The position numbers and the translations under genes are program-made. A stretch of 64,000 nucleotides of DNA from Desulfovibrio aminophilus (GTDB lineage: Bacteria; Desulfobacterota; Desulfovibrionia; Desulfovibrionales; Desulfovibrionaceae). Below, one piece after another: positions 1 through 64,000 of the stretch. A model generated the notes under the pieces. It saw nothing but the letters and a program-made list of their open reading frames with translations. It did not search any database and was not told where the DNA came from. Position 1 is the first letter of the stretch, and each line of letters starts with the position of its first letter. Location: positions 1 through 64,000 of the forward strand of contig NZ_JAMHGA010000002.1 of NCBI RefSeq assembly GCF_023660105.1, in the 5' to 3' direction.

Positions 1-33
1 TTCTGAGGGTTCCTTTTCCGATACCATTTTAAA

Positions 34-63
34 CCGGCCCCCCGCCGCGGGGGGGGGCCTTTT
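34..63 (+). terminator. Rho-independent terminator of an upstream gene
   Basis: A GC-only stem (GGCCCCCC pairing with a G-run ending in GGCC, loop about GCCGC) is followed by TTTT. It probably ends transcription of a gene lying left of the window. No coding sequence of that gene can be recognised in the first 30 bases. Confidence 0.6.
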
Positions 64-200
64 GGTTTGCGGGGGGGGGGTAACGGGGGGGGGGCCGCGG
101 GGGGGTGGGGCGGGCGCCCCCGCTTCGAGGAGTCCGGCTCCGGCCGCGCGCCTGGTCGAAGCGCGCGGCCGGGACGAGGCGAGGAGTGTCCCGTCCTTTT
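64..200. other. G-rich low-complexity spacer with a perfect 12-bp hairpin
   Basis: Positions 71-116 contain several runs of 7 to 10 G. At 140-172 there is a perfect 12-bp inverted repeat (CCGGCCGCGCGC with a 9-nt loop CTGGTCGAA) without a following T-run. No gene is seen here; the open frame across it is low-complexity Gly/Arg and is not credible. The G-runs may form quadruplex structure or may be sequencing or assembly noise. Confidence 0.4.
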
Positions 201-206
201 GAATTT

Positions 207-298
207 GATAATCGATTTCATAGAGGCATGTCAACCGTTGGCGCATAATAAATTTATGTTGACCGTCAACAACCAATTTGATAATGAAAATCAAAATC
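207..298 (+). promoter_or_regulatory. Fur-box-like operators in an AT-rich promoter
   Basis: Positions 280-298 read GATAATGAAAATCAAAATC and match the classical 19-bp Fur box (GATAATGATAATCATTATC) at 16 of 19 positions. A second, weaker half-type match GATAATCGATTTC lies at 207-219. A TTGACC hexamer at 259-264 and GATAAT at 280-285 could serve as -35 and -10 elements (15-bp spacing), so the 3' Fur box would cover the -10. This suggests iron-dependent repression of the DUF2325 gene. The sequence match is direct; the regulation is inferred. Confidence 0.55.
257..271 (+). promoter_or_regulatory. Perfect 7-1-7 palindrome, unidentified operator
   Basis: TGTTGACCGTCAACA is a perfect inverted repeat with one central base. 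It lies between the two Fur-like boxes and overlaps the candidate -35. A further GTCAAC half-site occurs at 230-235. I cannot assign it to a known regulator. Confidence 0.45.
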
Positions 299-317
299 AA
301 TAAAGTCGGAGCTGAGC

Positions 318-1514
318 ATGAACCGTAGAAACATCTGGGAACATCTCGACTTCCAGTGTCCCATCGTGGGCACCTGTCTGACCACGGCCGAACTGCGCCG
401 CATCGCCGTCCGCGCCGGTCTGGAGATCGCGGATGGGGCCACGGACTTCGAGCTGCATTCGCTTTTCGTGGGGCTCAGCAAGCGGCCCGAACGCCCGGCC
501 CGGGCCGTGCAGAAGCACCTGGACCGCAAGTACCGGCGCGTTTTGCGCCGCTTCCTCCAGACCCCGGGGGAAGGGATCTGGGACCTCTGGCGCGAGCACG
601 CCGACCGGGGCGACATCGCCGGGCCCTTCTGGGCCGTCATGTCCCATCCCGACGTGCCTGAGTACCATGTGCGGAGAATCTACGGCGAGGTGCACATGCT
701 CTCGCACGTCCAGGGCGCGGCCAACCGGGCCGACCTGAAGCGGCTGAACGAGCTGGAGGCGCGCAACGCCGAACTGACCGAGACCCTGGCCGAGCGCAAG
801 GGTGTGCTGCGCAAGTCCGTGGCCGTCTGGAAGGAGCGCAACGCGGCCCTGGAGCGCGATCTGGCCCGGGAGCGGTCCCGCCGCGAGGCCGTGGAGCGTG
901 ACCGGCTCTCCCTGCGCGAACTGCTGGAGGGCAAGGCCGTGGAGCTTCTCAGCCGCGAGCGCGAGGACCTGCGGCGTCAGGCCGAGGACTTGGCCCGGAG
1001 GCTGGAGGCGGCCGAGGCGCGGATCGCGGCCCAGGCGACCCTGCTGGAGCGCGGCGGCCGCGAATTGTCCGAGGCGCACGCGCGGCTCGACGGCCGCGAG
1101 CAGGAGGTGGCGGCCCTGGAGGCCTCCTTGGCGGTGGCCCTGGAGGAGGGGCCGGCCTGCGGGGGGGCCTGCGGCCACCCGGAGCGCTGCCCCTGTCCCC
1201 GGCTGCGCGGCAAGCGCGTGCTCTACGTGGGCGGCCGCAGCGGGCTGCGTGGGCACTACCAGATGCTGGCCGAGCGCCTGGGCTGCGAACTCCTGCATCA
1301 TGACGGCGGGCTGGAGCAGTCGCCGCACCGGCTTCAGCAGCAGCTGGCCGGGGCCGACGCCGTGATCTGCCCGGTGGACTGCGTGAGCCACGAGGCCTGC
1401 GCCGCGGTCAAGAAGATGTGCAAGCACTGCCTCAAACCCGTTCTTTTCGCCCGCTCCTCGGGACTGTCGAGCCTGGCGGCCTCGCTTACCGAGCTGGACC
1501 GGGTGAGCCAGTAG
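318..1514 (+). CDS. DUF2325 domain-containing coiled-coil protein
   Basis: 398 aa. GGAG at 308-311 sits six bases ahead of the ATG. The N-terminal 130 residues are an unassigned helical region. Residues about 130-275 are a long Glu/Arg-rich coiled coil. A short Cys cluster (CGGACGHPERCPCP) follows, and the C-terminal ~95 residues are a DUF2325 domain: a KRVLYVGGRSGLRGHY Rossmann-like start, a conserved SHEAC segment and a KKMCKHCLKP stretch. DUF2325 is of unknown biochemical function; the conserved Cys and His residues suggest metal or redox chemistry (inference). The Fur-box-like promoter suggests expression under iron limitation. It is a single-gene unit closed by a terminator. Confidence 0.85.
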   Translation: MNRRNIWEHLDFQCPIVGTCLTTAELRRIAVRAGLEIADGATDFELHSLFVGLSKRPERPARAVQKHLDRKYRRVLRRFLQTPGEGIWDLWREHADRGDIAGPFWAVMSHPDVPEYHVRRIYGEVHMLSHVQGAANRADLKRLNELEARNAELTETLAERKGVLRKSVAVWKERNAALERDLARERSRREAVERDRLSLRELLEGKAVELLSREREDLRRQAEDLARRLEAAEARIAAQATLLERGGRELSEAHARLDGREQEVAALEASLAVALEEGPACGGACGHPERCPCPRLRGKRVLYVGGRSGLRGHYQMLAERLGCELLHHDGGLEQSPHRLQQQLAGADAVICPVDCVSHEACAAVKKMCKHCLKPVLFARSSGLSSLAASLTELDRVSQ

Positions 1515-1531
1515 TCCGGCCCAGAGACGAA

Positions 1532-1559
1532 AAAGGCCCCCGCCGAAGCGGGGGCCTTT
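1532..1559. terminator. Bidirectional terminator between convergent genes
   Basis: Perfect stem AAAGGCCCCCG...CGGGGGCCTTT with loop CCGAAG, flanked by A-run and T-rich tails on both strands. It separates the DUF2325 gene (+) from the FmdE-type gene (-). Confidence 0.85.
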
Positions 1560-1574
1560 CATTTTCGGGCCGGG

Positions 1575-3206
1575 CTACTTGCCGAACGGACACTTGGGGA
1601 AGGTGCAGGACTTGCAGCCCAGGCAGAAGCCGCCCTCGGCCATGAGCGCCAGGTCGCGGCGGGTCAGGGCCTGCCCGGCCAGCAGGCGGGGCAGGATGAG
1701 GTCCAGGCTGGTGGTCTTGTAGAACAGGGCGCAGGCCGGGACGCCCAGGACCTGGGCCTGGCCGATGCGGCCCACCAGGGTCATGGCCCCGGGCAGGATG
1801 GGCGCGCCGTAGAGGAAGTCCGTGAGCCCGGCGTCGATGAGCCCGTGGCGGGTCACGTCGCCCGGGTCCACGGAGAGTCCGGCCGTGGTGATCACCAGGT
1901 CGGCCCCGGCGGCGAGCATCTGGCGCACGCTGTCCGCGATGCGCGCCCGGTCGTCGGGCACGATGTCCACGCTGACCACCTCCGAGCCCAGGGCTTCCAC
2001 CTTGCTCTTGACGATCGGCGCGAACCTGTCCTCGATGAGCCCCTGGAAGACCTCCGTGCCCGTGACGAGCACGCCCACCCGAGCGCGGCGCAGGGGCAGG
2101 ACCGAGAGGAGCGGGCCGCCGTCCAGGGCCGACAGGGCCTGCTCGAAGCGGTCGCGGGCCAGGTACAACGGAATGGCCCGGCAGGCGGCCAGACGCTTTC
2201 CCTCTTCCACCAGGATGTCGCCCTGGCGCGTGGCGCACATGACGCCCTGGACCATGTTGAAGGCCAGCAGGCGCTCGCGGTCCAGGACCAGCAGGCCGGA
2301 GCGGGCGGCCGTGAAGTTGATCTTGCCCTCGCGGGGCTCTGGGTCGTGCAGCACGCCGGGGCCGGTGACGGCCTTGGCGAAGGCCAGGGCGGCCTCGTTT
2401 TCATGCACCCAGTGTCCATCCTCGGGCGCTTCGGATTCCAGGTAGACCTCGAAGCGGCCCATGCGCTGGAGCTCGCAGAGGTCCCCGGCCTCCAGGGCCT
2501 GTCCGGCCTGGACCAGCGGGTCCTTGGCCCGGCCGGGCACGATGCGGGTCATGTCATGCAGGGCCTTGCGGCCCAGGGCCTGGTCCACGGGCACGGCGCG
2601 CAGCCGGGGGCCCTCCGAGGGGGCGCTCTCGGACTCGCCCCGCCGCAGGTAGGGGGCCTCGCCCTGGCAGCCGCGGCAGGCTCCGCCGTCGCGGGCGGGA
2701 TAGGCCTCGCCGCAGATGGGGCAGACCGCGATGTCGCCCATGTGGGCCTTGCGCCGGGCGCGTTCCGGCACGAGCACCTCCTCGACGGTGCAGATGCTCG
2801 GCCCGGCGCGCTCGATCTCGTCGAAGAGGCGGTCGGTGTCCTGTTCCTTCTTGGGCTTGAGCTTGAGGTACCAGCCCTTGATCTCCGGCCACATCCCGAC
2901 CTTGGCCGGGTCCAGGGCCACGCGCACTCCCTCGCCGGTGAACTTGTCGTAGAGGGTCACGGCGTAGCGGCCGAGATTGACGACCTTCATCCAGCCGTTG
3001 CCCGTGCTGCAGAGGGTCAGCATCTGCACCGCGTCGGGCAGGCATTTCTGGGACTCCACCAGGGCCTCGAAGAGGGCGCCCTCGGGGATGCGGGACTTGG
3101 CCAGGGCCACCATGTAGCCGCCGATGAGCAGGCCCGGGGCCGGATAGCCGTGGAAGTCGGCGGCTCTCTGCTTGAATTCCTGGAACGTGTAAGGCCCGAT
3201 GTTCAT
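1575..3206 (-). CDS. FmdE-family / molybdopterin-binding (MoCF) fusion protein
   Basis: 543 aa. I chose the ATG at 3206 because GGAGGA lies at 3211-3216. Residues 1-190 are an FmdE domain (YPAPGLLIGGYM near the N-terminus) followed by a CPICGEAYPARDGGACRGC zinc-ribbon. The C-terminal half is a MoCF/MoeA-type molybdopterin-binding domain (VGVLVTGTEVFQG, then TTAGLSVDPGDVTRHG). The last 30 residues form a Cys cluster (CLGCKSCTFPKC). FmdE genes are typically found beside molybdenum or tungsten enzymes, and this one is 85 nt downstream of a molybdopterin oxidoreductase. A role in cofactor delivery or insertion for that enzyme is inferred. Some databases call relatives trehalose-binding proteins; nothing here supports that. 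Confidence 0.85.
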   Translation of the reverse strand: MNIGPYTFQEFKQRAADFHGYPAPGLLIGGYMVALAKSRIPEGALFEALVESQKCLPDAVQMLTLCSTGNGWMKVVNLGRYAVTLYDKFTGEGVRVALDPAKVGMWPEIKGWYLKLKPKKEQDTDRLFDEIERAGPSICTVEEVLVPERARRKAHMGDIAVCPICGEAYPARDGGACRGCQGEAPYLRRGESESAPSEGPRLRAVPVDQALGRKALHDMTRIVPGRAKDPLVQAGQALEAGDLCELQRMGRFEVYLESEAPEDGHWVHENEAALAFAKAVTGPGVLHDPEPREGKINFTAARSGLLVLDRERLLAFNMVQGVMCATRQGDILVEEGKRLAACRAIPLYLARDRFEQALSALDGGPLLSVLPLRRARVGVLVTGTEVFQGLIEDRFAPIVKSKVEALGSEVVSVDIVPDDRARIADSVRQMLAAGADLVITTAGLSVDPGDVTRHGLIDAGLTDFLYGAPILPGAMTLVGRIGQAQVLGVPACALFYKTTSLDLILPRLLAGQALTRRDLALMAEGGFCLGCKSCTFPKCPFGK

Positions 3207-3291
3207 GTGCTCCTCCCGGGGCGGAATACGGCGCGACCGCCCGCCCCTCTGGGACGGACGGCCGCGCCTGAGGTGGGGAGAGAAACGCCGA

Positions 3292-5370
3292 TTATTTGGA
3301 CACTGCCACGAAATGCTCCTGCATGGCAATGCCGCCGCCGCCTTTGTCCCATTTCTCGATGCCTTTCGGCATGAGTTCGTTGTCCGCCACGCCCCTGCCC
3401 CGGGCGCGGCTCTCCACCGGCAGGGTGTGGCCGAAGCCGTGGACCATGAAGACCGCCTCGGGATGGATGAAGTCCGTGACGAAGGCCTTGATCCGGCCGG
3501 TGTGGCCGTTGGAGCTAACGTTCACGTACTCGCCGTCGGCGATGCCCAGCTCGCGGGCCGCGTCGCCGTGGATCCAGAGCAGGTTCTCGGGCATCTGCTC
3601 GAAGAGCAGGGGGTTGTTCACGGTGTGGCCCTGGGTGTGCACGCCGCAGCGGCCGAAGGTGATGCGGAAGCGGCCCTTGGGCGGGCGCTCCGGCGAGGCG
3701 TAGGGCGCGAGCCAGGGGATGCCGGACTTGGCCAGCCGGGAGGAGACGATCTCGATCTTGCCGGACTCGGTCTTGAACTTGAGCTGGTCCAGCGAGCGGT
3801 AGAGGGGCTCGGAGGCCAGGGACACGGAGCCGTTCTTTTCGAAGTCGGCGATGGTCAGGCCGGTGTCCTGCAACTGGAAGTTCCAGATGTCCTCGATCGT
3901 GTCGAAGGCCAGTTGCTCGATGCCCATGCGTTTGGCCAGGCCGCAGTAGATCTCCCACACCGACTTGGTGTCGTAGAGCGGTTCGCAGGCGCGCTTGCGC
4001 ACGAAGAACGAGGGCTTGAGGCCGTTCTTCGTGGCGATGGTGTCCTCGCGCTCCAGGTAGGTGGAGATGGGCAGAACCACGTCCGCGTACCAGGCCGTGT
4101 CGGACCAGGAGAAGGTCACGGCCACGAGCAGTTCCAGCTTGTCCAGGATCTTCTTCACGTCCGCCGTGTCGGGGAAGGCCATGAGCGGGTCGTGGCGCTG
4201 GGCGATGTAGGCCCGGATCGGGTAGGGCTCGCCCGTGACGATGGCCTGGTAGGCCAGGTGCACGAGCCCCGGCCCGGCGTCGTAGTGCGTGCGGCCGGGC
4301 ATCCAGCCCACGCCGTCGGCGCGCTTTTCGGCGGGCTTGGGAAAGAGGTCCATGAGGCTCTTGAGACCCTTTTTCCCGAAGTCGTCGGGCTTGGCCGTGA
4401 GCGGCAGGCCGCCCTTGGCCCCCACCGCGCCGAGCAGGGCGTTGATGATGTAGGCCGTGCGGCAGACGTAGAAGGAGTCGGAGTAGCGGGCGGCCATCCA
4501 GCCCGGGTGCCAGATCACGGCGGGCGCGGCGGCGGCCAGCTGGCGGGCCAGGTCGCGGATGCGCTCGGCCGGGATGCCGGTTTCGGCCTCGGCCCATTCC
4601 GGGGTGTGCTCGGCGGTGAAGGCCTTCAGCTCGTCCAGGCCGCTGATCCACATCTCGGCGAATGTCTTGTCGTAGAGGTTCTCGGCCAGGAGCACGTGGA
4701 TCACGGCCAGGTTCAGGGCGTAGTCCGTGCCCGGGCGGATGAGGTAGAAGTTGTCGGCCTTGCCCGCCGGGACGTTGGCCCGCACGTCGATGACCGAGAG
4801 CTTGCAGCCCGCGCCCATGCCGTCCAGGGCGTTGTTCGCCTCGGCCACGTTGATGGCCTCGAAGATGTTCCGGGTCTGGAGCACGAGGTGCTTGCAGTTC
4901 TTGTAGTCGTAGACCACGTCCTTGCGGCCGAAGCCGAACACCGAAAGGGCGGCGTTCATGACGTTGCGGGCGCAGGCCGAGTCGTGGTTGCAGTAGTTGG
5001 GCGTGCCGATGGCCCGCAGGAAGGCGCGGTACACGTCGCGGAACGGGCCGCCCCGGTCGGAGAGGAGCACGGAGCGGTCGCCGTGCTTGGCCCGGATTTC
5101 ATTGAGCCGCTCGGCCACGTGGTCCAGCGCCTCGTCCCAGCTCACGCGCCGCCAGCGGCCCTCGCCGCGCGCGCCCTCGCGGATCATGGGATACTGGGGC
5201 CGCTCGGGGTCCTCGTAGAGGGCGATGCCGGCCGCGCCGCGCGCGCAGAGCGCGCCCTTGAGCGACTGGGCGCCCTGCAGGCGGACCGGGCGGCCGTCCT
5301 CCACCTCGGCCTGGATCGGGCAGCGCACCGAGCACATGCCGCAGACGCTGTTCACCGTGGTCTTGGTCAT
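3292..5370 (-). CDS. Molybdopterin oxidoreductase, catalytic subunit (DMSO-reductase family)
   Basis: 692 aa. The start at 5370 has a GGAGG-containing SD (rc of cctcctcgg) and begins MTKTTVNSVCGMC. The N-terminal [4Fe-4S] motif C-x2-C-x3-C with a later Cys (ALCARG) is present, then the molybdopterin domain with a probable metal-ligand Cys in NHDSACARN, and a C-terminal molydopterin dinucleotide-binding domain (GRCGVHTQGHTVNNP). The overall layout is closest to the PhsA/PsrA thiosulfate/polysulfide reductase branch, but the substrate cannot be read from sequence. There is no Tat signal, so it is probably cytoplasmic. The divergent four-cluster ferredoxin at 5697 is the likely electron-transfer partner; no NrfD/PsrC membrane anchor is adjacent. 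Confidence 0.85.
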   Translation of the reverse strand: MTKTTVNSVCGMCSVRCPIQAEVEDGRPVRLQGAQSLKGALCARGAAGIALYEDPERPQYPMIREGARGEGRWRRVSWDEALDHVAERLNEIRAKHGDRSVLLSDRGGPFRDVYRAFLRAIGTPNYCNHDSACARNVMNAALSVFGFGRKDVVYDYKNCKHLVLQTRNIFEAINVAEANNALDGMGAGCKLSVIDVRANVPAGKADNFYLIRPGTDYALNLAVIHVLLAENLYDKTFAEMWISGLDELKAFTAEHTPEWAEAETGIPAERIRDLARQLAAAAPAVIWHPGWMAARYSDSFYVCRTAYIINALLGAVGAKGGLPLTAKPDDFGKKGLKSLMDLFPKPAEKRADGVGWMPGRTHYDAGPGLVHLAYQAIVTGEPYPIRAYIAQRHDPLMAFPDTADVKKILDKLELLVAVTFSWSDTAWYADVVLPISTYLEREDTIATKNGLKPSFFVRKRACEPLYDTKSVWEIYCGLAKRMGIEQLAFDTIEDIWNFQLQDTGLTIADFEKNGSVSLASEPLYRSLDQLKFKTESGKIEIVSSRLAKSGIPWLAPYASPERPPKGRFRITFGRCGVHTQGHTVNNPLLFEQMPENLLWIHGDAARELGIADGEYVNVSSNGHTGRIKAFVTDFIHPEAVFMVHGFGHTLPVESRARGRGVADNELMPKGIEKWDKGGGGIAMQEHFVAVSK

Positions 5371-5696
5371 GAAAAAAACCTCCTCGGAAAAGTCGTCGTC
5401 CGGGCCCGAAGGCCCGTTGGATACTGTCACGCTATTATCATTTTTAGGGCACCTGGAGCGGATTGGGCAAGGAAAATCGAGAATGTGAAAAAAGAAACAA
5501 TTCTTCGGGAAAAGTCGGGGGTCGCGGGGCCGGTTTCGGGCGAACCAATGGGAATTTGCGAACAAATTGAAAATTCATTGACACAAAGTCGCCGGTTGTG
5601 GTTCCAATGGACTAGTGCCCCAGGGGTTGGGGCGCGGTATCGCCACTCTCACGGGATGGGGCGGGCCGGTTGAACCGGACCCGGCAAGGAGCGTTC
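5371..5696. other. Divergent promoter region, no gene
   Basis: AT-richer spacer between the molybdopterin enzyme (-) and ferredoxin (+). TTGACA occurs at 5578-5583 on the plus strand but no convincing -10 follows at 16-18 bp. SD elements for both flanking genes are clear. I see no conserved protein in any frame. Confidence 0.4.
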
Positions 5697-6146
5697 ATGA
5701 GCATCTACAAGATCAAGCTGGACAAGAAGCGCTGCATCGCCTGCCAGGCCTGCGAGGTGCACTGCAAGGTGAAGAACCACGTGCCCGCGGGCATCCAGCT
5801 CAACCACATCTTCGTGGAGGGGCCCAAGCCGCGCAAGGACGGCCGCCCGGAGTACGCCGCCAAGTACCAGCCCTGCCACATGTGCAAGGAGCCCAAGTGC
5901 GTGCCCGCGTGCCCCACCGGGGCCATGACCATGCGCGAGTCCGACGGCCTGGTCTACGTGCGCGCCGAGCTGTGCGACGGCTGCAAGTCCTGCGTCGAGG
6001 CCTGTCCCTGGAGCGTGCCGGTGTTCAACGAGCTGACCGGCAAGATCATGAAGTGCGACTACTGCATGGACCGCATCGAGGAGGGCCTTGAACCGGCGTG
6101 CGTCACCGGCTGCACGGCCAAGGCCCTGAGCTTCACGCGGGCCTGA
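5697..6146 (+). CDS. 4Fe-4S dicluster ferredoxin (PhsB/HycB-like electron-transfer subunit)
   Basis: 149 aa. AAGGAG at 5686-5691 supports this ATG rather than an upstream in-frame one. Four Cys groups are present: CIACQACEVHC, CHMCKEPKCVPAC, CDGCKSCVEAC and CDYCMDRIEEGLEPACVTGC. Together they can hold four [4Fe-4S] clusters, as in the B subunits of the DMSO-reductase family. No signal peptide. It is divergent from the molybdopterin catalytic subunit and is probably its redox partner in the cytoplasm (inference). Confidence 0.9.
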   Translation: MSIYKIKLDKKRCIACQACEVHCKVKNHVPAGIQLNHIFVEGPKPRKDGRPEYAAKYQPCHMCKEPKCVPACPTGAMTMRESDGLVYVRAELCDGCKSCVEACPWSVPVFNELTGKIMKCDYCMDRIEEGLEPACVTGCTAKALSFTRA

Positions 6147-6229
6147 TTCGTGGGATGAACGCCGCGCGCTCCGGCGGGGAGGCGCGGCGGGAGAAATTTG
6201 CAACGGTAGAAAGAGTGAGGAGGATCATC

Positions 6230-7384
6230 GTGTTGCACTCGAGAAAAACGCTGTTCATCGTGGCCCTGATCGTCATGGTCGGGGCCTGTCTGTGGTTCCA
6301 GCCCGCCTGGGCCGACAAGCTCGGCGACGCCATCGCCAGCGCCCCGCAGGGCCCCGACGCCGGCCAGATCGATCCCAGCAAGCCGGCCGGCTTCCTGGGC
6401 ATTCCCGGCGCTCCGAGCGTGAACCTCATCCTGGCCTTCGTCTGGGCCGTGTGGGTGGGCTGGATCTTCTCCACCGTGGGCGCGTTCGGCGGCGTCATGG
6501 CCGGCGTGGGCCACATGAGCGTGTTCGGTCTGGGCGCCTACGCCAAGACCTTCAAGACCAGCGCCCCGACGCTGAACAAGCTGGCCACCGACTCCATCCG
6601 CGCCTCCAACCAGTTCCTGGTCGGCACCTCGGCGCTCATCTCCTCCTTCAACTACTGGAAGATGGGCCGCCTGGTCCTGCCCCTGGCCGTGGCGTTGGGC
6701 GCGGGCTCGCTGCTGGGCGCCTGGGGCTCGGCCACGCTGTCCGCGGGCAAGATCTCCTTCTCCGCCTACCAGGGCTGGTTCGGCCTCTTCGTCCTGGTCC
6801 TCGGCTGCTACCTCTTCTGGGAGACCTCCGGCGCGGGACAGGCCAGCAAGAAGAAGGCCAAGGCCGCGGCCAAGGCCTTCGAGGAGTCGGTCAAGAAGCA
6901 GAAGGCCGGCGAGCAGGTGGACACCAAGGCCATGGGCGTGAAGACCACCAAGGTTTCGCTGACCCGCTGCGAGTTCACCTTCTACGGCGTCGAGTTCGCC
7001 TTCAACCCGCTGATCCCCCTGCTGGGCGGCATCGCCATCGCGGCCGTGGCGGCCTTCCTGGGCGTGGGCGGCGGCTTCCTGCTGGTGCCCTTCCTGACCA
7101 GCGTGGCCCAGCTGCCCATGTACCTGGCCGCGGGCACCTCGGCCCTGGCCGTGCTCATCTCCATGATCACGAGCATCGCCACCCTGATGACCAAGGGCAC
7201 CCCGGTGGACTGGAGCCTCATCGGCCTTGAGCTGGTGGGCATCGTCGTGGGCTCGGTCATCGGCCCGCGCACCTCCAAGTACTTCTCCGACCTCTGGCTC
7301 AAGCGCCTGTTCATCGTGCTTTCGCTTTACGTCGGCATCGACTATGTGTTGAGGGGCTTCTTCAACTACCGCATCTTCGGCTAG
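6230..7384 (+). CDS. TauE/SafE-family permease (sulfite exporter family)
   Basis: 384 aa from a GTG start; AGGAGG at 6218-6223 decides it, and no ATG lies near. The first segment is signal-like (FIVALIVMVGACLWF). Membrane helices follow, with a GWIFSTVGAFGGVMAGVGH segment and, after a Lys-rich cytoplasmic loop of about 50 residues, the second-half motif FLGVGGGFLLVPFL. TauE/SafE members export sulfite, sulfoacetate or other organosulfonates or move related anions. The substrate is unknown here. The long charged loop between the halves is larger than in typical family members. It is probably transcribed separately from the downstream cassette, because a terminator-like hairpin follows. Confidence 0.85.
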   Translation: MLHSRKTLFIVALIVMVGACLWFQPAWADKLGDAIASAPQGPDAGQIDPSKPAGFLGIPGAPSVNLILAFVWAVWVGWIFSTVGAFGGVMAGVGHMSVFGLGAYAKTFKTSAPTLNKLATDSIRASNQFLVGTSALISSFNYWKMGRLVLPLAVALGAGSLLGAWGSATLSAGKISFSAYQGWFGLFVLVLGCYLFWETSGAGQASKKKAKAAAKAFEESVKKQKAGEQVDTKAMGVKTTKVSLTRCEFTFYGVEFAFNPLIPLLGGIAIAAVAAFLGVGGGFLLVPFLTSVAQLPMYLAAGTSALAVLISMITSIATLMTKGTPVDWSLIGLELVGIVVGSVIGPRTSKYFSDLWLKRLFIVLSLYVGIDYVLRGFFNYRIFG

Positions 7385-7406
7385 CCGGCGGCGCCACCTT
7401 GCAACC

Positions 7407-7441
7407 AAGGGGCTCCGGGCAAGCGGCCCGGGGCCCCTTTT
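7407..7441 (+). terminator. Terminator-like hairpin after the TauE gene
   Basis: AAGGGGCTCCGGGC pairs with GGCCCGGGGCCCCTT (loop AAGC) followed by TTTT. It ends only ten bases before the next start codon, so it could also act as an attenuator for the downstream cassette. Confidence 0.65.
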
Positions 7442-7450
7442 GCGTGAGAC

Positions 7451-8035
7451 ATGAACGGACTGCGCGACCTGCTCCTGGTTCTGGACCCCTGGCTCATCCA
7501 GCCCTTCCGCTGGCTGGACGCGCCGATGCCCGCGTTCCTCCTGGGCCTCTTCGCGCTTTCCCTGGTCTGCGTGTTCCTGGGCGACATCGCGTCCCTGGGC
7601 GTCCTGCGGCTGAACCGCAAGGTCTTCGGCGGCTACATCAAGGACATGGTCCACCACCACGAGCTCTCCATCACGGCGGCCAAGACCGGCAGCAAGGAGA
7701 ACTTCAAGGCCGTCAACCGCCAGGCCCACGACGCCTTCGGCAAGTACTTCTTCAGCCAGGCCGCCGTGTTCACCTCCAGCATCTGGCCCGTGCCCTTCGC
7801 CCTGGCCTGGCTGGACATGCGTTTCCAGGGCGTGCTCATCAAGCTTCCCCTGGTGGATTTCGAGGCCAACTACGTCTTTTTCTTCCTCCCCCTGTACATC
7901 CTGGCGCGGTTTCTCTATTCTCGGACGATCGGCCGCATTCCCTGGTATCTCCGGGTGCGGGCCGCCGCCATCCTGGACCTCGGCGGGGAGGCCGGGCGTT
8001 CCGCCTCGGGGGAAGGCGGCCGGGAAGGGGACTGA
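7451..8035 (+). CDS. Small integral membrane protein, possible EMC3/TMCO1 (DUF106)-like
   Basis: 194 aa, no confident family. An N-terminal hydrophobic segment (FLLGLFALSLVCVFLGDIASLGV) is followed by an amphipathic helical region with His and Lys (DMVHHHELSITAAKTG), then a pair of hydrophobic segments around FTSSIWPVPFALAWL and YVFFFLPLYILARFLY. This order of helix, coiled section and helix pair recalls the EMC3/TMCO1/Oxa1 superfamily, but I cannot prove that. It is the first gene of the cassette running to 14954, 12 nt ahead of the PhnD-like gene, so a membrane role in the same sensory or transport process is likely (inference). Confidence 0.6.
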   Translation: MNGLRDLLLVLDPWLIQPFRWLDAPMPAFLLGLFALSLVCVFLGDIASLGVLRLNRKVFGGYIKDMVHHHELSITAAKTGSKENFKAVNRQAHDAFGKYFFSQAAVFTSSIWPVPFALAWLDMRFQGVLIKLPLVDFEANYVFFFLPLYILARFLYSRTIGRIPWYLRVRAAAILDLGGEAGRSASGEGGREGD

Positions 8036-8047
8036 AGGAGCCGTCGC

Positions 8048-8971
8048 ATGCGCAAGGAGTACTGGGCCGTCGGCTTGGCCGCGCTGGCGCTGCTGATCCT
8101 GGCCGTGGGCTGGGACCGCGAGGAGCCCGCGACCCGCGTGGACCTCTCCCGGCGCGTGGACATCACGCTCAAGACCCAGACCGAGGCCATCACCTACGCC
8201 TATCTGCCCCAGTACTCCCACAGCATCTCCTTCGAACGCCACCGGCTCCTGGTGGAATATCTCTCCCGCGTCACGGGCTACCCCTTCCGCCAGGTCTTCC
8301 CGGACACCTTCGACGAACACGTGAAGATGGTCGAGCGCGGCGAAATCGACATCTCCTTCTCCAATCCCTTCATCTACATCCGTCTGGCCCGGGCCGGGGC
8401 GCGCGCCTTCGCCCGCATCGTGGAGGAATCCGGCAGGCCGGACTTCTACAGCCAGATCATCTGCCGCAAGGACAACCGCGCCATCCACACCCTGGAGGAC
8501 TGCCGGGGCAAGCGTTGGATCGCCGTGGACCCCAGCTCGGCCGGGGGCTTCGTTTTCGCCCTGGACTATTTCCAGAGCCACGGCATCAAACGCGGCGACT
8601 TCACCGAGATCGCCTTCGCCCCCGGGCCCGGCGGCAAGCAGGAGAAGGTCGTGCTGGCGGTCTACGCGGGCAAGTACGACATCGGCTCGGTGCGCAACGG
8701 CACCCTGGAGCTGGTCAAGAACAAGGTGGACCTGGACGCCATCCGCGTCCTGGCCGAGAGCCGCCCCTATCCCGGCTGGGTCTACGCCGTCCGGCGCGGA
8801 TTCGACCCGAATAAGCTGGAAGCCATCCGCGAGGCCATGCTGCGCCTGGACGCGGGCGGCCCCGAAGCGGCGGCCATCCTGGAGGCGGCGCATTTCAAGG
8901 GCATCATCCCGGCCACGGACGCGGACTACGACCCCATCCGCAGCCTGGCCGGACGCATCTCGCAGGAGTAG
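8048..8971 (+). CDS. PhnD-like phosphate/phosphite/phosphonate-type substrate-binding protein
   Basis: 307 aa with AAGGAG ahead of the ATG. An N-terminal hydrophobic helix (VGLAALALLILAVGW) exports or anchors it. The body has the two-lobe periplasmic binding fold: YLPQYSHSISFERHRLLVEYLS, a GEIDISFSNPFIYI segment and VDPSSAGGFVFALDYF, which are characteristic of PhnD/SsuA-type proteins. There are no ABC permease or ATPase genes next to it; instead a membrane histidine kinase starts four bases downstream. It is therefore more likely a ligand sensor for that kinase than a transporter subunit (inference, known for other PhnD-kinase pairs). Confidence 0.85.
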   Translation: MRKEYWAVGLAALALLILAVGWDREEPATRVDLSRRVDITLKTQTEAITYAYLPQYSHSISFERHRLLVEYLSRVTGYPFRQVFPDTFDEHVKMVERGEIDISFSNPFIYIRLARAGARAFARIVEESGRPDFYSQIICRKDNRAIHTLEDCRGKRWIAVDPSSAGGFVFALDYFQSHGIKRGDFTEIAFAPGPGGKQEKVVLAVYAGKYDIGSVRNGTLELVKNKVDLDAIRVLAESRPYPGWVYAVRRGFDPNKLEAIREAMLRLDAGGPEAAAILEAAHFKGIIPATDADYDPIRSLAGRISQE

Positions 8972-8975
8972 CCGG

Positions 8976-11057
8976 ATGCACGCCCTGCAGCGCCTGAAGT
9001 TCAGCACCAAGATCAACCTCGGCACCACCGGGATCGTGCTCTTCCTGAGCCTGGTCATGGGCGCGCCCGTGGCCCGGGTGGCCTCCCAGGCCCTGGTGGA
9101 CGAGGTCAAGATGCGCGGCCGCGTGCTGGCCGAGAGCCTCTCCGTGCGTTCGGCCGATCCGGTCCTGGCCCAGGACTTCCTGCGGCTCAAGAACCTCGTG
9201 GACGATCTGCGCGGGGTGAGCGGGGACATCGAGTACGCCTTCATCCTGGACAAGGCGGGCGGCGTCCTGGCCCACAGCTATCCCAAGGGCTTTCCCGTGG
9301 ACCTCATCACCGCCAACGCCCCCGGACCGGGCGGGGCGTTGTCCGTGCGCCTGCTGGACAGCGGGGACGAGCGCATCTACGACTTCGCCGTGCCCGTGCG
9401 CGTGGCCGGGGAGTCCTTCGGCACGGCCCGGGTAGGCCTGTCCTGGAGCCGGGCGCGGGCCCCGGTGGAGCGCCTGGGCGGGATCATCCTGGGGCTGGCC
9501 GGAGGCGGGCTGTTCGTCTCGGTGGTGCTCTCGACCATCTTCGCCCGCCAGGTGACCCGGCGCTTGAACGTCCTGCGCACCCACGCCGCCGAGATGGTCA
9601 CCGGCAACCTGGACATGCAGGCGGGCGGGGAACTGGCCCGCAACTGCTGGGACATCATGGACTGCGACCGCAAGGAGTGCCCGGCCTACGGGGACAAGCG
9701 GCGGCGCTGCTGGTACGTGGCCGGAACCCTCTGTCTGGAGTGCGACGGCGGGCCCTTCCCCCAGAAGCTGGAGTCCTGCCGGGAGTGCCCGGTGTATCTG
9801 ACCAACGCGGGCGACGAGATCCAGGACCTCACCGAGACCTTCGACGCCATGGCCATGACGCTCAAGACCCACATCGCCGAGCTGCGCGAGGCCGAGAAGG
9901 TCCTCACCCGCCAGCAGCAGATCATGCGCACCATCCTGGACGTGACCCCGGACCTGGTCAGCCTGCTGGACGAACACCTCGTATACCAGGCCTGCAACCG
10001 GGCCTTCGCGGCCTCGGTCTCGCGCGAGGTGGACGAGGTGGTGGGCAAGACCGACGCCGACCTCTTCCCCGCCGAACTGGCGGCCGGGCGCACCGAGGCC
10101 AACCGCCGCGTCCTGGTCACGGGCGAGCGCTTCCAGACCGAGACCCGCCGCGAGGCCGGGCACGGCGAGCGCTGGTTCCACACCGTGCAGGTGCCGGTCT
10201 TCGACCGCGACGGCCGCATCGTGGGCGTGCTGCGCACGGCCCGCGACGTGACCCAGATCAAGGACTACCAGGACCAGCTCATCCAGGCCCAGAAGATGGA
10301 ATCCCTGGGCAAGCTGGCCGGGGGCGTGGCCCACGAGATCAACACTCCCCTGGGGATCATCCTGGGCTATGCCCAGCTCCTCCAGGAGGACGTGCCCGAG
10401 GGCCAGGTGCGCGAGGACCTCGGCACCATCGAGCGCCAGGCCAAGGTCTGCCGCAAGATCGTGGCCGACCTGCTGGGCTTCTCGCGCCAGTCGCGCAGCG
10501 CCAAGCGGGACATGTGCCTGAACAACTCGGTCATGGAGACCGTGACCCTGGTGCGGCACTCCTTCGAACTGGACCGGGTGCGCATCGTCACGGACCTGGA
10601 CGAGCGCATGCCGGTGCTCTACGGCGACCCGGACAAGCTGCGTCAGGTCTGGATGAACCTGCTGACCAACGCCCGCGACGCCATGCCGGGCGGGGGCATG
10701 GTTTTCGTCCGCACGAGACTGGACACCGGGGCCCAAAAGGTGACAGTCTGGGTGGCGGACACCGGCTCGGGCATCGAACCGGCCATCCTGGGGCGCATTT
10801 TCGATCCGTTCTTCAGCACCAAACCCGTGGGCAAGGGAACGGGCCTGGGACTGGCGGTGTCCTTCGGCATCATCAAGGAGCACGGGGGGGACATCTCGGC
10901 CCACAGCCCGGCGCCCGCGGATTTCGGACTGCCCCGGGGGGAGGCGGCCGGTGAACAGGGTGCGGGCTCGGTGTTCGAGGTGGCTCTTCCCCTGGATCAC
11001 GGGGAGCGGGACGACGAGGCGGCGCCGGAGGATGGCGGCGCGGCGAAAAAGGAGTGA
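8976..11057 (+). CDS. Membrane sensor histidine kinase with two-CW and PAS domains
   Basis: 693 aa. Order: N-terminal membrane helix (TGIVLFLSLVMGAPVARVA), extracytoplasmic sensor of about 150 residues, second helix (GGIILGLAGGGLFVSVVLS), HAMP-like linker, a Cys-rich two-CW domain at about residues 222-275 (NCWDIMDC, CPAYG, RCWYVAGTLC, ESCRECPVY), a second HAMP/coiled section, PAS at about 310-430, HisKA with phospho-acceptor His453 (GGVAHEINTPLG), and HATPase_c ending in GTGLGLAVSFGIIKEHGG. The gene overlaps nothing but is 4 nt from the PhnD gene and 3 nt from a receiver gene, so it is a two-component pair with that receiver. The Cys-rich cytoplasmic domain might bind a metal or an Fe-S cluster (inference). 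Confidence 0.9.
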   Translation: MHALQRLKFSTKINLGTTGIVLFLSLVMGAPVARVASQALVDEVKMRGRVLAESLSVRSADPVLAQDFLRLKNLVDDLRGVSGDIEYAFILDKAGGVLAHSYPKGFPVDLITANAPGPGGALSVRLLDSGDERIYDFAVPVRVAGESFGTARVGLSWSRARAPVERLGGIILGLAGGGLFVSVVLSTIFARQVTRRLNVLRTHAAEMVTGNLDMQAGGELARNCWDIMDCDRKECPAYGDKRRRCWYVAGTLCLECDGGPFPQKLESCRECPVYLTNAGDEIQDLTETFDAMAMTLKTHIAELREAEKVLTRQQQIMRTILDVTPDLVSLLDEHLVYQACNRAFAASVSREVDEVVGKTDADLFPAELAAGRTEANRRVLVTGERFQTETRREAGHGERWFHTVQVPVFDRDGRIVGVLRTARDVTQIKDYQDQLIQAQKMESLGKLAGGVAHEINTPLGIILGYAQLLQEDVPEGQVREDLGTIERQAKVCRKIVADLLGFSRQSRSAKRDMCLNNSVMETVTLVRHSFELDRVRIVTDLDERMPVLYGDPDKLRQVWMNLLTNARDAMPGGGMVFVRTRLDTGAQKVTVWVADTGSGIEPAILGRIFDPFFSTKPVGKGTGLGLAVSFGIIKEHGGDISAHSPAPADFGLPRGEAAGEQGAGSVFEVALPLDHGERDDEAAPEDGGAAKKE

Positions 11058-11060
11058 GTC

Positions 11061-11420
11061 ATGGCCGACATCATCGTGCTGGACGATATTTCGGACGCGG
11101 GCGTCCTGGTCAAACGCATCCTTGAGCGCGGGGGACACAAGGTCACGTCCTTCACCGAGGAGGAGGACGCCCTGGCCTTCGTGCGCAAGAACAAGCCCGA
11201 TTTGGCCATCCTGGACATGAAGCTGAAGAAGATGACCGGCGTGGAGGTGCTGGAGGAGATCCGCAAGCTCTCGCCCGGCACCAAGGCCATCATGCTTACC
11301 GGCTATCCCACGCTGGAGACGGCCCGCGAGGCCCTGCGCCTGGGAGCCAGCGAATACTGCGTGAAGCCCATCGACAAGGGCGAGCTGGAGGCCAAGGTGG
11401 CCGAAGTGCTGGCCGGATAG
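11061..11420 (+). CDS. Single-domain response regulator receiver
   Basis: 119 aa, one CheY-type receiver with no output domain. The acidic pair is LDD (residues 7-9), the phospho-acceptor is Asp52 (LAILDMKL) and the conserved Lys is in CVKPIDKG. It starts 3 nt after the histidine kinase. Because it lacks a DNA-binding domain it must act by protein contact; the next gene, the PEP-synthase-like protein, is the obvious candidate target (inference). Confidence 0.9.
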   Translation: MADIIVLDDISDAGVLVKRILERGGHKVTSFTEEEDALAFVRKNKPDLAILDMKLKKMTGVEVLEEIRKLSPGTKAIMLTGYPTLETAREALRLGASEYCVKPIDKGELEAKVAEVLAG

Positions 11421-11433
11421 CGGCGGGCCGGCC

Positions 11434-13887
11434 ATGTCGCTCATCACCCAGCTCTTCCGGCACTGGACCTACCAGGTCTTCGCTCCGGGCACCCTGCTGC
11501 GGGCCAAGTACAACGCCTTCAAGGATCTCCTGCGCTCCGACGACATCTGCCTGTCGCTCATCGCGGACCTGGAGGAGCTGGCCTACGGCCAGGACAAGGC
11601 CGACCAGGCCCGGGTGCTCTGGCTCTGCGAACGCCTCTCGGCGGCCGTGGAGCGGCTGGTGGGCAACCTCATGGCCATGAGCCCCACGCGCTACATGGGC
11701 CTTCCCGAGCACTTCAAGAAGATCGACTTCTACCTGCGCATGGCCCTGGACCGGCCCGGCGGGGACATCGCCCCGCCGTACCTGCTCTCCCTGGCCGAGG
11801 CCGCCGGACGTCAGGAACTGGCGGGCGGCAAGGCCGCCAACCTGGGCCGCGTGGCGGCGGAGACGGACCTGGCCGTGCCTCCGGGCTACGTGGTCAACAC
11901 CAACGCCTTCCACTACTTCATCGAGGCCGCCGGGCTGCGGCGGCCCCTGGACCGCAGGCTGCGCCAGATCGTGCTCTCCCGGCCCGAGGACGTGCCGCGC
12001 CTGGCCGGGGAGCTCATGGAGGTCATCCTCGGGGCCGAGGTGCCCCAGACCCTGGCGGCCCAGATCCAGGCCGCGGCCGAGGAGCTTTCCCGGGGCGGGC
12101 GGCTCCTGGCCGTACGCAGCAGCGCCCGGGCCGAGGATTCCGAGCTGTCCTTCGCCGGGCAGTACGCCAGCGAGCTGCACGTGCGGCCCGACGACGCCGT
12201 GGAGTCCTACAAGCGGGTCCTGGCCGGGAAATACTGCTCCCGGGCCCTGGTCTACCGCATTTCCCACGGGCTTTCGGACGCCGAGACGGCCATGTCGGTC
12301 CTCATCCTGCCCATGGTCGAGCCCAAGGCCGCGGGCGTGCTCTACACCCTGGACCCCGAGGGCTGTCCGCTCTCCGGCGAACCCGAGGCCATGTCCCTGT
12401 TCGTGGTCCCCGGCCTGGGGGACAGCCTCGTGGACGGCAGCCGCACGCCGCGCCGCCTCCTGCTTTCGCGCCGCGAGCGTCCGAGAATCCTTGAGGAATG
12501 CAGCAACGCCGGGCCGGCGCCCCTGTCCGAGGCCTCGGTGGGCGAACTGCGCGAGGCGGGTCTGCGACTGGAGGCCCTGTTCGGACGACCCCAGGACGTG
12601 GAGTGGGCCGTGGACGCCGAGGACCGACTGTTCATCCTCCAGTCCCGGCCGTTCCACATGGACGCCCCGCGCCAGGAGGCGCGGCCCGCGTTCAAGGCCG
12701 AAGTGCTCGTCTCCGGCCTGACCCGGGCCTCCGGCGGGGTGGCCGCCGGAACGGTCCGGCGTCTGCGGACCGTGGGCGAACTGAGCTCCTTCCCGCCCGG
12801 GGCCGTGGCCGTGACCTCGACCCTGCCGCCGATCCTGGCCCAGTTCGCCGGGCGGCTGGCAGCCGTGGTGGCGGAAACCGGCTCGCGGGCCAGCCACCTG
12901 GCCTCCGTGGCCCGGGAGAACGGCATCCCCGTGCTCGTCGGGCCGGGAGTCTTCGAGGCCCTGGCCGAGGGCGCGGAGGTCACGGTGGACGCCGACGCAG
13001 GGACGGTCTACGCCGGACGGGTGGAGGAGCTGCTGCCGAAGGTCGGGGACGCCGGCGACCGCGTGGTGGACCCCCGCTTCGCGCGCATCCTGCCCCTGAC
13101 GGCCAAGCTGAGCCTTACCGACCCCCAGGCCCCGGAGTTCAGCCCCGAGGGCTGCAAGTCCCTGCACGACCTGGTGCGCTTCTGCCACGAGAAGGGCGTG
13201 GCCGAGATGTTCAGCCTGGTGGGCAAGGGCGGCCGGGGGCTGGCCAGCTCGCGCAAGCTCAAGACCGAGCTGCCCCTGGTGCTCTATCTCCTCGACCTGG
13301 AGGACGGCCTGTTCGAGTCCGGCCGCTCCCGGGCCGAGGTTTTGCCCGAGGACATCAAGAGTCAGCCCATGTGGGCCTTCTGGTGGGGACTGGCCGACCG
13401 CGCCGTGGGCTGGGGCGACCTGGTGCACGTGGACTGGGAGGAGTTCGACCGCGTGAGCGCGGGCATCTTCTCCAAGGACTCCCGCCTGCTGGCCAGCTAC
13501 GCCATCATCTCGGCGGACTACCTGCACTGCATGATCCGCTTCGGCTACCACTTCTCGGTCCTGGACTCGGTCTGCGGCCACGAGGCCAACGGCAACTACA
13601 TCCAGTTCCGCTTCAAGGGCGGGGGCGGGACGCTGGAGCAGCGCCTGCTGCGCCTGGAGTTCCTCACCGGCGTGCTGACCCGCCTGGACTTCGAGTGCTC
13701 CACCCGGGGCGACATGCTGGACGCCAAGTACAGCCGCAAGCCCGAGAACGACACCCAGAAGCGTCTGGCGGCCCTGGGCTACCTTACGGCCGTGACCCGG
13801 CTCATGGACATGGGCCTCAAGGACCGGGAGCAGGTGGACGGGCTGGTGGACCAGCATCTGCGGCGCATCGAGCGGGGCCGCGGGTGA
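11434..13887 (+). CDS. PEP/pyruvate-binding (PEP-synthase-like) protein
   Basis: 817 aa. Residues 1-125 are an unassigned N-terminal extension. Then comes the ATP-grasp PPDK_N region (GKAANLGRVAAETDLAVPPG, AVRSSARAEDSELSFAGQY, ending in LQSRP), and a PEP-utilizers phosphohistidine domain with His488 in ETGSRASHLASVAREN. The last 280 residues (starting near FSLVGKGGRGLASS) are an unassigned domain instead of the PEP-binding TIM barrel of true PEP synthase. It may therefore be a phosphotransferase that uses ATP to phosphorylate His488 and then another target, rather than a gluconeogenic enzyme (inference, as with rifampicin phosphotransferase-like relatives). It sits directly between the receiver and a phosphatase gene that overlaps its stop codon. 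Confidence 0.85.
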   Translation: MSLITQLFRHWTYQVFAPGTLLRAKYNAFKDLLRSDDICLSLIADLEELAYGQDKADQARVLWLCERLSAAVERLVGNLMAMSPTRYMGLPEHFKKIDFYLRMALDRPGGDIAPPYLLSLAEAAGRQELAGGKAANLGRVAAETDLAVPPGYVVNTNAFHYFIEAAGLRRPLDRRLRQIVLSRPEDVPRLAGELMEVILGAEVPQTLAAQIQAAAEELSRGGRLLAVRSSARAEDSELSFAGQYASELHVRPDDAVESYKRVLAGKYCSRALVYRISHGLSDAETAMSVLILPMVEPKAAGVLYTLDPEGCPLSGEPEAMSLFVVPGLGDSLVDGSRTPRRLLLSRRERPRILEECSNAGPAPLSEASVGELREAGLRLEALFGRPQDVEWAVDAEDRLFILQSRPFHMDAPRQEARPAFKAEVLVSGLTRASGGVAAGTVRRLRTVGELSSFPPGAVAVTSTLPPILAQFAGRLAAVVAETGSRASHLASVARENGIPVLVGPGVFEALAEGAEVTVDADAGTVYAGRVEELLPKVGDAGDRVVDPRFARILPLTAKLSLTDPQAPEFSPEGCKSLHDLVRFCHEKGVAEMFSLVGKGGRGLASSRKLKTELPLVLYLLDLEDGLFESGRSRAEVLPEDIKSQPMWAFWWGLADRAVGWGDLVHVDWEEFDRVSAGIFSKDSRLLASYAIISADYLHCMIRFGYHFSVLDSVCGHEANGNYIQFRFKGGGGTLEQRLLRLEFLTGVLTRLDFECSTRGDMLDAKYSRKPENDTQKRLAALGYLTAVTRLMDMGLKDREQVDGLVDQHLRRIERGRG

Positions 13888-14954
13888 GCCCGCCCAAGGC
13901 GGCGGAAGGAATCACCTGGATCACGGACCGTCTGGCCGTGGGCGGCGCGCCCATGTCCTACGCCCAGCTCGACGCCCTGCGGGAGCAGGGCATCACCGCC
14001 ATCCTCAACCTCTGCGGCGAGTTCTGCGACCTGCACGAGATCGAGGCCGGGTCCGGCTTCGAGGTCTACTACCTGCCCATCAGCGACGAGGAGGCCCCGG
14101 ACCTCCAGACCCTGGAGAAGGCCCTGGAGTGGCTGGACGAGGCCCTCTACCTGGGCAAGAAGGTCTACATCCACTGCCGCCACGGCATCGGCCGCACGGG
14201 CACGGTGCTCAACGCCTATCTCCTGCGCCGGGGCCTGGGCCACAAGCTGGCCTGGCTCAAGCTGCGCAAGCTGCGCTCCAAGCCCTCGAACTTCGAACAG
14301 TGGTGGGCGGTGCGCAAGTACGGCCGCAAGGCCGGGCAGCTCACCGTGCGCGAGCCCTGCCTGGAGTACAAGAACCTCGTGGACCTGGGGCCGTTCCTGG
14401 CCGACTACGAGGCCCTGGTGTCCCGGGCCGAGGACCTCTTCGTCTACGAGAGCGGGGAGGGATCGCGCTGCGGCCGGGACCACGACCGCTGCTGCTCCAT
14501 TCCGGTGCATCTCTCCCTGGTGGAGGCCGTGCACGTGCGGCGCAAGGTGGACGCCGCCACCACGAGCCAGACCCGGCAGCGGCTCATCGAGCGCGCCGTG
14601 GCCGCGGCCCGCAGCGAGCACGAGGCCCGGGCCGCCGTGCCGGGAGCAGGACCGGCGGAATTCTGCCTCTCGGCCTCGGGCGCGCTCTGCCCGCTGTCGG
14701 AAGAGGGGCGATGCCTCATCTTCGATTTCCGGCCCCTGCAGTGCCGGACCCACGAACTGGACGAGGAGACCAAGCAGGACCTCTGGCAGAACGTGCTCGA
14801 GCCGGTCCTGAAACAGTCCTCGGCCCAGCTCTTCTTCGCCCTGACTTCGCGTTTTCCCAAGACGGAGCCGCCGTCCTTCTCCCTGGCCGACGTGGTCTCG
14901 GGCAAGTACGTGCAGGACTTCTTCCACGCCCTGATGAAGGCGGGCAAGGGCTGA
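13884..14954 (+). CDS. Dual-specificity phosphatase fused to a Cys-cluster (YkgJ-like) domain
   Basis: 356 aa, GTG start overlapping the preceding stop as GTGA, so the two genes are translationally coupled. Residues 15-150 are a dual-specificity/tyrosine phosphatase with the P-loop HCRHGIGRTG (nucleophile Cys98). The C-terminal half has the Cys pattern of YkgJ/CxxCxxCC-type metal-chelating proteins (SRCGRDHDRCCSIP, FCLSASGALCP, GRCLIFDFRPLQC). Such fusion is unusual. Possible roles are reversing phosphorylation within the cassette or coupling phosphatase activity to metal status (inference). It ends one base from the converging fliI gene. Confidence 0.85.
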   Translation: MSPPKAAEGITWITDRLAVGGAPMSYAQLDALREQGITAILNLCGEFCDLHEIEAGSGFEVYYLPISDEEAPDLQTLEKALEWLDEALYLGKKVYIHCRHGIGRTGTVLNAYLLRRGLGHKLAWLKLRKLRSKPSNFEQWWAVRKYGRKAGQLTVREPCLEYKNLVDLGPFLADYEALVSRAEDLFVYESGEGSRCGRDHDRCCSIPVHLSLVEAVHVRRKVDAATTSQTRQRLIERAVAAARSEHEARAAVPGAGPAEFCLSASGALCPLSEEGRCLIFDFRPLQCRTHELDEETKQDLWQNVLEPVLKQSSAQLFFALTSRFPKTEPPSFSLADVVSGKYVQDFFHALMKAGKG

Positions 14955-14955
14955 G

Positions 14956-16320
14956 TCAGCGCTTGGCGGCCTTGGCCTTCTGCTGTCCGGGATCGCCGCC
15001 GGCCTGTGCGGCCAGGGCCATGAGCTGGGCGTAGCTCTCCTCCAGGGGCTGGCGCTCGGCCACGCGCTGCTGGAGGAAGGCGTTGATGGGCTGGATGAGC
15101 CGCAGGGCGGTGTCGATTTCCGGGCTGGAGCCGCGCTGATAGGCCCCGATGTTGACCATGTCCTCCACGCGCTTGAAGGTGGCCAAGTACTTGAGGGCCA
15201 CGCGTCCGGCGTCCTGGACCTCGGCCGGGGTGATGTCCGAGCGCAGACGGGACACGCTCTTGAGCACGTCGATGGCCGGGAAGTGGCCCTGGTCGGCCAG
15301 GTCGCGGGTGAGGACCACGTGGCCGTCGAGGATCGAGCGGGTGGAGTCCGCGATGGGTTCGGTGAAGTCGTCGCCGTCCACGAGCACGGTGTAGATGCCG
15401 GTGATGGAACCCGTGGCGCTTTTCCCCGCGCGCTCCAGGAGCTTGGGCAGGTGGGCGAAGACGCTCGGGGTGTAGCCGCCGCGCGTGGGCGGCTCTCCGG
15501 CCGCCAGTCCCACCTCGCGCCCGGCCATGGCGAAGCGCGTCACCGAGTCCATCATGAGCAGCACGTCCGCGCCCCTGTCGCGGAAGAACTCCGCGATGGC
15601 CGTGGCGGTGTAGGCCGCGCGCATGCGGATGAGCGGGCTCTTGTCCGAGGTGGCGATGACGAGCACGGAGCGGGCCAGACCCTCGGGGCCCAGGTCGCGC
15701 TCGATGAACTCCAGCACCTCGCGGCCGCGTTCGCCCACCAGGGCGATGACGTTCACGTCGGCCTTGGTGTAGCGGGCCATCATGCCGAGCAGGGTGCTCT
15801 TGCCCACGCCGGAACCGGCCATGATGCCCACGCGCTGGCCCTTGCCCAGCGTCAAAAGTCCGTTGATCGCCCGTACGCCCACGTCCAGGGGATCGAGGAT
15901 GCGCGGCCGGGACATGGGGTTCGGCGGCTCGCCGAAGAGCGGGCGGAAGGATTCGGGCACGAAGGGCCCCAGGGAGTCCAGGGGCTCGCCGAAGGCGTCC
16001 ACGGCGCGGCCCAGCAGGGCCTCGCCCACGGGCACGTGCGGCGGAACCGAGGAGTTGCGGATCAGACAGCCCGGGGCCACGCCGCGCAGGTCGCCGTAAG
16101 GCATGAACAGGCAGGAACCGCCCCGGAAGCCGACCACCTCGGCCGCGATGGCCTCATCGCCGCCGGTTTCCGGCAGGAGGTGGCAGACCGAGCCGAGCGG
16201 GGCCTTGATGCCCTGGCCCTCGGCGATGAGGCCGACGACCTTGGTGACCTTGCCGTAGGTCCGACAGGCGTCCAGTTCCTCGAACAGCGCGCAGCAGCCG
16301 CGCGGATCAAGCGCCGCCAT
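14956..16320 (-). CDS. fliI: Flagellar type III export ATPase FliI
   Basis: 454 aa, the normal length. Walker A GIMAGSGVGKSTLLG, Walker B region VLLMMDSVTRFAMAGREVGL and the arginine-finger segment match flagellar/type III secretion ATPases. It energises export of rod, hook and filament subunits. Its start lies within fliH (14-nt overlap), and it is the last gene of the operon; fliJ is not found after it, because a convergent gene ends one base away. Confidence 0.95.
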   Translation of the reverse strand: MAALDPRGCCALFEELDACRTYGKVTKVVGLIAEGQGIKAPLGSVCHLLPETGGDEAIAAEVVGFRGGSCLFMPYGDLRGVAPGCLIRNSSVPPHVPVGEALLGRAVDAFGEPLDSLGPFVPESFRPLFGEPPNPMSRPRILDPLDVGVRAINGLLTLGKGQRVGIMAGSGVGKSTLLGMMARYTKADVNVIALVGERGREVLEFIERDLGPEGLARSVLVIATSDKSPLIRMRAAYTATAIAEFFRDRGADVLLMMDSVTRFAMAGREVGLAAGEPPTRGGYTPSVFAHLPKLLERAGKSATGSITGIYTVLVDGDDFTEPIADSTRSILDGHVVLTRDLADQGHFPAIDVLKSVSRLRSDITPAEVQDAGRVALKYLATFKRVEDMVNIGAYQRGSSPEIDTALRLIQPINAFLQQRVAERQPLEESYAQLMALAAQAGGDPGQQKAKAAKR

Positions 16321-17092
16321 CAGCCGCTCCGCCGTCCGTCCGGGCGGCCGCCCCGTCGTCCGCGTCGGAGGCGGCTCCGGCCAGGCGGTCCAGCACGGCC
16401 TGCACCTCGGCCCAACGCGCGTCCAGGGAATTGTCCACCATGCCCACGCGCGTTTCGAGCACCACGCCGCCCGAGGCGATGCCCGCGTCGCCCTTGACCT
16501 GCCACTGGTCCAGGCGCGGGAACGCGGCCTTGGCCTCGTTGAGCAGGAGCTCCATGCCCTCCACGTCCTCCGGGGCGACCCGGGCCGTGATCTGGCGCAG
16601 GCTTTCCAGCTTTTCCAGGGATTCGCGCAGCAGGGCGTCCAGGATTTCCTTGCGCCGCTCGGCCAGCTCCACGCCCACCGCCTTGCGCACGGCCAGGAGG
16701 ATGAGCCGGGCGAAATCCTTGCGCTGCGACTCGAAGATGTGGGTTTCCTGGGTCTGCACGGCCTGGAGGATGTTGCCCAGGGTCATGCCGAACTCGCGCA
16801 TCTGGCGGGAGACCTCGTCCTGGGCCTGGGCGTAGCCCTCGGCCTGGCCCTCCTGGCGGGCCTTCTCGCGGAGCTCCTCGGCCTCCCTGCGGGCCTGGGC
16901 CAGGATCTCCGCCGCCGCGTCCCGGGCCTTGGCCCGCACGCGCTCCAGCAGGACGGAACAGGTGTCCTCGTCCCAGGTGGGGGGCTTCTTGCCCTCCATC
17001 TCCTGGATGGTCATGACGTCCGGGCCGGGCGTGTCCATGCCCAGGATGACCCGCCCGGTGTAGAACTTTTCCTGGGCGTCAGACGAAGACAT
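16307..17092 (-). CDS. fliH: Flagellar assembly protein FliH
   Basis: 261 aa. The central region is the Ala/Glu-rich helix (DAAAEILAQARREAEELREK) typical of FliH, followed by the V-ATPase E-subunit-like C-terminal domain (LILLAVRKAVGVELAERRKE). It binds and restrains FliI. It overlaps both fliG (14 nt) and fliI (14 nt), so the three are translated as a unit. FliH proteins vary widely in sequence; position and architecture carry the call. Confidence 0.9.
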   Translation of the reverse strand: MSSSDAQEKFYTGRVILGMDTPGPDVMTIQEMEGKKPPTWDEDTCSVLLERVRAKARDAAAEILAQARREAEELREKARQEGQAEGYAQAQDEVSRQMREFGMTLGNILQAVQTQETHIFESQRKDFARLILLAVRKAVGVELAERRKEILDALLRESLEKLESLRQITARVAPEDVEGMELLLNEAKAAFPRLDQWQVKGDAGIASGGVVLETRVGMVDNSLDARWAEVQAVLDRLAGAASDADDGAAARTDGGAADGGA

Positions 17093-18077
17093 CGCCGGAA
17101 CCCCTGCTGACCACGATGCGTCCCTCGTCCTCCAGGCGGCGCACGGTCTTGACGATGTTCTGCTGCGCTCCCTCCACCTCGGAGAGCTTCACCGGGCCCA
17201 TGATCTCCAGATCCTCGCGGATCATCGCGCCGGCGCGCTCGGAGAGGTTCTTGAGGAACTTCTCCTTGAGGTCGTCGGAGGCGCCCTTGAGGGCCGTGGT
17301 CAGGTCCTCGTTGGAGATCTCCTTGAGCAGCTCGCGGATGCCGCGGTCGTCCAGGGCCTTGATGTCCTCGAACACGAACATGAGGTTGCGGATGTCCTCG
17401 GCCATCTGCGAGGACTCCTCCTCGATCTCGGAGAGGACCTCCTCCTCGGTGGCGCGGTCCACGGCGTTGAGGATCTCGGCCACGGCCTGCACGCCGCCGA
17501 CCTTCTTGCCTTCCTTGCCGCCCATGGCGATGAGCTGGCTCTGGAGGACCTTGTCCACCTCCATGAGCATCTCGGCGGCCACGGACTCCAGCTTGGCCAG
17601 GCGCATGAGCACCTCGGCGCGCACGCCGGCGGGCAGGTTGGAGAGCAGCTCCGCGGCCTGGTCCGGGTGCAGGTGGCCCAGGATCAGGGCCAGGGTCTGC
17701 GGGTGCTCGTTGCGCAGGATCTGCGCCAGGATGCGCGGGCTCACGTTGCCCAGCTCCTGGAACGGCATGGGACCGGTGTCGATCTCCAGGGAGTCCATGA
17801 TGTACTTGGCCGTCTCGGGGTCCAGGGCCTTGGCCAGCAGGCGCTTCACCTGGTCCGGGCCGCCCACGAGCAGCTCGGCGCCGTAGGCCAGGCTCTCGTT
17901 GTATTCCTTGAGCACCTCCATGACCTGTTCCTTGGGCACGGAGTCGATGTCCAGCATGGCCTTGGAGATGGCCGCGATCTCGGCCCGCTCCAGGCGCTTG
18001 AAGACGTCGGAGGTGAACTTCTCGCCCAGGGCCAGCAGGACGATGGCCGTTTTCTGGGGTCCGGTGAAGCCGCTCAC
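17079..18077 (-). CDS. fliG: Flagellar motor switch protein FliG
   Basis: 332 aa, GTG start. The middle-domain EHPQ motif (RNEHPQTLALILGHLHPDQ) and the C-terminal torque domain (FEDIKALDDRGIRELLKE, then DLKEKFLKNLSERAG) are intact, including the charged residues that interact with MotA. It forms the rotor ring under the MS ring. It begins one base after the fliF stop codon. Confidence 0.97.
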   Translation of the reverse strand: MSGFTGPQKTAIVLLALGEKFTSDVFKRLERAEIAAISKAMLDIDSVPKEQVMEVLKEYNESLAYGAELLVGGPDQVKRLLAKALDPETAKYIMDSLEIDTGPMPFQELGNVSPRILAQILRNEHPQTLALILGHLHPDQAAELLSNLPAGVRAEVLMRLAKLESVAAEMLMEVDKVLQSQLIAMGGKEGKKVGGVQAVAEILNAVDRATEEEVLSEIEEESSQMAEDIRNLMFVFEDIKALDDRGIRELLKEISNEDLTTALKGASDDLKEKFLKNLSERAGAMIREDLEIMGPVKLSEVEGAQQNIVKTVRRLEDEGRIVVSRGSGDVFV

Positions 18078-18078
18078 G

Positions 18079-19668
18079 CTATGCCTCCTGCTTGATCCAG
18101 ACCTTGAGGAGTCTCACGGCCTGTTCCATGTTCTGCTCCGAGAGCTGGAGGGCCTGGGCCTTGATGTTCTCCAGCTTCCGCGCCGCATCGAGGGCCTCCT
18201 CGTCCATCTCGGTTTCCTCGATGGCCAGCCGCTCCATGCCGGGCAGGCCCGCCACCTCGGAGATCTCCTGCTCGGCCACGCGCGGCCGGATGAGGGCCAT
18301 GACCACGGGCCGGACGACCAGGATGAGGAAGAGGAAGATCAGCAGGCCGTTGAGGAAGGGCTTGCCCAGGCGCTGGGCGTACTCCAGCATGGTCCGCATG
18401 AGCGTCTGGCCGTCTTCCAGCTCCGGCGCGCCGAACGAGATGTTGGAGACCTCCACCGCATCGCCGCGGTTCTTGTCGAAGCCCACGGCCGACCGCACGA
18501 GGTTCTGGATGCGCTGCATCTCCTCGGCCGAGCGGGGCGCGTAGGCCATCTGGCCTTGGGCGTCCTTGGCGTACGTGCCGTCGACGATAACAGCCACGCT
18601 CAAGCGCTGCAACTCTCCCACCGGGGAGACGATGCTCTGCTCTTCCTTGTTGATTTCATAGTTGGTGGTGCGGGCCTCGCGGGTGGAGTCCTGGGTGGAC
18701 TGGGTTCCGGCGAAGCCGTCGCCCCGGAAGTTGGCCTCGGGCGCGCCGCCGTCGATGGCCGCGCGGCCCTGGGTGGTCTCCTCGCTGCGGTTCTCGGAGC
18801 GCACCACCGTGGCGTTGGGGTCGTACATCTCCTTGCGGATGGTCTTCTGGCTGAAGTCCAGGTCCGCGTTGACGCGGGCGATGACCTTCTGGGGGCCCAC
18901 CACGGGCATGAGGAGCTCCTCGATGCGCCGTTCGAGCTTGCGCTCCATCTGGGCCTTGTATTCCAGCTGGGTGGTGGACAGTCCGGGAGTGGTCTCGTCC
19001 TCGGGGGTGTACAGGGGCTGGCCGTTCATGTCCGTGATGGTGATGCGCTTCTTGTCCAGGCCCTCGACGGACATGCTCACGAGATTGACGATGCCCTGGA
19101 TCTGCTTGGGCTCCAGGCTGGCCTTGTCCTTGAGCTTGAGGACCACCGAGGCCGAGGGCGGCAGCTGGTCCTCGATGAACAGGCTCTTGTGGGGCATGAC
19201 CAGGTGCACCCTGGCCTTCTCCACCTGGGGAAATTCGCTGATGGTGCGCGAGAGTTCGCCCTGCAGGGCGCGTTGGTAGTTGATCTGCTGGACGAAGTCG
19301 GTCTGGCCGATCTTCAGGTCGTCGAAGATCTCGAAGCCGATGCCCTGGCCGTGGAGGTTGCCCTCGCCGGCGATCTTCAGGCGCAGGTCGTAGACCCGGT
19401 CGGCCGGGACCATGATGGTCTGGCCGTTGTCCTGGAGCTGGTAGGGATCCTTGTTGGCCTTGAGCATCTCCACGATCTTGGCCGCGTCCTCGGGATAGAG
19501 CTTGGAGTAGAGCACGCGGTAGTCCGGCCGGTTCAGCCAGTAGATCATGAGCACGAAGGCGACGGTGACGGAGAGGCCCAGGCCCAGCAGCAGGATGCGC
19601 TGCGACAGGGTGCGGTCGGTCCAGTAGGAGGTCACTTTCTGCAGGTACTGCTTGATGGCGGGGGGCAT
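18079..19668 (-). CDS. fliF: Flagellar MS-ring protein FliF
   Basis: 529 aa. Two membrane helices are visible (ILLLGLGLSVTVAFVLMIYW near residue 25-45; LNGLLIFLFLILVVRPVVM near 435-455) with the ring-building motifs and YscJ-type domain between them, and a short cytoplasmic tail that binds FliG. AGGAG precedes the ATG at suitable spacing. There is no internal disruption. Confidence 0.97.
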   Translation of the reverse strand: MPPAIKQYLQKVTSYWTDRTLSQRILLLGLGLSVTVAFVLMIYWLNRPDYRVLYSKLYPEDAAKIVEMLKANKDPYQLQDNGQTIMVPADRVYDLRLKIAGEGNLHGQGIGFEIFDDLKIGQTDFVQQINYQRALQGELSRTISEFPQVEKARVHLVMPHKSLFIEDQLPPSASVVLKLKDKASLEPKQIQGIVNLVSMSVEGLDKKRITITDMNGQPLYTPEDETTPGLSTTQLEYKAQMERKLERRIEELLMPVVGPQKVIARVNADLDFSQKTIRKEMYDPNATVVRSENRSEETTQGRAAIDGGAPEANFRGDGFAGTQSTQDSTREARTTNYEINKEEQSIVSPVGELQRLSVAVIVDGTYAKDAQGQMAYAPRSAEEMQRIQNLVRSAVGFDKNRGDAVEVSNISFGAPELEDGQTLMRTMLEYAQRLGKPFLNGLLIFLFLILVVRPVVMALIRPRVAEQEISEVAGLPGMERLAIEETEMDEEALDAARKLENIKAQALQLSEQNMEQAVRLLKVWIKQEA

Positions 19669-19726
19669 GTGTCAGGCTCCTCGTTTCCGTCTGTTCCGTT
19701 CGATGCGCGTTCTTCGGTTTCCGATG

Positions 19727-20053
19727 CTAGAAGCTGATCCGCATGAGTTCCTGATAGGCGTTGAGAACCTTGTTGCGCACCGCGCTGGTCATGCTCATGG
19801 CCACGCCCGCCTTCTGAAGGCTGATCATGAGTTCATGCACGTTCTCGCTCTTGCCCGCGGCGAAGGACGTGATCTGGGCGTCCTTCTCGGACTGCATCTC
19901 ATTGACTTCCTTGAGCGAGTTCTGCAGGGCGTCCAGGAATCCGCCGTTCTTGGGCTGGTTCGTGGCCAGGCCCTTGGAAACCTGTCCCTCGATGGCGGTT
20001 TGGCGGCCGATGGCCTTCTGGTACGCCTGGATGCCGTATGCGCTGCCGATCAT
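19727..20053 (-). CDS. fliE: Flagellar hook-basal body protein FliE
   Basis: 108 aa, the usual length. The C-terminal helix (SLQKAGVAMSMTSAVRNKVLNAYQELMRI) is the strongly conserved FliE signature. FliE links the MS ring to the proximal rod. It lies between flgC and fliF in the standard order. Confidence 0.95.
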   Translation of the reverse strand: MIGSAYGIQAYQKAIGRQTAIEGQVSKGLATNQPKNGGFLDALQNSLKEVNEMQSEKDAQITSFAAGKSENVHELMISLQKAGVAMSMTSAVRNKVLNAYQELMRISF

Positions 20054-20073
20054 GGTGGTGTCTCTCCTCGGGA

Positions 20074-20514
20074 TCAGCCGCGGCCGATGGCCAGGGCCTT
20101 GTTGAACATGGTCTTCACGTCCTGGATGGACTGGGCGTTGGCCTCATAGGACCGCATGGCCGTGATCATGTTGGTCATCTCCTCGACCACGTTGATGTCC
20201 GGGTAGGCCACGTAGCCTTGCTGGTTGGCGTCGGGATGGCCCGGCTCGTAGACGTACTTGAACGGCCGGGTGTCGTTGACGATGCCGCGCACGGCCACGC
20301 CCTGAAGGTCGCGGTTGAGCTGGTCGTGCATGGCCTCGTCGAAGGGCGAGAGGATGGGCGCGGACTCGAAGGACACGCTCTTGCGGCGGTAGGGGCCGCC
20401 GTCCGCCGTGCGCGTGGTCTTGGCGTTGGCCATGTTCATGGAAATGACGTTCATGTAGTCCCGCTGGGCCTTCATGCCCGTTGCGGCGACGTCGAGCGCG
20501 GTCATGAAGTCCAT
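20074..20514 (-). CDS. flgC: Flagellar rod protein FlgC
   Basis: 146 aa. N-terminal rod/hook motif (ALDVAATGMKAQRDYMNVIS, NMANAKTTRT) and the C-terminal basal-body helix (VEEMTNMITAMRSYEANAQS) are intact. It begins 3 nt after flgB ends. Confidence 0.96.
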   Translation of the reverse strand: MDFMTALDVAATGMKAQRDYMNVISMNMANAKTTRTADGGPYRRKSVSFESAPILSPFDEAMHDQLNRDLQGVAVRGIVNDTRPFKYVYEPGHPDANQQGYVAYPDINVVEEMTNMITAMRSYEANAQSIQDVKTMFNKALAIGRG

Positions 20515-20517
20515 ACG

Positions 20518-20928
20518 CTACTTCCCTCCCTCGCTGATGATCTTCTGCATGCCGGTGAAATTCTTGCTGATGACTTCCGTCAAGGCGTTGTAGAGCATGG
20601 CGTTCTTGGCCATGACGGTCATTTCCTTGTCCAGGTCCACGGAGTCCTCGCCGTGGACATAGCGGGGCTTGAATTCCTTGCCCCCCGTGCCCTTGAAGGA
20701 GGACTCGTCGAAGGTGGCGGGCATGTGCGCATCGTTGGTCCGCGTGACCTTGCCCTTCATGTCCAGGGCCAGGGCGGTCTGGAGGTCTTGTTCGAACTCC
20801 AGGCGTTTGGCCTTGTACTGGGGCGTGTTCACGTTGGCGACGTTGCTCATGACGAGATTTTGACGTTGCAGGCGCAGGTCGAGGACCTTTTCCTGAAGCT
20901 CGATGTGTCCGTCAAAAAGGCTTCTCAT
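20518..20928 (-). CDS. flgB: Flagellar rod protein FlgB
   Basis: 136 aa. The conserved N-terminal segment (LVMSNVANVNTPQYKAKR) marks it as a rod protein; it is the first gene of the flgBC-fliEFGHI operon. GGAGGAAG lies just ahead of the ATG, and a sigma-54 promoter lies about 80 bases upstream. Confidence 0.95.
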   Translation of the reverse strand: MRSLFDGHIELQEKVLDLRLQRQNLVMSNVANVNTPQYKAKRLEFEQDLQTALALDMKGKVTRTNDAHMPATFDESSFKGTGGKEFKPRYVHGEDSVDLDKEMTVMAKNAMLYNALTEVISKNFTGMQKIISEGGK

Positions 20929-21005
20929 TGCTCGCTTCCTCCGGTTCCGGTCGTTTTTTCCCGGTGTTTCGGGCCTGGTGCCGGGGCCGTCTGTCGGAAC
21001 AGATC

Positions 21006-21022
21006 AGCAACCGGCATGCCAA
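21006..21022 (-). promoter_or_regulatory. Sigma-54 promoter of the flgB-fliI operon
   Basis: The minus strand reads TTGGCATGCCGGTTGCT, matching the -24/-12 consensus YTGGCACG-N4-TTGCW with one difference (T for C). The spacing is correct and it points at flgB, whose start codon is at 20928. An enhancer-binding activator is therefore expected. Confidence 0.8.
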
Positions 21023-21348
21023 ACAGAGCAATGTACTGATTTTTAATATTTTATGTCCATGCCGGAGTGTTTTTCGGGCGCCGGAAACCAGGCGGCAATG
21101 TTTTCCGGGGAGTTCCCGGGCGGGAACCGGGCGGGGTCGCCTCCAGGAACGCGCGCCGCCGCATGCGCTGAGGTTTTTTGTGGTTAAAATTCAGCATGAT
21201 ATCTATTCCGTTCGCGGGCATTCCCCGCTGGGGACGTTTTTTCTCCCCGGTCATATTGGCATGGGCGTTGCAAAAGCGGAGCAGGCCCACATGGGTTCGA
21301 CACGTTTCCTGCCCGCCAGCCGGGCAAAGGAGTATGGAGGGGAAGATC
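21023..21348. other. Divergent spacer between flgB operon and TPR gene
   Basis: Beyond the sigma-54 promoter this stretch holds an AT-rich patch (ATTTTTAATATTTTATG near 21040) but no recognisable gene. The short open frames overlapping it have no family resemblance. An SD (GGAGGGG at 21337-21343) belongs to the TPR gene. Confidence 0.4.
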
Positions 21349-21906
21349 ATGAGCGGTCATCTGGACTACGAAATCAACAAGGAACTTGGCGAATGCTACT
21401 TGTTCATGGGTGAGCTGGACAAGGCCGAGCAGTACTACACCAAGGCCGCGAGCTCCAACGGCGTGCATGCCGATCCCTATCTCGGCCTGGCCGCCATCGC
21501 CATTCATCGCGGCGAGCTGGAAGGCGCCCTGAACATGTATCAGAAGGCCCACAAGGTGGACCCGACGGACAAGACCCACGCCGGCATCGCCCTCGTGCTC
21601 ATGGAGCAGGGGCGCGGCGCGGACGCCTTCGGCCACTTCGTGGAGGCCCTCAAGGTCAACCCGGAGAACATGGTCGCCCTGTTCAGCCTGGTGCGCCTGG
21701 GCCATGAGCTGAACCGCCTGGACGAGGTCGTTCCGCACCTCTCCCGGTACCTGGAGATCGACCCCGGCAAGTCCGAGGTCCGCTACTCCCTGGCCGGCTG
21801 CCTGGTCTGCCTGGAACGCAAGGACGAAGCCCGCGCCGAGTTGGACCGCGTCCTGGAAGGCAACCCGGACTTCGAGCCCGCCAAGGAACTCCTGGCCCAG
21901 CTCTAG
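21349..21906 (+). CDS. Tetratricopeptide repeat protein
   Basis: 185 aa. I start at the ATG at 21349, which has GGAGGGG seven bases upstream; an ATG at 21334 is in frame but its SD is too close. The protein is almost entirely TPR helical pairs (GELDKAEQYYTKAASSNG, GELEGALNMYQKAHKVDP, GRGADAFGHFVEALKVNP, NRLDEVVPHLSRYLEIDP, ERKDEARAELDRVLEGNP), with no signal peptide. It is likely a protein-protein scaffold. It sits alone, divergent from the flagellar operon, and may serve motility, but that is only positional. Confidence 0.85.
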   Translation: MSGHLDYEINKELGECYLFMGELDKAEQYYTKAASSNGVHADPYLGLAAIAIHRGELEGALNMYQKAHKVDPTDKTHAGIALVLMEQGRGADAFGHFVEALKVNPENMVALFSLVRLGHELNRLDEVVPHLSRYLEIDPGKSEVRYSLAGCLVCLERKDEARAELDRVLEGNPDFEPAKELLAQL

Positions 21907-21930
21907 GACGAATTTCGGTCTCCCCTCCCA

Positions 21931-21979
21931 ATGATTCCCCGTTCCGTCCGGCTCTCCCCCGGGCGGGACGGGGGATCAT
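21931..21979. other. Long hairpin between TPR gene and purH (N-terminal)
   Basis: A 21-nt arm starting ATGATTCCCCGT pairs with the arm ending ACGGGGGATCAT; all three mismatches become G-U pairs as RNA on one strand. It has no T-run. It may be a terminator for the TPR gene or a leader structure for the IMP cyclohydrolase gene. Confidence 0.55.
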
Positions 21980-22059
21980 CCCACGCGGGAACGGGCGTCC
22001 GCCTCGCTTGCCAACCTTCGGCAAATCTGGCACAGCCTGCTCAAAAGCGAGGCGTGTCC

Positions 22060-22656
22060 ATGGATTTTCTCGTTCCCCGCAGAGCCATCCTGAGCGTTAC
22101 CGACAAGAGCGGACTCGTTGATTTCGCCCGCGCCCTGAGCGAAAAGGGCGTGGAGCTGGTGTCCACCGGCGGCACCATGAAGGCCTTGCGCGAGGCGGGC
22201 CTGCCCGTGACCTCCGTGAGCGACGTCACCGGCTTCCCCGAGATCCTCGGCGGCCGGGTCAAGACCCTGCACCCCCACGTGCATGCCGGGGTCCTGGCCG
22301 ACAAGGACGACCCCGCCCACATGGCGACCCTCGACGAGCTGAAGATCAAGCCCTTCGACCTGATCTGCGTGAACCTCTATGACTTCGCCAAGGCGGCCGG
22401 AAAGGGCCTGGACCTTCGCGCGGCCGTGGAGGAGATCGACATCGGCGGGCCCACCCTGCTGCGCGCCTCGGCCAAGAACTTCCACAGCATCCTGGTGGTG
22501 CCCGGCGTGGCCCATTACGGCCGGGTGCTGGCCGAACTGGCCGAGCGGGGCGGGTTCTCGCTCGCGCTGCGCAAGGACATGGCCGCCGAAACCTTCCGGC
22601 TGGTCAGCGCCTACGACGCCATGATCGCGGCCTACCTGTCCGGCCGCGACGCCTAG
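22060..22656 (+). CDS. purH: IMP cyclohydrolase (PurH N-terminal half, stand-alone)
   Basis: 198 aa; covers only the MGS-like IMP cyclohydrolase domain. SD GAGG seven bases ahead of ATG 22060. Motifs LSVTDKSGLVDFARAL, LVSTGGTMKAL, GFPEILGGRVKTLHPHVHAG and GGPTLLRASAKNF are intact. It catalyses the last step of IMP synthesis by closing FAICAR. In most bacteria this domain is fused to AICAR transformylase; here the transformylase is a separate gene at 31212-32486 on the other strand. The gene symbol covers only the N-terminal half. Confidence 0.93.
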   Translation: MDFLVPRRAILSVTDKSGLVDFARALSEKGVELVSTGGTMKALREAGLPVTSVSDVTGFPEILGGRVKTLHPHVHAGVLADKDDPAHMATLDELKIKPFDLICVNLYDFAKAAGKGLDLRAAVEEIDIGGPTLLRASAKNFHSILVVPGVAHYGRVLAELAERGGFSLALRKDMAAETFRLVSAYDAMIAAYLSGRDA

Positions 22657-22670
22657 GCAAGGAGCGCGCC

Positions 22671-24332
22671 ATCGCCCAGAAGCCCCAGGGCAACGTCCAG
22701 GGCCTCAAGCCCAGCCAGATCAAGCGTCTGACCCGGCTCTACACCCGGCGCTTCCCCCAGGCCGCGCCCTACAGCCACGAGCAGGCCTGGGAGCTGTCCT
22801 CCATCAGCCGCGAGATCGGCCGCCAGGTGGCCCTGCTCATCGACCGGCAGGGCTATCCCTTCCTGGTCCTGGTGGGCGATCCGGCGGCCATCCTCATTCC
22901 CGAGCTGCCGCGCCTGCGCCTGGGCGCCGGGCGTCTGCGCGGCCTGCGCCTGCTGCACACGCACCTCTCCGGCGAGACGCTCTCCCAGGAAGACCTCATG
23001 GACATGGTCTTTCTGCGCCTGGACAGCGTGGGCGCGCTCACCGTGAGCGACGCGGGAGAGCCCGAGCGCTTCCAGTGGGCCCACCTCCTGCCGCCCAACC
23101 CCGAGGGCCGGAGCCACGACGTGGCCCAGCCCGCGCGTTGGGACCGGGTGGAGGAGCTGGACCTGGGCGCGCAGGTGGCGGCCCTGGAGGAGGAGCTGGC
23201 CCGGCTGGATTCGGCCCGGGAGGCCGGGGGCGGGGAGCGCGCGCTGCTGGTCAGCGTGGCCGCCGCGCCCCGCGCCCTGCAGGAACGCTCCCTGGAGGAA
23301 CTGGCCGAGCTGGCCCGCACGGCCGGGCTCGACCCCGTGGGCACGGTGGTCCAGCGCGTGTCCGTGCTCAACTCCAAGTTCATCCTGGGCAAGGGCAAGC
23401 TGGCCGACCTGGAGGTCCGCGCCCTGCAGACCGGGGCGGCGGTGATCCTCTTCGACCAGGATCTTTCGCCTTCCCAGCTGCGCAACCTGGGAGAACTCAC
23501 CGAGCGCCGGGTGCTGGACCGCACGCAGCTCATCCTGGACATCTTCGCCCAGCACGCCACGTCCCGGGCGGGCAAGCTCCAGGTGGAGATGGCCCAGCTC
23601 AAGTACGCCCTGCCGCGCCTGGTGGGCAAGAACAGGGCCATGTCCCGGCTGGTGGGCGGCATCGGCGGACGCGGCCCGGGCGAGACCAAGCTGGAGATCG
23701 ACCGCCGCCGCGCCCGCGACCGCATCGCCCGGCTCAAGAAGGAGCTGGAGGACGTGCGCCGCCGGCGCGGCCAGACCCGCGAGCGCCGGGCCAAGGCCGG
23801 GCTGCCCGTGGTCTCCCTGGTGGGCTACACCAACGCGGGCAAGTCCACGCTCCTGAACACCCTGACCCAGAGCGGGGTGCTGGCCGAGAACAAGCTCTTC
23901 GCCACCCTGGACCCCACGAGCCGACGCATCCGCTTCCCCCGCGACCGCGAGGTGGTGCTCACGGACACCGTGGGCTTCATCCGCCGCCTGCCCCCGGACC
24001 TGCGCGAGGCCTTCCGGGCCACCCTGGAGGAGTTGGAGTCCGCGGACGTGCTCGTGCACGTGGCCGACGCCTCGCATCCCGAGGCCGAGGAGCAGATCGA
24101 GGCCGTGGAGAGCATCCTGCGGGAGCTGGAACTGGACGAGGCGCCGCGCATCCTGGCGCTGAACAAGTGGGACCTGCTGGACGAGGAGGCCCGCGAGACC
24201 GCCCGGCGGCTCCATCCCCAGGCCATTCCCATCTCGGCCCTGGAGCGCCCCGGCCTGGAGCCCCTGGTGCAGGCGATCCTGAGTCTCATCCCCTGGGACA
24301 AGCGGGACAAGGCCCGGGCCCCCGGGGAATAG
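22671..24332 (+). CDS. hflX: Ribosome-associated GTPase HflX
   Basis: 553 aa from the ATC at 22671. The first ATG/GTG/TTG in this frame is a GTG at 22827, but the 52 codons before it read through a plausible HflX N-terminus (GLKPSQIKRLTRLYTRRFP), and AAGGAG sits six bases before the ATC, with no standard start codon between. So initiation at ATC, or a base error in ATG, is the best reading. G1 is GYTNAGKST (near residue 385), G3 DTVGFIRRLP, G4 NKWD; the HflX-type N-terminal GTP-binding-associated domain (KGKLADLEVRAL, GGIGGRGPGETKLE) is intact. HflX splits stalled ribosomes. It follows the IMP cyclohydrolase gene by 14 nt. Confidence 0.9.
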   Translation: MAQKPQGNVQGLKPSQIKRLTRLYTRRFPQAAPYSHEQAWELSSISREIGRQVALLIDRQGYPFLVLVGDPAAILIPELPRLRLGAGRLRGLRLLHTHLSGETLSQEDLMDMVFLRLDSVGALTVSDAGEPERFQWAHLLPPNPEGRSHDVAQPARWDRVEELDLGAQVAALEEELARLDSAREAGGGERALLVSVAAAPRALQERSLEELAELARTAGLDPVGTVVQRVSVLNSKFILGKGKLADLEVRALQTGAAVILFDQDLSPSQLRNLGELTERRVLDRTQLILDIFAQHATSRAGKLQVEMAQLKYALPRLVGKNRAMSRLVGGIGGRGPGETKLEIDRRRARDRIARLKKELEDVRRRRGQTRERRAKAGLPVVSLVGYTNAGKSTLLNTLTQSGVLAENKLFATLDPTSRRIRFPRDREVVLTDTVGFIRRLPPDLREAFRATLEELESADVLVHVADASHPEAEEQIEAVESILRELELDEAPRILALNKWDLLDEEARETARRLHPQAIPISALERPGLEPLVQAILSLIPWDKRDKARAPGE

Positions 24333-24334
24333 CC

Positions 24335-25267
24335 TCACTCCGCTGTTTTCTTCCCGTCGCTGCAAATGCCGCCCACGTGGTCGCCGTCCTTGGAGGCGTC
24401 GTCCTCCAGGGGCTCCACGTGCACCGTGACCTGGCTGCGGGGCAGGCGGGCGCGGATGGCCTCCTCCATGTCGCAGGTCAGGTCGTGCGCGGCCTGGACC
24501 GTGGTTCCTCCCGGCACGAGCAGATGGAAGTCCACGAACCGCGCGGCTCCGGCCTTGCGGGCCCGCAGCCCGTGGTATTCGGCGTCCGGGAGCACGGAGC
24601 GGATGGCCTCCTCGATGGCGTGCATCTGCTCCTCGGGCAGGGCCTCGTCCATGAGCCCGGCCACGGAGCGCCGGATGAGCGAGACGCCGGTGAAGACGAT
24701 GTTCACGGCCATGATCCCGGCGATGATCGGGTCCAGGATGAGCCAGGAGGGGACCACGAAGAGGATGCAGAGTCCGGCGATCATGCCCGCCGAGGTCCAG
24801 ACGTCGGTGAGCAGATGCCGGGCGTCGGCCTCCAGGGTGATGCTGTCGAAGCGCTTGGCCGCCGAGAGCAGAATGCGCGCGGCCACGACGTTCACGATCG
24901 AGGCCAGCACGGCCACCAGGAGGCCCGGGCCCAGGTTGCCCAGCGGCACCGGCGCGAGGAAGCGTTGCCAAGCGGCCCAGGCGATGCCCCCGGCGGCCAC
25001 GATGATGAGCACGCCCTCGGCTCCGCTGGAGAAGTACTCGGCCTTGCCGTGGCCGTAGGCGTGCTTCTCGTCCGCCGGGCGGGCGGCGATGATCAGGATG
25101 GTCAGGGCGATGACCCCGGCGGTGAGGTTCACCAGGGATTCCGTGGCGTCGGAGAGCAGGCCCACCGAGGAGGTCAGGGCGAAGGCCGTGAATTTGAGAG
25201 TCAGCGTCAGCAGGGAGGCGAGGATCGAGTAGAGCGCGTAGCGGGGAGGAACCCGGTGGGTCCTCAT
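24335..25267 (-). CDS. Cation diffusion facilitator family transporter
   Basis: 310 aa. Six membrane helices with metal-site residues in helix II (SVGLLSDATESLVNL) and helix V (LEADARHLLTDVWTSAG), HAYGHGKAEY between helices, and a cytoplasmic C-terminal dimerisation domain ending in TVHVEPLEDD. CDF proteins export Zn2+, Fe2+, Mn2+ or Cd2+ by proton exchange; D/H motif use alone does not fix the metal. Start overlaps the plsY stop as ATGA, so it is coupled to plsY. It is convergent with hflX, two bases apart. Confidence 0.92.
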   Translation of the reverse strand: MRTHRVPPRYALYSILASLLTLTLKFTAFALTSSVGLLSDATESLVNLTAGVIALTILIIAARPADEKHAYGHGKAEYFSSGAEGVLIIVAAGGIAWAAWQRFLAPVPLGNLGPGLLVAVLASIVNVVAARILLSAAKRFDSITLEADARHLLTDVWTSAGMIAGLCILFVVPSWLILDPIIAGIMAVNIVFTGVSLIRRSVAGLMDEALPEEQMHAIEEAIRSVLPDAEYHGLRARKAGAARFVDFHLLVPGGTTVQAAHDLTCDMEEAIRARLPRSQVTVHVEPLEDDASKDGDHVGGICSDGKKTAE

Positions 25268-25857
25268 TCGGATTCCTTCTTGCGCCGCCAGGGCATCTCC
25301 TCGCCCCGGGCCAGGCGGCGGATGTTCTCGCGGTGCCGCCAGAAGAGCAGGAGCATGACCACCAGGGCCAGGGGCAGGAAGGCGATCTTGCCGGTGAGCA
25401 GGGCGAAGACCGGCAGGCAGAGGGCCAGGGTCAGGGAGCCGAGGGAGACGTAGCCGGTGAGGGCGATGATCCCGACGCAGGCCAGTACGGAGAGGATCGT
25501 GCCCAGGGGCATCAGGGCCAGGAACGCGCCGATGGTCGTGGCCACGGCCTTGCCGCCCTTGAAGTGCAGCCAGGGCGAATAGACGTGGCCGAGGATGGCG
25601 CAGAGGGCCACCAGGCTGGCGGACGTCGCGCCCGCGTGGCCTGAGACGGCCAGGGCCGCCGGGGCGTAGCCCTTGAGGATGTCCAGGGCCAGGACCAGGA
25701 CGCCGTATTTCGTGCCGCAGAGCCGGGCCACGTTGGTGGCTCCGGTGTTGCGGCTGCCGTCCTCGCGCGGGTCCACCCCGCAGAGGGTCTTGGCCAGGAT
25801 CAGGCCGAAGGGCACGGAGCCGAGAAGATAGGCGAGCACCATCCACAAGAGGGTCAT
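25264..25857 (-). CDS. plsY: Glycerol-3-phosphate acyltransferase PlsY
   Basis: 197 aa, five-helix membrane protein. Conserved motifs: GSVPFGLILAK, DPREDGSRNTGATNVARLCG, and FKGGKAVATTIG. It transfers acyl groups from acyl-phosphate to glycerol-3-phosphate, starting phospholipid synthesis. AAGGAG precedes the ATG. The intervening phage remnant upstream separates it from the RNase gene that would otherwise be its operon neighbour. Confidence 0.95.
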   Translation of the reverse strand: MTLLWMVLAYLLGSVPFGLILAKTLCGVDPREDGSRNTGATNVARLCGTKYGVLVLALDILKGYAPAALAVSGHAGATSASLVALCAILGHVYSPWLHFKGGKAVATTIGAFLALMPLGTILSVLACVGIIALTGYVSLGSLTLALCLPVFALLTGKIAFLPLALVVMLLLFWRHRENIRRLARGEEMPWRRKKESE

Positions 25858-25880
25858 GTACGTCTCCTTCGTGGCTCCCC

Positions 25881-28310
25881 TTGTACCCGCTTCCGCCTGG
25901 ATCGGCAACGCCCGCGCCGGAGGCCTCGGCCGAAGCCGCGCAAAACGCCGCGCCGGAGGCCGGGGCGGTGGAGACCCCGGCGGCCGAGGACGTGCTGCCC
26001 TACACCCGCGCCGACGCGGAGCAGGATCTCGTGGGCCGGTACGGCGAGGCGGACGGCAAGGGACTGCTCGGCATGTTCGACGCCCTGGCCGAGTCCTGGG
26101 CCGAGCGCGAGGGCCGCGATCCGTCCGAGTGGTTCGAAAAGCACCTGGCCGGGATCGTGTCCGAGGACCGGGACCGGGCCCTGGGCGCGGAGGAGCTGGG
26201 GCAGGGCAAGGAACTGTTCCAGCCCAGCCGGGAGGATGTCCGGCTGGCGGACGAGGCGCTCGCAAGCGATGTCGCGTCCTGGGCGGAAAGCGTTGATGCG
26301 CTGGGGGAACGCTCGTCGCGCGACAACATGACCATGTTGAACCAGACGCCCCTGGTCCTGCAGATGCTCGGCGCGAACAACCTGTCCGTGCGGATTTCGT
26401 CGGGGAAACTCGCCAAGGCCATGTCGGATCATGAGCTTTCGCCGGAGCTGATCAAGCAGGTTCCCGGCGCGATGGCCGACCCGATCATGATCTTCCGCTC
26501 CATGTCGAAGGGCGGCGACATGGTCATGATGCTGGAACTCAAGGACCAGCACGGGGGAACCGTCGTCGTGCCGATCACCCTGGAGAAGGAGACTCCCGAG
26601 GGATATTCGGCCAACATCGCCACCAGCATTTACGGGAAGACGAACGAGGGGACGCTCCAGCCGAATAATGGCTGGTTTTCCAGGCAGATCGAGAGCGGGA
26701 ACCTGCTGTACCGGAACAATAAAAAAAGCCGGGATTGGGCGCGCACTTCCAGGCACCAATTGCCTGGGGCGAACTCACGCCCACTCTCGGCAGGACAGAG
26801 AATATACACTGACGCGGATTTGGTCAAGCTGCGCGAGGCGAACCCCACGCTGTACCAGTCCGCGACGGAGAGCGCCGCCCGGCCGGTGCTGGACGCGGAC
26901 CCCGGGCAGGGCCCCGGCATCGGCTTGGAGGCCGTGCGCGCGATCCTGGCCCCGCTCCAGGAGGCGGCGGAGAACGCCGCGCCGCTGGAGGTGGTGTCCA
27001 ACCTCGCGGCCCTGCCGGAGCATCTGCGCCGGGACGCGGCCCAGGGCGGCGGAACGCCCGAGGCCGTGCTCGATCCCCGCTCCGGCACGGTCTACGTGCT
27101 GGCCGACGCGGTGCGTTCCCCGGAGCGCGCGGTGGCCCTCTGGCTCCACGAGCAGGGCCTGCACGTGGGCCTGCGCGGGCTGTTCGGCCAGGACGCGGCC
27201 AGGTTGGACGCCTTCCTGGACCAGACCTTCGAGCACTTCGGGGCCGAGAGTTTCCGCGAGCTGGCCGAGGCCCACGGCCTGGACCTGTCCACCGAGGACG
27301 GCCGCCGCCGCGCGGCCGAGGAACGGCTGGCCGTGCTGGCCGAAAAGGTGGTCCTGGGCCGGGAGCTGGACGCGGCCGAGCAGGGCTTGTGGGACCGCGT
27401 GCTGGAGATGGTCCGGGAATGGCTGCGCGAACGCGGCGTCGATCTCGGGCTGCGCGAACGCGGCGTCGATCTCGGGCTGCGCGACGCGGACATCGCCCGC
27501 GTGGTGCGCGACTCCGTGCGCTGGACCATGGGGGACCGCCGGGCCCGGGGCGACGAGCGGACGCTGTATCAGGGGGCCAAGCTGGAGCAGGCCCGCAAGA
27601 TCGGCGAGCGGGTGGAGCGCGAGGCGAAATCCTGGAGCGGGGCCGTGGACCGCTTCCTGGCTGGTGCGCTCAATCCGTCGGAGTCCCTGCGCGTGGGCTC
27701 CACGCCCGAGGTCCTCCAGGCTGTCGGCGCCAAAGCCCTGCCCTTGGAGATGACTCAGCGCAAGGCCTCCAAAATCCTGCGCGACAAGCACCACCTCCCG
27801 GCGGATATTCTCAAGGCTCTGCCGCGTCTCCTCGCCGAGCCCGTGGCCGTGTTCGATTCCGCCACCATGGCCAACAGCTTGGTGGTCCTCACCGAGGCCA
27901 GGGACATGGCCGGAAAGCCCGTGATCGTCGCCGTGCATCTCGCGGTGCGCGAAGGCCACCACGAAATCAACGAGATCGCCAGTGTCTACGGCAAGGACGG
28001 GTTTTCCGGCTGGTTCAGGCGGGAAGTCGGGGACGGCAGGCTGCGCTACATCGACAAAAGAAAGGCCGCCTCGGCAGCCGGGTCCGGGGAGCTCCAATTG
28101 CTCAAGGAGCGGACCTACCGAGGCGGCAAGCAAAAAATACTCACGGAGACCGATATTGTCAAGCCGATCCTGCCGGACGACGAGCTGTCGCATGGCGGCC
28201 TGAAAGGAACTTCCCCCCGCGCGGCCGTCACCTTCCTGGACGACTGCCGGGCCCTGATCCGGCTGTTCACGTCCGCCGATCCCACCTCCGTGATCCACGA
28301 GGCCGGGCAC
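25881..28310 (+). pseudogene. Remnant of phage polyvalent protein with two MuF-C-like domains
   Basis: About 810 codons in one open frame, with no credible start or end. No in-frame ATG/GTG with an SD exists at the left (first residues are Pro/Ala-rich linker), and at the right the frame is cut at SVIHEAGHV, immediately before the RNase stop codon. Domain order: MuF-C-like domain 1 (about residues 145-320, MLNQTPLVLQMLG ... IATSIYGKTNEG ... GWFSRQI), zinc-peptidase-like segment (LWLHEQGLHVGLRGLFG near 420), helical region with a 27-bp duplication, MuF-C-like domain 2 (about 585-770, STPEVLQAVGAKALPLEM ... LVVLTEARDMAGKPVIVAVH ... IASVYGKDGFSGWF), then a second HExxH. MuF-type proteins of phages and related elements carry such C-terminal effector domains. 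The frame continuing to 30692 is antisense of the RNase gene and is not real. The gap between plsY and the RNase gene holds nothing else. Confidence 0.7.
27423..27476 (+). repeat. 27-bp perfect tandem duplication
   Basis: Two exact copies of a unit beginning CTGCGCGAACGCGGCG, at 27423-27449 and 27450-27476, adding nine residues (LRERGVDLG) in frame. A third partial copy follows (CTGCGCGA). It lies within the MuF-like remnant. Confidence 0.9.
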
Positions 28311-28313
28311 GTA

Positions 28314-30371
28314 TCAGCCTTCGTGGGCCTCCAGGACCTTCAGCTCGTTGGTCAGGGGATCGACGCGGCCGAAGACGAGGTCGAAGCGCTGGCCGGGATA
28401 GAGCTTGTCTCCGAGCATGTGGCGCGGGGCGCGCACGTTGATCTGGAGCTGGGGCAGGGCCAGGGTGGGGTAGGGCCCGGAGTCGTCCACCAGCACGGCG
28501 GGGTGCGGGGTGCGGCCGTGCTGGGCCAGGAAGAGCAGCTTCCAGTAGCGCGGGCGGTAGCGTTGGATCACGGACACGGCCTGGATGCGGCCCGAGAGGT
28601 TGGGCAGCAGGGCCTCCAGGGCCTCGCGGTCCAGCCGGGGCGCGCCGGTGGCCAGGAACGAGGCGGCCTGGGCCATGTTCACCAGGTCGGTGTAGCGCCG
28701 GATGGGCGAGGAGATCGGGCTGTAGGCCGGGACGCCGAGGGCCGCGTGGCGGCGCGGCGTGACTTCCAGGCTCGGCGGGGTGAGCAGTTTGACCGCCGCG
28801 AAGATGTCCGAGGGCTCGCTGAACACCCCGGCGGCTTCCGGAGGCAGGGCGATGTCCTGGGTGCGGTGCAGCAGCGGCACGCCGTGCTCCCGGGCCCAGG
28901 CGGCCATGCCCGCGTTGGCCAGGATCATGAATTCGCTGATGACGAGCTCGGCGCGCGGATGCGGCTCCTTGACCTCCACGGACACGCGCACGTCGCGGCC
29001 CGAGCCTTCCAGGATCACCTCCGGGTCGGGCCGCTGGATCACCGAGGCCCCGTCCTCCACGCGCCGGGCCAGCCGCTTTTCGGCCAGTTCCAGGGCCAGG
29101 GCCAGGCGCGGGTCGCCGCCTTGCTCCAGGGCCGCCTCGGCGTCGGCGTAGGAGACGTTCGCCTGCACGCGGATGAAGGCCAGGCGCGGCTCCACGGACA
29201 GGGGCAGGCCCCGTTCGTCCAGGACCGTCTCCACCAGCAGCGAGGCCCGCGTCTCCCCGGCCCGCAGGCTGAAGAGGTCCGTGCCCAGGGCCTCGGGCAT
29301 CATGTGGCTCGTGCCCTCGGGCAGGTAGAGGCTTGTGGCCCGGGAAAACACGGCCTGGTCCAGGGGCGAGCCGAAGGTCCAGGTCGCGGTGGGGCAGGCC
29401 AGGGCGATCCACAGGCGGTAGCCCCCGCCGGGTTCGCGTTCGATGTGGAAGGCGTCGTCGATGTCCCGGGTGGTGGGCGCGTCGATGCTCACCAGGGCCA
29501 GGGGTTCGGGGTCGCGGCGCGCCGCCTCGAAAGCCCGGCGCTGGTCTTCCATTTCCCCCGCGAAGTCGGAACTCCATGCGTCGCCCCAGGCGAAGCCCGC
29601 CTCGTCGAGCAGGGAGTTGTGGTGCGGCTCCACCGAGCCCCAGGCCTCGGCCAGGAGCAGGGCCAGGTGCGGGTGGTCGGGCAGGCCCTTGCGCAGCATG
29701 TCCCAGAGCTTGGCGTCGCGCTCGTCCAGGGATTTGGCCAGGACCGAGCGGAGCAGGCCGCGCAGGCGCTCGGCCACGTCCTCGTCCACCGGCGGCAGGG
29801 CCGGGCCCTGGCCGCTCCGGCGGCGCTCCCAGAGGGCCTTGAACAGGGCCTGGCCGCCGTCCACCAGCCGTTCGCGTTCGCGGGCCTCGTTCTGCTGGTT
29901 CAGGCGGGCGTCGACCTTCTCCGCCGGATAGACCTCGAAGTCCGGGGGCTGGAACTTGAAATGCGTCTTGGCGGCCAGCAGGGCTCGGCCCGTGGCCGCG
30001 ATCTCGTCCGGCCCGGGCTTTTCCCAGACCAGCCCGGCGAACCACTCCACCGGGGCCTTGTCCACCTCGCCCTGGGCCATCTCCCAGATTTCCATGGCGT
30101 CGACCCGGGATTCCAGCGCCTCGCGGCGCTTGTGGTGCTCGGTCAGACGGTCGAGCATCTCCTGGCGTCCGGCCTGGCCGGGATATTCCGGCCCGGTCCA
30201 GGGCAGGACCCGGGCGGCGGCCAGCACCGTCTCCCGCTTGGTGTGGGTGAACAGGCGCAGGCGTCCCGAGGTCTCCTCCTGGACCCAGGCCAGGTGGGCC
30301 TGGTTGCCCTGCAGGAACTCGACCACGCAGCCGGGATGGATGAACCCGCCGATCTTGGGGGGCTTGGGCAT
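28314..30371 (-). CDS. RNase II-family (RNB domain) exoribonuclease
   Basis: 685 aa from ATG 30371. The RNB catalytic core is present: SIDAPTTRDIDDAFHI holds the acidic metal ligands, YLPEGTSHMMPEALG and SPISSPIRRYTDLVNMAQ are the standard RNB motifs. The N-terminal ~280 residues differ from classical RNase II cold-shock domains. A C-terminal S1/OB-type section ends in NELKVLEAHEG. It degrades single-stranded RNA 3' to 5'. The start is supported by GAGAG upstream (weak). The stop abuts a phage remnant, but all core motifs are intact, so the gene appears functional. Confidence 0.9.
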   Translation of the reverse strand: MPKPPKIGGFIHPGCVVEFLQGNQAHLAWVQEETSGRLRLFTHTKRETVLAAARVLPWTGPEYPGQAGRQEMLDRLTEHHKRREALESRVDAMEIWEMAQGEVDKAPVEWFAGLVWEKPGPDEIAATGRALLAAKTHFKFQPPDFEVYPAEKVDARLNQQNEARERERLVDGGQALFKALWERRRSGQGPALPPVDEDVAERLRGLLRSVLAKSLDERDAKLWDMLRKGLPDHPHLALLLAEAWGSVEPHHNSLLDEAGFAWGDAWSSDFAGEMEDQRRAFEAARRDPEPLALVSIDAPTTRDIDDAFHIEREPGGGYRLWIALACPTATWTFGSPLDQAVFSRATSLYLPEGTSHMMPEALGTDLFSLRAGETRASLLVETVLDERGLPLSVEPRLAFIRVQANVSYADAEAALEQGGDPRLALALELAEKRLARRVEDGASVIQRPDPEVILEGSGRDVRVSVEVKEPHPRAELVISEFMILANAGMAAWAREHGVPLLHRTQDIALPPEAAGVFSEPSDIFAAVKLLTPPSLEVTPRRHAALGVPAYSPISSPIRRYTDLVNMAQAASFLATGAPRLDREALEALLPNLSGRIQAVSVIQRYRPRYWKLLFLAQHGRTPHPAVLVDDSGPYPTLALPQLQINVRAPRHMLGDKLYPGQRFDLVFGRVDPLTNELKVLEAHEG

Positions 30372-30535
30372 GTCGCTCTCTTTGCCGAAAGGGTGAGGGA
30401 ATCCGCGTTCGCGTCCAGGGGTAGCGCCCGGCGGAAACCAGGTCAAGCCGCGACGCCGGCATCCCATAGCCCAGGACGGGCCCGAGGTCCAGGCGGGAAC
30501 GGGGCCGGACGGAAAAAACGCGTCGCGGCGGGCGG

Positions 30536-30563
30536 TTGCATTTTCCCCGGCATGCGCTATGGT
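30536..30563 (+). promoter_or_regulatory. Candidate sigma-70 promoter for the TraR/DksA leader
   Basis: TTGCAT at 30536-30541, 16-bp spacer, TATGGT at 30558-30563. The position fits a transcript that would start near 30570 and include a leader of about 230 nt. The -35 is weak. Confidence 0.4.
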
Positions 30564-30602
30564 GGAGCCGAACACGCACGACATTCCCAGGGAAAACGAA
30601 CG

Positions 30603-30692
30603 ATGACGAACACGCGCCGCATGCATGCGGCCGGGATGAACCCGGCCGTCCGGGAGAAGCTCCTCTTCGCGAGAAAGGGGGCCCTCGTGTAG
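30603..30692 (+). CDS. Possible 29-codon leader peptide
   Basis: ATG 30603 to TAG 30692 encodes MTNTRRMHAAGMNPAVREKL plus nine further residues. Its last codons overlap the left arm of a candidate antiterminator stem. There is no strong SD and no codon run for one amino acid, so it may be a chance frame. It is given because of its position ahead of a terminator. Confidence 0.3.
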   Translation: MTNTRRMHAAGMNPAVREKLLFARKGALV

Positions 30693-30725
30693 CGCGTTTT
30701 TTTGGCTGACGCCCACACGAAGGCC
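30680..30725 (+). promoter_or_regulatory. Candidate antiterminator stem
   Basis: GGCCCTCGTGT (30680-30690) pairs with ACACGAAGGCC (30715-30725) at 10 of 11 positions. The right arm overlaps the left arm of the terminator at 30720-30763, so the two structures exclude each other. This is the usual geometry of attenuation; the signal is unknown. Confidence 0.45.
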
Positions 30726-30763
30726 CCTCGTTCCGGTCGCCGGAGGAGGGGTCTTCTTTTTTT
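30720..30763 (+). terminator. Rho-independent terminator in the TraR/DksA leader
   Basis: Stem AAGGCCCCTCGTTCCGG with CCGGAGGAGGGGTCTT (loop TCG), then T-rich CTTTTTTT. It lies 34 nt upstream of the next gene, so it would stop transcription before it unless read through. Confidence 0.75.
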
Positions 30764-30796
30764 CTCCGCGAACAACGCCTGACAAAGGAGGAAACC

Positions 30797-31141
30797 ATGA
30801 CCGCGGAACAGTTGTCGAGATTGCGAGGAATCGTGGAGGACGAGATCCGGGAGATCCGGCAGGCGCTGGACGCCTGGAGGTCCTGCAACGGCCTGGACGA
30901 GAACGGCGACAGCCGGGTGGAGGACTGCGCCGCGCGCGTGGTCTACCTCGGCTGGAAGGAGAAGACGGAGGGCCGCCTGACGGAACTGCGCCTTCTCCTG
31001 GACCGCATGGACGAGGACGAGTTCGGCATATGCGAGGAATGCGGCGAGGACATCCCCTGGAGACGGCTGGAGCTTCTGCCCGCCACCACCCATTGCGCAC
31101 GTTGCATGGAGCGCCTGGAGGACGCCGCGCGCGGCGCATGA
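30797..31141 (+). CDS. TraR/DksA-type zinc-finger protein
   Basis: 114 aa. The N-terminal 60 residues are a coiled coil (LRGIVEDEIREIRQALDAW); the C-terminus has the four-Cys zinc finger of the DksA/TraR family (CEECGEDIPWRRLELLPATTHCARC). The coiled-coil tip has no clear DxxDxA motif of DksA proper. Such proteins bind RNA polymerase in the secondary channel and tune promoters. AAGGAGG lies upstream. A terminator follows, so the gene is a single unit behind a possible attenuator. Confidence 0.85.
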   Translation: MTAEQLSRLRGIVEDEIREIRQALDAWRSCNGLDENGDSRVEDCAARVVYLGWKEKTEGRLTELRLLLDRMDEDEFGICEECGEDIPWRRLELLPATTHCARCMERLEDAARGA

Positions 31142-31161
31142 CGGCCGTGGATCGTTTCATG

Positions 31162-31208
31162 GAGCGGCCGCCACGGTTGTTGCACCGCGGCGGCCGCTTC
31201 GTTTTTTC
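31162..31208 (+). terminator. Terminator after the TraR/DksA-type gene
   Basis: GAGCGGCCGCCACGG pairs with CCGCGGCGGCCGCTTC around the loop TTGTTGCA, followed by GTTTTTTC. It lies directly before the converging transformylase gene. Confidence 0.8.
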
Positions 31209-31211
31209 GTC

Positions 31212-32486
31212 CTAGTGGCGGAAGGAACGCTGGCCGGTGAAGACCATGGCCACCTGGGGGGCGGCCTCGTTCACGGCCTGGATGACCTCGAAGTCGCGGA
31301 TGGAGCCGCCGGGCTGGGCGATGGCGGTGACGCCCGCGCCGATGAGCAGGTCCACGCCGTCGCGGAAGGGGAAGAACCCGTCGGACACGGCCACCGAGCC
31401 GGGCAGGCCGCCCCGGGCCTCGCGGGCGCGGGCCTCGATGTCGGCCAGCTTGTCGGTCAGGGCCTTGTCTCCGCGCGCCTTGAGCCGCAGTTCGTAGATG
31501 GACAGGTTCAGTTCCTGGAAGGCCAGCATGTCGGCGTACTTGGTCAGGGCCTTGGCGATGGTCAGGTCCACGCAGCCCACGCGGTCCTGCTCGCCGGTGC
31601 CGATGGCCGTGGTCACGCCGTCGCGGACCATGAGGATGGAGTTGGAGGTCACGCCCGCCTCCACGGCCCAGGCGAAGAGCAGGTCCTCGGCCTCGGCCTT
31701 GGTGGGCTTGCGCGCCGCGAAGTGGTTGCCGTCCTTCTCGGCCGTGGCCGGGATGAAGTCCGCGGCGTCCAGGATGCGGTTGCGGAAGGAGAACTGGAGC
31801 ACGACCCCGCCGTCCATGAGCGACTTCACGTCCAGGAAGGGCTCGCGGGAGAGGGAGGCCAGGTCCGCGATGCCCGGGATCCGCAGGATGCGCAGGTTTT
31901 TGCGCTTCTTGAGGACGTCCACCGCGCCGGGCTCGTAGTCCGGGGCGGCCACCACCTCGAAGTAGGCCGAGTCGATGTGCTCGGCCGTGGCCTTGTCCAG
32001 GGGCCGGTTGACCACGATGGCCCCGCCGAAGGCCGCGATGCGGTCGGACATGTGGGCCCGCTCCAGGGCCGCGGCCAGGCCCTCGTCGTTCCAGGCCGCG
32101 CCGCAGGGGTTGTTGTGTTTGAGGATCACGGCGGCGGGCTTGGCCGAGAGGTACTGGAGGATGTTCAGGCCGTTGTCCACGTCGGTGAGGTTGATCTTGC
32201 CCGGGTGCTTGCCGGACTGGATCATGTGCTCCTCGGTGAGCGCCGAGACGAGGCCCTTGCCCGGGCCCCGGAAGGCCACGCCGCCCACGGAGAGCCCGCC
32301 CCCGCTGAGCTCGTAGAGCGCGGCGGGCTGGTCCGGGTTCTCGCCGTAGCGCAGACCCAGGGTTTCGCCGCCGATGCGCCAGACGCGCTTGCGGAAGACG
32401 AGTTCCTGGCCGCCGAGGCTCAGCCGCATCTCCTCGGGAAAGGGATCCTGCTGCAGGGTGGAGTACATCTTCTTCAGGTCGCTCAT
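31212..32486 (-). CDS. purH: AICAR transformylase (PurH C-terminal half, stand-alone)
   Basis: 424 aa beginning MSDLKKMYSTLQQDPFPEEM; covers only the AICARFT domain. Motifs LRYGENPDQPAALY, ILKHNNPCGAAW and the C-terminal FFPFRDGVDLLIGAGVTAI match the bifunctional PurH enzyme's second domain. It transfers a formyl group from 10-formyl-THF to AICAR. The start at 32486 is the best conserved one; an upstream extension to 32669 is not homologous. Its partner activity is encoded about 9 kb away, at 22060. The product pathway continues with the nearby purA. Confidence 0.93.
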   Translation of the reverse strand: MSDLKKMYSTLQQDPFPEEMRLSLGGQELVFRKRVWRIGGETLGLRYGENPDQPAALYELSGGGLSVGGVAFRGPGKGLVSALTEEHMIQSGKHPGKINLTDVDNGLNILQYLSAKPAAVILKHNNPCGAAWNDEGLAAALERAHMSDRIAAFGGAIVVNRPLDKATAEHIDSAYFEVVAAPDYEPGAVDVLKKRKNLRILRIPGIADLASLSREPFLDVKSLMDGGVVLQFSFRNRILDAADFIPATAEKDGNHFAARKPTKAEAEDLLFAWAVEAGVTSNSILMVRDGVTTAIGTGEQDRVGCVDLTIAKALTKYADMLAFQELNLSIYELRLKARGDKALTDKLADIEARAREARGGLPGSVAVSDGFFPFRDGVDLLIGAGVTAIAQPGGSIRDFEVIQAVNEAAPQVAMVFTGQRSFRH

Positions 32487-32667
32487 GGACTGCTCCGTGG
32501 TTGTTTGACGTGGGGAGGCCTGCATAGCACAGGGCGGACCGGCGGGCAAACGCCCGGCCCGGAGCGGCCCGGCCCGACCGGACAGATAGTCGTTGGCGGT
32601 CCCGGGTCTTTCTGTTATGAGGGAGCCGGCCTTGCGCCGATCATTCCGGCAGGGAGCGACAGCGAGC

Positions 32668-33048
32668 ATGTCTGAAAGCTACATCGAGCGGGCGCTTTTG
32701 AAGATCGCCCGGCAGATCAACGCCTACGACGAGGCGTCCCTCATGGACCTCTGGGAGAAGTACGCCGAGAAGGTCCGCCGCTTCGAGCCCACCAAGCGCT
32801 GGGAGGAGTCCGCGCTGCTCTTCGGCATCATCCAGGGCATGCGCCTGAAGAACCAGCTCTTCAACTACAACTGGGCCCAATCGCGCAGGCCCGAGCCCGC
32901 CGGGGACATCGATCTCGCCGCGCTCACGGTCCCGAGCAGGGCGCCCGCCGGGGAAATCCCCCCGCTCTCGGCCAAGGAGCCTGAGAAGGCTTCGGAAAAG
33001 GCCCCCAAGGCGGGCAAGGTCCTCAAGCTGCAACCCAAGAAGAAATAG
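32668..33048 (+). CDS. Small conserved-type protein of unknown function
   Basis: 126 aa. N-terminal helical domain of about 75 residues (YIERALLKIARQINAYDEAS, LMDLWEKYAEKVRRF, WEESALLFGIIQGMRLKNQL), then a Pro-rich linker and a Lys-rich tail (KASEKAPKAGKVLKLQPKKK). No signal peptide or membrane segment. I do not recognise the family. It is divergent from the transformylase gene and 84 nt ahead of purA. The basic tail might bind nucleic acid (inference). Confidence 0.7.
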   Translation: MSESYIERALLKIARQINAYDEASLMDLWEKYAEKVRRFEPTKRWEESALLFGIIQGMRLKNQLFNYNWAQSRRPEPAGDIDLAALTVPSRAPAGEIPPLSAKEPEKASEKAPKAGKVLKLQPKKK

Positions 33049-34407
<1,359 letters not shown>

Positions 34408-34414
34408 GAGCCGG

Positions 34415-35257
34415 GTGGTGGAAGACGGCTCCCGCATCCCCGCCCGCCAGGAGCATGTCCGGCGCAGGCTGGACGCCCTGGCGGCCCACCCGCCCCAGAG
34501 CCTCGTGCTCGAGGGCGGAGACGCGGACGCGCGCGAGGCCCTGTCCCTGTACTGGGCCAAGCTGCTCAACTGCCCGGACCGGGCCTGCGGGCTCTGCGAG
34601 ATCTGCCGCCAGATCGACGAGCGGGTCTTCCGCGACCTCATCCTGGTGGACGCCGCCTTCTTCGAGAGCGAGGGCGCGACCCACAAGTCCCACGTGGAGC
34701 GGGTCCGCGAACTGCGGCCCACCTGGGGCCAGCCGCCGCACGGCGAGGGCCGCCGGGTGACGATCTTCCCCGAGTTCCAGGACCGCAATCCCGAGATCGC
34801 CAACACCCTGTTGAAGACCTTGGAGGAGCCCCGACCCGGCAACGTCTTCGTGCTCACCGCGCCTCAGCGCGAGCGGCTCCTGCCCACCCTGGTCTCGCGC
34901 AGCTTCATCCTCACCCTGGCCTGGCCCGGCGATTCCCGCGAGGACGCCGAGGCCGCCCAGTGGGCCGAGGCCCTCTACGGGGCCTGGGACAACGGCCTGG
35001 GCTGGTTCGGCCGGACCATGGCCAAGGGCGCGGTGGACCGCGACCTGGCTCGGCGGGTGATCCTGGAGGTCATGCGCGGCCTGCGCCGGACCCTGACCGG
35101 GGAGGGAGCCCCGGAGGCCGGGCGGCTGGCCCGCCGTTTCGACGCCGAAGGACTGCGCCGTCTCGGCCTGGCCCTGGGAGAGGCCCAGGACGCCCTGGAA
35201 ATCCAGGCCAATCCCACCCTGGTCCTGGACTGGCTGGCGACGCGCTTCACTCCATGA
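34415..35257 (+). CDS. holB: DNA polymerase III subunit delta prime (HolB-like)
   Basis: 280 aa, GTG start (34415 or 34418; AGGAG at 34406-34410). It has the Cys zinc module CPDRACGLCEIC, the SRC-equivalent region (LPTLVSRSFILTLAWP) and an AAA+ clamp-loader core (NPEIANTLLKTLEEPRPGNV). The Walker A is degenerate (VLEGGDADAREAL), as is normal for delta prime. It begins eight bases after purA. The C-terminal domain is short and divergent. Confidence 0.85.
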   Translation: MVEDGSRIPARQEHVRRRLDALAAHPPQSLVLEGGDADAREALSLYWAKLLNCPDRACGLCEICRQIDERVFRDLILVDAAFFESEGATHKSHVERVRELRPTWGQPPHGEGRRVTIFPEFQDRNPEIANTLLKTLEEPRPGNVFVLTAPQRERLLPTLVSRSFILTLAWPGDSREDAEAAQWAEALYGAWDNGLGWFGRTMAKGAVDRDLARRVILEVMRGLRRTLTGEGAPEAGRLARRFDAEGLRRLGLALGEAQDALEIQANPTLVLDWLATRFTP

Positions 35258-35337
35258 CCGCATGCCCGATCATTTTGCGCCGGAAACATTGCCGGATAAT
35301 CCTTGACAGGCCCCCCCGTGTTTGGATGAGCTGAAGC

Positions 35338-38300
35338 ATGGGTCTGGACTCGCATGCGTTGTCCGGGGCGTTGGAGGCCCTGAAGCGTCTGTCGTTCTCC
35401 GCGCGTTCGGAGGGCTTCGACGAACTGGTCCGCGCGGCCGCCGCCCTGGCCCCGGCCCTGGAGGCCGAGCCTCCGGCGCCCGAGGCCGTGCGCGCGGCGC
35501 ACGCCGCCGCCGATCTCCTCTCCGGCTTCTGCGAAAGCCTCTCCGGCAGCCCCCAGTCCGTGGCCTCCGGAATCAAGGGCCTGCTGCGGCTGGGCCGTCC
35601 CGGCTGGCTGGCCGCCGCCTCCCTGGTCCAGACCTGGCGCAATCCCGGCGAGATGCTCGGCGGCCGGGGCGAGAGCCTGGGCCCGGAGGCCCGCTTCTAC
35701 CTGCTGCACGAGCTGCTGCGCCGCCACTGGACCCTGGAGCGCTCCGTCCTGAACTGGGCCCGCGCCGTCCTGGAGACCCTCGGCGAGGCCCCGCCCCGCG
35801 ATCTGCTCAAGGCCCTCGGCGTGCTCGACCGTCTGGGCGACACCCCCGCCTTTCCCCTGCGCGAGACCCTGCTGCGCGGCTCCTTCCGGGGCTGGCTCGA
35901 GCAGCTGCTGCGCGAGCCCCTGTCCGAAGAGGAGCTGGCCGACGCGGCCCGGGCCGTGCGCGGTCTGGGGCACCCGGACCTGGGCCGCCGCTTGGCGCGC
36001 CTCGTGGCCGCCGATCCGGGGCGGAGCACGGCCGAGGTCATGGAGATTCTCTCGCGCTGCCTGGAGGCGGGCGAGGCGGCCCTGTCCCAGGCCGTGCGGG
36101 CCGTGCTCAAGGAGGCCCGCGACGGCCGAGTGGCCCACTGCATGGACATCCTCATCGGCATCAACTGGGCCAAGACCGGCCAGGCCCTGGCCCTGTTCTG
36201 CCGCAAGGACGAGGGCCTGCGTCGGGCCATGGCCGCCCGGGCCGCCACCCTGCCCGAGGCCGCCTTCGAGAGCTTTCTGGAATCCTTCAAGCCCGGACTC
36301 CGGCCCGCGATCCTGGCCGAGACGCTGGCCTTCATCGCCCGGGCGGACACGGATTTCCTGCGCGCCTGCCTGAATCTGGAGGCCGGGCCCGGGGGCGTGC
36401 CCGAGGCCCTGGCCCGCTACCTGGAGCGCATGGAGACCCGGCCGGAGGCCCCGGCCAGGACCGCGCCCGCCCAGGCCCCGCGCGAGACGGGCGACGCGTC
36501 CTCCTCCCGCAAGGGCCTGCTCTCCCTGTTCAAGGGCGAGAAGCGGCCCGAACTGGGCGAGACGCTCGTGCACTCCCGCACGCTCAAGCACAAGGATTTC
36601 TCCGGCGCGGAGCTGGCCGGCGCGGTGGTCGAGGAGCGCACGCTCCAGGGCGTGGGCCTCGCCGGAGCGGCCTTCGACGGGGTCACGCTCATCAAGTGCC
36701 GCCTCCTGGGCGTGGATTTCGCCGGGGCGCGGCTGGCCGGGACCGCGTTCCAGGACTGCCTGCTCTCCGGCGTCCGTTTCGAGGGGGCGCTGCTGGAGCG
36801 CTGCCGCTTCACCGGTTGCGTGCTGGAGGGCTGCGACTTCTCCGGGGCCGTGCTGGAGGGCGGGGGCCTGGAGGGCTGCGACCTCAGCCGCACCCGCTTC
36901 GGCGAGACGGCCCTGGACGGCTGCGTCTGGAACGAGTGCTCGGGCGGCCACCTCGGCCTGGCCGGAGCCTCCATCCGCCAGGCGGCCTTCACGGCCACGG
37001 ACCTGGAGTCCTCGGATTTCTCCCTGGCCGCGCTGGAGTCCTGCCGCTTCGAGGGCGTGATCTTCACGGACTGCCTGTTGCGCGATACCGCGATCCTGAA
37101 CTGCTCCTTCGTGGAATGCCGCACCGAGGACTGCCTCTTCCCGGGCTGCCGGGTGCGCGAGAGCGACGCCCTGGAGCCAGCGCTGCTCCAGGCCCGGGCC
37201 GATACCTTGCGCCGACGGCTCCTGGAGGCCCAGACGGTCCGCCTGGAGCTGCCGCCGGAGGAAGGCGCGGAGCTGCACGCCCCGGCCGTGCGGCGCTGGG
37301 TGCGCCAGTGGGCCCTGGGCCGTTCCGAGCGGCGCATGCTCGGCGACAACGCCCGCCGCCAAAGGCTGGCCCTGCGGCGCATGGCCCCCGGCCAGGCGGA
37401 ATTCTTCCGTCTCCTGCCCTGGCTCCTCCATTCCCGCCACTTCGAGACCCGCGAGGACATCGAGAACGTCCCGCCCTGCGAGTTGGCCGGATACCGGCCG
37501 GACCTGGAGACCCTGCGGCTGGCCCGGAGGCATTTCAGCGGGGTGGAGCCGCCCGAGACCACGGCCCGGGCCGTGCGCCTGGAGGCGGTCTACGCCATGG
37601 GCAGCCTGGGCAGCATCGCCCAGACCGGGGCCTCGGACATGGACATCTGGGTCTGCTACGACCCCGAGGGCGTGGGACCGGCCGAGGACGCCCGCCTGCG
37701 GCGCAAGCTGGAGGCCGTGGCCGCCTGGGCCCAGTCCGGCTTCGGGGCCGAGGTCCATTTCTTCCTCATGAGCCTGCCCTCCGTGCGGGCCAACGATTTC
37801 GGCTTCAGCGACAGCGAGAGCGCGGGCACGGCCCAGGCCCTGCTGCTCAAGGAGGAGTTCTACCGCACGGCCCTGCGGCTGGCGGGCAAGGAGCCGCTCT
37901 GGTGGCTGACCCCGCCCGGCGCGGACCGCGAGGCCTGGGAGGCCTGCGGCCGGGCCGCGTTCAGCTCGCCCCTGCTGGGGCCGGAGCGGGTGGTGGACCT
38001 GGGCCGCCTGGACGCCGTGCCGCCGGAGGAGTTCTTCGGGGCCTCCCTCTGGCAGATCGTCAAGGGCCTGCACAGCCCATACAAGTCGGTGATGAAGCTC
38101 GGCCTGCTGGAGAAGTATGCCGGGCGGGAGGCCTCCGGCGCGTTCATGCTCTGCGACCAGATCAAGGACGCCGTGGTCCGTCGCGCCCCGGCCTGGCAGG
38201 CCGACCCCTACACCGTGCTCTTCCGCAACCTGCGCGACTATTACGGCTCCCTGGAGGACCAGGAGGCCGTGGACCTGCTCACGGAGTCCTTCACCCTCAA

Positions 38301-39219
38301 GGCGGGCATCGGCTCCTTCGACGTGTCCCTGGGTTTCCCCTGCGTGGAGGAGGAGCGGAGCTTCCTGACCTTCCTGAGCGGGAAGGAGGAAATCAGCGAG
38401 GAGGCGGTGCGCGGACTGGGCCAGACCTGGAGCTTCGCCCGCTCCATGACCGCCGGGGCCACGCTGAGCCGCTTCCTCATCAAGACCTATGAGCGCATCC
38501 AGGAGCGCCTGGAGCGGGGCGGGGAGAGGGCCGGAGCGCGCATCTCGCCCGAGGACCTGACCCGTCTGGGCCGGAAGATCCAGGCCAACTTCGCCCCGCG
38601 CAGGCACAAGGTCGTGCGGGTGCCCTTCATGGACCTGAGCGGCCATCTCTTCCCGGAGTTCTATTTCGAGGCCGACAAGGCCCCCGGCCGCCGCACGGTC
38701 TGGCTGACGCGCGGCCAGGAGGCCGGGAGCGGCAAGATGTCCAGCAAGGACATGCAGGTGTTGCGCAAGGACACCGACCCGGCCATGCTCCTGGCCTGGC
38801 TCGTGTTCAACGGCCTCTATTCCCCATCCACTCATGTGCACGGGGAGCGCAGCATCGCGCCCATGTCCGTGGAGGACCTGAAGAAGGCGCTCCAGGGCCT
38901 GTACGAGTTCTTCCCCCGCGAGGACACCTTCGAGGTGGACATGGAGGAGACCCTGCGGCCGGAACGCGTGACCCGGGCCTTCTTCATCCTCAACCTGGCC
39001 GTGCCCCAGGACGCCCAGAAGATCGTCACGGCCTCGGTGGTCTACGCCACCAACTGGGGCGAGGTCTTCTGCCTCACCGCGCGCAACCCGGACCAGAAGA
39101 TTCTGAAGCAGGCCTCGGCCTTCCTGCGCGACGTCCTGCCCCAGCCCCTGCCCCAGCCGCCGGAGATGGGCCTGTACATCCCCCGCAAGTCCCAGTGTCC
39201 GCGCATCCGGCTTCTCTGA
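35338..39219 (+). CDS. cyaA: Class I adenylate cyclase with large N-terminal extension and pentapeptide repeats
   Basis: 1293 aa, far longer than enterobacterial CyaA (about 850 aa). Residues 1-390 are helical repeats of ARM/HEAT character; about 415-605 are pentapeptide repeats (DFSGAELAGAVVEE, FAGARLAGTAF, CDFSGAVLEGG) forming a beta-helix; the class I cyclase core follows. It has the nucleotidyl-transferase signature GSLGSIAQTGASDMDIW (from Gly755) and the VHFFLMSLP segment. It makes cAMP from ATP. The N-terminal half may be a sensor or protein-interaction module controlling it (inference). A TTGACA at 35303-35308 has no matching -10. It is 80 nt after holB. Confidence 0.85.
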   Translation: MGLDSHALSGALEALKRLSFSARSEGFDELVRAAAALAPALEAEPPAPEAVRAAHAAADLLSGFCESLSGSPQSVASGIKGLLRLGRPGWLAAASLVQTWRNPGEMLGGRGESLGPEARFYLLHELLRRHWTLERSVLNWARAVLETLGEAPPRDLLKALGVLDRLGDTPAFPLRETLLRGSFRGWLEQLLREPLSEEELADAARAVRGLGHPDLGRRLARLVAADPGRSTAEVMEILSRCLEAGEAALSQAVRAVLKEARDGRVAHCMDILIGINWAKTGQALALFCRKDEGLRRAMAARAATLPEAAFESFLESFKPGLRPAILAETLAFIARADTDFLRACLNLEAGPGGVPEALARYLERMETRPEAPARTAPAQAPRETGDASSSRKGLLSLFKGEKRPELGETLVHSRTLKHKDFSGAELAGAVVEERTLQGVGLAGAAFDGVTLIKCRLLGVDFAGARLAGTAFQDCLLSGVRFEGALLERCRFTGCVLEGCDFSGAVLEGGGLEGCDLSRTRFGETALDGCVWNECSGGHLGLAGASIRQAAFTATDLESSDFSLAALESCRFEGVIFTDCLLRDTAILNCSFVECRTEDCLFPGCRVRESDALEPALLQARADTLRRRLLEAQTVRLELPPEEGAELHAPAVRRWVRQWALGRSERRMLGDNARRQRLALRRMAPGQAEFFRLLPWLLHSRHFETREDIENVPPCELAGYRPDLETLRLARRHFSGVEPPETTARAVRLEAVYAMGSLGSIAQTGASDMDIWVCYDPEGVGPAEDARLRRKLEAVAAWAQSGFGAEVHFFLMSLPSVRANDFGFSDSESAGTAQALLLKEEFYRTALRLAGKEPLWWLTPPGADREAWEACGRAAFSSPLLGPERVVDLGRLDAVPPEEFFGASLWQIVKGLHSPYKSVMKLGLLEKYAGREASGAFMLCDQIKDAVVRRAPAWQADPYTVLFRNLRDYYGSLEDQEAVDLLTESFTLKAGIGSFDVSLGFPCVEEERSFLTFLSGKEEISEEAVRGLGQTWSFARSMTAGATLSRFLIKTYERIQERLERGGERAGARISPEDLTRLGRKIQANFAPRRHKVVRVPFMDLSGHLFPEFYFEADKAPGRRTVWLTRGQEAGSGKMSSKDMQVLRKDTDPAMLLAWLVFNGLYSPSTHVHGERSIAPMSVEDLKKALQGLYEFFPREDTFEVDMEETLRPERVTRAFFILNLAVPQDAQKIVTASVVYATNWGEVFCLTARNPDQKILKQASAFLRDVLPQPLPQPPEMGLYIPRKSQCPRIRLL

Positions 39220-39229
39220 TCCCCGGAAT

Positions 39230-39258
39230 TTGACTCCCCACGGGTTCGGGCGTAGAAA
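39230..39258 (+). promoter_or_regulatory. Sigma-70 promoter of the riboswitch transcript
   Basis: TTGACT (39230-39235), 17-bp spacer, TAGAAA (39253-39258). A start near 39265 would put the riboswitch at the very 5' end of the transcript. Confidence 0.7.
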
Positions 39259-39261
39259 AGC

Positions 39262-39386
39262 GCCATATCGCCGAATCCCGCCAGGGGCGGGAGCGGGGGA
39301 ACCACCCTTTGGGGCGCATCGCCGCAAGGCGTAGGGCACTTCTCGGCCCGAGCCCGTCAGCTAACCTCGCAGGCGTCGAGGAGACT
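39262..39386 (+). promoter_or_regulatory. c-di-AMP riboswitch (ydaO-yuaA class)
   Basis: The leader shows the ydaO/yuaA landmarks in order: CGCCGAATCCCGCC, a GGGGGAACCA segment with TTTGGGGCG after it, AGGGCACTTCTCGGCCCGAG, CCCGTCAGCTAACCTCGCAGGC and GTCGAGGAGA. The GCCGAAUCC and CCGUCAGCUAACCUCG blocks are the diagnostic ones. The class binds two c-di-AMP and typically turns off potassium and osmolyte transport genes and cell-wall enzymes. The downstream gene is a KimA-like K+ transporter, which fits exactly. Identification is from pattern memory; folding was not computed. Confidence 0.85.
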
Positions 39387-39445
39387 TCCTTCCGAAGGCT
39401 GCGGGGGGAGCCTCCCTGCGGTCACGCGCGCGAGGAAAGCCTCCC

Positions 39446-39478
39446 GGCCCCGCCGTTTCCGGTCGGCGGCCTCCTTCC
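39446..39478 (+). terminator. Terminator-like hairpin in the riboswitch expression platform
   Basis: GGCCCCGCCG (39446-39455) pairs with CGGCGGCC (39464-39471), followed by pyrimidine-rich TCCTTCCTTTCC. It lies between the aptamer and the start codon, where a ligand-controlled terminator is expected. The tail is not a pure T-run. Confidence 0.5.
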
Positions 39479-39529
39479 TTTCCGACCGCCGCGCCGCGCG
39501 GATTCCCACAGCCAAGAAGGAGGGACTGC

Positions 39530-41518
39530 ATGTCCCGGTCTTCGCTGACGGCTCGCCTCCGGGCGCTCGTTCTCGGCCGCCCCCTCGATCCCGAGGATCG
39601 CGGCCTGTTCCACAAACTGGCCCTGGCCTCGTTCCTCGCCTGGGTCGGTCTGGGCGCCGACCCCCTGTCCTCGTCCTGCTACGGCCCCTCGGAGGCCTTC
39701 CTGGCCCTGGGCGGACACCACGCCCTCTCCCTGTTCGTGGCCCTGGCCACCGTGGTCACGGTCTGCGTCATCAGCGCGAGCTACACCCAGATCATCGATC
39801 TCTTCCCCACGGGCGGCGGCGGCTACCTCGTGGCCGGACGCCTGCTCTCGCCCACCGTGGGCATGGTTTCCGGCTGCGCCCTGCTCATCGACTACGTGCT
39901 GACCATCACGCTCTCCATCGCCAGCGGGGCCGACGCGGTGTTCAGCTTCCTGCCCCCCTCCTGGCAGGGCGGGCGGCTGGCCTTCGCCCTCGCGGGCGTG
40001 ATCCTGCTCACCGTGCTCAACCTGCGCGGGGTCAAGGAGTCCGTGAGCGTTCTCGTGCCGATCTTCCTGGCCTTCCTGGTGGGGCACGTCTTCCTCATCC
40101 TCTACGGCCTGGGCCGGCACCTGGACGGCCTGCCGGAGATCGTGTCCCGGGCCGCGGCCGACGTGGGCGCGGCGCAACGGGACCTGGGGCTCTGGGGCAT
40201 GATCGCCCTCATCCTGCGGGCCTACGCCATGGGCGCGGGCACCTATACGGGCCTGGAGGCGGTGTCCAACGGCCTGCCGGTGCTGCGCGAGCCCAGGGCA
40301 CGCACCGGCAAGCGGACCATGCTCTACATGGCCCTGTCCCTGTCCTTCATGGTCGTGGGCCTGATCCTCAACTACATGCTCCACCGGGTGGAGTTCCAGT
40401 CCGGAAAGACCCTGAACGCCGTGCTCTTCGGGGCCATGACCAATTCCTGGGGCGTGGCCGGGCCGGTGGTCGTCTCGGCGGTGCTGGTGACCGAGGCGGC
40501 CATCCTCTTCGTCGCGGCCCAGGCCGGATTCCTCGACGGCCCGCGCATCCTGGCCAACATGGCCCTGGACCGCTGGGCCCCGGCCCAGTTCGCGCACCTG
40601 AGCGACCGGCTGGTGACCCAGAACGGCATTCTGCTCATGGGCGGCGCGGCCCTGCTGCTCATGGAGATCACCGGCGGCTCGGTGGAAGTGCTTCTCGTGC
40701 TCTACAGCATCAACGTCTTCGTCACCTTCATCCTTTCCCAGGCGGGCATGGTCCGGCACTGGCGGCAGGCGCGCGGCGAGGAGCCGCACTGGCGCAAGGG
40801 GCTGGTGCTCAACGGTCTGGGCCTCGTGCTCACGGGTTTCATCCTGGCCACCATCGTGGCCGTGAAGTTCTTCGAGGGCGGCTGGGCCACCCTGGTGGTC
40901 ACCGGCGCCCTGGCCGGGGTCGCCCTGCTCATCCAGCGGCACTACCGGCGGGTGGGCGCGCTGGTGCGCAAGCTGGACGGTCTCAAGCAGTCGGTGGAGG
41001 AGGACATGAGCCGCCTGCCCGACAACCCGGAGCCGGGCGACCTCTCCGCGCCCGCCGGCTCGCTCTCGCGCACGGCGGTGGTCCTGGTGAGCGGCTACAA
41101 CGGCCTGGGGCTGCACAGTCTGCTGGCGATCCACCGGCGTTTTCCCGGCGAGTTCAGCAACTACGTCTTCCTTTGCGCCGGGGCAGTGGACGCGGGCGTC
41201 TATCGCGGCAAACGGGAGATGGAGGAGCTGCGGGACCGGCTCTCGGGCGAGATGGGGCAGTACGTCCGACTCATGCGGCGGCGCGGCTATCACGCCGAGA
41301 GCGTGCTCGGGCTGGGCACCGACGTGGTGGAGGTGATCGCCGGGCTCTCCGAGGAGATCGGCGCGCGCTACCCCTGGTCCGTGTTCTTCGCGGGCCAGAT
41401 CGTGTTCCCCAGGGAATCCTTCTGGACCAGGCTCCTGCACAACCAGGTGGTCTTCGGCGTACAGCGCAGGCTCCTGCGCCGGGGGCTGCCCTTCACCGTG
41501 ATCCCGGTTACGGTCTGA
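39530..41518 (+). CDS. KimA-like potassium transporter (APC superfamily)
   Basis: 662 aa; AAGGAGGG precedes the ATG. An APC-type 12-helix core follows a short N-terminal cytoplasmic stretch (FLAWVGLGADPLSSSCYGPS, PTGGGGYLVAGRLLSP, TYTGLEAVSNG). The C-terminal ~190 residues are a cytoplasmic domain. The YDPLSSS-like helix-1 motif GADPLSSSCYG is the KimA/Kup-related signature. Potassium transport is inferred from this and from the c-di-AMP riboswitch in the leader, by analogy with Bacillus KimA, where c-di-AMP limits K+ uptake at RNA and protein level. Confidence 0.8.
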   Translation: MSRSSLTARLRALVLGRPLDPEDRGLFHKLALASFLAWVGLGADPLSSSCYGPSEAFLALGGHHALSLFVALATVVTVCVISASYTQIIDLFPTGGGGYLVAGRLLSPTVGMVSGCALLIDYVLTITLSIASGADAVFSFLPPSWQGGRLAFALAGVILLTVLNLRGVKESVSVLVPIFLAFLVGHVFLILYGLGRHLDGLPEIVSRAAADVGAAQRDLGLWGMIALILRAYAMGAGTYTGLEAVSNGLPVLREPRARTGKRTMLYMALSLSFMVVGLILNYMLHRVEFQSGKTLNAVLFGAMTNSWGVAGPVVVSAVLVTEAAILFVAAQAGFLDGPRILANMALDRWAPAQFAHLSDRLVTQNGILLMGGAALLLMEITGGSVEVLLVLYSINVFVTFILSQAGMVRHWRQARGEEPHWRKGLVLNGLGLVLTGFILATIVAVKFFEGGWATLVVTGALAGVALLIQRHYRRVGALVRKLDGLKQSVEEDMSRLPDNPEPGDLSAPAGSLSRTAVVLVSGYNGLGLHSLLAIHRRFPGEFSNYVFLCAGAVDAGVYRGKREMEELRDRLSGEMGQYVRLMRRRGYHAESVLGLGTDVVEVIAGLSEEIGARYPWSVFFAGQIVFPRESFWTRLLHNQVVFGVQRRLLRRGLPFTVIPVTV

Positions 41519-41533
41519 ACGGGCGGGGCGGGG

Positions 41534-42640
41534 TCAGTCCGTGTCCAGCCCGCGCAGCCGGGCGGCCGAGGACGGGCCCTTGAAGGCCGCGCCGAGCGGG
41601 GCCTGGAAGGGCTTCTTGAAGAGTTCGGCGTAGAGTTTCTTGGCTTCCTCGAAAAAGGGATTGAGGTTCAGGGCCCGGGCGATGCTCGCCTGGGCCTCGG
41701 CCTCTTTCCCCGCGAGGTGCAGTGCCTTGCTGAGGTTGTAGTGGATATGCTCGTCGTCCGGGGTCATCTCCAGGGCTCGGGCGTAGGCCTCCACCGCGCC
41801 GTCCAGGTCGCCGTCGCGGCGCAGCTTGAGCCCGAGGATCTTGTACGGGTTGTGGGCCTCGCGGTTGTGCTTGAGGACCTGGATGAAGGCCATTTTGGCC
41901 TCCTCGAAGCGGTCCAGCTGGGCCAACACCTCGGCGGCCTTCTCGATGTTCGTCTTGTAGCGCTCGAAGTCGCCCCGGGCCTTGTAGGCCTCGGCCAGGC
42001 CCTTGTAAGCCTCGGCGAAAAGCTCGTTGTACTTGAGGGCCTTCTGGAAGGCGACCACGGCCTTGGCGTATTCCTTCCGCACCAGGAAGGAGCAGCCCAT
42101 GTCGTAGTAGAACTGGGCCTCGTTGCCCTCGCTGATGATCTCCTCGTAGTGCTCGGCGGCGGCCTGGTGGTCTCCCTGTTCGGCCAGGGCCCGGGCCTTC
42201 TCCATGCGCTTGCGCTGCGCGTCCGGGTAGTCGGCCATGCGTCTGGCCGCCAGGATGTACTTCTCCAGGGTCTTGGGCGCGTAAGGCCGGATCACGTATC
42301 CCGAACAGCCCTGGCCGATGGCGTCCAGGACGTACTCCCGGCTGTTCATGAGCGAGATCATGATCACCGGCAGGCTGCGCTGCTTCATCTCCCCGCGCAG
42401 CTTGGTCAGGAATTCCAGGCCGGTCATGTCGTCCAGGCCCGAGTCGCAGAGCACGAGGTCCACGCCGAGGCGTTCGATGTGGTCCAGGGCGGCCCGGCCC
42501 TTCTCGAACACCAGGACCACGCCGGGCGCGAACAGGCGCATGATCTTCTTGTCGATCTTGGCGTGGGTCTTGTTGTTGCTGAGCACTGCGACCCGGTCGA
42601 AGGCCTGGTAGGCCGCCGCGTCGTGGGTGGGCTCTTTCAT
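41534..42640 (-). CDS. Response regulator-like receiver with C-terminal TPR repeats
   Basis: 368 aa. The N-terminal receiver keeps the Asp66 phospho-acceptor (LVLCDSGLDD) but the acidic pair of loop 1 is replaced by SNNK and the conserved Lys appears as RPYAPK, so it is a degenerate receiver. The rest is a TPR array (EQGDHQAAAEHYEEIISEGN, KALKYNELFAEAYKGLAEA, YARALEMTPDDEHIHYNLSK). No DNA-binding domain. I chose ATG 42640; a GTG at 42667 would add nine residues. It probably scaffolds a signalling complex; no histidine kinase partner can be named. It lies upstream of the divergent-looking kinase at 42718 only in map order. Confidence 0.75.
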   Translation of the reverse strand: MKEPTHDAAAYQAFDRVAVLSNNKTHAKIDKKIMRLFAPGVVLVFEKGRAALDHIERLGVDLVLCDSGLDDMTGLEFLTKLRGEMKQRSLPVIMISLMNSREYVLDAIGQGCSGYVIRPYAPKTLEKYILAARRMADYPDAQRKRMEKARALAEQGDHQAAAEHYEEIISEGNEAQFYYDMGCSFLVRKEYAKAVVAFQKALKYNELFAEAYKGLAEAYKARGDFERYKTNIEKAAEVLAQLDRFEEAKMAFIQVLKHNREAHNPYKILGLKLRRDGDLDGAVEAYARALEMTPDDEHIHYNLSKALHLAGKEAEAQASIARALNLNPFFEEAKKLYAELFKKPFQAPLGAAFKGPSSAARLRGLDTD

Positions 42641-42717
42641 CCCACCGGCATTACTTGTTCTTTGCACCAGGAGTCAACAGGGCGTTATGGCTTCGGGCCG
42701 CCGCGCCCCGGACCGCG

Positions 42718-44253
42718 TCACCGGCCGGAAATCGCCTCCCCACGGGCCTCGTCGCGGAAGATCACGATCATGCTGGTCCCCGTGGAATCATCGGTGCGGC
42801 AGACGATGTTCGCCCCGTGGGTCCTGGCCACGAGAGCCGCGAAATATGTCCCCAGGCCCGTACCGGACTCCTTGCCGCAGGTCACGTACTTCTCGAAGAT
42901 CCGTTTGCGGATTTCCCGGGGCACGGGCTGGGAGTTGGACACGCTGATCTGGCGGTGCGGCGCGTTCTCCAGTTGGATGTGCACGCTGTCCCCGGAGGCC
43001 GACGCCTCGATGGCGTTTTGCATGAGGTTGCGGAGCATGGCCCGCAGCAGGGGCATTTCGCCGGAAACGGGAAAGGTCTCGTCGCCCCGGACTTCCTTCC
43101 CGTCCAGGCTGATGCGCATGGACACGCCCTGGCCGCGCAGGAAGGGGGTGAATTCCTCCTCCAGGCCGCAGACGATTTCCACCAGGTCCACCTCCCGTTT
43201 GCGCAGGGAATAGATGCCCTTCTCCATCTTGAAGATGTCCAGGTGGGTGCGGATCATGTCCAGCATGCGGTAGCCGGCGGCGCGGATGCGCTTGACGTGG
43301 TCCATCTGTTCCGCGTTCAGGCCTCCTTCCCGCAACAGCAAGTCGGGATAGCCGATGACGAGATTGAGCGCCGACTTCAGGTCGTGGCGGTTGATGCGCT
43401 CCACCTCCTCGCGGATCATCTCGGCCTTCTCCCGGGCCTGCATTTCCTTCAGCAGCTGGAGGTTTTTCCGCTCCAGCTCCATGGTGCTGCATTGGAGCTG
43501 GTAGGTGCGTTGCGCCACCAGCCCTTCCAGCAGATCCTGCTGTCCGGCCAGCCATGTTTCGTGTTCCTGTATCTTGGCCAGCATGGTGTTGAATTCGGCC
43601 ACCAACTGGCCGATCTCGTCGTTGCTCTCGCAGTCCACCCGCCGAGCGTAGTCCTTGTCCCGGGAAATTTCGGCCACGGTCCGGGCCAGGCGCGTGAGCG
43701 GTTCGGAGAGGTTCCGGCGGACGCGCCGGGAGACCCGGACGCAGACCGCGAACACAGCCAACAGGATGAGCGCGGCCAGGCCCATGTCGCGCAGAAGGGT
43801 GTTCCACTGGTCCCGCAGGGAGAGGGTGATGCGCAGGATGCCGCCCCGGCCGTCCGAGGGAAGGGGCTGGCTCACCGTCAGGTCGTGGAGCCGCGCCTCC
43901 GCCTGGGGAGTATCCGTGGCGGCGAAGGGCGGGGCCGTGCCCCAGGAGGCGAAGAGGGCGCCGTCGGCGGTGTAGACCGCCGCTCCGGTCACGCTGGGGA
44001 CCAGGCGCAGGGCCGCGAGGTTTTCCCCGGCGGCCTTCGGGTCGTCGAACTCAAGGGCCGCCACGGTGGAGGCCGCCGTCAGGGCGGCCAGGGCCAGGGC
44101 CTTGTCCTTCGCGTCCCTCCGGTAAGAGTGCAGGATGGGCCAGACGCTCAGGGCCAGTTCCAGGACCAGGGCGAGCAGGGTGAGCCCCAGGATGGCCGCG
44201 CTGATCTTGCGCCGCAGGGAGACGAAGCCCCGGGGGGAGTTATTCCGCATCAT
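42718..44253 (-). CDS. Membrane sensor histidine kinase
   Basis: 511 aa. Two membrane helices (ISAAILGLTLLALVLELALS and MGLAALILLAVFAVCVRVSR) flank a periplasmic sensor of about 120 residues; HAMP follows (RRNLSEPLTRLARTVAEISR), then a coiled coil, a HisKA-like domain with His290 in INRHDLKSALN, the N-box LMQNAIEA and G2 box GTGLGTYFAALVA. It overlaps the YfiR-like gene by 14 nt and is the last gene of an operon that starts with an OmpR-type regulator, so the two probably form a pair. Confidence 0.88.
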   Translation of the reverse strand: MMRNNSPRGFVSLRRKISAAILGLTLLALVLELALSVWPILHSYRRDAKDKALALAALTAASTVAALEFDDPKAAGENLAALRLVPSVTGAAVYTADGALFASWGTAPPFAATDTPQAEARLHDLTVSQPLPSDGRGGILRITLSLRDQWNTLLRDMGLAALILLAVFAVCVRVSRRVRRNLSEPLTRLARTVAEISRDKDYARRVDCESNDEIGQLVAEFNTMLAKIQEHETWLAGQQDLLEGLVAQRTYQLQCSTMELERKNLQLLKEMQAREKAEMIREEVERINRHDLKSALNLVIGYPDLLLREGGLNAEQMDHVKRIRAAGYRMLDMIRTHLDIFKMEKGIYSLRKREVDLVEIVCGLEEEFTPFLRGQGVSMRISLDGKEVRGDETFPVSGEMPLLRAMLRNLMQNAIEASASGDSVHIQLENAPHRQISVSNSQPVPREIRKRIFEKYVTCGKESGTGLGTYFAALVARTHGANIVCRTDDSTGTSMIVIFRDEARGEAISGR

Positions 44254-44782
44254 CGAGTATCCTGGCCAGTTGGAGCAGCCGGGAGCTGATCGTGATTCCG
44301 GCTCGGAGCGCGGCCCTTGGGTTGATTTCCAGGCTGAGCCTGCCGTCGGACTCCCGGAGGTTGACCATGAGCCCGCTGGGGCGCTGTTCCAAGCCGTAGC
44401 CGATGGTCAGGACCGGGCTGTCCTTGAGCCGCTCGATGATGGCGGCGGCCTCGCGCGGCGGAGTGCCGTTGAGCAGGAGGATGCGGCAGCCGGGCGCGGG
44501 CCACTGCTCCAGCAGGATTTCGGGCGGAGGCGGCACGGCCGCGAAGTGCGGCCGAATGGCACGGGCGTCCGTGGCGGCGACGGCCACCGGCGTGCCGCTC
44601 CCGCCCTGGATGGAAGCGGGCCAGGAGACGTATTTCACGATGCGGGTCACGAACAGGGCGCAGAGCTGGTCGCCGGAGGCGGCCAGCTCTGCGCCGCCGC
44701 GGGCCTCCCTGGCTCCGGGCCAAAGACAGACGGCCAGGATCACCAGCGGGAGCAGGGCGCGGGCCTTGTTCAGAAATCCCAT
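44240..44782 (-). CDS. YfiR-like (DUF4154) periplasmic protein
   Basis: 180 aa with a signal peptide (LNKARALLPLVILAVCLWPGA). The DUF4154 motifs are visible: QLCALFVTRIVKYVSWPAS at the N-terminus, ILLLNGTPPREAAAIIERL, LTIGYGLEQRPSGLMVNLRE and LEINPRAALRAGITISSRLL. YfiR of Pseudomonas represses the diguanylate cyclase YfiN in the periplasm, but here the downstream gene is a histidine kinase, so this protein may regulate that kinase (inference). It overlaps the TonB-receptor gene by 13 nt and the kinase by 14 nt. Confidence 0.85.
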   Translation of the reverse strand: MGFLNKARALLPLVILAVCLWPGAREARGGAELAASGDQLCALFVTRIVKYVSWPASIQGGSGTPVAVAATDARAIRPHFAAVPPPPEILLEQWPAPGCRILLLNGTPPREAAAIIERLKDSPVLTIGYGLEQRPSGLMVNLRESDGRLSLEINPRAALRAGITISSRLLQLARILDDAE

Positions 44783-46692
44783 GTGAGTCTCAGGCTGAAG
44801 CTGGTGTCCACCTGGAGCAGCGAATATTCCTGCTGCGCGCCCAGCAGGTTCTGCCCGATGAGTTCCAGGAGCAGGCCGTCGCGGACTTTCCAGGAGGCAT
44901 GGGCGTCCATGGTGAAGTAGCCCGGGATGCGTTCCTCGGTGGGGCTGTCCAGGTAGGCCAGGGAAAAATCCAAGCCGATGTCCCGCGTGAGACGGCTCAT
45001 GGCCATGAGCTTGGCTTCCGCCACGGTGTTCTGTTCGATCTCCGGATACTCGTGGCCGTCCACGGAGATCCGGTCGAAATCCTGGCGGATCAGGCTCAAG
45101 GAGGGGCGCAGGGTGAGCCACTCGCGGGCCTGCCAGTCCAGCAGCATCTCGGCGCCGTAGGCGTTGCCGTTCAGGGTGTTGGCCACGGTGCCGGTGTGCG
45201 CGGCCCTGTCCAGCCGGATGCCGTTGAGCCGGTCGTAGTCGTTGGCGAACAGGGAGACGTCCAGGCTCAGCTCTCGCGAGAGGTGGCGGCGGTAGCCGGC
45301 TTCGTAGGCGATCAGCTCCTCGTTGGACAGGCCGTTGGGGGCGTGGATGGTGTACTCGTCCGGGCCCTGACGGATTTTGTAGGTGCCTTCCCGCTGCCAG
45401 CGGTTCGCCGCGCGCACGGCCCGCGAGACCGCGAGCCAGAATTCCTGGCGGTCCAGGGTGTGCAGGAGGCGGGCCGTGGGCTGGATTTCCAGCGCGCCCC
45501 GGCCCTGGTAGTCGAACTTGGAGCCGAGGATGAGGAAGAGGCGGTCCGGGACGAGGCGGATCTTGTCCTGGACGAAGGCGCTCGACTCCAGGGTGTAGGA
45601 GTTCATCCGCTCCATGCTCCAGTCCGGGCCGTTCTCGAAGCTGTCCCAGTAGTAGCGGGCCCCCAGGCCCCAGCTCAGGCGGTGGACGCCGATCTCCTCC
45701 ATGGCGTCCTGGAATTCGGCGTCCCAGACGTTCTCGATCCCGTCGCGGCCATCGCTGTTCTGCCATTCCCGCATGTAGGAGGTGCGCAGGCGCATGCCCG
45801 AGTCCAGACCGGTGGCCCGGTCCCACGTGAACTGCCAGTATCCGCCGGCGGTGTCCCTCGGGCCCGGGGCCATGATCTGGGGCATGGCCGCGCCGCCCTC
45901 GTCGAGTTGGGAGCGGACGATTTCGCCCTGCAGGGATATCTCGTCGGTGAAGGCGTTGCGCCAGTCCGCCCGGAAGCCGCTCCGGCCCTGCCGCCAGTTG
46001 CGCGAACTGCTCGTGTGGTGGCCCGGGTCCTCGATCCGAAGCCCGTCCTTGTAGCTGGCCTTGGCGTAGGCCCGGTAGTGCAGGTCGTCCCCGACGGCCG
46101 CGCCCAGGCGCAGGCTCTGCTCGATGCCGTCCGTGCCCGCCAGGGTGACGCTTTGCGCTCCCTGGGTCTCGGACGCGGGCTTGGTGATGATGTTGATGAC
46201 TCCGGTGAAGGAGTCCGAGCCCCAGAGGCTGGTCCAGACGCCCCGGATCACTTCGATGCGTTTGACCGTCTCCAGGGGGATGTTCTGGTTGCTCCAGTCC
46301 ACTTCGGTCCGTGTCGGCGAGGTGATCGGACGGCCGTCCACGAGCACGAGGTGCTTGTTGTTGAGCATGCTGTTGAAGCCCCTGACGCCCACGCTCCACT
46401 TGTCCGTGTCGGTGCGGGCCACATGCACGCCGGGCGCGAGCTTGAGGGCTTCGGGAATGTTCGTGGCCCCGGAACGCCGGATGTCCTCCTCGGTGATGAC
46501 CGTGACGGCCCCGGCCACCTGGGACAGGGGTTCGTTGCGCTTGGAGGCCGTGACCACCCTCGCGTCCAGGATGTCTTCCATCTCCACGCCGGAGAGGCGC
46601 GGGTCCGCGTCCTGCGCCCACGCCGAGGCGGCCCAAAGGCAGAGCAGGAGAGCGGCGGAGAGGACGCCCGGGAGTCCCGGACGAAAGCGCAT
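44770..46692 (-). CDS. TonB-dependent outer-membrane receptor
   Basis: 640 aa with signal peptide (LPGVLSAALLLCLWAASAWA). The plug domain is present (VVTASKRNEPLSQVAGA, TNIPEALKLAPGVHV, VGVRGFNSMLNNKHLVLVDG) and the barrel ends in a C-terminal aromatic (RLTWDF). These receptors import siderophores, haem, cobalamin, sugars or other ligands. The substrate cannot be told. The start overlaps the regulator stop as ATGA, tying it to a two-component system in a single transcript; this recalls ligand-sensing operons in which the receptor feeds the sensor (inference). Confidence 0.9.
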   Translation of the reverse strand: MRFRPGLPGVLSAALLLCLWAASAWAQDADPRLSGVEMEDILDARVVTASKRNEPLSQVAGAVTVITEEDIRRSGATNIPEALKLAPGVHVARTDTDKWSVGVRGFNSMLNNKHLVLVDGRPITSPTRTEVDWSNQNIPLETVKRIEVIRGVWTSLWGSDSFTGVINIITKPASETQGAQSVTLAGTDGIEQSLRLGAAVGDDLHYRAYAKASYKDGLRIEDPGHHTSSSRNWRQGRSGFRADWRNAFTDEISLQGEIVRSQLDEGGAAMPQIMAPGPRDTAGGYWQFTWDRATGLDSGMRLRTSYMREWQNSDGRDGIENVWDAEFQDAMEEIGVHRLSWGLGARYYWDSFENGPDWSMERMNSYTLESSAFVQDKIRLVPDRLFLILGSKFDYQGRGALEIQPTARLLHTLDRQEFWLAVSRAVRAANRWQREGTYKIRQGPDEYTIHAPNGLSNEELIAYEAGYRRHLSRELSLDVSLFANDYDRLNGIRLDRAAHTGTVANTLNGNAYGAEMLLDWQAREWLTLRPSLSLIRQDFDRISVDGHEYPEIEQNTVAEAKLMAMSRLTRDIGLDFSLAYLDSPTEERIPGYFTMDAHASWKVRDGLLLELIGQNLLGAQQEYSLLQVDTSFSLRLTWDF

Positions 46693-47399
46693 CAGGCGTT
46701 CCTGGCAGGAGCCGCCGCCATGAGATAGCCGCGTCCCCGGATGGTCTTGATGCTGGCCTTGCCGTCCAGTTTCTTGCGCAGATTGCTCATGTGCACGTTG
46801 AGCACGTAGTCGTCGAAGTCCAGCCCCTTGCCCAGGGCCTGCTCCATGAGCGTTTCCCGCTCCACGATGCCGCCCAGGTTCCGTCCGAGCATCTCGACGA
46901 TGCTGAACTCCGTGGCCGTGAGGTGGATCGGGCGTTGGCCGATGCTGACCATGCGCGAGGCCGGGTCAATGAGCACCTCGCCGACGCGGATGGCCGCGCC
47001 ACCGGGAGAGGCCGGGTGCGCGCCGCCCGCCAGGGGCCCGGAGGTCCGGCGCAGGACGGCCCGCATCCGGGCCAGCAGCTCGCGCAGGGGGAATGGTTTG
47101 GGGATGTAGTCGTCCGCGCCCTTCTCCAGGCCGACGACGCGATCCACCTCCTCGCCCCGGCCGGTGAGCATGATGATCGGCACGCCCGAGTCCTTGCGCA
47201 GCCGCCCGAGGACCTCGAACCCGCTGGTGTCCGGGAGCATGATGTCCAGGATGACCAGGTCGTAGGGGGTTTCCGCGAACCGGCGCAGGCCTTCGCCGGC
47301 CGAGTGCGCGGCGTGGACCGTGATGCCTTCGCCCCCGAGATACTTGGAGAGCAGTTCGCCCAGTTCCTGGTCGTCATCAATAAGCAATGTTGTCGTCAT
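46692..47399 (-). CDS. OmpR/PhoB-family response regulator
   Basis: 235 aa. Receiver residues: LIDDDQ acidic pocket, Asp52 in LVILDIML, LTGRG and the Lys in YIPKPFPLREL. A winged-helix DNA-binding domain follows (IHLTATEFSIVEMLGRNLGG, LNVHMSNLRKKLDGKASIKT). It is the first gene of the operon running RR, TonB receptor, YfiR-like protein, histidine kinase, and is presumably activated by that kinase. It is divergent from the flagellin gene. Confidence 0.92.
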   Translation of the reverse strand: MTTTLLIDDDQELGELLSKYLGGEGITVHAAHSAGEGLRRFAETPYDLVILDIMLPDTSGFEVLGRLRKDSGVPIIMLTGRGEEVDRVVGLEKGADDYIPKPFPLRELLARMRAVLRRTSGPLAGGAHPASPGGAAIRVGEVLIDPASRMVSIGQRPIHLTATEFSIVEMLGRNLGGIVERETLMEQALGKGLDFDDYVLNVHMSNLRKKLDGKASIKTIRGRGYLMAAAPARNA

Positions 47400-47658
47400 G
47401 TGGGCACCATTTTTTGTTTCAAAATAAATCTTCAGGATGAGAAGCGGAAGAATTTTAATATAAAGAAACATTAAAATGACAATTGAAACATAAGTTCTCT
47501 TCTTGAAAATCAATAATAATCGAAATATAAATTGATAGGGAAAAAAATTCCCATCGTAAACGCTGGTGCTGTGTTCCTCCGTATATCCATTCAGAAGACG
47601 TTCCGTACTCATCGTGAGCGGGACAATGCATGGATGCACAACTATTCAAGGAGGAACC
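47400..47658. other. AT-rich divergent promoter region
   Basis: Visibly AT-rich compared with the surroundings. It contains GGGAA(AAAAA)TTCCC near 47538-47553, but no clear sigma-54 or FliA box for flagellin. AAGGAGG ahead of the flagellin start is obvious. Confidence 0.4.
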
Positions 47659-48513
47659 ATGTCGCTCGTCATCAACAACAACCTCATGGCGAATTCAGCG
47701 GCCCGGCATCTGACCGACGCCTACAGCAAGTTGTCTTCGTCCACTGAAAAGCTGTCCTCGGGACTGCGGATCAACTCCTCGGCCGACGACGCCGCGGGCA
47801 TGGCCGTCAGCGAGCTCATGAAGTCCGACGTGGCCACGCTGAACCAGGGCGTGCGCAACGCCAACGACGGCATCTCCATGATCCAGACCGCCGACGGCGC
47901 GCTCTCGGTCATCGACGAGAAGCTCATCCGCATGAAGGAACTGGCGGAGCAGGCCTCCACCGGCACCTACACCTCGACCCAGCGCCTGATCATCGACTCC
48001 GAGTACCAGGCCATGGCCTCGGAGATCACGCGAATCGCCAACGCCACGGACTTCAACGGCATCTACCTGCTCAACGGCAACCTCTCCGGCGACGGCCTGA
48101 CCGTCCACTTCGGCACGGGCAACGATTCGTCCGAGGACAAGTACAGCGTGGTCATCGGCAACAGCACCGCCGGAGCCCTGGGCGTGGGCCATGCCGCCAC
48201 GGGGGCGGGCGCCAGCGTCTCCACCCAGGCCCTGGCCCAGGCCGCCCTGGACGCCCTGGACAAGGCCGTGGTCAGCAAGGACAACATCCGCGCCAACCTC
48301 GGCGCCTTGGAAAACCGGCTGAACGCCACCATCTCCAACCTCGAGGTCCAGTCCGAGAACCTGTCGGCCGCCCAGTCCCAGATCGCGGATGTGGACGTGG
48401 CCACGGAGATGACCAACTACACGAAGCAGCAGATCATCACCCAGTCCGCGGTGGCCATGCTCTCGCAGGCCAACTCCCTGCCCCAGATGGCGCTCTCGCT
48501 CATCCAGGGCTAG
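47659..48513 (+). CDS. fliC: Flagellin
   Basis: 284 aa, a short flagellin with D0 and D1 only (SLVINNNLMANSAARHLTDA at the start, QQIITQSAVAMLSQANSLPQ at the end); the variable surface domain is nearly missing. AAGGAGGA just ahead of the ATG gives a strong SD. It forms the filament. The hook-filament genes follow 870 nt later, after a terminator and an AT-rich region, so it is transcribed separately. The region around Thr/Ser/Asn residues may be glycosylated (inference). Confidence 0.95.
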   Translation: MSLVINNNLMANSAARHLTDAYSKLSSSTEKLSSGLRINSSADDAAGMAVSELMKSDVATLNQGVRNANDGISMIQTADGALSVIDEKLIRMKELAEQASTGTYTSTQRLIIDSEYQAMASEITRIANATDFNGIYLLNGNLSGDGLTVHFGTGNDSSEDKYSVVIGNSTAGALGVGHAATGAGASVSTQALAQAALDALDKAVVSKDNIRANLGALENRLNATISNLEVQSENLSAAQSQIADVDVATEMTNYTKQQIITQSAVAMLSQANSLPQMALSLIQG

Positions 48514-48539
48514 TAGCGGCCGTCTGCCTCCTCCAATCC

Positions 48540-48570
48540 AAGGCCCGGGGAAATCCGGGCCTTCTTTTTT
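48540..48570 (+). terminator. Flagellin terminator
   Basis: AAGGCCCGG (48540-48548) pairs with CCGGGCCTT (48555-48563), loop GGAAAT, followed by CTTTTTT. Confidence 0.9.
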
Positions 48571-48840
48571 CTCCTGTCGTTTTTTTGGGGCCGAACGTTT
48601 CACCCGGCGGCGGGGAATTTTTTGCCTTTTCCTTCTCCTCTCTTGTTTTCCTGGGAATTGTCCCATGATTTTAGGCTGTTCATTCCTTGCGAAAGATTCG
48701 CGATCTTTATTTTTCTATGGTTGTTTTGCTGTTTTATTGAGTTTTAGCTGAATAATTATTTGTGTTCATTAATGATATTATATTGAATATAAATAATTGG
48801 AGGAATTTGAATTGCAGATGGTTGGTAACGAGGAAATGAA
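48571..48840 (+). other. AT-rich region ahead of the sigma factor gene
   Basis: Low-GC stretch that continues into the sigma factor gene. A short perfect stem AAAGAT-TCGCG-ATCTTT at 48692-48708 is followed by ATTTTTC and may terminate or bind a regulator. The SD for the next gene is GAGGA at 48830-48834. No gene is seen. Confidence 0.4.
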
Positions 48841-49383
48841 ATGCATACCGAGCTTAGATGTACATACGACATATTTTTTGAAAATTACTCACGATTCATA
48901 ATGTCGTGTATAAAAAATTTCATCCGTATGAATAACATTCCGATAAATCATGAAGATGTAGATGATATATATCAAAATATAGCGATAAAAATCATCAAGA
49001 ACAAATACATTGAAAAGTACGACAATGAAAAAAGCTCCATGTCGACGTGGATAGGCACGATTTCTCGGACAACAGCGATCGATTACTACAGAATGAAGAG
49101 GCATCACTACAATGAAACGGATATTTCTGAAGCGGATTCGTGTGTCGGACAAGAGGATGTCCAGCCCGGACTGCAGCTGCCCGGCGGCGTGCTGAGCAGG
49201 CGGCAGGCGCAGGTCATCTCCCTGTTCTTTCAGGAGGGACTGGAGGCCGGGGAGATCGCCGGACGGCTCGGCATCTCTCCGCAAACCGTCCGCAGCATCA
49301 AGTTTCAGGCCCTGGAGAAGTTGCGCAGGCACTATGGCGCGGTCTCGGAGGAAGAGGTCGCGCAAAGGAGGAAGGCCCCATGA
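48841..49383 (+). CDS. ECF-like RNA polymerase sigma factor, base-composition chimera
   Basis: 180 aa. Region 2 spans about residues 15-95 (FENYSRFIMSCIKNFIRMNN, VDDIYQNIAIKIIKNKYIEK, SSMSTWIGTISRTTAIDYYR), region 4 about 118-168 (LSRRQAQVISLFFQEGLEAG, GRLGISPQTVRSIKFQALEK). Codons up to about 49135 are AT-rich; after that the gene is strongly GC-rich like its neighbours. This sharp switch suggests recombination that joined an imported region 2 to a resident region 4. The stop overlaps the flgD start (ATGA), so it is in the hook/filament operon and may direct transcription of flagellar late genes. Its target promoter is unknown. Confidence 0.75.
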   Translation: MHTELRCTYDIFFENYSRFIMSCIKNFIRMNNIPINHEDVDDIYQNIAIKIIKNKYIEKYDNEKSSMSTWIGTISRTTAIDYYRMKRHHYNETDISEADSCVGQEDVQPGLQLPGGVLSRRQAQVISLFFQEGLEAGEIAGRLGISPQTVRSIKFQALEKLRRHYGAVSEEEVAQRRKAP

Positions 49384-50075
49384 GCACCACCGAGGCGACC
49401 AGCTATTACAGCTCTCTGCTTTCGTCATCGTCCACGACCACGGCGGCCGCGACGACGGAAAGCTCCTCGTCCACCAGCAGCCTGACGTCGGAGGATTTTC
49501 TGACGCTGCTGCTGGCCGAGATCGAGAACCAGGACCCCACCGAACCCTTGGACAACGCCGAGATGGTCAGCCAGCTCACCGGCTATTCCCAGCTGGACCA
49601 GCTCACCGCCATCAACGAGAAGCTCGGCGACCTGACCGACAGCCTGGGCTCGGTCACGGCCTCCAACAGCCTGAGCTACATCGGCAAGACCGTCGAGGCC
49701 GAGGGTTCGACCATCAGCAAGTCGGAGGAGGAGATCTCCCCCCTGGGCTTCACCCTGGGGGACGACGCCTCGTCCGTGACGGTCAACGTCTACAACTCCT
49801 CCGGCGACATCGTGGCCACCGACACCTTCTCGAACCTGGAGGAGGGCGGCCACACCTACCAGTGGGACGGCCTGGACGCCGACGGCGACGCCGCGGCCGA
49901 CGGCATCTATTCCGTGATCATCACCGCCCAGGGCGGCACCGGGGCCGACGTGGACGTGACCACCACGGCCAGCGGCGTGGTCACCGGCCTGTCCTCGGAC
50001 TCCGACGGGGTCACCCTCACCCTGGACGACGGGCGGACCGTGAAGCTGACGGACGTCATTTCGGTCACGGCCTGA
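49380..50075 (+). CDS. flgD: Flagellar hook capping protein FlgD
   Basis: 231 aa, start overlapping the sigma-factor stop (ATGA). The Ser/Thr-rich N-terminus leads to the conserved motif LTSEDFLTLLLAEIENQDPT and EPLDNAEMVSQLTGYSQLDQ; the C-terminal FlgD Ig-like/Tudor region follows (TYQWDGLDADGDAAADGIYS). It caps the growing hook during assembly. Length fits the family. The Asp-rich C-terminus is normal. Confidence 0.94.
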   Translation: MSTTEATSYYSSLLSSSSTTTAAATTESSSSTSSLTSEDFLTLLLAEIENQDPTEPLDNAEMVSQLTGYSQLDQLTAINEKLGDLTDSLGSVTASNSLSYIGKTVEAEGSTISKSEEEISPLGFTLGDDASSVTVNVYNSSGDIVATDTFSNLEEGGHTYQWDGLDADGDAAADGIYSVIITAQGGTGADVDVTTTASGVVTGLSSDSDGVTLTLDDGRTVKLTDVISVTA

Positions 50076-50120
50076 ACGGATCGCGCACCATCAACCGTAT
50101 CTTTCAGAAGGAGAAGGGAC

Positions 50121-51671
50121 ATGAGCGTCACGGGATCGATGTACACCGGCATTTCCGGCCTGCAGGCCCAGAGCCAGGCCATCTCCGTGGTCAGCAACAA
50201 CTTGGCCAATACGAGCACCACGGCCTACAAGTCGTCCTCCATCACATTCGAGGACGTATTCTACAGCACGCTCTCCACCGGGGGCACCCTGGACCAGGTG
50301 GGCAACGGCGTCACGGTCTCCGCCGTCTATACCGACTTCTCCCAGGGGTCCTACCAGTCCACCAACTCGGCCACCGACGTGGCCCTGACCGACGACGGCT
50401 TCTTCATCGTCCGGGACTCCAAGACCGACAGCACCTACTACACCCGCGACGGCAACTTCACCTTCAACACCTATGGCTATCTGGTGGACTCCAGCGGCAA
50501 CCGGGTCCAGGGCTGGGGCATGGTGGACGGCTCCCTCACCGGCGGGCTGGTGGACATCCGGCTGGAGGACTCCCAGTCGCCGCCCGCGGCCACCAGCGAG
50601 GTGAACATGATCGTGAACCTCGATTCCGAGTCCACCGACGACGCCGTGACCTCGGACATCTACACCTCGCTCTTCGACTCCTATGACGGCGCGCAGGAGC
50701 CGCCGCTGGGCGATTCGCTCTATTCCTACTCCTCCACCATCACGGTCTACGACGAGAACGGCGCGTCCCACGACCTGACCGTCTATTTCGACAAGGTCAC
50801 GACCAACGACGACGGCTCCATCGTCTGGGAGTACATCGTCACCTGCGACGCCGGTGACGACCAGCGGGTCTACGACGGCACGGACGTGGGCTCCACCAGC
50901 GCCGCCGGTCTGCTCATGGCCGGAACCATGACCTTCAGCACCTCCGGCAAGATGGAGTCCCTGTCCGCCTTCAGCCTGGACGACAGCGTGCTCGGTTCCG
51001 GCGGGGCCATGGACAAGGCCAACTGGTCGCTGTCCTCGTTCGACGCCAACGGCCTGCCCCTGCTGGAGGCCAACTTCACCAACTCGGACGAGAACCAGGC
51101 CATCGCCATCAACTTCGGGCTCTCCAACTCCGACCCGGCCACGGGCACGGGCTGGGACACCAGCGGCGGCGTGAGCACCCTGGCCGACCTGACCTCGGCC
51201 ACGGCGGTGGACGATCTCCCGGAGTTCAACAGCAGCCGCCTCGCGTCCAACTACACCACCAGCTACACCTCCAGCTCGGCCACCTACACCCTGACCCAGG
51301 ACGGCTACGCCTCCGGCGTGTTGAAGGGGGTCTCCATCGACGACGGCGGCGTGCTGTGGGCCTCGTACACCAACGGCCAGAGCGTCGCGCTCTACACCCT
51401 GGCCCTGGCCGACTTCGCCAACGAACAGGGCCTGGAGGCCCTGGGCGGCAACCTCTACGGCGCCACGGCCCAGTCCGGCCAGGCCACCATCGGCACGGCG
51501 GGCACCGCCGGATTCGGCGACGTGGCCTCCAACTGCCTGGAGCAGTCCAACGTGGACACGGCCACCGAGCTGACCAACCTGATCATCCTGCAGGCCGCCT
51601 ACCAGGCCAACAGCAAGGTGGTCACCACGGCGAACACCCTGCTCCAGACCGCGATCAGCATGAAGAGCTAG
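50121..51671 (+). CDS. flgE: Flagellar hook protein FlgE
   Basis: 516 aa. N-terminal rod/hook motif (SMYTGISGLQAQSQAISVVS, NNLANTSTTAYKSS) and the C-terminal hook helix (QAAYQANSKVVTTANTLLQT) are intact; the central region is the FlgE D2 domain. AGAAGGAG precedes ATG. It polymerises as the universal-joint hook. 45 nt follow flgD. Confidence 0.95.
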   Translation: MSVTGSMYTGISGLQAQSQAISVVSNNLANTSTTAYKSSSITFEDVFYSTLSTGGTLDQVGNGVTVSAVYTDFSQGSYQSTNSATDVALTDDGFFIVRDSKTDSTYYTRDGNFTFNTYGYLVDSSGNRVQGWGMVDGSLTGGLVDIRLEDSQSPPAATSEVNMIVNLDSESTDDAVTSDIYTSLFDSYDGAQEPPLGDSLYSYSSTITVYDENGASHDLTVYFDKVTTNDDGSIVWEYIVTCDAGDDQRVYDGTDVGSTSAAGLLMAGTMTFSTSGKMESLSAFSLDDSVLGSGGAMDKANWSLSSFDANGLPLLEANFTNSDENQAIAINFGLSNSDPATGTGWDTSGGVSTLADLTSATAVDDLPEFNSSRLASNYTTSYTSSSATYTLTQDGYASGVLKGVSIDDGGVLWASYTNGQSVALYTLALADFANEQGLEALGGNLYGATAQSGQATIGTAGTAGFGDVASNCLEQSNVDTATELTNLIILQAAYQANSKVVTTANTLLQTAISMKS

Positions 51672-51698
51672 CCGGAGTGGGTGCGGAGGAGAACGGCC

Positions 51699-53720
51699 AT
51701 GATCAACGCCCTGTACAACCTCGGCCTGAACGCCCTGCGCAACGCGCAGGTGTCCCTGACGAACACCTCGAACAACATCGCCAACGCGGACACCGAGGGC
51801 TACCAGCGCACCGAGACGAACTACGAGACCTCCTCCTCGATCACGATCCGCGGGCTCATGGTGGGCACCGGCGCGGAGGTCGACTCCATCACCTCCCAGT
51901 GGGACAAGTTCGTGGAGGCCCAGTACCTGGACGCCTCCGCGGACCTGAGCCGGGAAAACGCGGCCCTGGAGTACCTCTCCCAACTCGACACCCTGTTCTA
52001 CCAGGACGAGGACGAGGGGTTGGCGGTCTCTCTGGACGAGTTCTGGGCCTCCTGGAGCGAACTGGCCGCCGACCCCACGTCCACCTCCGCCCGGGAGGCC
52101 CTGCTCGGGGACGCGACGACCCTGGCCTATGCCCTGAACACCCTCTCGGAGGAATTGGACGGCACGGTGGAGAGCATCAACAGCGAGATCGTGAGCGAGG
52201 TGGGCGAGGCCAACGACCTCATCGACCAGATCGCGGCCGCGAACCAATACATCGCCGCCAACCAGGACGACAACCAGGCCATCTCCGACCGGGCGCAGCT
52301 TGTCCGCGAATTGAACGCGCTCATCGGGGTGAACGTCATCGAGCAGTCAAACGGCCAGATCACGATCCTGACCGAGGAGGGCTACAATCTCGTGGACGGG
52401 AACACGACGCACCACCTGGCTTACGCGGAGGCGGGCACGACCGAGTCGCTCACCCGCGGCTCCACCTATGACGGCGAAATCCAGTACTCCGGCGACTCCA
52501 GCGAGGAACTGCTTCTGCAGTTCGTGAGTTCCGGCCCGGATGGCTCGGCCCAGTTCAAGGTCTCGCTTGACGGCGGCGAGACCTGGCTCACGGGCGACGA
52601 CGGAAACACGCTCCTGTATACGGCCGACGGCGCGACGAACTCCGTGACCATCGAGGGCGTGGAGATCTCCTTCAGCGGCGTCGGGGACCACGCCGAGGGC
52701 GACCGCTACACGATCATGCCCAAGTCCGGGCTCTACTGGGAGAAGGGCGACGGTTCCCTGGTCAACATCACGCCCCTGACCGACGAGAGCGGCGTGAACG
52801 TGGACGGCCGGACCTCGGGGGGCAGCCTCGCGGGCCTCTTCCTGGCCCGGGACGACGTGGTGGTGCCTGCCCGGGACGAACTGGACGACCTGTCGCGCTC
52901 GCTCATCTGGGAGGTCAATTCGCTGCATTCCCAGGGGGCCGGGCTGGAGGCCCAGGATTCCCTCACGGGCGCCTATTCCGTGGAGGACCAGACCGCCGCG
53001 CTCTCCAACTGCGGTCTGACCTTCGGCGATGCGATCCAGGCCGGGACGCTGGAACTGGTCATCTATGACGCCGACGGGGCCGTCTCGACCACGGCGGACA
53101 TCAGCGTGGCCCCCTCCGAATCCCTGGACGACCTGGTGGCGGACATCAACGCGGCCTGCGGCGGGGAGCTGACCGCCTCGGTGGACGGGGACGGCAGGCT
53201 CGTGCTGAGCGCGGCCACGGGCCAGAGTTTCGAGGTAGCCGGGGACTCTTCCTCGGTTCTGGCCGCCCTGGGCCTGAATACCTTCTTCGACGGCAACGAC
53301 GCCGGCGACATCGCCGTCTGCTCTTCCATTGCGGGCGACCTCGCGCACATCAACGCCGGAGCAGTCGGGGACGATGGGCTCGTCGCCAGCGGCGGCAACG
53401 ATGTCGCCTCCTCCATCGCGCGCCTGGCCGAACAGGAAGTGGCCATCGGCACGGGGCGCTCCTCCTCCGAGAGCACCTATTCCGAGTTCCTCGGCGGCCT
53501 GGTGTCCTTCATCGGCTCCGCCGCCGCCTCGGCGGAGTCCAAGGGAAGCTATGCCGAGGTCTCGGCCCAGTATTATTCCGACCAGCAGGCCTCGGCCAGC
53601 GAAGTGAACGTGGACGAGGAACTGGTGAACCTGACCAAGTACCAGCAGTCCTATCAGGCCGCCGCGAAGATGATCGAGGTGACCAGGTCCCTGATGGACA
53701 CCCTGCTGGACATGGTCTGA
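51699..53720 (+). CDS. flgK: Flagellar hook-associated protein 1 FlgK
   Basis: 673 aa beginning MINALYNLGLNALRNAQVSL; GGAGGAGA lies at 51685-51692, and this ATG is preferred to an upstream frame extension. The N-terminal motif NTSNNIANADTEGYQRTETN and the C-terminal VDEELVNLTKYQQSYQAAAK are conserved. It forms the first hook-filament junction zone. Confidence 0.95.
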   Translation: MINALYNLGLNALRNAQVSLTNTSNNIANADTEGYQRTETNYETSSSITIRGLMVGTGAEVDSITSQWDKFVEAQYLDASADLSRENAALEYLSQLDTLFYQDEDEGLAVSLDEFWASWSELAADPTSTSAREALLGDATTLAYALNTLSEELDGTVESINSEIVSEVGEANDLIDQIAAANQYIAANQDDNQAISDRAQLVRELNALIGVNVIEQSNGQITILTEEGYNLVDGNTTHHLAYAEAGTTESLTRGSTYDGEIQYSGDSSEELLLQFVSSGPDGSAQFKVSLDGGETWLTGDDGNTLLYTADGATNSVTIEGVEISFSGVGDHAEGDRYTIMPKSGLYWEKGDGSLVNITPLTDESGVNVDGRTSGGSLAGLFLARDDVVVPARDELDDLSRSLIWEVNSLHSQGAGLEAQDSLTGAYSVEDQTAALSNCGLTFGDAIQAGTLELVIYDADGAVSTTADISVAPSESLDDLVADINAACGGELTASVDGDGRLVLSAATGQSFEVAGDSSSVLAALGLNTFFDGNDAGDIAVCSSIAGDLAHINAGAVGDDGLVASGGNDVASSIARLAEQEVAIGTGRSSSESTYSEFLGGLVSFIGSAAASAESKGSYAEVSAQYYSDQQASASEVNVDEELVNLTKYQQSYQAAAKMIEVTRSLMDTLLDMV

Positions 53721-53738
53721 TCAGGAAGGGGGAATTCC

Positions 53739-54932
53739 ATGCGCGTCAGCACGTCCCAGATCTTTTCCGCGAGTCTCAGCCAGATCAACTCCTCGCTCAA
53801 CGAGGTGGTGCGCCTGAACCAGGTCAATTCCTCGCAGAAGCGGATCAACGCGCCCTCGGACGACCCCTCGGGCATGGCCCGGGTCGTGAACTTGCGTTCC
53901 TACGACAGCGCACTCGCGCGCTACGCGGATACCTGCTCCACGGCGGATTCCTATCTGAGCCTGGCCGACACGCAGCTCGCAAAGGCCAGCGAGAAGATCA
54001 CCTCCGCCCTGGAGCAGGTGGAGCAGGCTTCCACCGGAACCTACACCACCACCCAGATGCGGCAGATGAGCACGGAGTTGTCCGGCTACCTGGACGCGCT
54101 GCTCTCCATCGCCAACAGCAAGATGGGCGACGATTACGTCTTCGGCGGCGACGAACTCGGTTCCTCGGCCTTCGAGGCGGGGCTCGGCGTGACCGTCACC
54201 GGCGAGGACATGGCCGCCTCGGACGTGGCCTCGGTCACGGGCGAGGCCGACACGACCATCGCCGTGCGCTTCACGTCCGACGGCACGGTGGGCGCGGACT
54301 CCCTGACCTACGAATACTCGATCGACGGCGGCGAGACCTGGACCGGCGGCACGCTGGCCGCGAGTTCCTCCTCCCTGACCATCGGGGACTGCCAGGTGAC
54401 CCTCGCCAGCGGCGCCTCGCTGATCGCCTCGGACGGGGAGGGCGGCGGCAGCTCTTTCCTGGTCCGCGAGGCGATTTTCTATACGGGCGGCGACAAGGCC
54501 ATGTCGGTGGACATCTCCCAGGGCGTGGCCGTGGACATGACCAGCGTGGGCAGCGGCATCTTCGGAGGCGTGGACCCGGACACGGGGCAGGCCTTTTCCG
54601 GGGCCAATCTCTTCGAGAACATCTGCGAATGCATCGCCTACATGGATCAGGGCGACTCCGACAAGGTTGCTGAATATCTGGAGAAGATCAGCGCGGCCCA
54701 GGAACGCCTGGAGACCGGCGCGGCGGGCGTGGGCTCGCGGGAGACCAAGATCGACGCCGTGAACAGTTCCATCACCCAGATCCGCTCCGTGACGAGTTCG
54801 AGCATCAGCGGCGAGGAGGACGCGGACCTCACCAAGGTGCTCGTGGATTTGAAACAGGCCAACTATGTTTACGAGTCCGTGCTTTCGTCCACCTCGAACA
54901 TCATGCAGATGAGCCTGCTCGATTACCTGTAG
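53739..54932 (+). CDS. flgL: Flagellar hook-associated protein 3 FlgL
   Basis: 397 aa. N-terminal flagellin-like helix (MRVSTSQIFSASLSQINSSL ... RINAPSDDPSGMARVVNLRS) and C-terminal helix (VLVDLKQANYVYESVLSSTS) flank an insertion domain. It forms the second junction zone between hook and filament. It is 18 nt after flgK. Confidence 0.93.
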   Translation: MRVSTSQIFSASLSQINSSLNEVVRLNQVNSSQKRINAPSDDPSGMARVVNLRSYDSALARYADTCSTADSYLSLADTQLAKASEKITSALEQVEQASTGTYTTTQMRQMSTELSGYLDALLSIANSKMGDDYVFGGDELGSSAFEAGLGVTVTGEDMAASDVASVTGEADTTIAVRFTSDGTVGADSLTYEYSIDGGETWTGGTLAASSSSLTIGDCQVTLASGASLIASDGEGGGSSFLVREAIFYTGGDKAMSVDISQGVAVDMTSVGSGIFGGVDPDTGQAFSGANLFENICECIAYMDQGDSDKVAEYLEKISAAQERLETGAAGVGSRETKIDAVNSSITQIRSVTSSSISGEEDADLTKVLVDLKQANYVYESVLSSTSNIMQMSLLDYL

Positions 54933-54942
54933 GAGGCGAGCC

Positions 54943-56712
54943 ATGTCGGACTCTTCTTCCGTTTCGAGCACCACCTCGACGTACACGAACACGAGCTCCG
55001 GCCGGATCACTTTCAGCGGCCTGGGCAACGGCACGGACTTCACGGAGATCATCGACGCCACCATCGAGGCCGAGAGCTACCGTCTGGATGAGTACAAGAC
55101 GGAGAAGGCCGAGCAGGAGAAGATCATCTCGGCCCTGGAGACGCTGTCCGACGAGATGGCTTCCCTGAACAGCACCCTGGAGGATATGAACGGCCTCGAC
55201 TCGTTTCTGGCCATGGACGCCAGCTCTTCGTCCACCGCTGTGGGCGCGGAAGTCAGCGGCGAGGCCGTCGAGGGAACGCACACCGTGGTGGTGGAGCAGC
55301 TCGCCCAGAGCGACATCTGGGCCAACACGGGCTATTCCTTCTCCTCCGAGGACGCGCTGGTGGCCTCTTCGGCCACGACCCTCGCCTTCAGCTACGCCGG
55401 GTCGAGCATCACCTTGGACGTGGCGGCGGGGACGACCATCGACGGGCTGGTGGACGCGATCAACAGTTCCTCGCTCTGCAAGGGCAAGGTGCAGGCCAGC
55501 CTGATCTATGACGGCGCATCGTATTATTTCCTCCTCTCCGGCGAGGACACCGGCTCGGCCAACACGATCTCCATTGTAGATGGCGGGACCCTGGCGGGCT
55601 TCGATTCGAGCAACTTCACCAACACCCAGACCGCCCAGGATTCCCTGATCAGGGTGGACGGCTTCCCGCCGGGCGCGGACCAGTGGATCGCGCGCTCCAC
55701 CAACACCGTGGACGACGTGCTCACCGGCGTGACCCTGAACCTCAAGGCGGTCACCGGCGACGAGGGCATGCAGGTGACCGTGGCCTATGACACGGACGCC
55801 ATCGTCGAGAAGGTCGAGAGCTTCGTGAAGGAGGTCAACCAGATCCTCTACGACATCCAGACGCTGACCGGGCGGCTGGACACGGACTATGAGAACCCGG
55901 ACGCCGTGAGCACGGACGCCAGCGACGATTCGGAAGACGACGATGACGACACGATCACGCTCAAGAGCTCCACGCTGGACATCATGTACGGCAACATCAA
56001 GAGCATCCTGTCCTCCCTGGGGCTCGGCTTCGCCCGCTACGACTCCGACACGGGAACGGGCGACACGTACGGCTCGCTCTCGCAGATCGGCATCAGCACG
56101 GATTCGGAAGAGGGATCGGACAGTTTCGGACAGCTCGTGCTGGACACTTCGGTGCTGGAGGAGGCCCTGGCCAAGGACCCCCGCGCGGTGGCCGAACTGT
56201 TCGCCGCCGACGGCGAACTGGAGTCCGACAACTCCGCGCTTCAGCCGCTCTCGATCATTTCGGGCGTGACTCCGGCCGGGGATCACGAGGTGGCGTACAC
56301 CGTGGAGAACGGCGTGCTGGTGTCGGCCACCATCGACGGCCAGGCGGCCCAGGTGGAGGGCTGGACCATCACGGGCACCGGCTCCCTGTCTTCCGGCCTG
56401 TACATCCAGGTGGCGGACCAGAGCGACGGCGACCATTCCGGCACGGTGCGCGTGAAGCAGGGCAAGATCGGCCAGCTTTCCGACGCGTTGAGCGCAATGA
56501 CGGCCGAGGAGACGGGCACCCTCGCCATCATGGTCAACAACTACGAGAAGGGCGTGGAGGACCTCGGCGACCGGATCGACAGCGAGTCGGCCCGGCTGGA
56601 CGCCCTGGAGACCTACCTGAGCGAGAAGTACTCCCGCCTGGACGAGACGCTTTCGTATTACACCAATCTGGAAAGCACGCTCAGCAGCCTGATTTCCTCG
56701 TTGAGCGATTGA
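54943..56712 (+). CDS. fliD: Flagellar filament cap protein FliD
   Basis: 589 aa. Features: Ser/Thr-rich N-terminus, ITFSGLGNGTDFTEIIDATI followed by a coiled coil, D2-D3 domains with FliD motifs (VEQLAQSDIW, SSLLKGKV-like region), an unusual acidic stretch (DASDDSEDDDDDTITLKS), and the C-terminal coiled coil with YLSEKYSRLDETLSYYTNLE. It caps the filament and folds flagellin at the tip. It is the last gene of the operon, before a terminator. Confidence 0.92.
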   Translation: MSDSSSVSSTTSTYTNTSSGRITFSGLGNGTDFTEIIDATIEAESYRLDEYKTEKAEQEKIISALETLSDEMASLNSTLEDMNGLDSFLAMDASSSSTAVGAEVSGEAVEGTHTVVVEQLAQSDIWANTGYSFSSEDALVASSATTLAFSYAGSSITLDVAAGTTIDGLVDAINSSSLCKGKVQASLIYDGASYYFLLSGEDTGSANTISIVDGGTLAGFDSSNFTNTQTAQDSLIRVDGFPPGADQWIARSTNTVDDVLTGVTLNLKAVTGDEGMQVTVAYDTDAIVEKVESFVKEVNQILYDIQTLTGRLDTDYENPDAVSTDASDDSEDDDDDTITLKSSTLDIMYGNIKSILSSLGLGFARYDSDTGTGDTYGSLSQIGISTDSEEGSDSFGQLVLDTSVLEEALAKDPRAVAELFAADGELESDNSALQPLSIISGVTPAGDHEVAYTVENGVLVSATIDGQAAQVEGWTITGTGSLSSGLYIQVADQSDGDHSGTVRVKQGKIGQLSDALSAMTAEETGTLAIMVNNYEKGVEDLGDRIDSESARLDALETYLSEKYSRLDETLSYYTNLESTLSSLISSLSD

Positions 56713-56731
56713 CGGCCGGGGGAAAATGAAA

Positions 56732-56765
56732 AAGGGCTTGGAGAGATTTTCTCCAAGCCCTTCAT
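56732..56765 (+). terminator. Terminator of the hook/filament operon
   Basis: AAGGGCTTGGAGA pairs with TCTCCAAGCCCTT (loop GATTT) and TT follows at once, with a nearby ATCTTTC. It marks the end of the native chromosomal block. Confidence 0.85.
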
Positions 56766-56770
56766 CTTTC

Positions 56771-56784
56771 TGGTAGCGGGGGCA
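56771..56784 (-). other. Likely att site: tRNA 3'-end fragment
   Basis: The minus strand reads TGCCCCCGCTACCA, the form of a tRNA acceptor end with encoded CCA. The sequence to the right does not fold as a tRNA, so only the 3' tail is left here. ICEs that integrate into tRNA genes leave such a direct repeat; the intact tRNA should lie at the other end of the element beyond the window. Confidence 0.6.
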
Positions 56785-57052
56785 CGCAACTACCGATACC
56801 AACATTCGCTGGAAGTAGCGATATAGCAGCCTTTCTTAAGGACGCCACATGACCGCTTACGGCAGTTCTTCGCGGATCACAGAGCAGGATGATCCTATGT
56901 AAAAAGGGCGGAAAGCGGCCGTTCGCCACGAGCCCGCCAATACCTGCTTCATCGACACGAGGGCAGAAATCTTATGACCTGCCCCGGCGCATCGATCCCA
57001 TAAAGCTGCGTTTATGGGACTTCTCAAAATACGGAAACCGAAGTCCTTCGTG
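56785..57052. other. Non-coding left end of the element
   Basis: No credible gene. A perfect inverted repeat CCCATAAA-GCTGCG-TTTATGGG at 56997-57018 lies 35 nt past the stop of the res gene and may end its transcription. The sequence is less GC-rich than the chromosome. Confidence 0.45.
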
Positions 57053-59380
57053 TCAGTCTATACGAAGCACTGCGTCAACCGCTTCCTTCTCGGTATCGCA
57101 ATGCGTCGGCTGGAGCCGTCCGTTTCGCCATGCCCAAACGGTAAAGCCAGTCTTGGCCCGATTGTGAACAGCGCCGTTGATAATTTCTACGCGCCCCTCA
57201 GACACTAACCGAAGCAAAACACGTTTCCCGGCCTCAGCTCCGTCAATCTCAAAAAGCTTCGAGGCTGAAGCTTCCACAAGCAGATGATCGCCCTTGGTAT
57301 CAATGACGATAACGGCCTTATCCACCCATACAAGGAAATCCGGCCAGTATGCCTTCCCCTCGTGCAAGAGAGGGAGAGAGTAACCGCTCCCCACCGGATT
57401 GCGAGCCCACACCCGCTGCGTTCGGTCGAGCGCTCTCGCAAACGTCACCTCAAGCGGGTTCAGTCCGGAGTACTTTCCGTGGAGCGAGCGCTTGAACTCC
57501 TCACTCGAGTTAGGGTCAATAGCTACCGGACCAACGGAGTACGGACTATCGACGTCATTCTGAAAGATCACCGAGTGCTGGATATACGCCGCGACAACTT
57601 CTTGCGCCTTGGTCCGCAGGTGATCGGCAGCAGGGCTGCTCAACTCAATCATCGCATCGAACTTGGGCTCCTCGATGTCCACGAGGTTCACAGGCCCCCC
57701 AGCCCGTCTCAGGCCGCCAGGATAGCTTCGTTGAATCTCGCGTCGGAAGACAGATCGCGCTGTGACGCGGTTTGAATGCTCGACATCGACCCACTCAAAC
57801 TGAGCATCTGAATCTTCCCCAACCTTTTGGAGCACTTGCATCCGGCTTCCTTTACCCACGGTATTCTGCGCGTCTGAGCGGAAATCCATGATGGATTTGA
57901 CAATACGTGAGATTGGTTCCAACGCGCGGCTGCTCTCGATACCAACCGTGGGAATGGTACGCGAAGGGTGCGGGTCGATCCGGTCACGCTTGCCGCGGGT
58001 TTTCTCGTCCTTTACCACCAGAGCAATAGACGGGTGCTCGGAAGCTAGATCTTTGCGAATATCCCTAAGAATATCATCAAAGACCCCCTTCTCATCGGTT
58101 CGAATGTGAAAGTGCGCCGTGTTCAAGATTGGGTCGTTGTAGTGCTCAGCTCCTGGCTGACGCAGCACCCGGCCAACCACCTGTGTGATTTGCCGCGCTG
58201 AAGCCATTTCCTTGTCGATGTAGGCAAAGCAGCAAGCAGGATCATCCCATCCTTCTTGGAGTCCAAGATTGAAGATCACATGCTCATAGTCTCCTGCTGT
58301 GAAGCGGGCATAGTCCTTCTCCCCACCATCAAACAGGTGCATTTCAGGAGGTTTCGGGGAGTCTTTCGAGAACTTTAGTTGGCAATATATAGCTATCTTC
58401 TCGGGCTTGATCTTGGCGACATCAACGAGGTGACGCCAGATAAGAATTGGACGCGCCTGCCGGTCTTTGAAGGGACGCTTCAAATCCTCAGCAATGGACA
58501 TCCCATCGACCGTGTTCGTCGAGCAAACGTAAATTGCTTTCGGCGTGAAAGGGAGCTTGTGATCCCTCGCAACTTCCTGCGCGACCTTCAGGTCACCGAG
58601 CAAGTTATCCAGAGCCGGCTCGAGAGGCGTGATATAGCCGTCGATAGAGATACGCTCTTTTACCAGCCCTGAGAGCACGACTTCGCGGCTTGAGACCGAG
58701 GTTGAGAAATCCTCATCCTTCCATCCCTTGTCACTGCGAAGCCGACCCATAACGTTGTTCAGGCGCGGCGGCAAAGTAAGCGTCGCGCTCGCGACAATGA
58801 GCGCATCCGGTGACAGCTCCAGCAACCTTTCAGACTGCAAATCCGAGAGGTTGTGACCTTCATCATACACGATGATAAGCGGACGCCTTTGCCCCTTTTC
58901 GGTCCGCCGCTTCTTCAGTTGGCCCCAAAGAGACTCCTCAGCAAGGTCTAGCTGCGCCCGGTACACTTTCCGGTCATCGCTCGAGGTATCTTCAACGGCG
59001 AACTTGCCGACTGTGGCAACCAAAAGAACGGGAGTATCGGCGCTCGACAAATGATCAGGCGCGACCTCGAGCAACGGCAGAATGTTGAAGCCAGAAAGAT
59101 TGTCGGCATACTTGCCCGAAGATAGATTCTCAAAGGTTTGAGAGACTACCACCCTGCCCTTGGAAATCCACAAGACGACGGGAGCCACACCCAGCCCATC
59201 TCGAATCTGCGCGACTGCATCCGCGAGTATGATCGTCTTACCGCTGCCGGTAATCGCAACCAGAGTCTGAAGAAAGGGGACCGTCGTCGTGCGATCCACC
59301 ATCAATGGGTTGGTTGAATACTCAAAGAAACGTCTGGCAATCTGGCTTGATGCCCGCTCTTGAAAATCAATGAGCTCCAT
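57053..59380 (-). CDS. Type III restriction enzyme, Res subunit
   Basis: 775 aa. N-terminal helicase: Walker A ITGSGKT, Walker B VYDEGHN, SAT motif VASATLTLPPR, and motif VI (QITQVVGRVLRQPG). A C-terminal PD-(D/E)xK nuclease is seen at YWPDFLVWVDKAVIVIDTKG. It translocates on DNA and cleaves when it meets another complex. It overlaps the Mod stop by one base (TAATG), so the two are coupled. The pair is carried by the element and defends or stabilises it. Confidence 0.9.
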   Translation of the reverse strand: MELIDFQERASSQIARRFFEYSTNPLMVDRTTTVPFLQTLVAITGSGKTIILADAVAQIRDGLGVAPVVLWISKGRVVVSQTFENLSSGKYADNLSGFNILPLLEVAPDHLSSADTPVLLVATVGKFAVEDTSSDDRKVYRAQLDLAEESLWGQLKKRRTEKGQRRPLIIVYDEGHNLSDLQSERLLELSPDALIVASATLTLPPRLNNVMGRLRSDKGWKDEDFSTSVSSREVVLSGLVKERISIDGYITPLEPALDNLLGDLKVAQEVARDHKLPFTPKAIYVCSTNTVDGMSIAEDLKRPFKDRQARPILIWRHLVDVAKIKPEKIAIYCQLKFSKDSPKPPEMHLFDGGEKDYARFTAGDYEHVIFNLGLQEGWDDPACCFAYIDKEMASARQITQVVGRVLRQPGAEHYNDPILNTAHFHIRTDEKGVFDDILRDIRKDLASEHPSIALVVKDEKTRGKRDRIDPHPSRTIPTVGIESSRALEPISRIVKSIMDFRSDAQNTVGKGSRMQVLQKVGEDSDAQFEWVDVEHSNRVTARSVFRREIQRSYPGGLRRAGGPVNLVDIEEPKFDAMIELSSPAADHLRTKAQEVVAAYIQHSVIFQNDVDSPYSVGPVAIDPNSSEEFKRSLHGKYSGLNPLEVTFARALDRTQRVWARNPVGSGYSLPLLHEGKAYWPDFLVWVDKAVIVIDTKGDHLLVEASASKLFEIDGAEAGKRVLLRLVSEGRVEIINGAVHNRAKTGFTVWAWRNGRLQPTHCDTEKEAVDAVLRID

Positions 59381-61314
59381 TAAGCGCTCTCGTCCTCGTT
59401 ATTGTATTCGTCGTTCTCGTTCAGACCAAGGTCCGCGAGAATCTTGTCCGGAATTTTCCAGAAGCGAACGTTGGGAGACTGGAACATCTCGTAGCGAGCG
59501 TAAACATGAAAAGGCGGCTCAATACTTGCCTTTTTCGCCTCTAGGGCGACTTTCTTGTAGGTATCTATACCGAGGGAGCCGACTGGCCCACCATTGTCCC
59601 AGATGAGAAAGTACCCCTCTCCGTTGTGATCGAGACCGACCAAGTACTGATAGTTGTCCTCATCGACGCGTTTCAAACTCGGAGCCGAACGCTTGTGGTT
59701 CTCCCAGTGCGAAGTTAGAACGACATCTATGAGCTCGTCTCGCTGCATCGTGAGCACCGTCTTGGCGTCGATGGTTTTTGTAAGGAGGCGATATTCAAAG
59801 CCGCCGCCGAGAGGCGTTGCCTTTTTCCCATTCGGCCTCTTGCCGGTAACGGCATTGTGCAAACGTTGCCAAGTGAGAGTTCGGGCGTACTTATCACCAT
59901 TTTCAGGAGCACCCTGCTCTATGAGCACAAATCTTCTGTCTGCCCCCGTCTCGTGGTTCATTTCAAGGACCGCGTGACCCGTCGTTCCTGAACCTGCATA
60001 GGGGTCGAGAATAAGTCCGTTATCAGGGCACCAAATCTGGATAATTTTCTTGATAAGCTTCAGCGGTTTGACAGTATCAAATCCGTGACCTCGCCCCACA
60101 ACAGCATCAAGTTCCTCGATACCATCTCGAGAACGGCCGCTGAGAGACTTTGCCCAGGACATGGCATCCAGCTTAAGCGGCGGTTCACCGTCCTCCATCC
60201 AGAAGGTGTTGGGGACAGCTCCCTTCTTCACCAGTTGCTTATGGTTTTTCTTCACCGGCTTTTGACGCCCATCGATCCCCCAATACAGGACTGGCCAGTT
60301 GCCTTGTTCAAGCCGCACAGTGGCTTTGCTTCTCGCAGCGGCGATGAGCTTTTCCTTTTGGGCGTCAGTTCCACACCTAGACCACCCCTTCAAAGCTAGG
60401 GCTTTTCCACGCTCGTCTCCTAACTCTGCCGTCTCATACGCAACGTCCCAAGCCTGTAGCCAAGACTTCATTTGGTTACGGTTATTTGCCCAGTGCCGTA
60501 TCCCAGGATAGTGGAATTCTCCCGTAAAGGGCGACTGGATAGCATAATCCGCAGAGGCGCTATATCCTTTTCCAGTAAGATCGCCCTGCTTCCACTCTCC
60601 AAGATCATCACTATCGACATTTCTGAAACGCGCGTTGGACTTTTCAGTGCGATCCAGCTCGCCGGTTTTCGCAAGAGCTAGATCCTTGGCATAAACCAAG
60701 ACATATTCTGTTGTTACCGAAACTCCCCCAGCTTGGTTCTTGGATGTAGTTTTTTCCCAGTTTATAATCCCCAGCCGGTTCTTCTCCCCGAAGACTTCAT
60801 CCAGCATCATCCCCAGGTGGAAGAGCTCGTTGTCGTCGATACAGATTGCAAGAACCCCTGAGGGCTTGAGCATCGCCTTCATGATCTGCAGGCGTGGCAT
60901 CATTGCCTTAATCCACTTGGTATGACGCGATCCATCTTCGCTGGACACAATCGTACCGAGTTCGGGATCATTCGGGTCGTTGTCCCAACGGTCGTTGTAA
61001 CGGAAGTATTGCCCGGTGTTATACGGAGGATCAGTTACGATGAGGTCGACCTGCCCACGATACTTATAGAGCGTGACCATAGCTTGAAGGTTCTCACCCT
61101 CAATGAGCATGTTCTTTGACTGCGCTTCAGGAGAGCCGACATGGAGCTTGGGTTCCCGCCGTGTCTGACGAGGACGGACCTTCTTGGCAATTTGCATGGC
61201 TGAGCGTTTCCCATGGAAGCTCAGAGCAACGCCGCTCGTCATCATGCTCTTGGCAAGCCGTTCAAGCTCTTCCCTGGAGAGCTTTGAGAGCTCGGTCTCG
61301 AAATCGAATTCCAT
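59380..61314 (-). CDS. Type III DNA methyltransferase, Mod subunit
   Basis: 644 aa. Catalytic motif IV is TDPPYNTGQ, and the SAM motif I DPYAGSGTTGHA lies near residue 440, the beta-class order. The central target-recognition domain is specific and cannot be read. The adenine methyltransferase protects the site that Res cuts. Codon use and base composition differ from the Desulfovibrio-like block. No phase-variable simple repeats are seen near the start. Confidence 0.9.
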   Translation of the reverse strand: MEFDFETELSKLSREELERLAKSMMTSGVALSFHGKRSAMQIAKKVRPRQTRREPKLHVGSPEAQSKNMLIEGENLQAMVTLYKYRGQVDLIVTDPPYNTGQYFRYNDRWDNDPNDPELGTIVSSEDGSRHTKWIKAMMPRLQIMKAMLKPSGVLAICIDDNELFHLGMMLDEVFGEKNRLGIINWEKTTSKNQAGGVSVTTEYVLVYAKDLALAKTGELDRTEKSNARFRNVDSDDLGEWKQGDLTGKGYSASADYAIQSPFTGEFHYPGIRHWANNRNQMKSWLQAWDVAYETAELGDERGKALALKGWSRCGTDAQKEKLIAAARSKATVRLEQGNWPVLYWGIDGRQKPVKKNHKQLVKKGAVPNTFWMEDGEPPLKLDAMSWAKSLSGRSRDGIEELDAVVGRGHGFDTVKPLKLIKKIIQIWCPDNGLILDPYAGSGTTGHAVLEMNHETGADRRFVLIEQGAPENGDKYARTLTWQRLHNAVTGKRPNGKKATPLGGGFEYRLLTKTIDAKTVLTMQRDELIDVVLTSHWENHKRSAPSLKRVDEDNYQYLVGLDHNGEGYFLIWDNGGPVGSLGIDTYKKVALEAKKASIEPPFHVYARYEMFQSPNVRFWKIPDKILADLGLNENDEYNNEDESA

Positions 61315-61490
61315 GTTCTAGTTCCGCTGCAGCTTGACGCGACGTTCTTACTATGTTCCCTTTAACGAGTTGTAAGTTCTTCTGCAATCTGTTCGTGAAA
61401 AAGCACGCTGTCGGGTCGCGTCTCAGTATATTGCCTTTTTGGTGAACGGCAGCAATAGGGCCGAAAGCGCCTTTCCTGCATGTGCGTCCG

Positions 61491-61715
61491 TTAGTCGTAC
61501 CTATTGCGCGGCCGCCGCGCCTTGGCGAAGCCGCGATCCGTGGCGATGAAGCGGTCCAGCATCGGCACGATCAGTCTGGCAGGCTCGATGGGTGCACCGC
61601 CATCGGCTAACAGAGCGCCATAGTCTATGAGGTCACGATGGAGTTGCGCGGGCAGCTCCACCGTCACCTTGACGGGCTTGTCGTCGGGCAGCGGCCCGAG
61701 TTTCAGCTTGGTCAT
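61491..61715 (-). CDS. DUF2274 protein of the conjugation module
   Basis: 74 aa; MTKLKLGPLPDDKPVKVTVE at the start, LHRDLIDYGALLADGG in the middle and FIATDRGFAKARRPRNRY at the end. The family typically follows trbI in ICE conjugation operons and looks like a ribbon-helix-helix protein. Function is unknown. It is one base after trbI. Confidence 0.85.
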   Translation of the reverse strand: MTKLKLGPLPDDKPVKVTVELPAQLHRDLIDYGALLADGGAPIEPARLIVPMLDRFIATDRGFAKARRPRNRYD

Positions 61716-61716
61716 G

Positions 61717-62853
61717 TCAACCTCCTGCCGGCTCGAATACCAAGTCGCGGGTCACGATGATCCTGACCGGGAAGCCGGGCCGGATGGTGAGCGTGGGCGC
61801 GACCTGCAACTGGCGCTGCACGATCTGCTGGCCGGCCTGATTGACGGTATCCTGCGCCCCGTCACGGATGGCCCGGATAAGGCGGTCCTCGTCGCTGGTC
61901 GCCAGCTCCGTGCCGACCGCGAGCAGCGTGGACAGCCCTGCGGCCTTCATCAGATCCCACCAATGATAATCGACGCCATCCTCAAGCCCTGCATAGCCGG
62001 AAGCATCCGCGCCCGGCAGGCGCTCCAGAACGATGGAACGGCCGCCCGGTAGGATCAGGCGATTCCACACCAGCAACACGCGGCGCTGGCCGAAGGTCAC
62101 GCCGTCATCATATTGGCCGATAATGCGGGTGCCCTGCGGGATCAGCAGCAGCGAGCCGGTCGGGCTGTCATAGACGTTTTCCGTCACCTGTGCCGTGATC
62201 TGGCCCGGAAGGTCGGAACGGATGCCGGTGATGAGCGCGGCGGGGATCACGGCCCCGGCCTGAAGGATATAGGGCGATGCCGGCGGCGTGACGCGATCCG
62301 GGGCGACGGTCTGCCGGTCCACGGGTCCATTGAGAAATGCCGCGTGGCGATCCTGTGTCGCGGGCTGCCCGCCGAGGCCAAGCCCGGCGAGGCCGGGCAT
62401 GGCCGTTCCTGCCGGCGCTCCGGTGCGCGGGCCGGACTGGAAAAAGACGTTGCTCAAGCGGGCGGCTTCTTCCTCGGCCCTGCGGCGTTCTTCTTCGGGA
62501 TCGACGGCGGGCGTTGTCATAACGGGCGGCGCGACCGGCTGTCCCCTTGCCTGCGCGTCAAGGATCGGACGGCCGAGGTCGCCGGGCAGCGCCGGGCCGA
62601 GCGCTGGCCCGCTATAGTCACTCGGCAGGCCGGACAGGCCGTCCGCCGTGGGCCGGTTCTCGGTCGAATAGAGTTCTTCGCCGCCCGGTCCTGCATCGCG
62701 GGTCTGGAGCGCGTAGATCAGCGCCCCGCCGATGCCGAGAAGCGCGACCGCTCCGACGCCTGCCAGCATCTTGCGGGACAGGCGGGTGACGCGGGGCGGC
62801 TCGGCGCGCAGGCGCATGGGTGCGATGGTGTCGGTGATGGTGTTCTCGCTCAT
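61717..62853 (-). CDS. trbI: TrbI/VirB10-family conjugal transfer protein
   Basis: 378 aa. N-terminal membrane helix (MLAGVGAVALLGIGGALIYA), Pro-rich linker with a charged stretch (EEERRRAEEEAARL), and the C-terminal VirB10 domain (LIPQGTRIIGQYDDGVTFGQ, WNRLILPGGRSIVLERLPGA). It spans the envelope and links inner- and outer-membrane parts of the type IV system. ATG overlaps the trbG stop (ATGA). Confidence 0.93.
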   Translation of the reverse strand: MSENTITDTIAPMRLRAEPPRVTRLSRKMLAGVGAVALLGIGGALIYALQTRDAGPGGEELYSTENRPTADGLSGLPSDYSGPALGPALPGDLGRPILDAQARGQPVAPPVMTTPAVDPEEERRRAEEEAARLSNVFFQSGPRTGAPAGTAMPGLAGLGLGGQPATQDRHAAFLNGPVDRQTVAPDRVTPPASPYILQAGAVIPAALITGIRSDLPGQITAQVTENVYDSPTGSLLLIPQGTRIIGQYDDGVTFGQRRVLLVWNRLILPGGRSIVLERLPGADASGYAGLEDGVDYHWWDLMKAAGLSTLLAVGTELATSDEDRLIRAIRDGAQDTVNQAGQQIVQRQLQVAPTLTIRPGFPVRIIVTRDLVFEPAGG

Positions 62854-63842
62854 GACGGGGTGTCTCCGGTCGCGCTGGCGGGCTGCGCGGCGGCGGCCTG
62901 CGTCGGGTTGGTGCGGACGATCCTGACGACCTGCTGGCGGTTGCCGCTGCCAAGGCGCAGCTCGGCCGCGCCGAACAGGCGATCCACGATCAGGACGTTC
63001 TGATGGATACGGCTGTTGACGATCTGCGGCTCGCCGTTCGATCCAAGCACGAAGATCGGCGGCATCTCGCCCTGCACGATCCCAGCCGGGAAAACGACAT
63101 AGACGCGCCGGCCATCGTCGAAGACGGAAACCGGCCGCCATGGCGGGCTGTCGCCCTGCACCTGCAAGGCGTAGCGATAGTTCCGCGCCGCCTCGGCCGG
63201 AATGATCGGCGCGGCCGGGACCGTCTGGCGCTGGCCGGCAGGCGGTGCCGGATAGGCCCATGCCACGGCGGGCATGTAGAGCGATTCCCGCGCGCGCAGC
63301 TCGAGCATGTAAGTGCGCCGGTCGGTGGTGACGACAAGGTTGGTCGAAATGTCCGGCCGCGTCGGCTTCACGAGGATATGGACGCGGCGGTTTGCGCCCG
63401 AACCGGATTCCGTATCGCCGATGATCCAGCGGGCGGTGTCGCCGGCCGCGATCGGCCCCGCGCCTGTCAGGCTTTCGCCCGGCTCCAGCGCAATGGTCGT
63501 GATCTGCCCGACTGCGGCATAGACCTGATAGAGCGCGCCTTCCGACCACGGATAAATCTGGATGGCGTTGTAGTAGCCTTCGCGGCGCGGCTCGACGCGG
63601 GCGGCTGCGTTGGCGTTCTCCACGCGGCCGGTCGGCGTGCCTGCGGCGGTGCCACCGCGCGCCACGGTCCATGCGGGGGGCACATGCAGCGGCCGGGGCG
63701 TGTTGTCGGTTGCTGCCGCCTGCACGGTCGGCAGCGGCGGCACGCTGGCGTCGTAGCTGAATTGCGGCGTCCGGTTGGTCGCGCAGCCTGCCAAAGTAAT
63801 TGCAAACGCCGTCGCAAAAATCGCATAGGTTAGCGACTTCAA
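62850..63842 (-). CDS. trbG: TrbG/VirB9-family conjugal transfer protein
   Basis: 330 aa. Lipoprotein-type signal peptide with lipobox-like LAGCATNRTP, then the VirB9 domain (GAGPIAAGDTARWIIGDTES, VHILVKPTRPDISTNLVVTT, DGRRVYVVFPAGIVQGEMPP). It forms the outer-membrane ring with TrbI. The start is TTG with no good SD, and trbF, which precedes it in canonical operons, is missing; a divergent gene begins 24 nt away. The gene may have lost its native upstream signals. Confidence 0.88.
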   Translation of the reverse strand: MKSLTYAIFATAFAITLAGCATNRTPQFSYDASVPPLPTVQAAATDNTPRPLHVPPAWTVARGGTAAGTPTGRVENANAAARVEPRREGYYNAIQIYPWSEGALYQVYAAVGQITTIALEPGESLTGAGPIAAGDTARWIIGDTESGSGANRRVHILVKPTRPDISTNLVVTTDRRTYMLELRARESLYMPAVAWAYPAPPAGQRQTVPAAPIIPAEAARNYRYALQVQGDSPPWRPVSVFDDGRRVYVVFPAGIVQGEMPPIFVLGSNGEPQIVNSRIHQNVLIVDRLFGAAELRLGSGNRQQVVRIVRTNPTQAAAAQPASATGDTPS

Positions 63843-63866
63843 GATCAGTAAGGAGGAACCGACAGA

Positions 63867-64000
63867 ATGGATTCTGTGCCGACGATTGTTGCCCGGTATA
63901 TCGACGCTTATAACAGGATGAATGTTCAGGCGATGCTCGACTGCCTGTCGGGCGACGTTCGGTTTATCAACAGATCGAACGGAGAGACGACGAACGAAAC
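63867..64000 (+). CDS. NTF2-like protein, 5' end only
   Basis: 44 residues, cut by the window edge. AAGGAGGA at 63850-63857 and ATG at 63867 give a firm start. MDSVPTIVARYIDAYNRMNV followed by AMLDCLSGDVRF is typical of the NTF2/SnoaL-like superfamily (small ligand-binding or isomerase-type proteins). It is divergent from trbG with only 24 nt between the starts. Not a conjugation gene; probably cargo. Confidence 0.6.
   Translation, partial: MDSVPTIVARYIDAYNRMNVQAMLDCLSGDVRFINRSNGETTNE

Follow-up and report, generated by a model that had tools for sequence, protein, structure and literature searches.

A probable flagellum-dedicated ECF-type sigma factor at the head of an accessory hook-filament cassette in Desulfovibrio aminophilus and its relatives

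The FliA/FlgM checkpoint relies on a late sigma factor that turns on flagellin after the hook genes. An ECF sigma factor has also been described inside a flagellar gene cluster, namely RpoE6 of Azospirillum brasilense, which is encoded with its adjoining anti-sigma factor, Asf6, in a flgD, flgE, flgK, flgL, fliC2, fliD, fliS cluster and controls the flagellin of that cluster (PMC12826043). Our literature search covered open-licence papers, and none of the matches listed was a paper on the Desulfovibrionaceae sigma factor considered here. This sigma factor is encoded in a 64,000-nucleotide stretch of Desulfovibrio aminophilus DNA (positions 1 to 64,000 of contig NZ_JAMHGA010000002.1), referred to below as the window. 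A preliminary description of its gene, made from the sequence, had proposed a dedicated late-flagellar sigma factor that was horizontally remodelled. In our analysis the comparative promoter evidence gives support to the first part, with the adjacent flagellin as the putative target, while the second part did not hold.

The window gene encodes a two-domain ECF-type sigma factor and not FliA. Its frame is free of stop codons, region 2 (PF04542) covers residues 14-87 and region 4 (PF04545) residues 117-162, and the sigma70-ECF model TIGR02937 is passed with 68.1 bits (cut-off 42.9). With regions 2 and 4 alone, a linker between them and a size of about 20 kDa, the protein has the make-up by which ECF (group IV) sigma factors are recognized. 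The FliA model, TIGR02479, gave 25.3 and 30.8 bits, below its cut-off of 189.6 and with the match confined to region 4, and the true FliA of the genome lies elsewhere (G000:C38). FliA identity was therefore rejected. The window sigma factor further differs from the FliA/FlgM system in having no region 3 and in the promoter with which it is associated. The predicted structure (mean pLDDT 85.6, pTM 0.51) contains two confident helical domains, and its low-confidence stretch corresponds to linker residues 96-107. A Foldseek search with this model returned eight matches at E<=0.001, all of them ECF sigma factors; owing to the uncertain placement of the two domains, whole-model TM-scores reached no more than 0.34-0.42, which is low. 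When domains were compared separately, region 2 of sigmaE (4lup) gave a Z of 9.4 (rmsd 2.3, 80 aligned) and region 4 of sigmaE (2h27) a Z of 7.9 (rmsd 1.7, 59 aligned). As FliA (1rp3), with a Z of 8.8, is tied with the sigmaE domains, fold does not tell ECF from FliA.

The likeness to RpoE6 (PMC12826043) is one of setting, as both proteins are ECF sigma factors within a hook-filament cluster. They belong, however, to different subfamilies: the sigma factor encoded on Azospirillum plasmid NZ_CP032342.1, taken as RpoE6 by its position, scores 221.8 bits against PRK05602 (cut-off 208), while the window sigma factor scores 30.4, and a profile comparison gave 19% identity. Orthology with RpoE6 was rejected. 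According to the same source, rpoE6 is the penultimate gene in its cluster and the Azospirillum promoter elements are CGCCAG and CGTGAG; the window sigma gene is the first of its operon, stands behind a sigma54-type element with no anti-sigma gene found, and is associated with a different promoter motif. For the proteins whose genes directly follow that of the RpoE6-position sigma factor, taken from two Azospirillum plasmids, Pfam gave no match. As that sigma factor falls in another ECF subfamily and is followed by a protein without a Pfam match, the resemblance looks like a parallel capture rather than common descent. A tblastn search of plasmids with a class D sigma factor (classes are defined below) returned 43 records, none above 60% identity, and no Azospirillum was found among the 40 matches listed.

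The plus-strand order of the genes in the window is flaA, sigma, flgD, flgE, flgK, flgL and fliD (Table 1). The sigma gene overlaps flgD via ATGA, as seen both in the window and in L028, the two loci inspected, and, as stated earlier, it heads the flgD-flgE-flgK-flgL-fliD operon. On the other strand, upstream of flaA, a response-regulator ORF (46692-47639) is listed from a GTG at 47639 and in this form extends across the flaA promoter; the likelier start codon is an ATG at 47399.

Table 1 Features of the cassette in the window, with their positions, strands and the evidence on which each is based.
Feature	Position	Strand	Evidence
Palindrome GGGAAAAAAATTCCC, adjoining the -35 box of flaA and similar to sites of the FlbD/DVU1063 type	47538-47552	.	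Palindrome scan
ECF-like flaA promoter: -35 TAAACG, 17-nt spacer, -10 CGTATA	47557-47585	+	Motif kept across class A
flaA, flagellin, 284 aa	47659-48513	+	PF00669 and PF00700; reading frame
Imperfect palindrome GGGAATTTTTTGCC; may serve the sigma operon as an upstream activator site	48613-48626	.	Palindrome scan
AT-rich block over leader, promoter element and region-2 half of sigma gene	48650-49135	+	GC windows; class A bins
Second palindrome, candidate upstream activator site of sigma operon	48653-48664	.	Palindrome scan
sigma54-type -24/-12 element AGGAATTTGAATTGCA (GG-N10-GC)	48801-48816	+	Regex; kept in class A
Sigma factor of ECF type (180 aa), limited to regions 2 and 4	48841-49383	+	ORF, Pfam, TIGR02937, structure model, Foldseek
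flgD, hook capping protein	49380-50075	+	PF03963, PF13860, PF13861
flgE, encoding the hook protein; three FlgE-like genes found in the genome	50121-51671	+	Family scan
flgK; one of two in the genome	51699-53720	+	Name from position and comparison
flgL	53739-54932	+	ORF; name from position and tblastn synteny
fliD	54943-56712	+	ORF; name from position and tblastn synteny

Across the family, the sigma factor was found in 89 of 288 genomes and 23 of 44 genera (E <= 1e-10); several of the matches were reported with one or two internal stop codons. The part of these matches for which flanks were fetched gave, once identical protein cores had been removed (L146 among them), a set of 78 loci that were classed by gene order alone. 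Class A (32 loci) has the order flaA-sigma-flgD, as in the window; in class B (19) the sigma gene is separated from flgD by a gap of less than 1 kb; in class C (16) it lies directly upstream of flaA; in class D (7) a convergent fliD is the nearest gene downstream; and 4 loci fall under none of these. Class A sigma factors are monophyletic (100/99). It should be considered with every 32/32 count below that class A spans four genera related by descent, and such counts are not 32 independent events. Genus g8 includes genomes with both class A and class B (zf-HC2) cassettes: G233 (L098, L107), G239 (L090, L111) and G242 (L103, L144).

All 14 class A genomes checked, that of D. aminophilus included, gave at least three FlgE and at least two FlgK matches; G001, a genome of the same genus without the sigma gene, has 2 FlgE and 1 FlgK. 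The FlgE proteins of class A cassettes also form a monophyletic clade of their own (100/99), separate from the FlgE copies that are unlinked to the sigma gene. Given these extra copies and this separate clade, the sigma factor goes with an accessory, or spare, set of hook-filament genes.

The flaA promoter was compared across class A, where TRAACG-N16/17-CGTA is present at -98 to -110 of the flaA ATG in 32/32 loci, with few conserved positions outside the two boxes. As the motif was learned from these promoters and its regex fixes most box positions, this count is descriptive, and the outside test is provided by a panel of 30 genomes without the sigma gene, two of which (G026 and G027) have degenerate or distant sigma matches only. 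Flagellin matches were found in 28 of them, and 34 flagellin upstreams, representing a part of the flagellins there, were taken from 30 returned loci plus L133. None of these 34 contained the motif; the sigma54 regex fit 14 of them and the FliA regex 8; mononucleotide shuffles, which keep base composition only, fit at rates of 8.8% (sigma54), 0.1% (ECF-like) and 0.4% (FliA). Of 33 class A flagellin upstreams, a single one lacks the motif, and it precedes an additional copy of the flagellin gene in L089. Two (L141 and L118) also fit the loose sigma54 regex, which is about the shuffle rate, and none fit the FliA regex. For class A, the motif thus tracks the presence of the sigma factor, as is expected of a sigma factor dedicated to flagellin. 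Upstreams of class C flagellins showed no firm two-box motif by eye, and neither the sigma54 nor the FliA regex fit any of 14.

Within the D. aminophilus genome, the three flagellins have three promoter types, ECF-like at flaA, FliA-like at the C1 flagellin (TAAAGTTTTCTCGGGACAGGCCGAT at -121) and sigma54-like at the C17 flagellin (TGGCACCTTCATTGCT at -60), and this bacterium would most likely run them from three kinds of promoters. The flagellin adjoining flgE in G001 carries TGGCACTTTCATTGCT. DVU1441 of Desulfovibrio vulgaris presumably encodes a flagellin as well. It is, like DVU1445-1443, a target of DVU1063 and has a sigma54 promoter (PMC4641369), whereas the window flagellin seems to have an ECF-like promoter instead. 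Palindromes similar to the one abutting the flaA -35 (Table 1) lie within 32 nt 5' of the flagellin -35 in 21/32 class A loci (1.5% in mononucleotide shuffles). The flaA leader contains TGCATGGATGCA at 47628-47639, just 5' of the ribosome site and with its GGA in a possible hairpin loop, in which we see a resemblance to a CsrA-type site; close variants, e.g. GGCAAGGAAGCC, precede flagellins in genomes without the sigma gene. A search of Rfam over 47300-49500 gave nothing at gathering score.

Unusually, the regulon seems to comprise one gene alone, as the only other exact match to the ECF-like motif in the genome, at C19:59721 (L154:7722), has an 18-nt spacer and overlaps the 3' end of an unrelated membrane-protein-like ORF. 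This match is probably due to chance. Scanning with a PWM (threshold 13 in the window and 15 in the class A loci) yielded 36 sites in the 32 class A loci, 32 of them being the flaA training sites. One sequence in the flgD-flgE gap, TGAACGGATCGCGCACCATCAACCGTATC at 50073-50101, is one mismatch from the flagellin motif and falls under the PWM threshold, and the scan listed no counterpart at this position in the rest of class A. Four genus g8 loci have a flagellin-type motif within the terminal part of flgK, at 313-384 nt 5' of flgL (L089:11713, L107:11527, L111:12012 and L144:3073); these sites follow conserved codons and may be a coding coincidence. With these sites being all that was found, a wider ECF-like regulon was rejected.

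The sigma operon itself is preceded by a sigma54-type element, and its transcription would be expected to start near 48827. Such an element lies within 220 nt 5' of the sigma core in 32/32 class A loci, in 2/19 of class B, 0/16 of class C, 4/7 of class D and 0/4 of the others. A loose palindrome is found within 230 nt 5' of the element in 26/32 class A loci (12.7% in mononucleotide shuffles), and in 21/32 it starts 184-188 nt before it. Flagellar operons of the D. vulgaris sigma54/DVU1063 regulon combine sigma54 promoters with GGCAxxxxTGCC sites, the DVU1063 motif (PMC3333781; PMC4641369), and the window sigma operon has a sigma54-type element and candidate sites of the second kind. Promoters had been suggested earlier for two stretches, and this was partly right: 47400-47658 contains the ECF-like flagellin promoter and 48571-48840 the sigma54-type element.

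Compared with solved structures, the family profile matches RpoE-ChrR (PDB 2q1z) best by sequence; ChrR is a soluble zinc-binding anti-sigma factor. In relatives of the window sigma factor, a zf-HC2 protein is encoded next to the sigma gene or in the hook operon, while no zf-HC2 anti-sigma gene was recognized in any of the 32 class A cassettes. The class B gap before flgD usually encodes a protein of about 100 aa; five examples were scanned, of which four score as zf-HC2. A search profile was built from seven such proteins, and its matches thus include its own members. On the same strand and within 900 bp of the sigma gene, this profile recovered a zf-HC2 protein in 17/19 class B and 5/7 class D loci, and in 0/32 class A, 0/16 class C and 0/4 other loci. 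In several loci of classes C, D and other, namely L034, L035, L036, L074, L091 and L104, the gene for this protein stands apart from the sigma gene; in the first three it is just upstream of flgD, and this placement suggests that the anti-sigma factor may be part of the hook operon. When 14 class A genomes were searched for PF13490 (E <= 0.01), none was found in 9, including D. aminophilus, and one in each of the remaining 5. The class A lineage may have lost the zf-HC2 protein rather than never having had it.

The GC content of the sigma gene is 33% in region 2 and 66% in region 4. By 200-nt windows it is 28-33% at about 48650-49100 and 62-66% by 49100-49350, and the break, at about 49135-49160 (residues 99-107), falls in the inter-domain linker and coincides with the low-confidence stretch of the model. 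For background, we used 231 crudely called ORFs from a 336 kb sample of the genome, in which the first-minus-second-half GC difference averages -0.7 (sd 4.3, range -20.0 to +21.3). The difference of -28.9 in the sigma gene is more extreme than in all of these; the lowest among them is the response-regulator ORF mentioned above, apparently because its listed start is too far upstream. In the AT-rich half, codon choice gives an observed GC of 33% versus the 50% expected from the cassette's own flagellar codon usage (z -15.8), and F, Y, M, I, N and K make up 49% of region 2 over class A versus 21% of region 4. Codon choice and amino-acid make-up each contribute to the AT-richness of the first half. 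The sharp change within the gene, as it had been noticed at the outset, is therefore confirmed by GC windows, codon usage and the comparison with other ORFs.

The same break is found throughout class A, where region 2 sits 15-33 GC points under region 4 in 32/32 loci, at a locus GC of 39-67% and in four genera. Outside class A, the difference runs from -4 to +20 in class C, with no such trend, from -20 to +7 in class B and from -9 to +5 in class D. When GC was taken in 60-nt bins over positions -180 to +180 relative to the core start, each bin lay more than 10 points under locus GC in 26 to 32 of the 32 class A loci; the block begins about 180 nt before the sigma core, takes in the promoter element and fades at the inter-domain linker. 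Synonymous codons are AT-shifted as well, by a mean of 10 points. This shift is small in loci with flagellar genes below 45% GC (z -1.3 to -4.7), where amino-acid make-up carries more, and in classes B and D, where many loci have an anti-sigma gene close by, the shift goes the same way but is weaker.

Several origins of this break can be considered. One, along the lines of the preliminary description, is a recent chimera of a foreign AT-rich region 2 joined to a native region 4, which agrees with a sharp intragenic break that is extreme for the genome and that lies in the linker, where a fusion could be tolerated. Nonetheless, the break is common to all 32 class A loci over their wide range of GC, these form one clade, the genus relative G002 has it too, and the window region 2 aligns with the region 2 of relatives that are not AT-rich. 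The orthologue search for a non-chimeric form, which had been proposed as a check, with a break common to all orthologues as the refuting outcome, thus gave this outcome within the clade, with a weaker or absent break outside it. With region 2 conserved and both domains confidently modelled besides, a recent horizontal chimera was rejected, and we regard it as very improbable. As the break is common to the whole of class A and this class is a single clade, the AT-rich front half is, by this comparison, an old trait inherited within the clade and not a recent splice. It is also very unlikely that the sigma factor is decaying and nonfunctional, with its region 2 drifting to AT as selection was relaxed after the loss of the anti-sigma factor. 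The absence of zf-HC2 from the class A cassettes and of a PF13490 match from the genome at the threshold used would agree with such decay, but there is no in-frame stop, mean pairwise identity across the 32 loci is 51% in region 2 (58% in region 4), near the 54% of class C region 2, both domains are modelled at high confidence and both promoter elements are kept in 32/32 loci. A further possibility, which is compatible with an active sigma factor and which we hold as tentative and rather doubtful, is that the AT-rich block is a cis element that would replace the missing anti-sigma factor in keeping the operon off, either by letting the DNA loop between activator site and promoter or by binding a nucleoid protein with a silencing function. 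The extent of the block, which in almost every one of the 32 loci reaches from the leader over the promoter element into region 2, the AT-shift of synonymous codons and the regular spacing of the palindrome to the sigma54-type element in 21/32 loci point in this direction, although the synonymous shift is small in the low-GC loci, and classes B and D show a weaker one of the same sign even with an anti-sigma gene nearby in many cases.

The reading we consider likely is that of a flagellum-dedicated ECF-type sigma factor that heads an accessory hook-filament cassette and reads the promoter of the neighbouring flagellin. Sigma54 would drive the sigma-flgD-flgE-flgK-flgL-fliD operon through the sigma54-type element, a step that is proposed because of this element and of the loose palindromes resembling GGCAxxxxTGCC, and a flagellar enhancer-binding protein of the FlbD/DVU1063 type would probably activate it. 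The ATGA overlap would couple translation of the sigma factor and FlgD. Made alongside new hook proteins, the sigma factor would then direct RNA polymerase to the TRAACG-N16/17-CGTA promoter of flaA, and the filament protein of the cassette would be made only where the matching hook proteins are made. That the sigma factor reads the flaA promoter we infer from the conservation of this promoter and its tracking of the sigma gene; the activity of the sigma54-type element, the identity of its activator and the timing of the cascade are proposed from sequence. Transcription of flaA by FliA (sigma28), with the ECF-type sigma factor having another target or none, is unlikely. A FliA is indeed present in the genome, where another flagellin has a FliA-type promoter, and the TAAA of the -35 box is common to FliA promoters. 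However, the -10 box is CGTATA and not GCCGATA, the two boxes stand further apart, 16/32 loci have G as the second base of the -35 box, the FliA regex fits none of the class A flagellin upstreams and the motif tracks the ECF-type sigma factor.

A broader reading, which is speculative and which we do not hold to be probable, is that Desulfovibrionaceae possess an ECF-built flagellar checkpoint apart from FliA/FlgM, in which a sigma factor for the flagellin is paired, in several lineages, with a small soluble zf-HC2 anti-sigma factor that possibly senses hook completion in the manner of FlgM, e.g. by export. Class A would have discarded the anti-sigma factor, abutted the sigma gene to flgD and placed it under sigma54 control, with the AT-rich block as a compensating cis control. 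If this is true, the cassette would be a transcriptionally insulated plug-in hook-filament module.

After RpoE6, this family would add another case, apparently of separate origin, in which an accessory hook-filament cluster has captured an ECF sigma factor, and the sister genome without the sigma gene, G001, provides a natural contrast to it. Multiple flagellins and additional hook genes are common among bacteria, and the way in which a filament is matched to its hook is poorly known. A sigma factor encoded in the hook operon that reads solely the matching flagellin would, if true, be a simple answer to the matching of filament to hook.
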